From positions 1-39,823 of the forward strand of contig NZ_JYJG01000155.1 in the NCBI RefSeq assembly GCF_000955955.1: a stretch of DNA of 39,823 nucleotides, read 5' to 3'. This document shows positions 1 to 39,823 of this stretch, one piece after another. The stretch comes from Lentzea aerocolonigenes (GTDB taxonomy: Bacteria > Actinomycetota > Actinomycetes > Mycobacteriales > Pseudonocardiaceae). A program made the position numbers and the translations under genes. The notes under the pieces are model-generated. The model saw only the letters and a list, made by a program, of their open reading frames with translations, did not search any database and was not told where the DNA came from. How positions within the stretch are numbered: position 1 is the stretch's first letter; each line of letters begins with the position of its first letter.

Positions 1-981
1 CACCGTCGCGGCGCCGAGGTCGAGCGGCACGATCGTCTTGGTGACGCGGATGTTCGGGCTCGCGTAGGTGGTGAGCGTCCAGTTCGCGACGGACTCGGAC
101 CAGTTGCCGCCCAGGCCGCGGCTGGTCACGCCGTCGTTGACGATCGACGTGAGCTTGCCGTCCGCCGTGCAGGTCATCTGCAGGGTCTGCTTGGTCATCG
201 GCCGGTGGCCCGCCATCGCGAACACCTGCTCGCGGGTCAGCACCGCCTTGACCGGTCGGTTGAGTGCTCTCGATGCCGCGCACGCCAGCGGGACCTGCGC
301 CCAGTTGCCCCACTTGCCGCCGAACCCGCCGCCGACGTGCGGGCTGAGCACGTGGATCTTGGCCGCGTCGATGCCGAGCGTCTCGGACAGCCTGCGCTGC
401 ACCAGAAGCGCGCCCTGTGACACCGAGTAGACGGTCAGATGGTCGCCGTTCCACGTCGCCACGGTCGCGTGCGGTTCCATCGCGCAGTGGTGCTGGAACG
501 GGGTGGTGTAGCTCGCGGTGAACGTGATGTCGCCCAGGGCTTGGGTGCCCTTGACCTCTTCGACCTCCTCGATCTTCTGGAGGGTGAGGCCGGGGAACTC
601 GGTGACAGGCGGCTGCTGCTGATAGGTCGCGGTGATCAGGCCGGCGGCGTCACGGGCTTGTTCGTACGTCTCGGCTACGACGAACCCGATGGCCTGGCCG
701 AAGAAGCGGATCTCCTTGTCCTGCAACGGCGGGAACCGCTCGTCGTTCTGCTCCTGCACGTACGCGAAGAGCTTGAGCGGGTTGAACGGCGTGTACACGG
801 CCAGCACGCCAGGGGCCGCTTGCGCCGCACTCGTGTCCATCGAGGTGATCTGGCCACGGCCGATCGTGCTGGTGACGAGATAGCCGTAGGTGAGGCCGGG
901 GATCTTGGTGTCGGCGGCGTACGGCGCCGCGCCGGTGACCTTGATGCGACCGTCCACGCGGTCCACCGAGCGCCCGATCAT
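1..981 (-). CDS. Molybdopterin-binding large subunit of a xanthine dehydrogenase/aldehyde oxidoreductase-family enzyme (PaoC/YagR-like), 3' end cut by window
   Basis: The reading frame is open from the ATG at 981 to base 1 (327 codons), so the C-terminal half or more is missing. It starts M-I-G-R-S-V-D-R-V-D-G, the usual opening of the CoxL/XdhB-type large subunit. It also shows the glycine-rich HVGGGFGGKWG motif near residue 217, part of the molybdopterin-binding region. The family hydroxylates aldehydes or N-heterocycles using a Mo-molybdopterin cofactor. The ATG overlaps the stop of the FAD subunit in an ATGA arrangement, so the three subunit genes form one operon in Fe-S, FAD, Mo order. 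The substrate cannot be read from the sequence. The PaoC assignment rests mainly on the neighbouring subunits. Confidence 0.9.
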   Translation of the reverse strand, partial: MIGRSVDRVDGRIKVTGAAPYAADTKIPGLTYGYLVTSTIGRGQITSMDTSAAQAAPGVLAVYTPFNPLKLFAYVQEQNDERFPPLQDKEIRFFGQAIGFVVAETYEQARDAAGLITATYQQQPPVTEFPGLTLQKIEEVEEVKGTQALGDITFTASYTTPFQHHCAMEPHATVATWNGDHLTVYSVSQGALLVQRRLSETLGIDAAKIHVLSPHVGGGFGGKWGNWAQVPLACAASRALNRPVKAVLTREQVFAMAGHRPMTKQTLQMTCTADGKLTSIVNDGVTSRGLGGNWSESVANWTLTTYASPNIRVTKTIVPLDLGAATV

Positions 982-1955
982 CGCACACCTGCCGCGTCGA
1001 GCAGGGCGCGGACGATCGTGCGCTTCAGCAGGCTGGTCTTGAACGCGTTGTGCGCCAGCGGCCGTGCACCGTCCACAGCGGACTCGGCGGCGTCCGCGAA
1101 GGTGCGTTCCACGGCCACGCTGCCCTTCAACGCCTCTTCGACTTGGCGTAGACGCCACGGTTTGGTGCCCACTCCGCCCGCGGCGAGCCTGACGTCTTGG
1201 ATGACGCCTCTCTTGAGGTTGACCGCCGCTGCGACGGAGGTGAGCGCGAACTCGTAGGACTGCCGGTCGCGGATCTTCAGATAGGTGCTGTTCCGCGCCC
1301 AGGGGAGTGTCGGCACGACCACCTCGGCGATCAGTTCGCCCGGTCCGAGCACGTTCTCGCGTTCTGGTGTGCTGCCAGGGAGACGGTAGAAGTCTTCAAG
1401 AGGCACGGTCCGGTCGCCGTCCTTGTTCCTGAGCACCACCTGTGCCTCCAGCGCGACGAACGCCACCGCGACGTCGCTGGCGTGGGTCGCGGCGCACGAG
1501 TCGCTGGTGCCGAGGATGGCGTGACCGCGGTTGATCCCGGTCAGCGCAGGGCAACCGCTGCCCGGCAGGCGCTTGTTGCACGCCGACGTCACGTCGCGGA
1601 AGTAGTCGCAACGGGTGCGCTGCATCAGGTTTCCGCCGATGCTCGCCATGTTCCGCAGCTGGCCGGACGCGCTGAGCAGCAACGCTCGGGAGATCATCGG
1701 GTGCGTCGCGGTGACGACCGGATGCGCGGCCACGTCGCCCATCCGCTCCAGCGCGCCGATGTGGAGTGCGCCGGTGTGCAGCCGGATTCCCTTGAGCGGC
1801 AGGCCGTTGACGTCGATCACCCGGTCCGGCGTCATCACGTCGAGCTTCATCAGGTCGACCAGCGTGGTGCCGCCCGCGAGGAACGCGGAGCCGGGTTTCG
1901 CGAGCTTCAACGCGTCGGCGACGGACGACGGCGAGGCGTAGTCGAACGCGTGCAT
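978..1955 (-). CDS. FAD-binding subunit of molybdenum hydroxylase, PaoB/YagS-like
   Basis: This 325-aa protein is the CO dehydrogenase/xanthine dehydrogenase FAD-subunit type. The N-terminal FAD site includes FLAGGTTLVDLMK (residues 25-37) and the ASIGGNLMQRTRC segment (104-116). Four cysteines at 116, 126, 135 and 154 lie in an insert (TRCDYFRD, ACNKRLPGSGC, SDSCAATH). In E. coli PaoB a similar insert carries an extra [4Fe-4S] cluster, so this subunit probably carries one too (inference). It passes electrons between the [2Fe-2S] subunit and FAD. The start overlaps the stop of the Fe-S subunit by one base (TGATG), and its own stop overlaps the Mo-subunit start, so translation is coupled. Confidence 0.93.
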   Translation of the reverse strand: MHAFDYASPSSVADALKLAKPGSAFLAGGTTLVDLMKLDVMTPDRVIDVNGLPLKGIRLHTGALHIGALERMGDVAAHPVVTATHPMISRALLLSASGQLRNMASIGGNLMQRTRCDYFRDVTSACNKRLPGSGCPALTGINRGHAILGTSDSCAATHASDVAVAFVALEAQVVLRNKDGDRTVPLEDFYRLPGSTPERENVLGPGELIAEVVVPTLPWARNSTYLKIRDRQSYEFALTSVAAAVNLKRGVIQDVRLAAGGVGTKPWRLRQVEEALKGSVAVERTFADAAESAVDGARPLAHNAFKTSLLKRTIVRALLDAAGVR

Positions 1956-2536
1956 CAGCGCTCACCGCCCTTGGCCTGCTTGATCGCTTCCAGGATGTTC
2001 GGGTAGGCGCCGCAGCGGCAGATGTTGCCGGACATGGCTTCCCGGATCTGGTCGTCGGTGCGGACGGCCGGTTCCTCGACGATTTTGACCGCGGACATGA
2101 TCTGGCCGGACGTGCAGAACCCGCACTGGAAGCCGTCGTGGTCGATGAACGCCCGCTGCACCGGGTGCAGCTCGTCGCCGTCCGCGATGCCCTCGATCGT
2201 GGTGACTTCCTTGCCCTGCAAGGTCGCCGCCAGCGTCAGGCACGACAGCACCCGGCGGTCGTCCACGTGGACCGTGCACGCGCCGCACTGCCCGCGGTCG
2301 CAGCCCTTCTTGGTGCCGGTGAGCTGCAACCGTTCCCGCAATGCGTCGAGCAGCGTCACGCGGGGGTCGATGCTGAGCTTCCTGCGCTCGCCGTTGACCT
2401 TGAAGGCCACCTCGACGAGGCCGGCGCCTCCAGGTGGGCCGGCCGCCGCGATCGCCTCCACGGCGGGCGACGCCATCGCGACTCCGGCCGAGACCGCCGC
2501 CGCCTGGCCGAAGAACTGCCGCCTGCTGGTTGTCAT
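1955..2536 (-). CDS. [2Fe-2S] subunit of molybdenum hydroxylase with Tat signal, PaoA/YagT-like
   Basis: The start is the ATG at 2536, preceded by an AGGGGG ribosome-binding site, giving 193 aa. The open frame extends upstream but that part is non-coding in character. The N-terminus is MTTSRRQFFGQAA plus a hydrophobic stretch, a twin-arginine export signal, so the holoenzyme probably works outside the membrane. The first ferredoxin-type cluster is CDRGQCGACTVHVDDRRVLSC-like, with spacing Cx4Cx2Cx11C. The second is CGFC followed later by CRCGAY. Both are typical of the small subunit of xanthine dehydrogenase-family enzymes. It leads the operon with the FAD and Mo subunits. A link to steroid metabolism is not evident, since it lies outside the operator-controlled operons. 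Confidence 0.93.
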   Translation of the reverse strand: MTTSRRQFFGQAAAVSAGVAMASPAVEAIAAAGPPGGAGLVEVAFKVNGERRKLSIDPRVTLLDALRERLQLTGTKKGCDRGQCGACTVHVDDRRVLSCLTLAATLQGKEVTTIEGIADGDELHPVQRAFIDHDGFQCGFCTSGQIMSAVKIVEEPAVRTDDQIREAMSGNICRCGAYPNILEAIKQAKGGER

Positions 2537-2703
2537 GTGACCCCCTGTGCTCGGGGCCACACAAGCAGTATCGATCCGATGGGTCAATGCGCCAACATGC
2601 CGAATCTGGCTGGTAACCGGTTTCCCGGTACAAAGAGATCCGATGTTTCGCGGCGTTTTGCCGGGTTTGTCTTCTAGCGGGCGTTCACTGGGCTGAATCC
2701 TCG

Positions 2704-3108
2704 TCAGGTGCTGGTGACCGTCGTGCAGCTGACCTTCTGGCCGGGCGCGGCCGTCGCGCTCGCCAGCTCCTTCACCCCGTCGAGCAGGATGCGGCACGTC
2801 AGCACCTGGTCGCCGCCGGGCGTCGCGGTGATCTCCGCCTTCTCGCCGGCGTTGATGATCACCTCGGACGTGAACGGGGCGGCTGCCGCCTTGCTGATGA
2901 CGTGCGGCGACTCCTTCTTGTTGCGGTCGGGGTTCTCCGTGAACTCGACCTGCACGGGAGCCGCGGCGGCGGGCTGCGTCGTCACCTCGTAGGTGATCGC
3001 CCAGGCCTTGCCGATCAGCGTGTTCCAGCCGCCGAACTGGTTGACCAGGACGACGGTTCCGCCGCCGAGGACCACCAGCACACCGAGCACGACCGCGAGC
3101 GTCTTCAT
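2704..3108 (-). CDS. Small membrane-anchored protein, MmpS-like
   Basis: The gene encodes 134 aa from the ATG at 3108; an upstream in-frame ATG at 3144 would add 12 polar residues without a ribosome-binding site. The N-terminus MKTLAVVLGVLVVLGGGTVVLV is one transmembrane helix or uncleaved signal anchor. The rest is an extracytoplasmic domain with a YEVTTQ strand and two cysteines (TCRILLDG and VSCTTVT) near the C-terminus. The layout resembles MmpS-family accessory proteins of actinobacteria (short anchor, then a beta-rich domain with C-I-x-x-D-G). No MmpL transporter is next to it. It is downstream of kstR in the same direction, 189 bases away. The assignment is by pattern only. Confidence 0.55.
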   Translation of the reverse strand: MKTLAVVLGVLVVLGGGTVVLVNQFGGWNTLIGKAWAITYEVTTQPAAAAPVQVEFTENPDRNKKESPHVISKAAAAPFTSEVIINAGEKAEITATPGGDQVLTCRILLDGVKELASATAAPGQKVSCTTVTST

Positions 3109-3297
3109 AGGACAGACGGTATTGGGCCGGGCGTGCGCCTGCATCGTTCGGGGGAGTGACTGCGGGTCATCCCCAGGGCTGAACGCTCCCGCCGGAAGCG
3201 CGTCCGCAAGTTCGATGCCGGGCGAACAGGTTGGCGGTAGTTACAGGCGTTTCGATCATGAGTTGGTGGTACTTGCAGACGCCATCAGCGTGCGGGC

Positions 3298-3972
3298 TCA
3301 CTTGAGCAGCAGGCGGACCGTCAGTTCCAGGCGGTTCGCGACGTCGGTGGCGGTGGCGCGGCGAGTGACCCAGGCGACCAGGTTGGACAGCCACACGTCG
3401 CCGATCACGCGGGCGATGGCCTTCTGCTCGTCGGTCGGGTCCTCGTCGCTCATCGCGCGGGTGAACATGCTCTCCATCAGCCACGAGACCTTGTCGATCT
3501 CGGCGCCCGCGGAGGCGTCGGCGAAGGTGAACGCGCGCGTCATCGCCTCGGTGAGATGGGGGTTGCGCTGCAGGCCCCTGGTGATGCGGCCGAGGACGAA
3601 CAGCACGCGCTCGTAGGGGCTGTCGCCGGGGACCGTGGTGCGGTCCATCTTCTCCTGGGCGCGCTCGAGCTCGACTGCGAGGCTCGACACGAGCAGGTGG
3701 ACCTTCGAGGGGAAGTAGCGGTACAACGTGCCGAGCGCGACGTCCGCGCGGTCGGCCACGGCGCGCATCTGGACGGCGTCGAACCCGCCCTTGGACGCCA
3801 GCGCGATGGTCGCGTCGACGATCCGCTTGCGCCGCTCGCGCTGGGCCGCGGAGCTGAGCTCCTCGCCCGCCATGAGTGCGTCGGTGCGCGCCTTCGAAGG
3901 TGACACGGAGATGATCCTCCTGGAACGTGTTGCAGCAGCCCCTTCATCGTACTCGATCGGTTTGGCGGCCAT
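3298..3972 (-). CDS. kstR: KstR, TetR-family repressor of the cholesterol/steroid catabolic regulon
   Basis: This 224-aa TetR regulator closely matches mycobacterial KstR. The helix-turn-helix region contains AQRERRKRIVDAT, VQMRAVADRADVALGTLYRYF and PSKVHLLVS, and the C-terminus has IARVIGDVWLSNLVAWVTRR. KstR represses upper-pathway steroid genes and is released by steroid-CoA metabolites (known for the family). It is divergent from fadE34, with a canonical operator at 3989-4002 between them, so it probably autoregulates. About 33 residues precede the conserved core. The ATG at 3972 was kept because a -10-like TAATTC (3985-3990, minus strand) would give a nearly leaderless transcript. The ATG at 3873 is the alternative and has no ribosome-binding site. 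Confidence 0.95.
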   Translation of the reverse strand: MAAKPIEYDEGAAATRSRRIISVSPSKARTDALMAGEELSSAAQRERRKRIVDATIALASKGGFDAVQMRAVADRADVALGTLYRYFPSKVHLLVSSLAVELERAQEKMDRTTVPGDSPYERVLFVLGRITRGLQRNPHLTEAMTRAFTFADASAGAEIDKVSWLMESMFTRAMSDEDPTDEQKAIARVIGDVWLSNLVAWVTRRATATDVANRLELTVRLLLK

Positions 3973-3978
3973 GATCTG

Positions 3979-4006
3979 TTGCCGGAATTAGAACACGTTC
4001 TATAAA
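3979..4006 (+). promoter_or_regulatory. Putative fadE34 promoter
   Basis: TTGCCG (3979-3984) and TATAAA (4001-4006) are separated by 16 bases, a good match to a housekeeping sigma promoter. They stand 27 bases upstream of the fadE34 ATG. The KstR operator lies across the spacer and the first bases of the -10 box, so bound KstR would block polymerase. Inferred from sequence alone. Confidence 0.55.
3989..4002. promoter_or_regulatory. KstR operator (kstR/fadE34 divergent region)
   Basis: TAGAACACGTTCTA is a perfect 14-bp palindrome and fully matches the published KstR consensus TnnAACnnGTTnnA. It sits between the divergent kstR and fadE34 genes and overlaps the putative fadE34 -10 box. Confidence 0.92.
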
Positions 4007-4032
4007 CTCCTTCACGTATTGGAGGAGGCTGC

Positions 4033-5934
4033 ATGCCGATCGCCACGACCGGGGAACAACGCGCGTTGCGCGACAGTGTGGACGCGGCCAAGGGCGAGTG
4101 GGCTGACCTCGTCCGGGTCGGGTTCTTCGAGGTGACGCGGGAGGGCGGCACGGTCGCCGATCTCGCGGTGATGCTGGAACGGGCGGCGGAGAACCTCGTG
4201 CCGGGGCCGTTGCTGCCCACGGCGCTGGTGTCCGTGCTGGTGCCTGGCTTCGACGGGATCGCCGGGTTCGGGTTCTCGTCTCAACACGTGGTCGGAGCCG
4301 CTGAGGCGACGCATCTGCTGGTGCGAACGGACTCCTGGCAGCTCGTGCCCGCGTCCCAGGTTTCTGTCACGCCGCTCGACGCGGTGGACCTGTCGCGTTC
4401 GCTCGGGTCGGTGGTGGTCAACGAACCGGGACGGCAGCTCGACGACCCGACCGACCTCGCGATCACGCTGATGGCCGCCGAGGCGAGCGGGATCGCCGCG
4501 TGGTGCCTGAACACCGCTGTGGAGTACGCGAAACAACGGCAGCAGTTCGGGCGTGTCATCGGGTCGTTCCAGGCGATCAAGCACCTGTGCGTGGAGATGC
4601 TGTGCCGGGCCGAGCAGGCGAGTTCGGTCGCGTGGGACGCGGCGCGCGCGTTCGGTGAGGACGAACATCCGCTGGCCGCGGCGGTCGCGGGGGCGGTGGC
4701 GTTCGACGCGGCGGTCCGCAACGCCAAGGACTGCATCCAGGTGCTCGGCGGGATCGGCTTCACCTGGGAGCACGAGGCGCACCGCCATCTGCGGCGCGCG
4801 TTGTCGTTGCAGCAGCTCGCGGGTGGTGTTGGCAGGTGGCGCAGGCGGGTCGCGGAGCTGGCGACGGCCGGCGCGCGGCGGTCGCACTCCGTCGAGATCG
4901 AACGCGACGAGGACGTGCGGGCGTTCGCGGAGGAGATCGCCGGGCTGGAACCTCTGGAGCAGCGGAAACGCCTGGCGGACAGCGGATATCTGGTGCCGCA
5001 CTGGCCTCGGCCGTACGGACAGGACGCCTCGCCGGCCCGGGTTGCGGTGATCGACGACGAGTTCGCACGTGCCGGGGTGCGCCGGCCCGATCTGATCATC
5101 GGTGGCTGGGCCGGGCCGACGATTCTCCGGCACGGAACGCCTGAGCAGCAGGAACGGTTCGTGCGGCCGACGTTGAGCGGCGAGCTCACCTGGTGCCAGC
5201 TGTTCAGCGAGCCCGAGGCCGGGTCGGACCTGGCGTCGTTGCGCACCAAGGCTGTCCGCGTGGACGGCGGCTGGAAGCTGACCGGGCAGAAGGTGTGGAC
5301 GTCGCTCGCGCACCAGGCGGACTGGGCGATCTGCCTCGCTCGCACCGACACGACGGTCCCGAAGCACAAGGGCATCACGTACTTCCTGGTCGACATGAAG
5401 TCCGCCGGGGTGGACGTGCGGCCGCTGCGGGAGATCACGGGCGATGCGCGGTTCAACGAGGTGTTCCTCGACGACGTGTTCGTGCCGGACTCCTGCGTGG
5501 TCGGTGAGGTCGGCGACGGCTGGCGGCTGGCCAGGACGACCCTGGCCAACGAGCGCGTCGCGATGGGCTCTTCGCTGGGGGAGTCGCTGGAACGTGTTCT
5601 GCAGTCTCCGGCAGCTGCGGACCGTCCGGAACGCCTGGGTGAGCTGGTGGCGCAAGGGCTCGCGGTCGCGGCGCTGGACCTGCGGGCGAGCCTGCGCGTG
5701 CTGAGCGGGCAGGAACCGGGCGCGGAGTCGAGCGTGCGCAAGCTGGTCGGGGTGCGGCAGCGGCAGGACGTCGCGGAGTTCGCGGTCGAGCTGCTCGGAT
5801 CGGATGCCGCCGTGAACAACGAGCTGGTGCACGAGTTCCTGCTGACCCGGTGCCTGAGCATCGCGGGCGGCACGACGCAGGTGCTGATGAACCTCGCCGG
5901 AGAACGCATTCTCGGACTGCCGAGGGAGAGCTGA
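4033..5934 (+). CDS. fadE34: FadE34/ChsE3-type fused acyl-CoA dehydrogenase
   Basis: The protein has 633 aa and two acyl-CoA dehydrogenase halves in one chain. Residues about 1-285 are a degenerate half with YAKQRQQFGRVIGSFQAIKH and LGGIGFTWEHEAHRHLRR motifs. Residues about 290-633 are a full-looking half with FSEPEAGSDLASLRT, GQKVWTSLAHQADW, NEVFLDDVFVP and a C-terminal ERILGLPRES. Mycobacterial FadE34 (ChsE3) has this fused layout, is next to kstR, and dehydrogenates steroid-CoA side chains. This copy is shorter than the roughly 711-aa mycobacterial protein, mostly at the N-terminus. The ATG at 4033 follows a strong GGAGGAGG site at 4021. It leads the side-chain operon and ends in a TGATG overlap with fadE28. 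Confidence 0.93.
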   Translation: MPIATTGEQRALRDSVDAAKGEWADLVRVGFFEVTREGGTVADLAVMLERAAENLVPGPLLPTALVSVLVPGFDGIAGFGFSSQHVVGAAEATHLLVRTDSWQLVPASQVSVTPLDAVDLSRSLGSVVVNEPGRQLDDPTDLAITLMAAEASGIAAWCLNTAVEYAKQRQQFGRVIGSFQAIKHLCVEMLCRAEQASSVAWDAARAFGEDEHPLAAAVAGAVAFDAAVRNAKDCIQVLGGIGFTWEHEAHRHLRRALSLQQLAGGVGRWRRRVAELATAGARRSHSVEIERDEDVRAFAEEIAGLEPLEQRKRLADSGYLVPHWPRPYGQDASPARVAVIDDEFARAGVRRPDLIIGGWAGPTILRHGTPEQQERFVRPTLSGELTWCQLFSEPEAGSDLASLRTKAVRVDGGWKLTGQKVWTSLAHQADWAICLARTDTTVPKHKGITYFLVDMKSAGVDVRPLREITGDARFNEVFLDDVFVPDSCVVGEVGDGWRLARTTLANERVAMGSSLGESLERVLQSPAAADRPERLGELVAQGLAVAALDLRASLRVLSGQEPGAESSVRKLVGVRQRQDVAEFAVELLGSDAAVNNELVHEFLLTRCLSIAGGTTQVLMNLAGERILGLPRES

Positions 5935-6896
5935 TGGACTTCGAGCTCGACGACACCCAGCAGGAGATCGCCCGGCTGGCTGCGGACGTGCTGGGCAGGG
6001 AGAGCGACACGCCCTGGAAAGCCTTGGGAGAGGCGGGATTGCTGTCCCTCGCCGTTCCGGAACGGCTCGGTGGCGATGGGCTCGGCGTGCTGGAGACGGC
6101 CGTGTTGCTCACGGAGGTCGGGCGGCGGGCGGTGGACGTGCCGGCGCTCGCCACGCTGGCGTTGGGTGTGCTGCCGATCGTGAAGCACGGGACTCCCGAG
6201 CAGCAGGACGAGTTGCTGCCGCTGGTGAGTGAGCAGCACGGGGTGTTGACGGCCGCGTTGAGCGAGCCGTCGTCGCCGCTGCCCGCCTCGCCGAGCACGA
6301 CGGCAGGACCCGACGGGATCTTCGGCGTGAAGATCAACGTGCCGCACGCGGCCGAGGCGCAGCGGATGCTCGTGAGCACCGACACCGGGGTCTACGTGGT
6401 CGATCCAGCGCAACCGGGTGTGTCCACATCGGACGGAACCGTGCGGTTCGAAGGTGCGCGCGGCGACGAACTGCGAGGCGCGGCGGCGGACTTGCGCCGA
6501 TTCGCCCTGGCCGGGGCATGTGCGGTCGGTGACGGTGTCCTGGCCGGCGCGCTCGACCTGACCGTGAAGCATGTCGGTACACGCCACCAGTTCGGCAAGC
6601 CGCTGTCCACCTTCCAATCTGCTGCCTGCCAGGTCGCGGACGTCTACATCGCGTCCCGCACCCTCCACCTGGCGACGGTGACCGCCTGCTGGAACCTCGA
6701 CGACAACGACCTCGCCACCGCGGCCTACTGGCTGGCGGCCGAGGCGCTGCCCGCCGTCCACACGTGCCACCACCTGCACGGCGGCCTCGGCCTCGACATC
6801 ACGTATCCGATGCACCGCTACTACGGCATGGCCAAGGAGCTGACGCGGTTCGTCGGCGGAGTGGAGCACCGCTTGGGGGCCATCGATGTTCATTGA
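5934..6896 (+). CDS. fadE28: FadE28/ChsE1-type acyl-CoA dehydrogenase subunit
   Basis: This 320-aa acyl-CoA dehydrogenase begins MDFELDDTQQEIARLAAD and carries KHVGTRHQFGKPLSTFQS and HHLHGGLGLDITYPMHRYY motifs in its C-terminal helical domain. The middle domain is short, as in the alpha partner of the mycobacterial ChsE1-ChsE2 heterotetramer, which desaturates the three-carbon side chain of steroid-CoAs. The next gene encodes the partner, and the order fadE28-fadE29-chsH2-chsH1-ltp2 is that of the M. tuberculosis igr operon. The ATG at 5934 overlaps the fadE34 stop by one base. The end overlaps fadE29 by 11 bases, consistent with equimolar synthesis of the two subunits. Confidence 0.92.
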   Translation: MDFELDDTQQEIARLAADVLGRESDTPWKALGEAGLLSLAVPERLGGDGLGVLETAVLLTEVGRRAVDVPALATLALGVLPIVKHGTPEQQDELLPLVSEQHGVLTAALSEPSSPLPASPSTTAGPDGIFGVKINVPHAAEAQRMLVSTDTGVYVVDPAQPGVSTSDGTVRFEGARGDELRGAAADLRRFALAGACAVGDGVLAGALDLTVKHVGTRHQFGKPLSTFQSAACQVADVYIASRTLHLATVTACWNLDDNDLATAAYWLAAEALPAVHTCHHLHGGLGLDITYPMHRYYGMAKELTRFVGGVEHRLGAIDVH

Positions 6897-8013
6897 CCTC
6901 ACTTCCGGGCAACGCGCCTTGCGAGACGAGCTGCGCGAGTACTTCGCCGGTCTCATGTCCGATCACGAACGCGAGGCGATGCTCACCGAACGCCACGGCG
7001 AGGTCTACCGCGAGCTGGTGCGCAGGCTCGGGCGGGACGGCAGGCTCGGCGTCGGCTGGCCGCGGGAGTACGGCGGCAAGGGGTTCGGGCCGGTCGAGCA
7101 GCAGATCTTCGTCAACGAGGCCGCGCGGGCGGACGTGCCGCTGCCGTACGTGACGCTGCAGACGGTCGGGCCGACGTTGCAGGCGTTCGGAACGCAGGAG
7201 CAGAAGGACTTCTTCCTGCCGCGCATCCTCAGCGGCGACCTCCACTTCGCCATCGGCTACACCGAACCCGACGCGGGTACGGACCTGGCCTCGTTGCGCA
7301 CCAAGGCGATCCGGGAAGACGATCACTACATCGTCAACGGGCAGAAGACGTTCACGACCGGCGGACACGATGCGGACTACGTGTGGCTGGCGTGCCGCAC
7401 GGGTGCGCCGGACTCGCGGCACAAGGGCATCACGATCCTCATCGTCGACACTCGCGATCCCGGTTACTCGTGGACGCCGATCATCACGTGCGACGGCGCG
7501 CACCACGTCAACGCCACCTACTACAACGACGTGCGCGTGCCCGAGAACCGCAGGGTCGGCGAGGAGAACAAGGGCTGGCGGCTGATCACCACCCAGCTGA
7601 ACCACGAACGCGTGATGCTCGGCCCGTCCGGCCGGCTCGGCGCGCTCATCTCCCGGGTCCACGACTGGGCAGCTGGACGTCAGCTGCTCGACGAGCCGGA
7701 CGTGCGGCGCGCTCTTGCCGAGGCACGCGCGGTGCATCGGGTCAACGAACTGCTCAACTGGCAGGTCGCTTCGGGTGAGGTGGAGGTCGCGGACGCTTCG
7801 GCGACCAAGGTGTTCGCCGCGGACCGCACCCAGCGCGTCGGCCGAATCCTGGAGGAGCTGGTCGGACGGCACGGCGCCGGTACCGAGCTGGTCCGGTGGC
7901 TGGACGTGCAGGCGCGGCGGAACCTCGTGCTGACGTTCGGCGGGGGAGTGCAGGAGATCCAGCGCGAGCTGATCGCGAACATCGGGCTCGGACTACCACG
8001 GGTGGTGCGATGA
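6886..8013 (+). CDS. fadE29: FadE29/ChsE2-type acyl-CoA dehydrogenase subunit
   Basis: This is a full-length 375-aa acyl-CoA dehydrogenase. It shows GWPREYGGKGFGPVEQQIF, AIGYTEPDAGTDLASLRTKA, NGQKTFTTGGHDADY and the C-terminal GGVQEIQRELIANIGLGLPR. The family forms a heterotetramer with FadE28 and makes the 17(20)-unsaturated steroid-CoA from the three-carbon side chain. The FAD- and substrate-binding signatures are more complete here than in FadE28, so this is probably the main FAD-bearing chain (inference). The start lies inside the end of fadE28, and the stop forms an ATGA overlap with chsH2. Confidence 0.94.
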   Translation: MFIDLTSGQRALRDELREYFAGLMSDHEREAMLTERHGEVYRELVRRLGRDGRLGVGWPREYGGKGFGPVEQQIFVNEAARADVPLPYVTLQTVGPTLQAFGTQEQKDFFLPRILSGDLHFAIGYTEPDAGTDLASLRTKAIREDDHYIVNGQKTFTTGGHDADYVWLACRTGAPDSRHKGITILIVDTRDPGYSWTPIITCDGAHHVNATYYNDVRVPENRRVGEENKGWRLITTQLNHERVMLGPSGRLGALISRVHDWAAGRQLLDEPDVRRALAEARAVHRVNELLNWQVASGEVEVADASATKVFAADRTQRVGRILEELVGRHGAGTELVRWLDVQARRNLVLTFGGGVQEIQRELIANIGLGLPRVVR

Positions 8014-8897
8014 TCGACATCGAGAAAGAGGCCGCCCGCATCGCCGAGAAAGGCGAGTGCGCACCTCGATTGGCGCGGGATCCGGTCAACCTGCCCATGA
8101 TCAACAACTGGCTGGAGGCGATCGGCGACCAGCATCCCGGCTACACGAAGGTCGCGCCGCCCGCGATGGTGCAGGTGTGGACGATGGCCGGACTGCACGG
8201 CCAGCGCACCCTCGACGACCCGCTCGGCGCGATGATGAAGATCCTGGACGAGGCCGGGTTCACCTCGGTCGTGGCGACGAACAGCGACCAGACCTACCAC
8301 CGATATCTGAAGGTCGGCGAGCACCTGTCGGTGACGACGAGCCTGGAGGATGTCACCGGCCCGAAGAAGACCGGGCTGGGCGAGGGGTGGTTCGTCACGA
8401 CCAGGAGCACCTGGTGGGTGGGCGACGAGCCGGTCGCGGAGATGCGGTTCCGGGTGCTGAAGTTCCGCCCTGCGGAGAAAGCCGCGCCGACTCCGGAACC
8501 CCAAGCCACACAGGTCATCCGTCCGTCCGTCAACCGCGACACCCAATACTTCTGGGACGGCTGTCAGCAAGGCGAGCTGCGCATCCAGCGGTGCGGCGGC
8601 TGCGGGTTGCTCAGGCATCCGCCGGGGCCGATGTGCCCGGAATGTGGTGCCACCAAACCGAAGTACCTCGTCTCGGACGGGCACGGCGTCGTCTACAGCT
8701 ACGTCGTGCACCACCACCCGCAGGTGCCGGGCAAGCAGACGCCGTTCGTCATCGCCCTGATCGAGCTCGACGAGGGCGTGCGCATGCTCGGCGAGCTGGA
8801 CGGCGAACCGAGCATCGGGCAACGGGTCGAGGTCGTGTTCACCAAGGTCGACGACGAACTGACGATGCCGAGCTGGAGGCCCAGTGCGGACCGGTGA
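8010..8897 (+). CDS. chsH2: ChsH2: MaoC-like hydratase subunit fused to DUF35 domain
   Basis: The gene encodes 295 aa from the ATG at 8010, in ATGA overlap with fadE29. Residues about 1-165 form a MaoC/hot-dog domain. From about residue 180 follows a DUF35 domain with a zinc ribbon (RCGGCGLLRHPPGPMCPECG, C-x2-C and C-x2-C) and an OB-fold. In mycobacteria ChsH1-ChsH2 hydrates the 17(20)-ene steroid-CoA, and the DUF35 tail docks the aldolase Ltp2 to form one hydratase-aldolase assembly. Both partners follow directly. The hydratase catalytic residues come from ChsH1, so this chain is mainly substrate-binding and scaffolding. It overlaps chsH1 by 14 bases. Confidence 0.94.
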   Translation: MIDIEKEAARIAEKGECAPRLARDPVNLPMINNWLEAIGDQHPGYTKVAPPAMVQVWTMAGLHGQRTLDDPLGAMMKILDEAGFTSVVATNSDQTYHRYLKVGEHLSVTTSLEDVTGPKKTGLGEGWFVTTRSTWWVGDEPVAEMRFRVLKFRPAEKAAPTPEPQATQVIRPSVNRDTQYFWDGCQQGELRIQRCGGCGLLRHPPGPMCPECGATKPKYLVSDGHGVVYSYVVHHHPQVPGKQTPFVIALIELDEGVRMLGELDGEPSIGQRVEVVFTKVDDELTMPSWRPSADR

Positions 8898-9267
8898 TTC
8901 CCTGCCAGAGTGGCACGTCGAGGCCACTCCGACGTTCGTGATCAGCACCGCGCTGGCCACCCGCGACTTCCAGGACGTCCACCACGACCGCGACCTCGCG
9001 ATCCAGCGCGGCTCGAAGGACATCTTCATCAACATCCTCACCACGACCGGACTGGTGCAGCGGTACGTCACGGACTGGGCGGGCCCGGAGGCGTTGGTGC
9101 GGCAGGTGAACATCCGGCTCGGCGCGCCCTGCTACGCCTACGACACGCTGAAGTTCTTCGGTCAGGTCATCGAGAAGGACGACCAGGACCTGACCATCGA
9201 GGTCGTCGGCAGGACCGATCACGGCGACCACGTCACCGGCATCGTGAAGATCGAGGTACCGGCATGA
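8884..9267 (+). CDS. chsH1: ChsH1: MaoC-like steroid enoyl-CoA hydratase subunit
   Basis: This is a 127-aa single hot-dog protein from a GTG start. The RDFQDVHHDRD segment (residues 27-37) contains the D-x4-H pair (D28/H33) that matches the catalytic Asp/His of mycobacterial ChsH1 (Asp29/His34). It completes the heteromeric hydratase with ChsH2, adding water to the C17 side-chain double bond before aldol cleavage. The start lies inside the chsH2 end and the stop overlaps the ltp2 ATG (ATGA), so the three genes are translationally coupled. Confidence 0.92.
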   Translation: MRTGDSLPEWHVEATPTFVISTALATRDFQDVHHDRDLAIQRGSKDIFINILTTTGLVQRYVTDWAGPEALVRQVNIRLGAPCYAYDTLKFFGQVIEKDDQDLTIEVVGRTDHGDHVTGIVKIEVPA

Positions 9268-10406
9268 GCGCCGCGATCGTCGGCATCGGTGCGACCGACT
9301 TCTCCAAGGACTCCGGCCGCAGCGAACTCCAGCTGGCCGCCGAGGCGGTGCGAGCAGCTCTGAGCGACGCCGGGCTGCAACCGTCCGATGTGGACGGACT
9401 CGTCAGCTTCACCATGGACACCAACGCCGAGATCGCGGTCGCCCGCGAGCTGGGCATCCCGGAACTGACGTTCTTCAGCCGTGTCCACTACGGCGGCGGG
9501 GCGGCGTGCGCGACGGTCCAGCAGGCCGCGATGGCCGTCGAGACCGGTGCGGCGAAGGTCGTCGTCTGCTATCGCGCGTTCAACGAACGGTCTGGCCACC
9601 GGTTCGGCCAGGTCCAGACCGCGGCCGCCGCGAACATCGACAACAGCTGGTCGTACCCGATGGGCCTGGGCACGCCCGCTGCGATGGTCGCCATGTTCGC
9701 CCGCCGGTACATGCACGAGTACGGCGCGACGAGCGAGGACTTCGGCCGGATCGCGGTGATCGACCGCAAGCACGCCGCCACGAACCCGCACGCGTGGTTC
9801 CACAACCGCCCGATCACTCTCGAAGAGCACCAGGCATCGCGCTGGATCGCCGAGCCGCTCCACCTCCTCGACTGCTGCCAGGAAACCGACGGCGGCGTCG
9901 CGCTGGTCGTCACGTCGGCAGAACGCGCCCGCGACCTGCCGAACAAGCCGGCGCACATCAAGGCGGCGACACAGGGCAGCGGCATCGACCAGTTCACGAT
10001 GACCAGCTACTACCGCGACGACCTGACCAGGCTGCCCGAGATGGGCGTGGTGGCGCGCGGCTTGTGGGAGAAGTCGGGCATCGGACCGTCCGATGTGGAC
10101 GTCGCCGTGCTCTACGACCACTTCACGCCGTTCGTGCTGGTGCAGCTGGAAGAACTGGGCTTCTGCGGCCGAGGAGAAGCCAAGGACTTCGTGGCCTCAG
10201 GAGCGCTGGAACTCGACGGCATGCTGCCGCTCAACCCGCACGGTGGCCAGCTCGGTGAGGCCTACCTGCACGGCATGAACGGCATCGCCGAGGGGGTGCG
10301 CCAGGTGCGCGGCACCGCGGTGAACCAGGTCGGCGGCGTCGAGCACGTCCTGGTCACCGCGGGAACCGGCGTCCCGACCAGCGGCCTAGTCCTCGGTCAG
10401 GGTTAG
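9264..10406 (+). CDS. ltp2: Ltp2: thiolase-fold retro-aldolase releasing propionyl-CoA from the steroid side chain
   Basis: The 380-aa protein has the sterol-carrier-thiolase fold: MSAAIVGIGATDFSK at the start, FFSRVHYGGGAACATVQQAAMAV near residue 75, and C-terminal LNPHGGQLGEAYLHGMNG and GVEHVLVTAGTG. The nucleophilic cysteine segment of true thiolases is replaced here, in keeping with Ltp2 acting as an aldolase. It cleaves 17-hydroxy steroid-CoA to a 17-ketosteroid plus propionyl-CoA and works bound to the ChsH2 DUF35 domain. It is last in the igr-like operon. Its 3' end overlaps the convergent chsH3 by 21 bases, with no room for a hairpin terminator. Confidence 0.94.
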   Translation: MSAAIVGIGATDFSKDSGRSELQLAAEAVRAALSDAGLQPSDVDGLVSFTMDTNAEIAVARELGIPELTFFSRVHYGGGAACATVQQAAMAVETGAAKVVVCYRAFNERSGHRFGQVQTAAAANIDNSWSYPMGLGTPAAMVAMFARRYMHEYGATSEDFGRIAVIDRKHAATNPHAWFHNRPITLEEHQASRWIAEPLHLLDCCQETDGGVALVVTSAERARDLPNKPAHIKAATQGSGIDQFTMTSYYRDDLTRLPEMGVVARGLWEKSGIGPSDVDVAVLYDHFTPFVLVQLEELGFCGRGEAKDFVASGALELDGMLPLNPHGGQLGEAYLHGMNGIAEGVRQVRGTAVNQVGGVEHVLVTAGTGVPTSGLVLGQG

Positions 10407-11219
10407 CACCGCGTCCACGAGCACGGGACGGTCCGCGGCCGAGGTCGTCAGCACCAGCCGCGAACCGTCCCGCCACACCCGCGTCGTCAACGTCTCGCCC
10501 GGGAACACGACACCCGCGAACTTCGCGCTGAACGACCGCACCTGTTCCGGCCCGTCCAGCACGGCGTCGATCACCGCCTTGCACACCACGCCGTACGTGC
10601 ACAGCCCGTGCAGGATCGGCTGGTCGAACCCGGCCAGCCGGGCGAACTCCGGATCGGCGTGCAACGGGTTCCGGTCACCGCAAAGCCGATAGAGGTGGGC
10701 CTGCTGCGGCAAGGTCGGGGTCTCGATCACGAGGTCCGGCGCGCGTGAAGGCACCTCGACCTTGCCCGACGGACCGCGCTCGCCACCGAACCCGCCCTCG
10801 CCACGAGCGAAGATGCTGGACCTCGTTGTGTACAGCGCGGTTCCGTCGGGCGTCACCGCCGTCGACTCCTGCACGATCACGGCAGCCTTGCCCTTGTCCC
10901 ACACATCCGCGATCCGCGTGCGCAACACGGCCTCGCCCTCAGCGGGTAAAGGAGAATGCACGGTGATCTCCTGAGTGCCGTGCAGGACTCGCGCGAGATC
11001 GATGTCGACACCGGGGAACGACACGGCGGGCGGCGCGGTCTCGTGGAACCGGGGCGCGACCACGCCGAACGTCGGCAGCACCTGGAGCCCCTGTTCGTAG
11101 ACGTACCGGAGCTCGGTGGCGCCCAGAGCCAGGTGGTAGAGCAGCACGTCCGAGTGCGTCCACGAGAACTTGATCTCGGGAAGTTCCGCCCCCACGGCCA
11201 CGTCCGGGTCGATCGGCAT
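10386..11219 (-). CDS. chsH3: ChsH3-type double hot-dog steroid enoyl-CoA hydratase
   Basis: This 277-aa protein has two hot-dog domains. The C-terminal one carries the hydratase-2 motif YRLCGDRNPLHADPEFA (residues about 178-194) with the Asp, Asn and His used by MaoC/R-hydratases, then ILHGLCTYG. It resembles mycobacterial ChsH3 (Rv3538), which hydrates side-chain enoyl-CoAs of cholesterol intermediates. It is last in the minus operon, nine bases after the kshB stop, which fits a KstR-controlled role. It converges on and overlaps ltp2. A peroxisomal-type 2-enoyl-CoA hydratase with broader substrates is the alternative, though the context favours steroid. Confidence 0.86.
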   Translation of the reverse strand: MPIDPDVAVGAELPEIKFSWTHSDVLLYHLALGATELRYVYEQGLQVLPTFGVVAPRFHETAPPAVSFPGVDIDLARVLHGTQEITVHSPLPAEGEAVLRTRIADVWDKGKAAVIVQESTAVTPDGTALYTTRSSIFARGEGGFGGERGPSGKVEVPSRAPDLVIETPTLPQQAHLYRLCGDRNPLHADPEFARLAGFDQPILHGLCTYGVVCKAVIDAVLDGPEQVRSFSAKFAGVVFPGETLTTRVWRDGSRLVLTTSAADRPVLVDAVLTLTED

Positions 11220-11228
11220 GAAAGCCCC

Positions 11229-12194
11229 TCACTCGTAGGTGATCTTCACCGTGTCGGTGACCGGAACCGACTGGCACGCCAGCACGATGCCGTCGGCGAT
11301 GTCCTCGGAGTCGAGCACGTCGTTGTTGAGCATCTTGACCTCGCCCTCGACCAGCCGGCAGGCGCACGCGCTGCACGCACCTTCACGGCATGAGTAGGGC
11401 GCGTCGAGTCCCTTCTCCAGCAACAGGTCGAGCAGCTTCTGCCGGGCGGGCCAGGGAAACCGGTGATCGACACCGTCCAGCGAGACCTCGGCCACGGCGT
11501 CCGGCCGATCGTCCGCGATCGGTTCAACGGAGGAGAACGGATCACTCGACAACGACACGAACTTCTCGACGTGCACGACCGGAACGTCGTGCAACGCCTT
11601 GCGCGCAGCCTCCATGAACGGCCCTGGCCCGCAGACGAACGCCTCGTCGCACTCCCGCACGAACGCCCGCAACGCGCCCAGGTGCGGCAACCCCTGCACC
11701 GACTCCAGCCAGTGCACGACAGTCAGCCGATCCGGATGCGCGCGGCACAACTCGTCGAGCTCGCGGGCGAAGATCACCGAGCCCTCGTCGCGGTTGGCGT
11801 AGAAGAGGAACACCCGCCCGGAAGCAGCCAAAGCGGCCTTGACGATCGACATGACCGGCGTGATCCCGCTGCCGGCCGCGAACGCCAGCAGTGATCCATC
11901 CAGCGAGGAAGGCGTGAACACCCCGGCGGGCGCCAGGACGTCCAGCCCCATGCCCACGCACAGCTCGCGACACATCCAGTGCGACCCGTACCCGTCAGGC
12001 GTCCGCTTGACCGTGATCTTCAACGGCTCACCCGGCGCGCTGGACAGGGAGTAGCAGCGCGCCACGTCACCCGCCCGCACGGTCAGGAACTGCCCAGGTC
12101 GCGGCGAGAAATCCACGCCGGACAGCACGAACGAGCGCGCGTCCGCGGTTTCCTCGATCACCGCGTCGACCCGCAGCCGGTGCACCTCAGCCAT
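11229..12194 (-). CDS. kshB: KshB, reductase of 3-ketosteroid 9-alpha-hydroxylase
   Basis: This 321-aa reductase has an N-terminal FAD domain (RCYSLSSAPGEPLKITVKR, residues 46-64) and an NAD domain (FAAGSGITPVMSIVK). The C-terminal plant-type [2Fe-2S] ferredoxin domain has CREGACSAC (Cx4Cx2C) and a last Cys in VLACQS. It passes electrons from NADH to the Rieske oxygenase KshA. The start overlaps the end of the 79-aa Cys-rich gene by eight bases. In many actinobacteria kshA and kshB are apart, whereas here they are separated only by that small gene, so the whole hydroxylase comes from one transcript. Confidence 0.95.
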   Translation of the reverse strand: MAEVHRLRVDAVIEETADARSFVLSGVDFSPRPGQFLTVRAGDVARCYSLSSAPGEPLKITVKRTPDGYGSHWMCRELCVGMGLDVLAPAGVFTPSSLDGSLLAFAAGSGITPVMSIVKAALAASGRVFLFYANRDEGSVIFARELDELCRAHPDRLTVVHWLESVQGLPHLGALRAFVRECDEAFVCGPGPFMEAARKALHDVPVVHVEKFVSLSSDPFSSVEPIADDRPDAVAEVSLDGVDHRFPWPARQKLLDLLLEKGLDAPYSCREGACSACACRLVEGEVKMLNNDVLDSEDIADGIVLACQSVPVTDTVKITYE

Positions 12195-12426
12195 CCGCGA
12201 CCTCCAGCGTCCCGTCCCGCACGGCCTTCTCGATGCTGTCCCGCAACCGCAGGCACGTTCGCATGAACGCCGACTGCGGCCCGCACAGCTCCGGACAGGT
12301 GCTGGTGTCCGACAGCCACTGCACGGAGGTGTGCTGCGGGCTGTTCTTCTTCACCAGCACCCGGTTCCCGCAGTCACAACCCACCGGAACCATGCCACCT
12401 ACGAGGAATTCATCGCGTTCGTTCAC
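12187..12426 (-). CDS. Small cysteine-rich protein between kshA and kshB, function unknown
   Basis: The gene encodes 79 aa from a GTG at 12426 that overlaps the kshA stop (GTGA); its end overlaps kshB by eight bases. It contains C-D-C at residues 17-19, C44-x3-C48 and C58, a pattern that could bind zinc or an Fe-S cluster, and ends in a charged helix. There is no signal peptide or membrane segment. The double overlap and codon use like its neighbours argue for a real gene working with the Ksh Rieske system, for example in assembly or electron transfer (inference). I recall an uncharacterised gene next to kshA in mycobacteria but cannot confirm homology here. Confidence 0.75.
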   Translation of the reverse strand: MNERDEFLVGGMVPVGCDCGNRVLVKKNSPQHTSVQWLSDTSTCPELCGPQSAFMRTCLRLRDSIEKAVRDGTLEVADG

Positions 12427-13550
12427 GTGGCCGACTCCTGGCGAGCCAAGTTCTCGGCGACTTCCTTCTCCCACACCTCCACGGCGCGGCTCGTGTCCAC
12501 CTCGAACTCGAACCGCCGCACCATGTCGTCGGTGACGTCCTCCACGTCCACGTAGAACTGCTCGTACCAGCGCCGCAGCTGGTAGACCGGCCCGTCCTCC
12601 TCGCACAGCAACGGGTTGTCGATCCGCGTCTTGTTCTGCCAGATCTCGACGTCCTGCAGGAACCCGACGCCGATGCCGCGCGCGAACTTGTGCGCGATCT
12701 TGTCGGCGTGCTCGTCGGACACACCCGGCAGCTTCTTCACGATCGCGCCCCACTGCAACCGGAACGAGGTCGGCGAGATCGGGTAGTGGCAGTTGATCAG
12801 GACCGTCTCGATCTCGATGCCCTTGTAGTCGTTCCACAGGTAGTCGATCATGTACGACGGCCCGTAGTACGAGGCCTCGGACCGAACCTCGACGTCACCG
12901 GTGTAGTTCGAGCCCATCGCGACGTCCGGCCGCCCGCGCGTGGTCAGGTACTGCGACGCGACGTGGCCTTCCATCACGTTCTTGAAGTAGGTCGGGAACG
13001 CGAAGTGGATGTAGAAGAAGTGGGCCATGTCGACCACGTTGTCGATGATCTCGCGGCAGTTCGCGTTGTCGATCACCACCGAGTCCCACGTCCAGTTGCT
13101 CCACTCGTCGGAGAACGCGGCGTCGATGCGCGGGATCGTCACGTGCTCGGGCGGTGGGTTGCCCTGCGGGTCGTTCCACACGAAGAGCTGCTTGTTCTCC
13201 TCCAGCGTGATCCACGACCGGGTGCGCGCCCGCAAGGGAACCCTTTTGGCGTAAGGGATGTCGACGCATTTGCCGTTGCCGGCCCAGCGCCAGTCGTGGA
13301 ACGGGCACGCGACGGTGTTGCCCTTGACCGTGCCCTGCGTGAGGTCGCCGCCCATGTGCCGGCAGTACCCGTCGAGCACGTTGAGCTTGCCGTCCTCCGT
13401 CCCGAACACCACGAGTTCCGTGCCGAACGCCTCCACGGCGTGGGGTTTGCCGTCGCGGAAGCTGTCGGCGAGGCCCAGGCAGTGCCAGCCGCGCGCGAAC
13501 CGAGCGGGAGGCGCGCCGGTGTCGATCGTGCGTACGGCGTCCTGCGTCAT
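12423..13550 (-). CDS. kshA: KshA, Rieske oxygenase of 3-ketosteroid 9-alpha-hydroxylase
   Basis: This 375-aa protein has Rieske ligands C63-R-H65 (GYCRHMGGDLTQG) and C82-x2-H85 (ACPFHDWRW). The mononuclear iron motif is NVVDMAHFFYIHF, with D174, H177 and H182. KshA 9-alpha-hydroxylates 3-ketosteroids; together with delta-1-dehydrogenation this makes ring B open spontaneously to 3-HSA. It lies between kstD (GTGA/ATGA-style overlap at 13547-13550) and the Cys-rich small gene. It is transcribed from the KstR-operator region upstream of kstD. Confidence 0.96.
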   Translation of the reverse strand: MTQDAVRTIDTGAPPARFARGWHCLGLADSFRDGKPHAVEAFGTELVVFGTEDGKLNVLDGYCRHMGGDLTQGTVKGNTVACPFHDWRWAGNGKCVDIPYAKRVPLRARTRSWITLEENKQLFVWNDPQGNPPPEHVTIPRIDAAFSDEWSNWTWDSVVIDNANCREIIDNVVDMAHFFYIHFAFPTYFKNVMEGHVASQYLTTRGRPDVAMGSNYTGDVEVRSEASYYGPSYMIDYLWNDYKGIEIETVLINCHYPISPTSFRLQWGAIVKKLPGVSDEHADKIAHKFARGIGVGFLQDVEIWQNKTRIDNPLLCEEDGPVYQLRRWYEQFYVDVEDVTDDMVRRFEFEVDTSRAVEVWEKEVAENLARQESAT

Positions 13551-15118
13551 CGCGTTCCTCCAGTGATGTCGAGTCCGGCGAGATAACCGAACGTCATCGC
13601 CGGTCCGAGAGTGGCGCCCGCACCCGCGTAGGTGTGGCCCATCACGGACGCCATGGTGTTGCCCGCCGCGTACAGGCCGTCGATCACCGAGCCGTCCTCG
13701 CGCAGCACCCGCGCACGGGTGTCGGTCTTGAGGCCGCCCTTGGTGCCGAGGTCGCCGGGCACGATCTTGACCGCGTAGAACGGGCCGGTCGTCAGGGGAG
13801 CGAGGTTGGGGTTCGGGTGGTTGCGCGGATCGCCGTAGTAGCGGTCGTACGCGCTGTCACCGCGGTGGAAGTCGGTGTCCTTGCCCTCGACCGTCAGCGT
13901 GTTGAACCGTCGAACCGTATCGATGAGGTTGGGCAGATCGGCTTCCTGGGCGAGTTCTTCGAGGCTGGGCGCGGTGAGCACGGAGTCCTTCCAGCGCCGC
14001 GGCAACGGCCGGCGGGGCGGGATTCCGCAGAACGGGTAGCGGCTGCGGTAGGCGTGGTCGAACACCAGCCAGGTCTTGCCGTTCATCGCCTTGACCACGT
14101 CGATGTAGGGAGCGGCCTCGTTGACGAACCGCTGCCCGGTGCTGTCGACCAGCACGCAGCCGGGCAGTGAGCGTTCGGCGAGCAGGAAGAACGGGCCGCG
14201 CGGCAACGGCACCGACGGGCCCCACCAGGCTTCCTCCATGAGGCCCACCGCCGCACCTGCTCTGAGGCCGGCCTCGATACCGTCACCGGTGTTGGCCTTC
14301 GCGCCCACAGTCCACTCTGTACCGATGTCCTGATGCTGTTTGCGCAGCTGTTCGTTGTTCTCGAAGCCGCCCGCTGCCAGGACGACGTGTTCGGCCAGGA
14401 TCAGCTTCTCGCCGACGAGAATCCCCGCGACCCGGCCGTTCTCGTAGTGCAGATCGGTCATCGCGGTGTTGAGCCTGACCTCGACGTTCAACGCTTTGAG
14501 ACCTGCTCGCAGGCCTGCTGACAGCGCCTGGCCCATGGTGAGCCGTCGGCCTGGCAGGAACCTGCGGGCGAAGACTTTGAGGGCTGTGAGCAGGCCGCGT
14601 GGATGCCGTCCGATCAGCGTCAGCCACTTGTAGTCGGACTGGGTGATCACGATGCCCGCCGGGGTCGGCACGTACGGCGGTTCGAGGTCCTTGATCTCCT
14701 CGCCGAGCTGCTTCGTGTTGAACGGAAGCGGTTCGACGGAGCGGCCGCGCGGCTGTCCGCCGGGTGCCTCGGGGTAGTAGTCGGCGTAGTCGCGGACCCA
14801 GCGGAACTTCAGCGGGGTGTGCGCGACGACGAACGCGAGCATCGCGGGCCCGGCGTCCAGGAACGCCTCCCGGAGCTCGGCGGGCACGTCCCGGGCGATG
14901 TGCTCCAGGTAGCTGCTGGCCTGCTCGGGCGAGTCGGGTCGTCCGGCCGCGGCGACGACGTGGTTGTTGGGCACCCAGATGCCTCCGCCGGACCGCGCCG
15001 TCGAGCCGCCGAAGTGCTCGGCCTTCTCGACGACGAGGGTGCGCAGGCCGTGCTGAGCGGTGCAGAGCGCGGCTGTCATGCCTGCCGCGCCGCTGCCGAC
15101 GACGATCACGTCGTACAT
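13547..15118 (-). CDS. kstD: KstD, 3-ketosteroid delta-1-dehydrogenase
   Basis: This 523-aa flavoprotein has the N-terminal FAD motif VVGSGAAGMTAAL (residues 6-18) and GGSTARSGGGIW. It also has the active-site positions known from Rhodococcus KstD1: a tyrosine pair at 114/115 (DYADYYPEAPG), Y338 (NEAAPYIDVV), and Y497 with G501 in GHTYAGAGATLGPAM. It introduces the 1(2) double bond into ring A. The ATG at 15118 follows a GGGGAGG site. It leads the minus operon and is preceded by a KstR operator 23 bases upstream. Confidence 0.95.
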   Translation of the reverse strand: MYDVIVVGSGAAGMTAALCTAQHGLRTLVVEKAEHFGGSTARSGGGIWVPNNHVVAAAGRPDSPEQASSYLEHIARDVPAELREAFLDAGPAMLAFVVAHTPLKFRWVRDYADYYPEAPGGQPRGRSVEPLPFNTKQLGEEIKDLEPPYVPTPAGIVITQSDYKWLTLIGRHPRGLLTALKVFARRFLPGRRLTMGQALSAGLRAGLKALNVEVRLNTAMTDLHYENGRVAGILVGEKLILAEHVVLAAGGFENNEQLRKQHQDIGTEWTVGAKANTGDGIEAGLRAGAAVGLMEEAWWGPSVPLPRGPFFLLAERSLPGCVLVDSTGQRFVNEAAPYIDVVKAMNGKTWLVFDHAYRSRYPFCGIPPRRPLPRRWKDSVLTAPSLEELAQEADLPNLIDTVRRFNTLTVEGKDTDFHRGDSAYDRYYGDPRNHPNPNLAPLTTGPFYAVKIVPGDLGTKGGLKTDTRARVLREDGSVIDGLYAAGNTMASVMGHTYAGAGATLGPAMTFGYLAGLDITGGTR

Positions 15119-15140
15119 CGCACCTCCCCGGAAGTCAGAC

Positions 15141-15154
15141 TAGAACAGGTTATA
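15141..15154. promoter_or_regulatory. KstR operator (kstD / hsa operon divergent region)
   Basis: TAGAACAGGTTATA matches every fixed position of the KstR consensus TnnAACnnGTTnnA. It sits in the 112-base gap between divergent kstD and the FAD dehydrogenase gene that leads the hsa operon, so one site could control both. On the minus strand TATAAC inside the site could serve as the kstD -10 box. Confidence 0.88.
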
Positions 15155-15210
15155 GTTCTGGGGCGCTTTGGCGCTATGGTGTAGGAGTTCCAGGCAGGTC
15201 GACTCACCGA

Positions 15211-15220
15211 GAACGTGTTC
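15211..15220. promoter_or_regulatory. Second, partial KstR-like site just before the hsa operon
   Basis: GAACGTGTTC is the exact reverse complement of the ten-base core of the operator at 3991-4000 (GAACACGTTC). The outer T and A of the consensus are missing here (G and C instead). It lies 11 bases before the putative TTG start of the next gene, downstream of any likely promoter, so it could act as an auxiliary roadblock operator. Confidence 0.5.
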
Positions 15221-15230
15221 CCCAAGATGA

Positions 15231-16709
15231 TTGGACACGGTGCTGGTCGTGGATGTCACCGCAGACGTGGTCGTCATCGGCTTCGGTGCGGCCGGCGCGT
15301 GCGCCGCCATCGAAGCCGCGGCGGCCGGTGCGTCCGTGGTGGTCCTGGACCGGTTCGCGGGCGGTGGGGCCACCGCTCTCTCCGGCGGAGTCGTCTACGC
15401 GGGCGGTGGGACGCGGCAGCAGGTCGAGGCCGGGGTCACCGACACGCCCGAGGCGATGTTCTCCTACCTCAAGCACGAGGTCCGGGACGCGGTGTCCGAG
15501 GCGACGCTGCGGCGGTTCTGCGAGGACAGCGCCAAGATGCTGGCCTGGCTGGAGGACCAGGGTGTGCCGTTCGACGCGAGCCTGTGCCCGTTCAAGACCT
15601 CGTACCCGACGGACGACTACTACCTGTACCAGTCCGGCAGTGAGGACGCGTATCCCGATCCGGCTCCGCGCGGGCATCGGACCAGGGCGAAAGGCACATC
15701 CGGCAAGGCTTTCTTCGCTCGATTGGCCGAGGCGACCCGGCGTGCGGGCGCGCGGGTCATGCCGCAGACCCGCGCTCAGGAGCTGATCACGACCGACGGC
15801 AGGGTGACGGGCGTTCGTTGCCGGGCGTTGGCTGGCCTGCCGAAGGCGTTGCACGGCGCGTTGACCAGGGCCGGAGCGAAGCCGTGGCTCTACTACCCGC
15901 CGCTCGGCAGGAGGCTGTTCGGGCTGGCGGCGTGGCTGGAAGGCCGCTTCGGACGGCCGCTGACGATCACCGCGCGGCAAGGTGTCGTGATCTCGGCGGG
16001 CGGGTTCATCGCCGACCGCACGATGGTGCACGAGAACGCTCCGGCGCACCGAGGTGGGCTGGCGCTGGGCACGCCCGGTGATGACGGTGGCGGCATCCGG
16101 CTCGGCATCGCCGCTGGTGGCAAGGCTGGGCGGCTGGACAAGGTTTCGGTGTGGCGGTTCGTCACGCCACCCAGTGCGTTGCAACGCGGAGTGCTCGTCG
16201 ACTCGGCTGGGCAGCGGTTCGGTGACCCGACGCGGTACGGCGCGGCCATCGGGAGCGAGATCGTCGAGCGCGGCGGCAAGGCGTGGCTGCTGATCGACGA
16301 CGACATCCTGCGCGTGGCACGAGCCCAGGTGCGGACGCAGACCGCGCCGTTCCAGAAGTGGCAGGTCCGGTACTTCCTGAACCGCGGCCTGGTCACGGCA
16401 CCCACGATCGGGGAAGTCGCGGCCAAGGCGGGCATCGGCACGCCGGAGCCGTTCGGGACGCCGCCGTATTCGTTGATCAACGTGAGCGTGCGGGCCGGGT
16501 TCGGTTATCCGTGCCCGATGTTGACCCTCGGCGGACTCGTCGTGGACGAGGAAACCGGTCAGGTGCAGGGAGTTCCGGGCCTGTATGCGGCGGGCCGGTC
16601 GGCGGTCGGGGTGTGCTCGGAGTCCTACGTCAGCGGGCTCGCGCTCGCCGACTGCGTTTTCTCAGGCCGCCGTGCCGGGCAACACGTCTCGAAGGAGGCC
16701 AGGTGCTGA
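15231..16709 (+). CDS. KstD-family FAD-dependent steroid dehydrogenase, possibly delta-4-(5-alpha) type
   Basis: This 492-aa flavoprotein of the fumarate reductase/KstD superfamily has ADVVVIGFGAAGACAAIEAA (residues 11-30) as its FAD motif. It has GGGATALSGGVVYAGGG and a C-terminal GLYAAGRSAVGVCSES-YVSGLALAD region with Y466 and S468. A Tyr-x-Ser pair near this point is what I recall as catalytic in the 3-ketosteroid delta-4-(5-alpha)-dehydrogenase of Rhodococcus jostii. The KstD Y-A-G-A-G motif is absent, so it is not a second ordinary KstD. It would let 5-alpha-saturated steroids enter the pathway (inference). The start is uncertain: TTG at 15231, or GTG at 15240 or 15249. It leads the hsa operon and overlaps hsaE by seven bases. 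Confidence 0.8.
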   Translation: MDTVLVVDVTADVVVIGFGAAGACAAIEAAAAGASVVVLDRFAGGGATALSGGVVYAGGGTRQQVEAGVTDTPEAMFSYLKHEVRDAVSEATLRRFCEDSAKMLAWLEDQGVPFDASLCPFKTSYPTDDYYLYQSGSEDAYPDPAPRGHRTRAKGTSGKAFFARLAEATRRAGARVMPQTRAQELITTDGRVTGVRCRALAGLPKALHGALTRAGAKPWLYYPPLGRRLFGLAAWLEGRFGRPLTITARQGVVISAGGFIADRTMVHENAPAHRGGLALGTPGDDGGGIRLGIAAGGKAGRLDKVSVWRFVTPPSALQRGVLVDSAGQRFGDPTRYGAAIGSEIVERGGKAWLLIDDDILRVARAQVRTQTAPFQKWQVRYFLNRGLVTAPTIGEVAAKAGIGTPEPFGTPPYSLINVSVRAGFGYPCPMLTLGGLVVDEETGQVQGVPGLYAAGRSAVGVCSESYVSGLALADCVFSGRRAGQHVSKEARC

Positions 16710-17473
16710 CGATCCAGAAACGTGAGGCGGCCGCCCAGTTGCTGCGCGTGGCGGAACGGGACCGCGTGCCGATCAGGCCGCTGGTCGAGCTGTATCCGGA
16801 GATCGACGTGGTGGACGCGTACGAGATCCAGCTGCTCAACGTCCGGCACCGCAACCGCGACGTCATCGGCCACAAGGTCGGGCTGTCGTCGTTGGCGATG
16901 CAGCAGATGATGGGCGTCGACGAACCCGACTACGGTCACCTGCTCGACGACATGCAACTGGCCGGAACCGCGGACGCGTCGGCATACCTGTATCCGCGCG
17001 TCGAGGTCGAGATCGCATTCGTGCTGGCCCAGGACCTGCCGGGCGAAGGCTGCACGGTCGAGGACGTGCTCGCCGCCACGGAGTTCGTCGCGCCGGCCAT
17101 CGAGCTGATCGACAGCCGGATCGAGAACTGGCGGATCGGCTTGCAGGACACCATCGCGGACAACGCGTCGTCGGCCGGGTTCGTGCTGGGCTCCGAGCGG
17201 GTGCATCCGTCCGAACTGGACATTTGCGGAGTTGCGGCTACCTTGCGCCGCAACGGTGAAGTCGTCGCCGAGGGACGTGGTGACGCGGTGCTCGGTGATC
17301 CGGCGATCGCGGTGGCGTGGCTGGCGGAGAAGGTCGGCTCGTTCGGCGTCCGGCTGCTGGCCGGGGACATCGTGCTGCCCGGATCGTGCACGCGGGCGAT
17401 CGACGCGCGGCCGGGCGACGAGTTCCACGCCGAGTTCGCCGGACTTGGCTCTGTCGACCTGAAGTTCGAATAG
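16703..17473 (+). CDS. hsaE: HsaE, 2-hydroxyhexa-2,4-dienoate hydratase
   Basis: This 256-aa protein of the fumarylacetoacetase/2-hydroxypentadienoate hydratase fold has [25 protein letters not shown] (in two parts, near residues 53-77). The metal-site strand VEVEIAFVL and [12 protein letters not shown] lie near the end. It hydrates the dienoate released by HsaD from the ring A cleavage product, giving 4-hydroxy-2-oxohexanoate for HsaF. The GTG at 16703 is set by the AAGGAGG site at 16692-16698; the longer open frame upstream is only the shadow of the previous gene. The three genes hsaE-hsaG-hsaF are in consecutive order. Confidence 0.94.
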
Positions 17474-17483
17474 GGGTGACTTG

Positions 17484-18374
17484 GTGAAGGCGGCCATCGT
17501 CGGGTCCGGCAACATCGGCACCGACCTGCTCTACAAACTCCTGCGTTCCGAGGTGCTGGAACCGCGCTGGATGGTGGGCATCGACCCGGCCAGCGAGGGG
17601 CTCAAGCGTGCGGCGTCGCTGGGGCTGGAGGTGTCGGTCGACGGCGCGGAGTGGTTGCTGCGTCAGGACGAGCTGCCGGACATCGTCTTCGAGGCGACGT
17701 CCGCGGCGGTGCACCGGGCGAACGCGCCGCGTTATGCGGAGGCGGGGATCCGGGCGATCGACCTGACCCCGGCGGCGGTCGGGCCGTACGTGGTGCCGCC
17801 GGTGAACCTCGGCGAGCACCAGGACGCGCCCAACATCAACCTGATCACGTGCGGCGGCCAGGCCACGATTCCCATGGTGCACGCGGTTTCCCGGGTCGTA
17901 CCGGTGGAGTACGCGGAGATCGTCGCGAGTGTGGCCAGCGTCTCCGCGGGGCCGGGGACGCGGGCCAACATCGACGAGTTCACCCGCACGACCAGCCACG
18001 GCATCGAGGCGATCGGGGGAGCGTCGCGAGGTAAGGCGATCATCGTGCTGAACCCGGCGAGCCCGCCGATGATCATGCGCGACACGATCTTCTGCGCGAT
18101 TCCCGAAGACGCCGACCCGGATCCGATCACGGACTCGATCGCCCGGATGGAGACCGACATCCGTTCGTACGTCCCGGGATTCCGGTTGCTGCGCGAACCG
18201 CAGTACGACGCCGGCCGGGTGGCGATCTTCGTCGAAGTCGCGGGAGCGGGCGACTTCCTGCCCGAGTACGCCGGGAACCTCGACATCATGACGGCCGCCG
18301 CGACCAAGGTGGGGGAGGAGATCGCCCGTGCAGCAGCGTCCAGTTCTGCGGTTGACCGACACGTCACTGCGTGA
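17484..18374 (+). CDS. hsaG: HsaG, acylating propionaldehyde/acetaldehyde dehydrogenase
   Basis: This 296-aa CoA-acylating aldehyde dehydrogenase has an N-terminal NAD motif [18 protein letters not shown]. The catalytic cysteine is in [15 protein letters not shown] (about residue 130), and [17 protein letters not shown] follows. It converts the aldehyde produced by HsaF to propionyl-CoA and channels it within an HsaF-HsaG complex (known for the family). The GTG at 17484 is chosen over the TTG three bases earlier because of spacing from AGGGGTGA. The 3' end overlaps hsaF by 47 bases, an unusually long coupling. Confidence 0.94.
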
Positions 18375-19350
18375 CGGCTCGCATCACAAGCGACACCAGT
18401 TCACGGCCGACGACGTGCGCTCGATCGTGGCGGCACTCGACGGCGCCGGGGTTCCGGTGATCGAGGTGACGCACGGCGACGGGTTGGGCGGATCGTCGTT
18501 CAACTACGGCTTCAGCCACACACCGGAGCAAGAACTGATCAAGGTCGCGGTCGAGACCGCTCGGCAGGCCAAGATCGCGGTCTTGATGCTGCCCGGTGTC
18601 GGGGTGAAGGACGACATCCTGATCTCACAGGACAACGGGGCTTCCATCGTCCGGATCGCCACGCACTGCACCGAAGCCGACGTGTCCGTGCAGCACTTCC
18701 AGCTCGCACGTGAGCGCGGGCTGGAGACCGTCGGGTTCCTGATGATGGCCCACTCACAGCCGCCCGAGGCGTTGGCGAAGCAGGCGCGGATCATGGCGGA
18801 CGCGGGCTGTCAGTGCGTCTACGTGGTCGACTCGGCCGGAGCCCTGGTGCTGGAACAGGTTTCCGAACGGGTCGAAGCGCTGGTCGCTGAACTTGGTGAT
18901 GACGCGCAGGTCGGGTTCCACGGGCACGAGAACCTCGGGCTGAGTGTCGCGAACTCCGTTGCCGCGGCACGAGCGGGCGCGCAGCAGATCGACGGCAGCG
19001 TACGTGGATTCGGTGCCGGCGCGGGAAATACGCCGTTGGAAGCGTTCGTCGGCGTGTGCGACAAGCTCGGGTTCGAGACCGGCGTCGACTTCTTCAAGAT
19101 CGTGGACGCGGCCGAGGACGTCGTCCGGCCCGTCATGCCAGAGGAGTGCCTGCTCGACCGGATGGCGCTGATGATGGGCTACGCGGGCGTCTACTCCAGC
19201 TTCCTCAAACACGCGTACACGCAGGCGCAACGCTATGGCGTGTCCGGCGCGCAGATCCTCGTCCGCGCGGGCGAACGCAAGCTCGTCGGCGGCCAGGAGG
19301 ACCAGCTGATCGACATCGCACTGGAGCTGAGCAGGGAGAAAGTCCGATGA
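18328..19350 (+). CDS. hsaF: HsaF, 4-hydroxy-2-oxohexanoate/oxovalerate aldolase
   Basis: This 340-aa DRE-TIM class II aldolase has the metal and catalytic segments [17 protein letters not shown] (residues 8-24) and [17 protein letters not shown]. The family signature [19 protein letters not shown] is also present. It splits 4-hydroxy-2-oxo acids to pyruvate plus propionaldehyde and pairs with HsaG. The GTG at 18328 follows a strong GGGGGAGGAG site inside hsaG, and the stop overlaps the hsaA ATG (ATGA). The direct fusion of the hsaEGF block to hsaADCB differs from M. tuberculosis, where the two blocks are separate. Confidence 0.95.
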
Positions 19351-20513
19351 GCGAGGAAATCCTCGGCAAGGTGCGCGAGCTGCTGCCGGCCCTTCGCGAG
19401 CGCGCGGCGGAGGCGGAGGAGCTGCGCAAGGTGCCACCGGAGTCGGTGAAGGCCTTGCAGGAGACCGGGTTCTTCCGGATGCTGCAACCCGTGCGGTACG
19501 GCGGTTTCGAGTCGCATCCGCTCGACTTCTACACCGCGGTCAAACTGATCGCGAGCGCGTGCGGGTCGACCGGCTGGGTCGCGTCCGTGCTGGGCGTGCA
19601 CCCGTGGCACGTAGGGTTGTTCGACGTCCAAGCGCAGGAAGAGGTCTTCGGCGAGGACCAGGACACGCGGATCTCGTCGTCGTACGCGCCGACCGGTCGC
19701 GCGACGCCGGTCGAGGGCGGGTTCCGGTTCAGCGGCAAGTGGAGCTTCTCGTCCGGCTGCGACCACGCGACGTGGGTGCTCGTGGGCGGCCTGGTGATGA
19801 ACGACGAGGGCAAACCCGTCGACTTCCGCACGTTCCTGCTGCCGATCCGCGACTACACGATCAACGACGTCTGGGACACGGTCGGCCTGCGCGGCACGGG
19901 CAGCAACGACATCGTGGTCGAGGACGTGTTCGTGCCGGAGCACCGGACGTTGAGCATGATGCACACCGCGCGCTGCATCTGTCCTGGCCAGGACGTCAAC
20001 CCGGGGCCGTTGTTCCGCATGCCCTACGGGACGATCCACCCGTACGCGATCACCGCGCCGATGATCGGCATGGCTGCTGGGGCGTACGACATCCACGTCG
20101 GCGCGACCCGCGAACGCGTCCGTGCCGCCTATCTGGGTGAGAAGGCGGTCGAGGACCCGTTCGCGCAGGTCCGGATCGCCACCGCGGCCAACGACATCGA
20201 CACCGCGTGGTGGCAGCTAGAGAAGGACATCAACGACGAGTGGGAACACGCCGTCGCGGGCACGAAGATCCCGATCGACCTGCGGCTGCGGGCTCGGCGT
20301 GACCAGGTGCTGGGCAGTGCGCGGGCGATCTCCGCGATCGACCGGCTCTTCGAGAGCGCGGGCGGCAAGGCGATCAACGCCGGTCTGCCGTTGCCGCGGT
20401 TCTGGCGGGACGCGCACGCCGCACGGGTGCACGCGGCCAACGACCCGGAGCGCGTGCTGGTGTTGTACGGCAAGAACGAGCTCGGCATCCAGGTCCGCGA
20501 CGGGCTGTTCTGA
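19347..20513 (+). CDS. hsaA: HsaA, oxygenase component of 3-HSA 4-hydroxylase
   Basis: This is a 388-aa flavin-dependent group D monooxygenase with the acyl-CoA dehydrogenase fold. Key segments are [54 protein letters not shown] and [20 protein letters not shown]. It hydroxylates the phenolic ring of 3-HSA to the catechol 3,4-DHSA using reduced flavin from HsaB. The ATG at 19347 overlaps the hsaF stop. The order hsaA-hsaD-hsaC-hsaB is the same as in mycobacteria. Confidence 0.96.
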
Positions 20514-22762
<2,249 letters not shown>

Positions 22763-22764
<2 letters not shown>

Positions 22765-22929
22765 GCGCTGTGACCGCCGACCTTCACCGCGTCTTTCGGC
22801 GCTCAGCAGGACGCCTCGCGGCACCGACCCCCGCCCCCCATATGCCCGATATGGGGGGCGGGGGTCGGCACCGCGATGCGCCCGTCTGCCCGTCGAAAGA
22901 CGGGGCAAAGGCCGACGGTCACAGCGCTT
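22763..22929. terminator. 167-bp imperfect palindrome between convergent stops; probable bidirectional terminator
   Basis: Two 81-base arms (22763-22843 and 22849-22929) are inverted repeats around a five-base centre (GCCCG). By hand alignment 67 of 81 positions pair, with no gaps. The inner 20 bases, running from CCGACCCCCGCC to CATAT, are perfect, as are the outer 14 (AAGCGCTGTGACCG). The arms begin at the hsaB stop codon and overlap the methyltransferase stop codon. In RNA from either strand this folds into a very long GC-rich hairpin, which fits a two-way terminator. A mobile-element remnant is the alternative. Confidence 0.7.
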
Positions 22930-23737
22930 GCCCGGTGATCTGCCAGCAGGCGGCCGGAATCCGCACCTCGTCGCCGTGCACGAACTCGTCGAACGCGCCG
23001 CGGACCTCGCTGATGATCCGCGGCCGGTCGGCCTCCTGCGCTGCCTTGAGCGCACGGGAGATCGGCCCGAGGTTGCTGAGGTACGGCACGAGCAGTTCCT
23101 CGGGCATGGTGCAAACACGGTCCACCGGCTCGATGACGATCCCGCTCCAGCCGCTCTGCTCGAAGAGTTCGCGCGTTCTGTCGGCGTCAGCGAGCGAGAA
23201 CGGTCCCGGTCCGCTGGGATCTGGCGGCGGTGTGTCCGCCAGGAACGGCGCGGAGGCTCTCTGCGCGGTCGTCATGAACGTGTTCTCCTCGGCCGACCGC
23301 CAGGTGATGAAGCACAGCTCACCGCCGGGCGTGGTGGCTCGCAGCAGATTCCGGAACGCGGCAGCGGGGTCGTCGAAGAACATGACCCCGAACCGCGACA
23401 CGACCAGGTCGAACGTCTCGTCGAAGGTGTGGACCTGCGCGTCGCCGAGCACGAACCGGACTTTGCCGCGCTGCGCGGCTCCGGCGATCATGGTCCGGGA
23501 GATGTCGAGACCGACGCACTCCGGACCGTCGCCGAGTGCGTCCGCGATCGCCCTGGTGACCGCGCCCGTGCCGCACCCGACGTCGAGCACCCGATCCCGC
23601 GGACGCTCGAGCGCTTTCTGGGCGAGCAGCTCCTCGAACGGCCGGAGCACCAGGTCGACGACCTGCTGCGCGTTCGCCCAGCCCTCGCCCGCGGCGTTCC
23701 ACCACTCGGCCTGCTCGCTGTTGACCTCAGATGTCAT
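22919..23737 (-). CDS. Class I SAM-dependent methyltransferase
   Basis: This 272-aa protein has motif I VLDVGCGTGAVTRAIAD (residues about 50-66), then an acidic motif II in GLDISRTM, LGDAQVHTFDETFDLVVSRFGVMFF, and LRATTPGGELCFITW. The UbiE/COQ5-like family methylates small molecules, and the substrate cannot be told. It is divergent from the MerR regulator gene across a SoxR-box-like dyad and is probably its target. It converges with hsaB at the long palindrome. It does not belong to any known steroid step, so I treat it as part of a short insert between the KstR and KstR2 regulons. Confidence 0.9.
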   Translation of the reverse strand: MTSEVNSEQAEWWNAAGEGWANAQQVVDLVLRPFEELLAQKALERPRDRVLDVGCGTGAVTRAIADALGDGPECVGLDISRTMIAGAAQRGKVRFVLGDAQVHTFDETFDLVVSRFGVMFFDDPAAAFRNLLRATTPGGELCFITWRSAEENTFMTTAQRASAPFLADTPPPDPSGPGPFSLADADRTRELFEQSGWSGIVIEPVDRVCTMPEELLVPYLSNLGPISRALKAAQEADRPRIISEVRGAFDEFVHGDEVRIPAACWQITGQAL

Positions 23738-23751
23738 GCTCCCACCGTCCT

Positions 23752-23771
23752 ACTTCAAGTCGGCTTGAGGT
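23752..23771. promoter_or_regulatory. SoxR-box-like dyad (probable MerR-family operator)
   Basis: ACTTCAAG-TCGG-CTTGAGGT is an inverted repeat with eight-base arms (one mismatch) and a four-base spacer. The arm core and spacing equal those of the SoxR box (CCTCAAG-n4-CTTGAGG). It lies between the divergent methyltransferase and MerR genes, where a MerR regulator would bind between -35 and -10. Confidence 0.65.
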
Positions 23772-23779
23772 CAAGTGTC

Positions 23780-24211
23780 GTGGACAGAGTCGAAATCGGC
23801 ATCGGAGAGGTCGTGCGCCGCTCGGGCGTGCCGGCCTCGACCCTGCGCTACTACGAGGAACGCGGCCTGATCAGCTGCGTTCGCCGCCGCGGTCTCGCAA
23901 GGGTCTTCGAGACCACCGTGCTCGAACAGCTGGCGTTGATCGCGGTCTGCCGCTCGGCCGGGTTCTCGCTCGACGAGATCCTGCTGATGTTCGCCCCGGA
24001 CGGCCGCCCCAGCCCGAACCGCGCGATGCTCGCGGCGAAGGCGGACGAACTCGACGCGACCATCCGCAGGCTCGCGTCCATGCGGGACGACCTGCGGCAC
24101 GCGGCAGCCTGCCCGGCACCGTCCCACCTGGAGTGTCCCTCGTTCCGGCGAGTGCTAAACACTCCAGATCTGCGGCGCGACGGTGACGGCCGCGGCCTGG
24201 TAGGGCGGTAG
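23780..24211 (+). CDS. MerR-family transcriptional regulator
   Basis: This 143-aa protein starts at the GTG at 23780. The winged helix-turn-helix is at residues 7-45 (IGEVVRRSGVPASTLRYYEERGL), followed by the LALIAVCRSAGFSLDEI helix, a dimerisation coiled coil (about 82-108), and a tail with CPAPSHLECPSF (C111, C119). The tail is not the CxxCxCxxxxxC cluster site of SoxR, so the signal sensed is unknown, although a C-x7-C pair could be metal- or thiol-responsive. The gene is nine bases from a SoxR-box-like dyad. Its last 57 bases overlap the convergent hypothetical gene; the end should be regarded as less certain. Confidence 0.88.
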   Translation: MDRVEIGIGEVVRRSGVPASTLRYYEERGLISCVRRRGLARVFETTVLEQLALIAVCRSAGFSLDEILLMFAPDGRPSPNRAMLAAKADELDATIRRLASMRDDLRHAAACPAPSHLECPSFRRVLNTPDLRRDGDGRGLVGR

Positions 24212-24748
24212 CGGCTTGCCCTCGACGAGGACCTCCAGCGGCCACGTCTCCTTCAGGACGACCCACAACCGTCCAGAGAGGCCGGCGAACGCACCGAGCA
24301 GGTTCGCGCCCTCGGCGACCTGCAGCACGTACACCCACTTCGCGGTGTCGGGCGCGCCCTCGAGCGGCTCGCGCCAGACCCGGCGCAACCGGCGGCCGCC
24401 GTGCCGGGCGGCGTCGGCGGACAGCACGATGTCGGCCTTGCCCGGGTCCGGGGCGTCGGCGGGCGCCTGGGCGGTGAAGCGGTACGCGAGCGGCGGCACC
24501 TCGTCGATGCCCGGCACCGCGGCGAGGTCGTCGCTGTCCGGATCATCCAAAGTGGACGCGATCAGCGCGCGTTCCTCGGCCGTGATGCCGATGTTCTCGT
24601 ACGCCATGGAGAGCAGCAGAGTGGCCTCGGCCTGCGCGGGTTCGCCGCCGAAGTAGTCCTCGCGCACCGACCGCAGGGTGTCGTCCTCCAACCGGCCGGC
24701 GAGCCGCGCACACAGGTCCGTGACCGTGGCGTAGGTCTTCACATCCAT
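24155..24748 (-). CDS. Hypothetical protein
   Basis: I do not recognise this 197-aa protein. It starts at an ATG at 24748 with GAAGAAG upstream; the much longer open frame behind it is the shadow of fadE33. It is soluble and acidic, with no signal or membrane segment. The N-terminal half looks helical (LCARLAGRLEDDTLRSVRED). The C-terminal half has strands around KADIVLSADAARHGG and WVYVLQVAEGANLLGAFAGL, and it ends APQIWSV. It converges on the MerR gene with a 57-base overlap. It may belong to the methyltransferase/MerR insert. Confidence 0.7.
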   Translation of the reverse strand: MDVKTYATVTDLCARLAGRLEDDTLRSVREDYFGGEPAQAEATLLLSMAYENIGITAEERALIASTLDDPDSDDLAAVPGIDEVPPLAYRFTAQAPADAPDPGKADIVLSADAARHGGRRLRRVWREPLEGAPDTAKWVYVLQVAEGANLLGAFAGLSGRLWVVLKETWPLEVLVEGKPLPPYQAAAVTVAPQIWSV

Positions 24749-24849
24749 GAGAGTCACTTCTTCTTGTGCGGGCCGAGGTCGGTTTTGGTGACGCCGTCCG
24801 GGTCCAAGATGCGTTCGTCCACGGGCCGGGAGCGTAAGCACGAAAATGA

Positions 24850-25851
24850 TCACAGTTGTGCGGAACGGGTGAGGCGCTCGATGTGATCTGCCGGACTCCC
24901 GAACAGCTGGCTGCTGCCGTGTGCGCGCTTGAAGTACAGGTGGGCGTCGTGCTCCCAGGTGATCGCGATGCCGCCGTGCAGCTGGACCATCTCGGACGCG
25001 ATCTTGAGGAACGCCTCCGAGCAGTAGACCTTCGCGACCGCCGCGGACACCTCGTCGTTCGCGGCTCGGGCGGCCGACCTCGCGGTCTCGACCAGGACGT
25101 GCATGTCGGCCATGCGGTGCTTCAGCGCCTGGAACGACGCGAGCGGCCGTCCGAACTGGACACGCGTCTTGGTGTACTCGACGGTGAGTTCGAGGGCTCG
25201 CTGTGCCGCGCCGACCTGTTCCGCGGCGAGGGCGGCCAGGGCGATGTCCTGGATCTCCGTTTTCCAGGGGCCCAGGCGGGTGGCGGGGGCGTTGCTGAAG
25301 TGGATCGTGGCCAGGCGGCGGGTCTGGTCCACGGTCGGGGTGTGCTCGCGGGTCACGCCGGCGAGGTCGACCTCGTAGAGGGAACGGCCGTCGCTGACCA
25401 GGAGGATCTCGGCCAGGTCTCCGTCCAGGACGTACCGCGCGGTGCCGTCGAGGTAGTCGCTGCGCGCGTTGACCTCGGGGTGGTCGAAGGCGTCGGTCGA
25501 CGTGATCCCGGTGTGGTCCCAGGCGACCGTCGCGATGGCGCCTTGGGCGATGCGGCGCAGCAGTATGCCGTTGCCTTCGAACGTCAGGAGTGCTTGGGCG
25601 GCTATGGCGGTACCGAGCAGCGGGGACGGTGTGAGGGTGCGGCCGAGTTCTTCCAGCGCCAGATGGGTTTCCGCGCGCGTCGCCCCGGATCCGCCGTACT
25701 CCTCGGGGATCGGGAGCACGCCGATGTCGCAGAGCCTGGCCCACAACGCCTTGTCGTAGCCGCGCGGGGTCTCGATCGCGGCGCGGACGTCCGAGTGCTT
25801 GTCGAGCAGGCTGCGGACGGCGTCGCGGAGTGCCTCTTGTTCCGGTGTCAC
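24850..25851 (-). CDS. fadE33: FadE33-type acyl-CoA dehydrogenase (KstR2 regulon)
   Basis: This 333-aa acyl-CoA dehydrogenase starts at the GTG at 25851, behind GGAGG and in GTGA overlap with fadE32. Motifs include IPEEYGGSGATRAETHLALEELG, EYTKTRVQFGRPLASFQALKHRMADMH and LHGGIAITWEHDAHLYFKRA. The central domain is short, as in the non-classical FadE32/FadE33 proteins of mycobacteria. The operon order fadD3...fadE31-fadE32-fadE33 matches M. tuberculosis. The family works as heteromers in breakdown of the ring C/D (HIP-derived) CoA thioesters. The exact substrate is not readable here; fadE33 is named by position and similarity. Confidence 0.85.
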   Translation of the reverse strand: MTPEQEALRDAVRSLLDKHSDVRAAIETPRGYDKALWARLCDIGVLPIPEEYGGSGATRAETHLALEELGRTLTPSPLLGTAIAAQALLTFEGNGILLRRIAQGAIATVAWDHTGITSTDAFDHPEVNARSDYLDGTARYVLDGDLAEILLVSDGRSLYEVDLAGVTREHTPTVDQTRRLATIHFSNAPATRLGPWKTEIQDIALAALAAEQVGAAQRALELTVEYTKTRVQFGRPLASFQALKHRMADMHVLVETARSAARAANDEVSAAVAKVYCSEAFLKIASEMVQLHGGIAITWEHDAHLYFKRAHGSSQLFGSPADHIERLTRSAQL

Positions 25852-26648
25852 AACGCCTCCAGCACTCGCGCTCGGTGCATCGACGGGCTGCCCCACGCGG
25901 TGCGCAGGGCTCGGGTCCGCAGCAGGAACCGGCTCAGCTCGTGCTCGGCCGTGTAGCCGATCGCGCCGTGGACCTGCAGGGCCGTGCGGGCAGCCTGCCA
26001 GGCGGCGTCGGAGGTGGCGACCTTGGCCGCGGAGACGTCGCGCGGGGTCATGGTCACGGCGGCGCCGAACACCAGCGGCCGCGCGAGTTCCAGTCCGATG
26101 AGGACGTTCGCGAGGTGGTGCTTGACCGCTTGGAACTGGCCGATGGGCCTGCCGAACTGAGTTCGCGCCAGGACGTGGGCGGTGGTCATCTCGAGCATGG
26201 CGCGGCCGAGTCCGAGGAGCTGGGCGGAGCAGGTGAGGACACCGAGGTCGAACGCGCGGGCGGGTACGTCGGTGGCGATGACGGCGCCGGCGGTCAGTTC
26301 GACGAGGGTGCGAGCGGGGTCGACGGAGGAGAGCTCGGCGGTGGGGGCCGCTTCGTGGAGAGTGCCGCCTTCGACGAGGAAGTAACGGTCTGCCTTGACG
26401 GCGTGCGGCACATGAGGTGGGAACGCCACAGAACCAGGACCGACACCGAGGGCGGGCAGGACTGCCAGTGACTCGATCATCGGCCCGGTGATCGCGTGGT
26501 GTCCCAGCTCCTCGAACACCACGACCAAATCCACCGGGTCGGTCACCTCGTCGACGCCGAGCTCGGCCAGGTCCCGTTTCCCGGCGGCGAGAAAGCCGTG
26601 CAGCACCGAGGAGAAGTCCGTCTGCTCCTCCGACAACGTGAACATCAT
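25848..26648 (-). CDS. fadE32: FadE32-type acyl-CoA dehydrogenase (KstR2 regulon)
   Basis: This 266-aa protein starts at the ATG at 26648 (MMFTLSEEQTDFSSVLHGF), in ATGA overlap with fadE31. It has only the N-terminal and C-terminal helical parts typical of a partner subunit: FEELGHHAITGPMIES, HVLARTQFGRPIGQFQAVKHHLANV and LQVHGAIGYTAEHELSRFLLR. It is shorter than the mycobacterial FadE32 of about 319 aa. Mycobacterial FadE31/FadE32 are reported to act together on a late HIP-derived CoA ester (MOODA-CoA); pairing with the adjacent full-length FadE31 is inferred here. Confidence 0.85.
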   Translation of the reverse strand: MMFTLSEEQTDFSSVLHGFLAAGKRDLAELGVDEVTDPVDLVVVFEELGHHAITGPMIESLAVLPALGVGPGSVAFPPHVPHAVKADRYFLVEGGTLHEAAPTAELSSVDPARTLVELTAGAVIATDVPARAFDLGVLTCSAQLLGLGRAMLEMTTAHVLARTQFGRPIGQFQAVKHHLANVLIGLELARPLVFGAAVTMTPRDVSAAKVATSDAAWQAARTALQVHGAIGYTAEHELSRFLLRTRALRTAWGSPSMHRARVLEAL

Positions 26649-27736
26649 CGCGGCAGCCCCAGGATCCGTTCGGCGATCACGTTGCGCTGGATCTCGTTGG
26701 TACCGGCGTAGATCGGCCCGGCCAGCGAGAACAGCCACCCGTCCCGCCACCCCGGCGCGACCTCGCCCAGCAGGTCGAGCGCGGTCTCGTGCACCGAGAC
26801 GTCCAGCTCCGACCAGAACACCTTCGTGACACTGGCGGCCGGACCGGTGGGCGGATTCCCCAACGCTCCGAACGTGTGCAGCCGATAGGCCTGTGCCCCG
26901 ATCCACGCGTCGACAACGCGATCGCGCAATGCCGGATCAGGATTCTTGCGGTAGAGCTCCACCAACCGCGCAGCAGCCGCGACGAACCGGCCGGGACTGC
27001 GCAACGACAACCCGCGCTCGTTGCCCGCGGTGCTCATCGCGACCCGCCATCCGTCGCCGACGTCGCCGATGACATCGCGGTCCGGCACGAACACGTCGTC
27101 CAGGAAGATCTCGGCGAAGCCGGGCTCGCCGTCCAGTTGGGCGATCGGCCGGACGGTCACGCCGGAAGCGCGCAGGTCGAACATCAGATAGGTCAGCCCG
27201 CGGTGACGCCCCTCGGGCGAAGTCCGGAACAACCCGAACGCCCGATCCGCGAACGCCGCCCGCGAGCTCCACGTCTTCTGCCCGCGCAGCAACCAGCCAC
27301 CGTCGGTCCGCACGGCGGTGCTGCGCAAGGAAGCCAGGTCGGACCCGGCCTCTGGCTCGGACCACGCCTGCGCCCACACCTCGTCCCCGCGTGCCATCGG
27401 CGGCAGGATCCGGGCACGCTGCTCGTCGGTGCCGTGCGCGAACAACGTCGGTGCCAGCAGGAAGATCCCGTTCTGCGACACGCGGCCAGGCGCTCCGGCG
27501 GCGTGGTACTCCTCCTCGAAGATCAGCCACTGCAGCAACCCCAGGTCGCGCCCGCCGAACTCCTCAGGCCACGAGACGACCGACAAGCGCTCAGCCGCCA
27601 GCAGCCGTTCCCACGTGCGGTGCTCCTCGAAGCCCGGAGCAGTGTCCATCGAGGACAGCGGCCGCACGTGTTCGGTCAGCCACGACCGCACCTCGGCCCG
27701 GAACTCCAGTGTGGCGGCGTCGAGCGTGAGATCCAT
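26645..27736 (-). CDS. fadE31: FadE31-type acyl-CoA dehydrogenase (KstR2 regulon)
   Basis: This is a 363-aa full-length acyl-CoA dehydrogenase: WPEEFGGRDLGLLQWLIFEEEY, AWSEPEAGSDLASLRSTAV, GQKTWSSRAAFADRAFGLF, FLDDVFVPDRDVIGDVGDGW and YAGTNEIQRNVIAERILGLPR. All the FAD- and substrate-contact signatures are present, unlike in fadE32 and fadE33, so this is likely the FAD-bearing chain in the heteromers. The ATG at 27736 overlaps the crotonase stop by one base (TGATG). Confidence 0.9.
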   Translation of the reverse strand: MDLTLDAATLEFRAEVRSWLTEHVRPLSSMDTAPGFEEHRTWERLLAAERLSVVSWPEEFGGRDLGLLQWLIFEEEYHAAGAPGRVSQNGIFLLAPTLFAHGTDEQRARILPPMARGDEVWAQAWSEPEAGSDLASLRSTAVRTDGGWLLRGQKTWSSRAAFADRAFGLFRTSPEGRHRGLTYLMFDLRASGVTVRPIAQLDGEPGFAEIFLDDVFVPDRDVIGDVGDGWRVAMSTAGNERGLSLRSPGRFVAAAARLVELYRKNPDPALRDRVVDAWIGAQAYRLHTFGALGNPPTGPAASVTKVFWSELDVSVHETALDLLGEVAPGWRDGWLFSLAGPIYAGTNEIQRNVIAERILGLPR

Positions 27737-28566
27737 CAGCTGGAGGCCTTCTTCATCGAGCGGGCGTCCATGCCGGCCAGCGCGTCCGGGCTGACCTCGG
27801 CGTTGTGCGCGTGTGCGAGGTGATGCAACCCGAACACCGAGTCCATCCCGGCCCGCATGCCCATCAGGTCCTCGGACTGGTTCACGGCCTTCTTCGCCAG
27901 CGCGAGCCCGAACTGCGGCATCGCCGAGATCCGCGAGGCGAGCTGGAAAGTCTCGTCCTCGAGGGACGTACGCGGCACCACTCGTGACACCATGCCCCAC
28001 TCGTAGGCGCGCTGAGCGGAGAACCGGTCGCCGGTGAACAGCACCTCCTTCGCGGCCCGCGGCCCGAGCACCCACGGGTGCGCGAAGTACTCGACGCCAG
28101 GAATTCCCATGCGCACCACGGGATCCGCGAAGAACGCGTCCTCGGCGGCCACGATCAGATCGCACACCCACGCGAGCATGAGCCCGCCCGCCACGCACGC
28201 GCCCTGCACCATCGCGATCATGGGCTTCGGGATCTCCCGCCACCGCCGGCACATGCCGAGGTAGACCTCCATCTCGCGGGCGAAGCGGAGATCACCGCCC
28301 TCGCGCCCGACGTGGTCCCACCACAGCACGGCCTTGCGCTCGAACGACACGTCGACGTCCCGGCCGGGCGAGCCGATGTCGTGGCCCGCGGAGAAGTGGT
28401 CGCCGGCACCGGCCAGCACGATCACCTTGACGTCGGCGTCGTTGACCGCGCGCGTGAAAGCCTCGTCCAACGCGTAGGTCATCGCCGAGTTCTGCGCGTT
28501 GCGGTACTCGGGGCGGTTCATGGTCACGACGGCGACCGCGTCCCGCCGTTCGTACGAGACAGTCAC
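27736..28566 (-). CDS. Enoyl-CoA hydratase/isomerase (crotonase) in the HIP operon
   Basis: This 276-aa crotonase has NRPEYRNAQNSAMTYALDE, the oxyanion segment AGAGDHFSAGHDIGSPGRD (residues about 50-68) and VQGACVAGGLMLAWVCDLIVAAE (about 125-147). An aromatic-rich insert lies between them (KAVLWWDHVGREGGDLRFARE). It starts at a GTG in GTGA overlap with the fadD3 stop. M. tuberculosis has no crotonase between fadD3 and fadE31, so this gene is an addition relative to that layout. It may hydrate an enoyl-CoA made by FadE31/32/33 (inference). Confidence 0.88.
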   Translation of the reverse strand: MTVSYERRDAVAVVTMNRPEYRNAQNSAMTYALDEAFTRAVNDADVKVIVLAGAGDHFSAGHDIGSPGRDVDVSFERKAVLWWDHVGREGGDLRFAREMEVYLGMCRRWREIPKPMIAMVQGACVAGGLMLAWVCDLIVAAEDAFFADPVVRMGIPGVEYFAHPWVLGPRAAKEVLFTGDRFSAQRAYEWGMVSRVVPRTSLEDETFQLASRISAMPQFGLALAKKAVNQSEDLMGMRAGMDSVFGLHHLAHAHNAEVSPDALAGMDARSMKKASS

Positions 28567-30041
28567 GCGTTCTCCTTGCGCAGTTGGTGTTTGAGGACCT
28601 TGCCGCCGGCATTGCGGGGTAGTGCGGGGTGGAACTCGACCGACCGCGGCACCTTGTAGTTCGCCAGCCGTTCGCGGCAGAACGAGATCACCTCGTCCGA
28701 GGTCAGCGAGAAGCCCGGCGACGTGACGACGTGCGCGACGCCGACCTCGCCGAGGCGCTCGTCCGCCATGCCCACCACGGCCGACTCCGCAACACCGGGC
28801 AGCCGCGCCAGCGCCTGCTCGATCTCGGCCGGATACACGTTGAACCCGCCGCAGATGTACATGTCCTTGAGCCGGTCGGTGATCGACAGATAGCCGCGCT
28901 CGTCGACCTTCCCGACATCGCCGGTGTGCAGCCAGCCGTCAGGGTCGATCGCAGCCGCGGTCGCCTCGGGATCGTCGAGGTAGCCGAGCATCACGTTGGG
29001 GCCGCGCAGCAACACCTCGTCCTGTTCACCCAGCCGGAGCTCGAAGTCCGCCATCGGCCGCCCGCACGTGTGCGCGATCGTCTCCGGTGAGTCGCCAGGA
29101 CGGCACATCGTCGCGACGACGGCCTCGGTCAACCCGTAGGCGGTGAGCACGGTCAGCGAGAGCTCGGACTGCATCCGCTCGACCAGCGCCACCGGCACCA
29201 CCGCCGCCCCGGTCACCGCGAGCCGCAGGCTGGACAGGTCGAACGAGCCGCGCTCGGAATGGTCGAGCAGCGTCTGGAAGATCGTCGGCGGCCCGGGCAA
29301 CACCGTGATCCGTTCCCGTTCGATCAGCCGCATCGTCTCGACCACGTCGAACACCGGCTGCGGCACCATCGTCGCCCCTGTGAGCAGGCAGGCCAGGATC
29401 CCGGCCTTGTAACCGAAGGTGTGGAAGAACGGGTTGACGATCAGGTACCGGTCGGCAGAAGTCAGCTCACCACAAGCACCCCAGGCCGCAGCCACCCCGA
29501 GTGACTGCCGATGCGCGCTCATCGCCCCCTTGCTGCGCCCGGTCGTCCCCGACGTGTACATGACGTCGCAGAGGTGATCTGGAGACACTTCGGGCAGATC
29601 CACTTCGGGCCCGGACCACTCGATCGGTAATCGCACCAGCACTTCGGGCAGATCCGAGGACAACGCCCGCAGCTCCGCGAGCCGATCCCGCCCGAGGAAC
29701 TTGCCTGCCACGATCAAGGCCCGCGCGGCACTGCGCTTGAGCACGTCCACCGTCTCGGTGGCGGTGAACCGGGTGTTGATCGGCACCAGAGCAGCCCCTG
29801 CGCACAACGCCCCGAGCGCGGCGATCACCCAGTGCACGGAGTTGGGCGCGCACAAAGCAACCCGATCGCCCGGCCGCACACCCATCCCGGCCAGAGCACG
29901 CGCGGCCTCGTGCACGGACGCCCGCAGCGCGGGATAGGTGAGCCTGACTTCCCCGTCCACCAACGCTTCCGCGTCGATGTACGAAGCAGCGGCCCGGTCG
30001 AGCATAGCTGAAACCGTTTGCCTGCTTGGATCGCTGTCCAT
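28563..30041 (-). CDS. fadD3: FadD3, HIP-CoA ligase
   Basis: This 492-aa AMP-forming acyl-CoA synthetase starts at the ATG at 30041 behind a GGAGG site. The ATP-binding motif is MYTSGTTGRSKGAM (residues about 167-180). The adenylate motifs TAYGLTEAVVAT and GWLHTGDVGKVDERGYLSITDRLKDM and the lysine-bearing tail PRNAGGKVLKHQL follow. FadD3 activates HIP, the ring C/D remnant released by HsaD, to HIP-CoA. HIP-CoA is also the inducer recognised by KstR2. The gene leads the minus operon and has the KstR2 operator 13 bases upstream of its ATG. Confidence 0.93.
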   Translation of the reverse strand: MDSDPSRQTVSAMLDRAAASYIDAEALVDGEVRLTYPALRASVHEAARALAGMGVRPGDRVALCAPNSVHWVIAALGALCAGAALVPINTRFTATETVDVLKRSAARALIVAGKFLGRDRLAELRALSSDLPEVLVRLPIEWSGPEVDLPEVSPDHLCDVMYTSGTTGRSKGAMSAHRQSLGVAAAWGACGELTSADRYLIVNPFFHTFGYKAGILACLLTGATMVPQPVFDVVETMRLIERERITVLPGPPTIFQTLLDHSERGSFDLSSLRLAVTGAAVVPVALVERMQSELSLTVLTAYGLTEAVVATMCRPGDSPETIAHTCGRPMADFELRLGEQDEVLLRGPNVMLGYLDDPEATAAAIDPDGWLHTGDVGKVDERGYLSITDRLKDMYICGGFNVYPAEIEQALARLPGVAESAVVGMADERLGEVGVAHVVTSPGFSLTSDEVISFCRERLANYKVPRSVEFHPALPRNAGGKVLKHQLRKENA

Positions 30042-30053
30042 GAACGCCTCCAA

Positions 30054-30067
30054 AGCAAGTGCTTGGT
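30054..30067. promoter_or_regulatory. KstR2 operator (fadD3/fadE30 divergent region)
   Basis: AGCAAGTGCTTGGT matches all fixed positions of the KstR2 consensus AnCAAGnnCTTGnT. It occupies the 43-base gap between the divergent fadD3 and fadE30 genes. The regulator gene kstR2 is two genes downstream of fadE30. A TAGAGT at 30072-30077 is a possible -10 for fadE30, eight bases before its ATG. Confidence 0.88.
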
Positions 30068-30084
30068 AGGTTAGAGTATGGCCC

Positions 30085-31164
30085 ATGGAGTCCTTCCGGC
30101 GCGAGGTGCGGGAATGGTTGTCCGCCAACCTCGTCGGTGAGTTCGCTGAGCTGCGCGGCCTGGGTGGGCCGGGCCGCGAGCACGAGGCGTTCGAGGGACG
30201 GCTGCGCTGGCACCGGCACCTCGCCAGGAGCGGGTGGACGTGCCTCGGCTGGCCCGGCGAGCGCAGCGTGCAGGAGCAGGTCGTCTTCCACGAGGAGTAC
30301 GCGGAGGCCGACGCGCCCGCGAAGGTCGACATCGTCGGCGAGGGACTGCTCGGCCCGACTCTCGTCGCGTTCGGCACTCCGGCCCAGAAGGAACGCTTCC
30401 TGCCCAAGATCAAGAGTCTCGACGAGCTGTGGTGCCAGGGCTACTCCGAACCGAACGCGGGCTCCGACCTGGCCAATGTGCAGACGAAGGCCGCGCTCGT
30501 GAACGGCCAGTGGGTGATCAACGGCCAGAAGATCTGGACGTCGAACGCGCACTACTCGGACTGGATCTTCGTGCTGTGCCGCACCGAGCCGGGTTCGCAA
30601 CGCCACCACGGGCTCTCCTACCTGCTCGTGCCGATGAACCAGGCAGGCATCGAGGTCCGGCCGATCCGCCAGCTCACCGGCACCTCGGAGTTCAACGAGG
30701 TCTTCTTCGACGGCGCTGTCACGGCCGAGGAGAACATCGTCGGGCAGCCCGGCGAGGGCTGGAAGATCGCCATGGCCACGCTCGGCTTCGAACGCGGCAC
30801 CGCGATGCTCGGCCACCAGGTGAGCTTCCGCCGTCAGCTCGACGCGATCATGGCTGCGGCGCCGGACCACATGCGGGAGAAGCTCACCAGGGCGTGGCTG
30901 GAGCTGCACGTCATGCGCTCGCACACGCTCAGGACCATGAACGACGACCCCGGCCCGGAGGCGTCCGTGCTGAAGCTGTTCTGGGGCGGCTGGCACCGCC
31001 GGCTCGGCGAGCTCGCGATGGAGTCGCTCGGGCCCGAGTCGATGCTCGACGGCAACGAGTGGCAGCGCATGTTCCTGTTCAGCCGCGCGGAGACGATCTA
31101 CGGCGGCTCGGACGAGATCCAGCGCGAGATCATCTCTCATCGAATCCTGGGGCTGCCCAAATGA
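30085..31164 (+). CDS. fadE30: FadE30-type acyl-CoA dehydrogenase
   Basis: This is a 359-aa full-length acyl-CoA dehydrogenase beginning MESFRREVREWLSANL. It has QGYSEPNAGSDLANVQTKAA, NGQKIWTSNAHYSDWIFVLCR, NEVFFDGAVTAEENIVG and YGGSDEIQREIISHRILGLPK. In the KstR2 regulon FadE30 takes part in early oxidation of the HIP-CoA side chain. No ribosome-binding site precedes the ATG at 30085. A -10-like TAGAGT eight bases upstream suggests a leaderless mRNA. The stop overlaps the ipdF ATG (ATGA). Confidence 0.93.
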   Translation: MESFRREVREWLSANLVGEFAELRGLGGPGREHEAFEGRLRWHRHLARSGWTCLGWPGERSVQEQVVFHEEYAEADAPAKVDIVGEGLLGPTLVAFGTPAQKERFLPKIKSLDELWCQGYSEPNAGSDLANVQTKAALVNGQWVINGQKIWTSNAHYSDWIFVLCRTEPGSQRHHGLSYLLVPMNQAGIEVRPIRQLTGTSEFNEVFFDGAVTAEENIVGQPGEGWKIAMATLGFERGTAMLGHQVSFRRQLDAIMAAAPDHMREKLTRAWLELHVMRSHTLRTMNDDPGPEASVLKLFWGGWHRRLGELAMESLGPESMLDGNEWQRMFLFSRAETIYGGSDEIQREIISHRILGLPK

Positions 31165-31916
31165 AACTGGCAGAGTTGAAGAACAACCTGCTCAAGGACA
31201 AGGTCGTCGTGGTGACGGCCGCGGCGGGCACGGGCATCGGCTCGGCGACCGCGAGACGCTGCCTCGAAGAGGGCGCGACCGTGATCATCTCCGACTGGCA
31301 CGAGCGCCGGTTGAAGGAAACCCACGAGGCACTCGGCACCGCCCACGCCATCCCGTGCGACGTCACGAACGAGGAGCAGGTCCAAGCGCTGATCGACGGC
31401 ACGGTCGAGCGGTTCGGCCGCATCGACGTGATGGTCAACAACGCGGGCCTCGGCGGGGAGAAGTCGGTGCTCGACATGGCCGACGACGAGTGGGCGCGCG
31501 TGCTGGACGTGACGCTGAACGGCACCTTCCGCTGCACCAGGGCCGCATTGCGCCAAATGGTCGTCCAACGAAGCGGTGTCGTCGTTAACAACTCCAGTGT
31601 GATCGGCTGGCGCGCCCAGAAGGGTCAAGCCCATTACGCGGCAGCGAAAGCCGGAGTCATGGCGCTCACGAGGTGCGCCGCGATGGACGTCGCCGAGCAC
31701 GGCATCCGGGTGAACGCGGTCGCGCCGAGCTTGGCGGCGCACCCGTTCCTCGCCAAGGTCACCAGTGAGGAGTTGCTGACCGAACTGGCGTCCCGAGAGG
31801 CATTCGGGCGCGCCGCCGAGCCCTGGGAGGTCGCGAATGTGATCGTGTTCCTCGCCAGCGACTACTCGTCCTACCTCACGGGCGAGGTCGTCTCGGTGAG
31901 CAGTCAGCACCCATGA
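31161..31916 (+). CDS. ipdF: IpdF-type short-chain dehydrogenase/reductase
   Basis: This 251-aa classical SDR has a cofactor loop TAAAGTGIGSATAR (residues about 19-32), the NNAG motif, the catalytic serine in NNSSVIGW and YAAAK with the Tyr/Lys pair. The equivalent mycobacterial gene, between fadE30 and kstR2, is IpdF (Rv3559c), which oxidises the 5-hydroxyl of a HIP-CoA-derived enoyl ester. Start and stop overlaps and operon position agree with that. The usual TGxxxGxG loop is altered to TAAAGTGIG, as the extra alanines show. Confidence 0.9.
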   Translation: MKLAELKNNLLKDKVVVVTAAAGTGIGSATARRCLEEGATVIISDWHERRLKETHEALGTAHAIPCDVTNEEQVQALIDGTVERFGRIDVMVNNAGLGGEKSVLDMADDEWARVLDVTLNGTFRCTRAALRQMVVQRSGVVVNNSSVIGWRAQKGQAHYAAAKAGVMALTRCAAMDVAEHGIRVNAVAPSLAAHPFLAKVTSEELLTELASREAFGRAAEPWEVANVIVFLASDYSSYLTGEVVSVSSQHP

Positions 31917-31930
31917 GGAAGGAACGACCG

Positions 31931-32527
31931 GTGAGCAACAGGCGAGCGGAGCTGCTGGAGCTCGCGGCGCGGATGTTCGCTGAGCGCGGCTACGGGCAGA
32001 CCACGGTCAGGGACATCGCGGACGCGGCGGGCATCCTGTCCGGCAGCCTGTACCACCACTTCGACTCGAAGGAGTCGATGGTGGACGAGATCCTGCGGAC
32101 GTTCCTGGACGAGCTGTTCGCGTCGTACCGGGAGATCGTCGACGCCGGCCTCGAACCGAAGCAGACGCTGAAGGCCATGGTCGTGGCGTCGTTCGAGGCG
32201 ATCGACGCCCGGCACGCCGAGGTCGCGATCTACCAGAACGAGTCCAAGCACCTGATGCCGCTCGCGCGGTTCTCCTACCTCGAGGACCGCAACGTGGAGT
32301 TCCGCAAGTTGTGGACGGTGCTGCTGGAGGACGGCATGAGCGCGGGCGTGTTCCGCGCGGATCTCGACGTCGACCTCGCCTACCGGTTCATCCGCGACAC
32401 GGTGTGGGTGGCCGTGCGGTGGTACCGGCCGGACGGTGGCCTGTCCGCCCAGACGGTTGCCGACCAATACCTCGCGATCTTGCTCGACGGCATCGCCACG
32501 GGTCGCCGGAAGAACTCGAAGACGTAA
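31931..32527 (+). CDS. kstR2: KstR2, TetR-family repressor of HIP catabolism
   Basis: This TetR regulator closely follows mycobacterial KstR2: NRRAELLELAARMFAERGYG, TTVRDIADAAGILSGSLYHHF, DSKESMVDEILR, FSYLEDRN and YRFIRDTVWVAVRWYRP. KstR2 binds AnCAAGnnCTTGnT sites and is released by HIP-CoA. The GTG at 31931 (199 aa) is chosen because AGGAAGGA at 31916-31923 is properly spaced. The in-frame ATG at 31913, overlapping the ipdF stop, would add six residues. Operators are seen at 30054 and 36958, so it probably also controls its own operon through the first. Confidence 0.93.
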   Translation: MSNRRAELLELAARMFAERGYGQTTVRDIADAAGILSGSLYHHFDSKESMVDEILRTFLDELFASYREIVDAGLEPKQTLKAMVVASFEAIDARHAEVAIYQNESKHLMPLARFSYLEDRNVEFRKLWTVLLEDGMSAGVFRADLDVDLAYRFIRDTVWVAVRWYRPDGGLSAQTVADQYLAILLDGIATGRRKNSKT

Positions 32528-32541
32528 TAAGGAGGGCCCTC

Positions 32542-33687
32542 GTGGCCGAGGCGTACATCATCGAGGCTGTGCGGACCCCGGCGGGGCGGCGTGGTGGCGA
32601 GCTGAGCCACAAGCACCCGGCCGACCTGGGCGCGCACGTGATCACCGCGCTGCTCAACCGCGTGGACGTCGACCCCACGGACGTGGACGACGTGATCTTC
32701 GGCTGTGTGGACACCGTCGGGCCGCAGGCGGGTGACATCGCGCGGACTTCCTGGCTGGCCGCTGGGTTTCCGGAGCAGGTGCCGGGGGTGACGGTCGACC
32801 GGCAGTGCGGGTCGAGCCAGCAGGCGCTGCACTTCGCGGCGCAGGCGGTGATGAGCGGGACCGCCGATGTCATCGTCGCCGGTGGCGTGCAGAACATGTC
32901 CCAGGTGCCGATCGGGTCGGCGATGACGGCCATGTCCAACGCAGGCAGCCCGTTCGAGGGGTGTGAGGGCTGGCAGCACCGGTATGGCGACGAGGAGGTC
33001 AACCAGTTCCGCGCGGCCGACCTGATCGCGGTGCGGTGGGACCTGTCGCGGCGCGAGATGGAGGAGTACGCGCTGCAGAGCCATCTGCGGGCCATCACCG
33101 CGATCAAGGAGGGGCGGTTCGACCGGGAGATCGCGCCGGTGGACGGCGTTGTGCACGACGAGTGCCCGCGTCCCGACACTTCAGCTGAGAAGATGGCTGC
33201 GTTGCAACCGTTGCGACCGGGCGGACGGACGACAGCTGCTTTGTCGTCGCAGATCTCTGATGGTGCGTCGGCGGTTCTGGTGGTGTCGGAGCAGGCTGTG
33301 CGTGAGCACCGGTTGACGCCACGGGCTCGGGTGCACCACATCTCGGCGCGCGGATCCGATCCGATCTACATGCTGACGGCGCCGATCCGGGCGACTCGGC
33401 ACGCGTTGGACAAGGCTGGGATGTCCATTTCGGACATCGACCTGTTCGAGATCAACGAGGCGTTCGCGTCCGTGCCGATGGCGTGGGCGAAGGAGCTGAT
33501 GATCGATCTCGGGCGGGTGAACGTCAACGGGGGAGCGTTGGCGTTGGGGCATCCGATCGGTGCCACCGGGACGAAGCTGTTCACGACGATGCTGCACGAG
33601 CTGGAGCGGTCGGGTGGCCGGTACGGGCTGCAGACGATGTGCGAGGGCGGCGGTCAGGCGAACGTGACGATCATCGAACGTCTCTGA
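32542..33687 (+). CDS. fadA6: FadA6-type thiolase
   Basis: This 381-aa thiolase has all three catalytic elements: nucleophile C89 (DRQCGSSQQA), H337 (GHPIGATG) and C367 (CEGGGQAN). The NEAFASVP motif is also present. FadA6 is the KstR2-regulon thiolase for a late HIP-derived beta-ketoacyl-CoA. The GTG at 32542 follows AAGGAGG at 32529-32535, giving a well-defined start. The 3' end overlaps the convergent ipdC by 17 bases. Confidence 0.93.
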   Translation: MAEAYIIEAVRTPAGRRGGELSHKHPADLGAHVITALLNRVDVDPTDVDDVIFGCVDTVGPQAGDIARTSWLAAGFPEQVPGVTVDRQCGSSQQALHFAAQAVMSGTADVIVAGGVQNMSQVPIGSAMTAMSNAGSPFEGCEGWQHRYGDEEVNQFRAADLIAVRWDLSRREMEEYALQSHLRAITAIKEGRFDREIAPVDGVVHDECPRPDTSAEKMAALQPLRPGGRTTAALSSQISDGASAVLVVSEQAVREHRLTPRARVHHISARGSDPIYMLTAPIRATRHALDKAGMSISDIDLFEINEAFASVPMAWAKELMIDLGRVNVNGGALALGHPIGATGTKLFTTMLHELERSGGRYGLQTMCEGGGQANVTIIERL

Positions 33688-34720
33688 GCCTGTCGATGAT
33701 CTCCTCGGCTTCCTCGATGATGCTTTCGATCAGTTCCGCGCACGTGGGCAGGTCGTCGAGCAGGCCGGCGACCTGACCAGAGGCGAGCACGCCCGCGTCG
33801 GTCCTGCCTTCGACGAGGCCGGCGCGGAGCAGCATCGGGGTGTTCGCGGCCATGATCACCTGGGACCACGTGAGGTCCTTGCCGTGTTTCATGGCCAGGC
33901 CTTCTTTGATCATGTCCCGCCAGCTCAGGCCAGTTTGCTGCCGGAACTTCGCGGCGTTCGTGATCGCTCTGGTCAGGCTGCTGAGCCTGCCTGATCGTTC
34001 GAGGTGGTCGACGAGGTCGGTGCGCAGGACTCGGTGGGGCAGTCCGTCGACTCTCGTGGTGACGACTGTGCCGTTGAGGTCTCGGTGCAGGTAGGCCTGT
34101 TTGACCGCGTCCGGGACCGTGCTCTCCTGGGTGAGCAGGAACCTCGTGCCCATGGCGATTCCGGCCGCGCCGTACGCCAGAGCCGCGGCCAGGCCTCTGC
34201 CGTCGAAGAAGCCGCCTGCCGCGATCACCGGGATGTCGACGGCGTCCAGCACGCTCGGGAGCAGCAGAGTCGTGGCGACGCCGCCGGTGTGGCCGCCGCC
34301 TTCGCCGCCCTGGACGATCACCGCGTGGGCGCCCCACTTGGCGACCTTCTCGGCGTGCCTGGCCGCGCCGATCGACGGGATCACGACCACGCCCGCGTCG
34401 TTCAGCTTGGCGATCATGTCCGGTTTCGGGGCCAGTGCGAAGGAAGCGACTTTCACCTGTTCGCGGATGATCAGGTCGACGCGTTCCGGTGCGTCCTGGG
34501 CGTCGGCTCTCAGGTTCACGCCGAACGGGTTGGCCGTGCGAGCGCGGGTTTCCTTGATGGCGGCTTCCAGTTCGGTGTACGTCATGGTGGCCGAGGCGAG
34601 GATGCCCAGGCCGCCTGCTTCCGCCGTCGCGGAGACAAGTCGTGGTCCGGCTACCCAGCCCATGCCCGTCTGCACGATCGGGTGCTTGACGCCGACCAGT
34701 TCGGTGAGTGCGGTTCTCAT
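33671..34720 (-). CDS. ipdC: IpdC, flavin-dependent oxidoreductase of HIP-CoA degradation
   Basis: This 349-aa protein of the nitronate monooxygenase/2-nitropropane dioxygenase-like TIM-barrel family has HPIVQTGMGWVAGPRLV at the N-terminus. It also has the FMN phosphate-binding segments VIVQGGEGGGHTGG and IPVIAAGGFFDGRGLAAALAYGA, then GIAMGTRFLLT. In mycobacteria IpdC dehydrogenates the hydroxy-HIC-CoA ester before IpdF acts. The ATG at 34720 overlaps the ipdB stop (ATGA). The very long open frame upstream on this strand is a shadow. It is last in the echA20-ipdA-ipdB-ipdC operon. Confidence 0.93.
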   Translation of the reverse strand: MRTALTELVGVKHPIVQTGMGWVAGPRLVSATAEAGGLGILASATMTYTELEAAIKETRARTANPFGVNLRADAQDAPERVDLIIREQVKVASFALAPKPDMIAKLNDAGVVVIPSIGAARHAEKVAKWGAHAVIVQGGEGGGHTGGVATTLLLPSVLDAVDIPVIAAGGFFDGRGLAAALAYGAAGIAMGTRFLLTQESTVPDAVKQAYLHRDLNGTVVTTRVDGLPHRVLRTDLVDHLERSGRLSSLTRAITNAAKFRQQTGLSWRDMIKEGLAMKHGKDLTWSQVIMAANTPMLLRAGLVEGRTDAGVLASGQVAGLLDDLPTCAELIESIIEEAEEIIDRLRDVR

Positions 34721-35430
34721 GACGGGACTTCCTTGTCCCGCTTGGCGTCCGGGTCGAGGACGTTCCGGATGAGCTTCAGTTCCTGATCGGTCGGGAGCCT
34801 GGTTTCGGTGACGTCGTCCGCCGTCAGTTCGAACGATGTCTGCTTCTGGACTTCGTCCACCGACACGCCGGGGTGGGTGGAGACCAGGCGCATCGAGTGG
34901 TCTGGCGTGTCGAAGTCGAGGACTGCCAGGTTGGTGATGACCCGGTAGACGTCGTGGTACGGGCCGACGGCGTGGTCGTAGCCGACGCCGGAGATGACGT
35001 CGACGGCGTTGACCAGCACTCTTGGGCTGTGGCGTGGGACCCAGTAGCTGGTGCGGTGGTTGATGGTGTTGCCGGGGGCGCCGCGGAACCCGAGCAGCTG
35101 GCGGGTGGGTTTGGCGTGGTCGCCGATCGCGGAGATGTTCTGGTTGCCGAACCTGTCCACCTGGTTCGCGCCCATCACGACGTGCCTGCGGCCGTGGGCG
35201 ACGACGTCGAACACCTTGCGGTACGGGAGCCATCCCTCCACAGTGGACTCAGGGGTGAGGAGGAAGGCTTCGCCGTCGGAGAGCAGCAGGTCGGGCTCGG
35301 CGGTGAGCCTGGCCAGTTTCGCGCCCAGGGACGGGATGAGGCCCATCGGGCTGGCGAGCGTCTCACCCGCGCCCGCGAACAGGTCGGCGCACGCGGTCAC
35401 GCAGATCTCGGCCCTGGTGATGTCGCTCAT
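34717..35430 (-). CDS. ipdB: IpdB, beta subunit of COCHEA-CoA hydrolase
   Basis: This 237-aa protein of the CoA-transferase family beta-subunit fold has EICVTACADLFAGAGETLASPMGLIP, VVMGANQVDRFGNQN and FRGAPGNTINHRTSYWVP. IpdAB is a CoA-transferase relative that hydrolyses ring C of COCHEA-CoA rather than moving CoA. Both ends overlap neighbours (ATGA with ipdC and with ipdA), as usual for obligate subunits. Confidence 0.95.
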   Translation of the reverse strand: MSDITRAEICVTACADLFAGAGETLASPMGLIPSLGAKLARLTAEPDLLLSDGEAFLLTPESTVEGWLPYRKVFDVVAHGRRHVVMGANQVDRFGNQNISAIGDHAKPTRQLLGFRGAPGNTINHRTSYWVPRHSPRVLVNAVDVISGVGYDHAVGPYHDVYRVITNLAVLDFDTPDHSMRLVSTHPGVSVDEVQKQTSFELTADDVTETRLPTDQELKLIRNVLDPDAKRDKEVPS

Positions 35431-36200
35431 GCCGGCAGCCTCCCTTCAGCTGCGGCTTCGGCGTACTCGCGCTGTTTCGCCTCGTCGCGCGGGTAGTCGG
35501 GCACGCAGCTCGTGAACCCTGCTCCACCTGGTGCTTCCACGACGCCGTCGACCATCATCCGGTTGAGCAGCAGCGTTTGCGGCGGTCCCTCGAAGCTGTC
35601 CACGATCCGCTCGCAGGAGACGTAGCGGCGGTCCGCGGCCAGGCAGAACAGGTCGTCGAAGTACGGGTCGGGCCCGAGGTACTGGGCGTTGCCGTGCTTG
35701 TCGGCGCGGTTGAGGTGCACCAGCGCGACGTCGAGTTTCAGCGCGGGCATGGCGACGAGCTCTTCGCCGTCGTCGTAGGGGGAGCGCACGGTCTTGAGCT
35801 CTGGCGCGTACTTGAGCACGTCCGAGCCGAGTCCTGCCCTGACCGGCAGGAACGGGAGGCGGTGTCCCGCTGCGCGCAGCCCGGTCTGGAACATGCCCTC
35901 GTCCAGTTCCAGGACCTCGATCGCGCCGGTCTCCCTGGCCCGTTTGAACCACGGGTCGTACGGGATGGTGTCGAGCGAGACGAAGCCGTAGACGAGCTTG
36001 CGGATCTTGCCCGCCGCGCACAGCAACCCGACGTCCGGGCCGCCGTAGGTGACGATCGTCAGGTCTTCGAGGTCGGTCTTGAGGATGGCTTCGACCAGGG
36101 CCATCGGCTTGCGCCGCGAGCCCCAGCCGCCGATGCCGACGGTCATGCCGTCCTTGATGGTGCTGACGGCCTCGTCAGCTGTCATTCGCTTGTCGCGCAT
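35427..36200 (-). CDS. ipdA: IpdA, alpha subunit of COCHEA-CoA hydrolase
   Basis: This 257-aa protein has the CoA-transferase family alpha-subunit fold: TADEAVSTIKDGMTVGIGGWGSRRKPMAL (in two parts), IVTYGGPDVGLL and LDEGMFQTGLRAAG. ALVHLNRADKHGNAQYLG and the cysteine-bearing FTSCVPDYPRDE follow. It forms the ring-opening hydrolase with IpdB. The ATG at 36200 has GGACGGAAA upstream and lies inside the echA20 end (26-base overlap). An ATG five codons later lacks such a site. Confidence 0.95.
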   Translation of the reverse strand: MRDKRMTADEAVSTIKDGMTVGIGGWGSRRKPMALVEAILKTDLEDLTIVTYGGPDVGLLCAAGKIRKLVYGFVSLDTIPYDPWFKRARETGAIEVLELDEGMFQTGLRAAGHRLPFLPVRAGLGSDVLKYAPELKTVRSPYDDGEELVAMPALKLDVALVHLNRADKHGNAQYLGPDPYFDDLFCLAADRRYVSCERIVDSFEGPPQTLLLNRMMVDGVVEAPGGAGFTSCVPDYPRDEAKQREYAEAAAEGRLPA

Positions 36201-36942
36201 GGTTTCCGTCCAGGAAGGCCTGCCGGGCGTGGTCCGACACACCGGTGAGGTTGAGCTCGAAGGTGAAGCCCTGCTCGAAGCGGTAGCTCTGGTGCACGCG
36301 CTGCGGGTCGATGCCGTTGATCGCCTCCTTGGCGGCGCGGATCACCGTCGGGTCCTTCTTCGCGATCTCCTTGGCGATCTCGCGCGCCGCGTCGTCGAGT
36401 CGGGCGCGGGTGGTCACCTCGATGACGCTGCCGTGGTGGTGCAGGGTTTGCGCGCTGACGTTGCGGGCCGTGTAGTACAGGGTCCGCATCAGGTGCTGCG
36501 GGACGAGTCGGGCCAAGTGCGTTGCGGCGCCGAGCGCGCCTCGGTCGACCTCTGGCAGGCCGAACGTCGCGTCGTCGGACGCGACGATGATGTCCGCGTT
36601 GCCGACCAGGCCGACGCCGCCGCCGAGGCAGAAGCCGTTGACCGCGGCGATGACCGGCACCTCGCAGTCGTACACGGCCGCGAAAGCCTTGGCGCAACCC
36701 CGGTTCGCGGCGATGAGCGCCGAGTAGCCCTCGGTGCGTTGCATCTCCTTGAGGTCGACGCCCGCGCAGAAGCCGCGGTTCTCGGCTCTCAGGATCACCA
36801 CCCGCGCTTCCGGGTCCTCGCCGGCTGTGGTGATCGTCCTGGCCAGCTCGAACCAGCCGAGTGAGGGGATGGCGTTGACCGGCGGATAGTCGATCGTGAC
36901 CTCGATGATGCCGTTTTCGGTGTGGCTGCTGGAGATTCCCAT
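36175..36942 (-). CDS. echA20: EchA20, crotonase-fold HIEC-CoA hydrolase (ring D opening)
   Basis: This 255-aa crotonase has the oxyanion segments NRGFCAGVDLKEM (residues about 55-67) and VNGFCLGGGVGLVGNADIIVAS. In mycobacteria EchA20 hydrolyses the five-membered ring D of HIEC-CoA, giving COCHEA-CoA for IpdAB, and it stands in the same place ahead of ipdA. The ATG at 36942 follows GGAAGG. The KstR2-like palindrome begins 16 bases upstream, so this gene leads a KstR2-controlled operon. Confidence 0.93.
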   Translation of the reverse strand: MGISSSHTENGIIEVTIDYPPVNAIPSLGWFELARTITTAGEDPEARVVILRAENRGFCAGVDLKEMQRTEGYSALIAANRGCAKAFAAVYDCEVPVIAAVNGFCLGGGVGLVGNADIIVASDDATFGLPEVDRGALGAATHLARLVPQHLMRTLYYTARNVSAQTLHHHGSVIEVTTRARLDDAAREIAKEIAKKDPTVIRAAKEAINGIDPQRVHQSYRFEQGFTFELNLTGVSDHARQAFLDGNHARQANDS

Positions 36943-36957
36943 CGCGCCGCCTTCCGA

Positions 36958-36975
36958 ACCAAGCGATTGCTTGGT
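36958..36975. promoter_or_regulatory. KstR2-like palindromic operator (echA20/SDR divergent region)
   Basis: ACCAAGC-GATT-GCTTGGT has perfect seven-base arms and a four-base centre. Read as a KstR2 box, the first 14 bases match AnCAAGnnCTTGnT except for one position (A for C). Its reverse-strand counterpart at 30054 shares ACCAAGCnnTTGCTT with it. It sits in the 70-base gap between divergent echA20 and the first SDR gene. Confidence 0.78.
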
Positions 36976-37012
36976 AATTTAGCAGCGCCGGAGCGACCGG
37001 GGTAGGTGCATC

Positions 37013-37765
37013 GTGGAACTGTCCCTCGACGGAAGCGTCGTCCTGGTGACGGGCGGTGTGCGGGGTGTCGGTCTCGGGATCACCCGCGCCTTCCTGTCAG
37101 CTGGGGCCATCGTTGTGGTGTGTGCTCGTCGTCCGGCTGAGGTGCCTGGCGCTGTGTTTTTGCCGTGCGATGTCCGGGACGCGGATCAGGTTTCCGCGCT
37201 GGTGTCCTCCGTCGTCGATCGTTTCGGGCGGCTGGACGTCGTGGTCAACAACGCTGGTGGAGCGCCGTTCGCACTGGCGGACAAGGCTTCGCCGCGGTTC
37301 CACCAGAAGATCGTGGAGCTGAACCTGCTCGCGCCTTTGCTGGTGTCGCAGGCCGCGTACGGGGTCATGAAGGACTCCGGCGGCTCGATCGTGATGGTCA
37401 GCAGCATCTCCGGGCGCCGTCCGTCGCCTGGTACCGCTGCCTATGGCGCCGCGAAGGCAGGGCTGGACAACCTGACCGCGTCGCTGGCCGTGGAGTGGGC
37501 GCCTCGCGTTCGGGTGAACTCCTTGGCCGTAGGGATGGTTCGGACCGAGCAGTCGCACCTGCACTACGGGTCCGCGGAGGGCATTGCGGCTGTTGAGCGC
37601 ACCGTGCCGCTCGGCCGGCTCGCCACGCCGGACGAGGTCGGGGCGTGTGCGGTGTTCTTGGCTTCCCCGCTGGCTTCTTACGTCACCGGGGCGACTTTGG
37701 TCGTGCACGGCGGGGGAGAGGTACCCGCGTTCCTGGGCGCTGCCGACACTGATGGGGGTTCGTGA
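37013..37765 (+). CDS. Short-chain dehydrogenase/reductase, KstR2 regulon (Rv3549c-like)
   Basis: This 250-aa classical SDR has the cofactor motif VTGGVRGVGLGITRAF (residues about 13-28), NNAGGAPF, the catalytic serine in MVSSISGRRPSP, YGAAKAGL and PLGRLATPDEVG. Placed divergent to echA20, it corresponds to the mycobacterial SDR Rv3549c. Its exact substrate is not established to my knowledge; an alcohol oxidation on a ring C/D CoA intermediate is likely. The GTG at 37013 follows GGTAGGTG. Its stop overlaps the next SDR start (TGATG). Confidence 0.9.
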   Translation: MELSLDGSVVLVTGGVRGVGLGITRAFLSAGAIVVVCARRPAEVPGAVFLPCDVRDADQVSALVSSVVDRFGRLDVVVNNAGGAPFALADKASPRFHQKIVELNLLAPLLVSQAAYGVMKDSGGSIVMVSSISGRRPSPGTAAYGAAKAGLDNLTASLAVEWAPRVRVNSLAVGMVRTEQSHLHYGSAEGIAAVERTVPLGRLATPDEVGACAVFLASPLASYVTGATLVVHGGGEVPAFLGAADTDGGS

Positions 37766-38634
37766 TGAGCTTGTGCGAGGACCGGGTCGTCATCGTCACC
37801 GGTGCGGGCCGCGGCATCGGGCGCGCGCACGCCCTGGCTTTCGCCGCTGCCGGTGCACGAGTCGTGGTGAACGACCTCTCCGTGGGGCCGGCTGCCGAGG
37901 TGGCTTCGCTGATCGGTCCGCGGGCCGTCGTGAACACCGACGACATCGGCACCTGGGCCGGCGCCGCGCGAGTGGTCGACGCGGCGGTGTCTACGTTCGG
38001 CGGCCTGGACGTGCTCGTCAACAACGCCGGCATCGTGCGCGACCGCATGATCGTGAGCTGCGGCGAGGACGAGTTCGACGAGGTCGTGCGGGTGCATCTG
38101 AAGGGGCACTTCGCATTGCTGCGGCACGCGGGCGCCCACTGGAGGGCCGTGCACAAGGCGGGCGGGCGCGTGTCGGGCCGCGTGATCAACACGTCGTCCG
38201 GGGCCGGGCTGTTCGGCAGCGTCGGCCAAGCGAACTACTCGGCTGCCAAGGCGGGCATCGCCGCCATGACGCTGGTGGGGGCGGCGGAGTTGGCTCGCTA
38301 CGGCGTGACGGTGAACGCGATCGCGCCCGCGGCACGGACCCGGATGACCGAGGCGACGTTCGCCTCGACGATGGCGGCGCCGGAGGACGGCTTCGACGCG
38401 ATGGCCCCGGAGAACATCTCGCCACTGGTGGTGTGGCTGGGGTCCGCGGAGGCCGGGGACGTGACCGGGCGGATGTTCGAGGTCGACGGCGGACGGATCT
38501 GCGTGGCGCACGGCTGGCAGCGCGGTCCGGAGGTCGACAAGGGCTCGCGGTGGTCGCCGGACGAGCTCGGTGAGGTGGTCCGCAAGCTGGTGGCGGATGA
38601 CCACCCGGTCCCTGTCTACGGTGCCGCGCAATGA
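37765..38634 (+). CDS. Short-chain dehydrogenase/reductase, KstR2 regulon (Rv3548c-like)
   Basis: This 289-aa SDR has VTGAGRGIGRAHALAFAAAG (residues about 11-30), NNAGIVRDRMIVS, the catalytic serine in NTSSGAGLFGSVGQANYSAAKAG and a C-terminal tail of about 40 residues (HGWQRGPEVDKGSRW...). That tail and the DRMIVS segment are typical of SDRs related to the 3-hydroxyacyl-CoA dehydrogenase part of peroxisomal multifunctional enzyme 2, so it probably oxidises a CoA-bound hydroxyl. The ATG at 37765 is preferred to the GTG at 37762 because of spacing from GGGGG. It is last in the operon. Confidence 0.9.
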   Translation: MSLCEDRVVIVTGAGRGIGRAHALAFAAAGARVVVNDLSVGPAAEVASLIGPRAVVNTDDIGTWAGAARVVDAAVSTFGGLDVLVNNAGIVRDRMIVSCGEDEFDEVVRVHLKGHFALLRHAGAHWRAVHKAGGRVSGRVINTSSGAGLFGSVGQANYSAAKAGIAAMTLVGAAELARYGVTVNAIAPAARTRMTEATFASTMAAPEDGFDAMAPENISPLVVWLGSAEAGDVTGRMFEVDGGRICVAHGWQRGPEVDKGSRWSPDELGEVVRKLVADDHPVPVYGAAQ

Positions 38635-38718
38635 GCAACTGTGTGATCAGCTGACCCCTCGCGGGAACTGGGCGCGTTACGTTCGTGCCTGAACAAGTTT
38701 CCGATCTCTGGGGGGAAC

Positions 38719-38979
38719 ATGAAGTTCGTGAAGATGGTGTCCGCTGTTGCTGTCGCGTGTGCGGCGCTCGTGGCGCCGGTGGCGGCCGGGGTCGCGGTTG
38801 CCGCCGACGACGTGTCCGTCCTCGTGTGGCGTGTCGTGGACGGCCCGTACGCCAACACGCCTGACGGTCTTCAGACCTGCAAGGACGATGCTTTTCAGTA
38901 CCACATCGCGCACGGCTGGCAGACCGGTTGCCTCCTGGACGCCGACAGCAACCAGTATTTCGTGTGGGCGAACGTGTAA
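38719..38979 (+). CDS. Small secreted protein with two cysteines
   Basis: The 86-aa protein starts at an ATG behind GGGGGG. Residues 1-28 form a Sec signal peptide (MKFVKMVSAVAVACAALVAP, then an AxA-type site before ADDVSV). The mature part of about 58 aa has two cysteines (QTCKDD and TGCLLD) that could form one disulfide, and several aromatics. I do not recognise it. It has its own promoter space (84 bases upstream) and a strong hairpin 23 bases after its stop, so it is probably a single-gene transcript, unrelated to the steroid regulon. Confidence 0.75.
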   Translation: MKFVKMVSAVAVACAALVAPVAAGVAVAADDVSVLVWRVVDGPYANTPDGLQTCKDDAFQYHIAHGWQTGCLLDADSNQYFVWANV

Positions 38980-39001
38980 CCGTCGGTTGAGTTGATGTCT
39001 G

Positions 39002-39043
39002 ACGTGGCCGGCGTCGTCGAGATCGTGACGACACCGGCCACGT
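39002..39043. terminator. Bidirectional hairpin terminator
   Basis: ACGTGGCCGGCGTCGT (39002-39017) and ACGACACCGGCCACGT (39028-39043) form a 16-bp stem with one mismatch and a ten-base loop. It lies between the stops of the small secreted protein gene (plus) and fadA5 (minus), and ends three bases after the fadA5 stop on that strand. Confidence 0.85.
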
Positions 39044-39046
39044 TCT

Positions 39047-39823
<777 letters not shown>

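Follow-up and report, generated by a model that had tools for sequence, protein, structure and literature searches.

A dispersed palindromic repeat, probably a MITE of the IS630/Tc1-mariner type, at the convergent hsaB/methyltransferase junction of Lentzea aerocolonigenes

The 167-bp palindrome between hsaB and a convergent methyltransferase gene of Lentzea aerocolonigenes is best explained, with a probability that we put at roughly 0.8, as a non-autonomous mobile palindrome, i.e. a MITE of the IS630/Tc1-mariner type inserted at the TA of a CTAG-like site in the tail-to-tail junction of the two genes. What sequence comparison can be said to establish is that i) copies are dispersed, ii) both empty and filled sites exist, iii) the ends carry TA and are nested in stop codons, iv) these ends are held in common with an IS630 transposon of another genus, and v) the arms covary, with wobbles mostly on one strand. 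A striking palindrome is thus accounted for as one copy of a repeat family for which no description was found in the literature searched (most subscription papers lay outside the scope of the search).

Geometry and fold of the palindrome

The window, i.e. the whole stretch of 39,823 nt that was analysed (contig NZ_JYJG01000155.1), contains the following features at and around the palindrome.

22763..22929: palindrome; strong strand minus, on which the mismatches are mostly G.U (arm comparison, fold and covariance model R1)
22763-22843: left arm, 81 nt
22844..22848: five-base centre GCCCG, the apical loop
22849-22929: right arm, 81 nt
22762..22763: left TA target dinucleotide, within the hsaB stop codon (from the family ends and the comparison of occupied and empty sites)
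22928..22929: right target dinucleotide, decayed, TT in the window and TC in G004, G006 and G021 (sequences compared by eye)
22765..22927: element proper; at both ends 11 of the terminal 12 nt equal the terminal repeat of the IS630-type transposon L316
22801..22891, minus: core; internal loops conserved, GGUGCC/GGUGCC wobbles in tandem
22820..22869, minus: tip, the inner 50 nt, resembling the G005 copy over the orthologues
22195..22764, plus: hsaB (NCBIfam NF045630, E 9.8e-84), the TAA stop of which is the left edge of the element
22919..23737, minus: class I methyltransferase (Pfam PF08241, E 3.5e-19), with its stop and last codons within the right arm

A recount confirmed the geometry given in the earlier note, namely 81-base arms with Watson-Crick pairs at 67 of 81 positions around a five-base centre. 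The 14 mismatches are confined to 22777-22823, leaving the outer 14 and inner 20 pairs perfect, which bears out the earlier description of central mismatches between perfect arm ends; read on the plus strand, 7 of them are A.C (and hence G.U on the minus strand), 1 is G.T and 6 are of other types. When both RNA strands of 22755-22935 were folded, as the earlier note had proposed, the plus strand gave -139.3 kcal/mol (z -14.0) and the minus strand -156.9 kcal/mol (z -16.2), and none of 200 shuffles folded as well on either strand, so that a chance palindrome was ruled out. Model R1 matched 22762-22930 with 149.2 bits on the minus strand and 100.5 bits on the plus strand, scores that are not independent of the model since the window copy is among its 67 input rows. 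The two G residues of the apical loop on the strong strand are invariant across this 67-row alignment.

The hsaB stop codon TAA occupies 22762-22764, and the methyltransferase stop codon TGA (22921-22919 on the minus strand) is inside the right arm, which also codes for the last two residues (AL) of this protein and part of the preceding codon. A search of both strands of 22500-23200 for hairpins with a trailing T tract gave no site, and a Rho-independent T-tract terminator was rejected on this ground. The two-way terminator, RNase-processed mRNA end and cruciform site suggested in the earlier note would be conjectural roles for the hairpin. A known structured RNA was likewise rejected, since Rfam 15 gave no match at the gathering score in the window and nothing above threshold over 13 loci, where only sub-threshold matches to microRNA-type hairpins appeared. 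A 19-nt inverted repeat (89%, 4-nt spacer) is present within the hsaB coding sequence at 22505-22546.

The junction in other genomes of the genus

The hsaB gene was present in all 24 genus genomes, and the methyltransferase gene faces it in 23. The element occurs at this junction in 4 genomes (the own genome G000, G004, G006 and G021) and is absent from it in the other 20, of which 19 have the same convergent gene pair; in these 19 relatives the methyltransferase match ends at most 13 nt from the end of the hsaB match. In element-free G017, the one such relative in which the methyltransferase reading frame was traced, hsaB ends with ...GAGC TGA C GCGG, and the methyltransferase ends with ...VTASAPL*, running on into hsaB. 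The empty site of G017 reads GAGC-TG-ACGCGGTGACC, and the filled site of G004 reads GAGC-TA-[element]-TC-GCGCCGTGACC. By this comparison, the window element itself furnishes both current stop codons at its edges. The palindrome had been described as filling a gap between convergent stop codons; the stops are indeed convergent, but they did not pre-exist, as the element supplies both.

It had also been proposed that the palindrome is left over from an inverted duplication brought in by a methyltransferase insert. We found no evidence in support of this, and three observations contradict it: the methyltransferase gene is beside hsaB in 23 of 24 genomes and the element in only 4; 19 of these gene pairs are free of the palindrome; and copies matching the arms are dispersed elsewhere. 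This origin is refuted by the empty sites, and we regard its probability as negligible.

In a whole-length tree of the copies, which is weakly supported (55 of 95 inner branches open), those of G004, G006 and G021 form a clade and the window copy is placed elsewhere. The outer arms of the window copy are 90-91% like those of the G004, G006 and G021 copies; its inner 50 nt instead resemble a G005 copy from a different site (94%) more than the two full-length orthologues (62-68%). The outer arms are equally near (91%) to the G005 copy, and they have in common with the three orthologues a few markers missing from it. We read the window copy as probably the same old insertion with its tip exchanged; alternatively, it may be a second insertion at the same site.

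A dispersed repeat family

When the palindrome was used as a BLAST query against the own genome (10.25 Mb in 648 contigs), 44 matches had E <= 10 and 20 of these, in 16 places, had E <= 0.0102; further full palindromes as well as internally deleted forms are among them. Matches at E <= 1e-6 were found in all 24 genus genomes, 1 to 42 in each, a single palindrome being able to match on both strands. The search for copies of the arms suggested in the earlier note thus revealed a mobile family. The exact core motif occurs in at least 113 stretches of named genomes, and all of the 80 matches listed are from Lentzea; a further locus with this motif (L229) is from Saccharothrix luteola. Copies with the same sequence and the same flanks are present both in the genus genomes and in named Lentzea records (e.g. 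L275 of G001 and L175), which identifies the genus as Lentzea. With model R1, matches at E <= 1e-3 were detected in 27 of 150 genomes and 13 of 46 genera of the family, and at E <= 1e-6 in 10 of 246 genomes across the class, these being the own genome, 8 genomes of one genus of family f20 and one of family f12. Plasmids and phages were also searched; neither gave a match, and copies in them were rejected.

The element is 163-171 nt long, matches in further genera included, and of the 101 copies measured in L118-L230, 36 span precisely 167 nt from CTAG to CTAG; since the L118-L230 copies were picked by the exact core motif, core conservation among them is partly by construction. From 114 core hits, 101 copies were kept (both ends scored >=9, length <=172), of which 91 had genes called on both sides (10 were dropped as edge) and 66 were full length. 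The alignment A2 consists of 64 of these 66 full-length copies plus the window copy, L100 and L094. Since several frames have similar readings in other genera, we considered whether the core there codes for protein, and abandoned the idea: the neighbouring genes commonly end at the element, and which frames are open varies between copies.

Several further observations concern single groups of copies. In G309, a genome of another genus, five loci (L317, L318, L319, L332 and L333) hold a 197-nt variant, one arm of which contains an additional small hairpin; some f20 copies, for example L299-L301, are comparable in that one arm carries additional sequence. At L153/L214 and L123/L211, different element lineages occupy one insertion site in two species, which suggests that either the same CTAG was hit more than once or gene conversion replaced the resident copy. 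In the own genome (L035-L064), a contig end lies within about 105 nt of the element end at 20 of 30 loci; at 17 of these it falls within the element and at 3 immediately beyond it. Palindromes and their neighbours thus appear to break the draft assembly, a point of practical relevance. A second repeated end, CTAG followed by TAGTGCTTTGTYGGGTCAGCAAGAACC, was found at 19 places of the own genome (L250-L268, e.g. G000:C100:6296 and C266:24265); CTAG precedes it in 19 of 19 loci, and these are mostly at contig ends, some adjoining a palindrome. It is probably the end of another CTAG-inserting IS collapsed in the assembly.

Ends, target site and gene context

The family ends read YTA/GTG...CAC/TAR, usually within CTAG and often exactly in the stop codons of the flanking genes. 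Among 83 well-scored copies, TA is present at the left end in 66 and at the right end in 67, and the next base outwards is C at the left end (74 copies) and G at the right end (73 copies), counts that are partly by construction since the ends were located by motifs starting with CTAG. A TA at both ends is, from sequence alone, compatible with a duplicated TA as well as with a carried one. Nine G309 copies and L295 all span CTAG to CTAG. Different ends (CTAGGGC..., CCTGTC..., YAGGTC...) were seen elsewhere in f20 and in other genera, so it is unlikely that one transposase serves all copies.

Of the 91 copies with both neighbours called (by a GC-position script rather than from annotation), 45 are between convergent, 36 between tandem and 10 between divergent genes. 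Both genes stop in the terminal CTAG in 18 of the 45 convergent copies, and the upstream gene does so in 14 of 21 and 6 of 15 tandem copies. Within 898 kb of element-centred loci, only 32 of 217 CTAG not at an element were inside genes.

The convergent share of the copies (45/91) exceeds that of other neighbouring gene pairs at the same loci (96/602). This excess, together with the high stability of the hairpin on both strands, would fit a bidirectional terminator or mRNA 3'-end stabiliser selected by the host at convergent genes and spread by its usefulness. We consider this explanation unlikely for several reasons. Where no element was detected, called stop codons in CTAG were convergent in 39/73 cases (a set that may include undetected short derivatives), as large a share as among the copies in convergent and tandem contexts (45/81), so that CTAG targeting and tolerance suffice to account for the convergent excess. 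Moreover, T tracts are missing around the window copy (see above), the junction is without the element in 20 of 24 genomes, and between tandem genes transcription shows no preference for the strong strand (15/36 copies; 6/11 in G309). Pneumococcal mobile repeats are likewise enriched between convergent genes, which the available text of the source attributes to tolerance (PMC3049150).

Relationship to IS630-type transposons

G309 holds at least 22 copies, 165 nt long, in which both ends are present. At locus L316 of this genome, the same ends lie 1245 bp apart and enclose an ORF with DDE_3 (PF13358, E 1.2e-7) and HTH domains. When L316 was compared with the two ends of one G309 palindrome, 28 and 29 of 33 terminal bases were equal; the window ends agree with L316 at 11 of the first 12 bases and at 18 and 20 of 30 bases. 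The transposase reading in L316:1093-2382 appears to shift frame near its 3' end (429-aa and overlapping 235-aa frames).

The IS630 elements L237 and L232 of the own genome are inserted in CTAG with TA repeats in a C-TA-GTG arrangement, and have other ends. No IS630 with the ends of the palindrome was found in the own genome, where 2 of 3 places with DDE_3 at E <= 1e-8 show clear terminal repeats that differ from those of the palindrome; this cut would miss the G309 transposase (1.2e-7), and the assembly is in 648 contigs. G005, with 30 element matches, gave no DDE_3 match at E <= 1e-8. The IS630-family element ISY100 inserts into TA and duplicates it, according to the available text of PMC2170065, which also cites a paper on the preference of IS630 for TA in 5'-CTAG-3'.

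The element is short (163-171 nt), non-coding and present in many dispersed copies in 24 of 24 genus genomes; it has terminal repeats in common with an autonomous transposon, in G309; TA at both ends and empty sites are seen in the family, the right repeat of the window copy having decayed to TT; and its target is TA, preferably in CTAG, as expected of IS630/Tc1-mariner. By these defining features, we classify the element on sequence grounds as a MITE of the IS630/Tc1-mariner type.

Wobble pairs favour one strand

Without any alignment, we counted 2243 Watson-Crick, 401 A.C, 5 G.T and 267 other oppositions over the 81 positions of 36 copies, each 167 nt long and read on the core strand. For 36 other copies of the genus, obtained from BLAST or the model, an arm-against-arm alignment in which every mismatch is scored alike gave 346 G.U, 39 A.C and 308 other mismatches on the strong strand, with G.U exceeding A.C in 36 of 36. 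The deletion derivatives L017, L095, L128 and L171 were left out of this count, as were L287 (about 7 G.U to 4 A.C on the model strand) and L294 (7 to 3 in locus orientation). The 12 copies from other genera of the family have 135 G.U and 6 A.C, again with G.U in excess in each; the 22 G309 copies have 208 G.U versus 48 A.C, and G.U exceeds A.C in 9 of 9 loci of L295-L303 on the model-chosen strand. Choosing the strand by the covariance model or the GGTGCC motif is partly circular, but if the mixture were 1:1, picking the better strand is not expected to yield 135 to 6. As the copies share ancestry, the counts are not independent events, and the agreement across genera is a stronger argument for the strand signature than the raw counts. 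The RNAalifold consensus has 65 pairs, 32 of them with two-sided changes, several through G.U intermediates. Covariation and one-strand wobbles are thus both present, as expected of a structured RNA; single-stranded DNA would look alike.

The signature showed no visible dependence on the direction of neighbouring genes (59 copies, four contexts). This indifference makes it more likely that the signature is tied to propagation of the element, or to its own RNA, than to host 3' ends. Deamination bias as the source of the asymmetry was dropped because changes of the A-U to G-U type are also seen (positions 19 and 23). Since mutation would be strand-neutral and copies lie in both gene orientations, it seems that one folded strand, as RNA or single-stranded DNA, is selected or needed for propagation.

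Changes between related copies are less uniform. In seemingly vertical pairs (G004/G006 at hsaB and L073/L152), Watson-Crick pairs changed to G.U 8 times versus 3 times to A.C, and in G004/G006 alone 3 times versus 3. Over 15 same-site pairs the changes were 43 to 2, but several of these pairs hold different lineages, 4 are without substitution and L089 and L152 are one and the same copy, so that this ratio is not clean in-place evolution. The suggestion in the earlier note that the pairing is actively conserved is supported for one strand of the element family (346:39, with covariation); at this locus, where G004/G006 gave 3:3, such conservation would be no more than a possibility.

The one-strand hairpin signature, the conserved internal loops and the apical GG could also be expected of a single-stranded-DNA element of the REP/RAYT or IS200/IS605 kind, the folded strand of which is read by a Y1 transposase. 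At E <= 1e-5, however, Y1_Tnp (PF01797) was matched in only 10 of the 24 genus genomes; the 14 without it include the own genome, on which ground a RAYT-type REP was rejected, and the copy-rich G003, G013 and G015. Ends flanked by TA, which also bound a DDE transposon, suit IS630 instead, and we regard this alternative as very unlikely.

A neutral palindrome maintained by template switching between arms and gene conversion between copies would explain the two-sided Watson-Crick changes between near neighbours (78 cells) and the mosaic structure of the window copy, with a tip unlike that of its orthologues and outer arms 90-91% alike. Strand-blind repair, however, predicts equal numbers of G.U and A.C, contrary to the 346:39 and 135:6 observed and to the 186 to 31 among one-sided changes between nearest neighbours. 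As the sole explanation it is disfavoured, and we give it very little weight.

Proposed mechanism and implications

For the preferred IS630/Tc1-mariner-type MITE, we propose that i) a transposase of this type, acting in trans, would move the gene-less palindrome, ii) the insertion would have occurred at TA where hsaB and the methyltransferase gene met tail to tail, iii) across the family, TAG stops are rebuilt on either side by the element's first G and last C, which makes CTAG sites safe for landing and thereby accounts for the convergent stop-codon position, iv) at this locus the stops are now TAA (hsaB) and TGA just inside the element (methyltransferase), and v) the folded minus strand would be selected, as RNA or single-stranded DNA, for propagation of the element. 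Conceivably, the hairpin might also block transcripts or exonucleases coming from either side of the junction.

Transposition of double-stranded DNA offers no reason for a one-strand signature. A tentative reading, to which we give somewhat less than even odds, is that the element may be a mobile structured-RNA module, with a hairpin core of about 100 nt found in at least two actinomycete families and carried within the ends of different CTAG-inserting transposons. Selection would then act on the strong-strand transcript rather than on a host 3' end, and the G.U pairs would make the palindrome near-perfect as RNA and imperfect, hence replicable, as DNA.

The family illustrates the life of a mobile element in gene-dense genomes, with insertion at CTAG, a sequence scarce within genes, and restoration of the split stop codon. 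The one-strand wobbles make it testable whether palindromic MITEs propagate or persist via a folded RNA or single strand and not via DNA alone. The element is set apart by a core common to families under different ends, by these wobbles and by frequent nesting in stop codons.

Comparison with known systems

Like the element, the IS630/Tc1-mariner transposons L316, L237, L232 and ISY100 use a TA target, within CTAG for the first three, the ends of which also begin with GTG; L316 and L237 carry a DDE_3 transposase. The element differs from them in being gene-less, and by eye none of its core was seen in L316. REP/BIME sequences associated with RAYT are also palindromes, and REPs are recognised as single-stranded DNA (available text of PMC3733652); unlike the element, they are 20-40 bp long with GTAG or CGTC tags, and the own genome gave no match to a Y1 transposase. 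BOX and SPRITE of pneumococcus resemble the element in being dispersed repeats with predicted RNA structure, SPRITE also being convergent-enriched (15 of 30 in a table), whereas BOX is modular and SPRITE is terminator-like with short AAAA/TTTT ends, the available text of PMC3049150 containing no mention of TA in CTAG for them.

The nearest described case that we found, judging from the available text of the same source, is the 107-bp RUP of Streptococcus pneumoniae (PMC3049150). Both are short non-coding repeats with IS630-like ends, a tight predicted RNA fold and over-representation between convergent genes. As to differences, the term 'wobble' is absent from the RUP source text. RUP is AT-rich and belongs to pneumococcus and its near relatives, whereas the present element is GC-rich, forms a near-complete palindrome of 163-171 nt and, unlike RUP, keeps its core under different ends in at least two actinomycete families.
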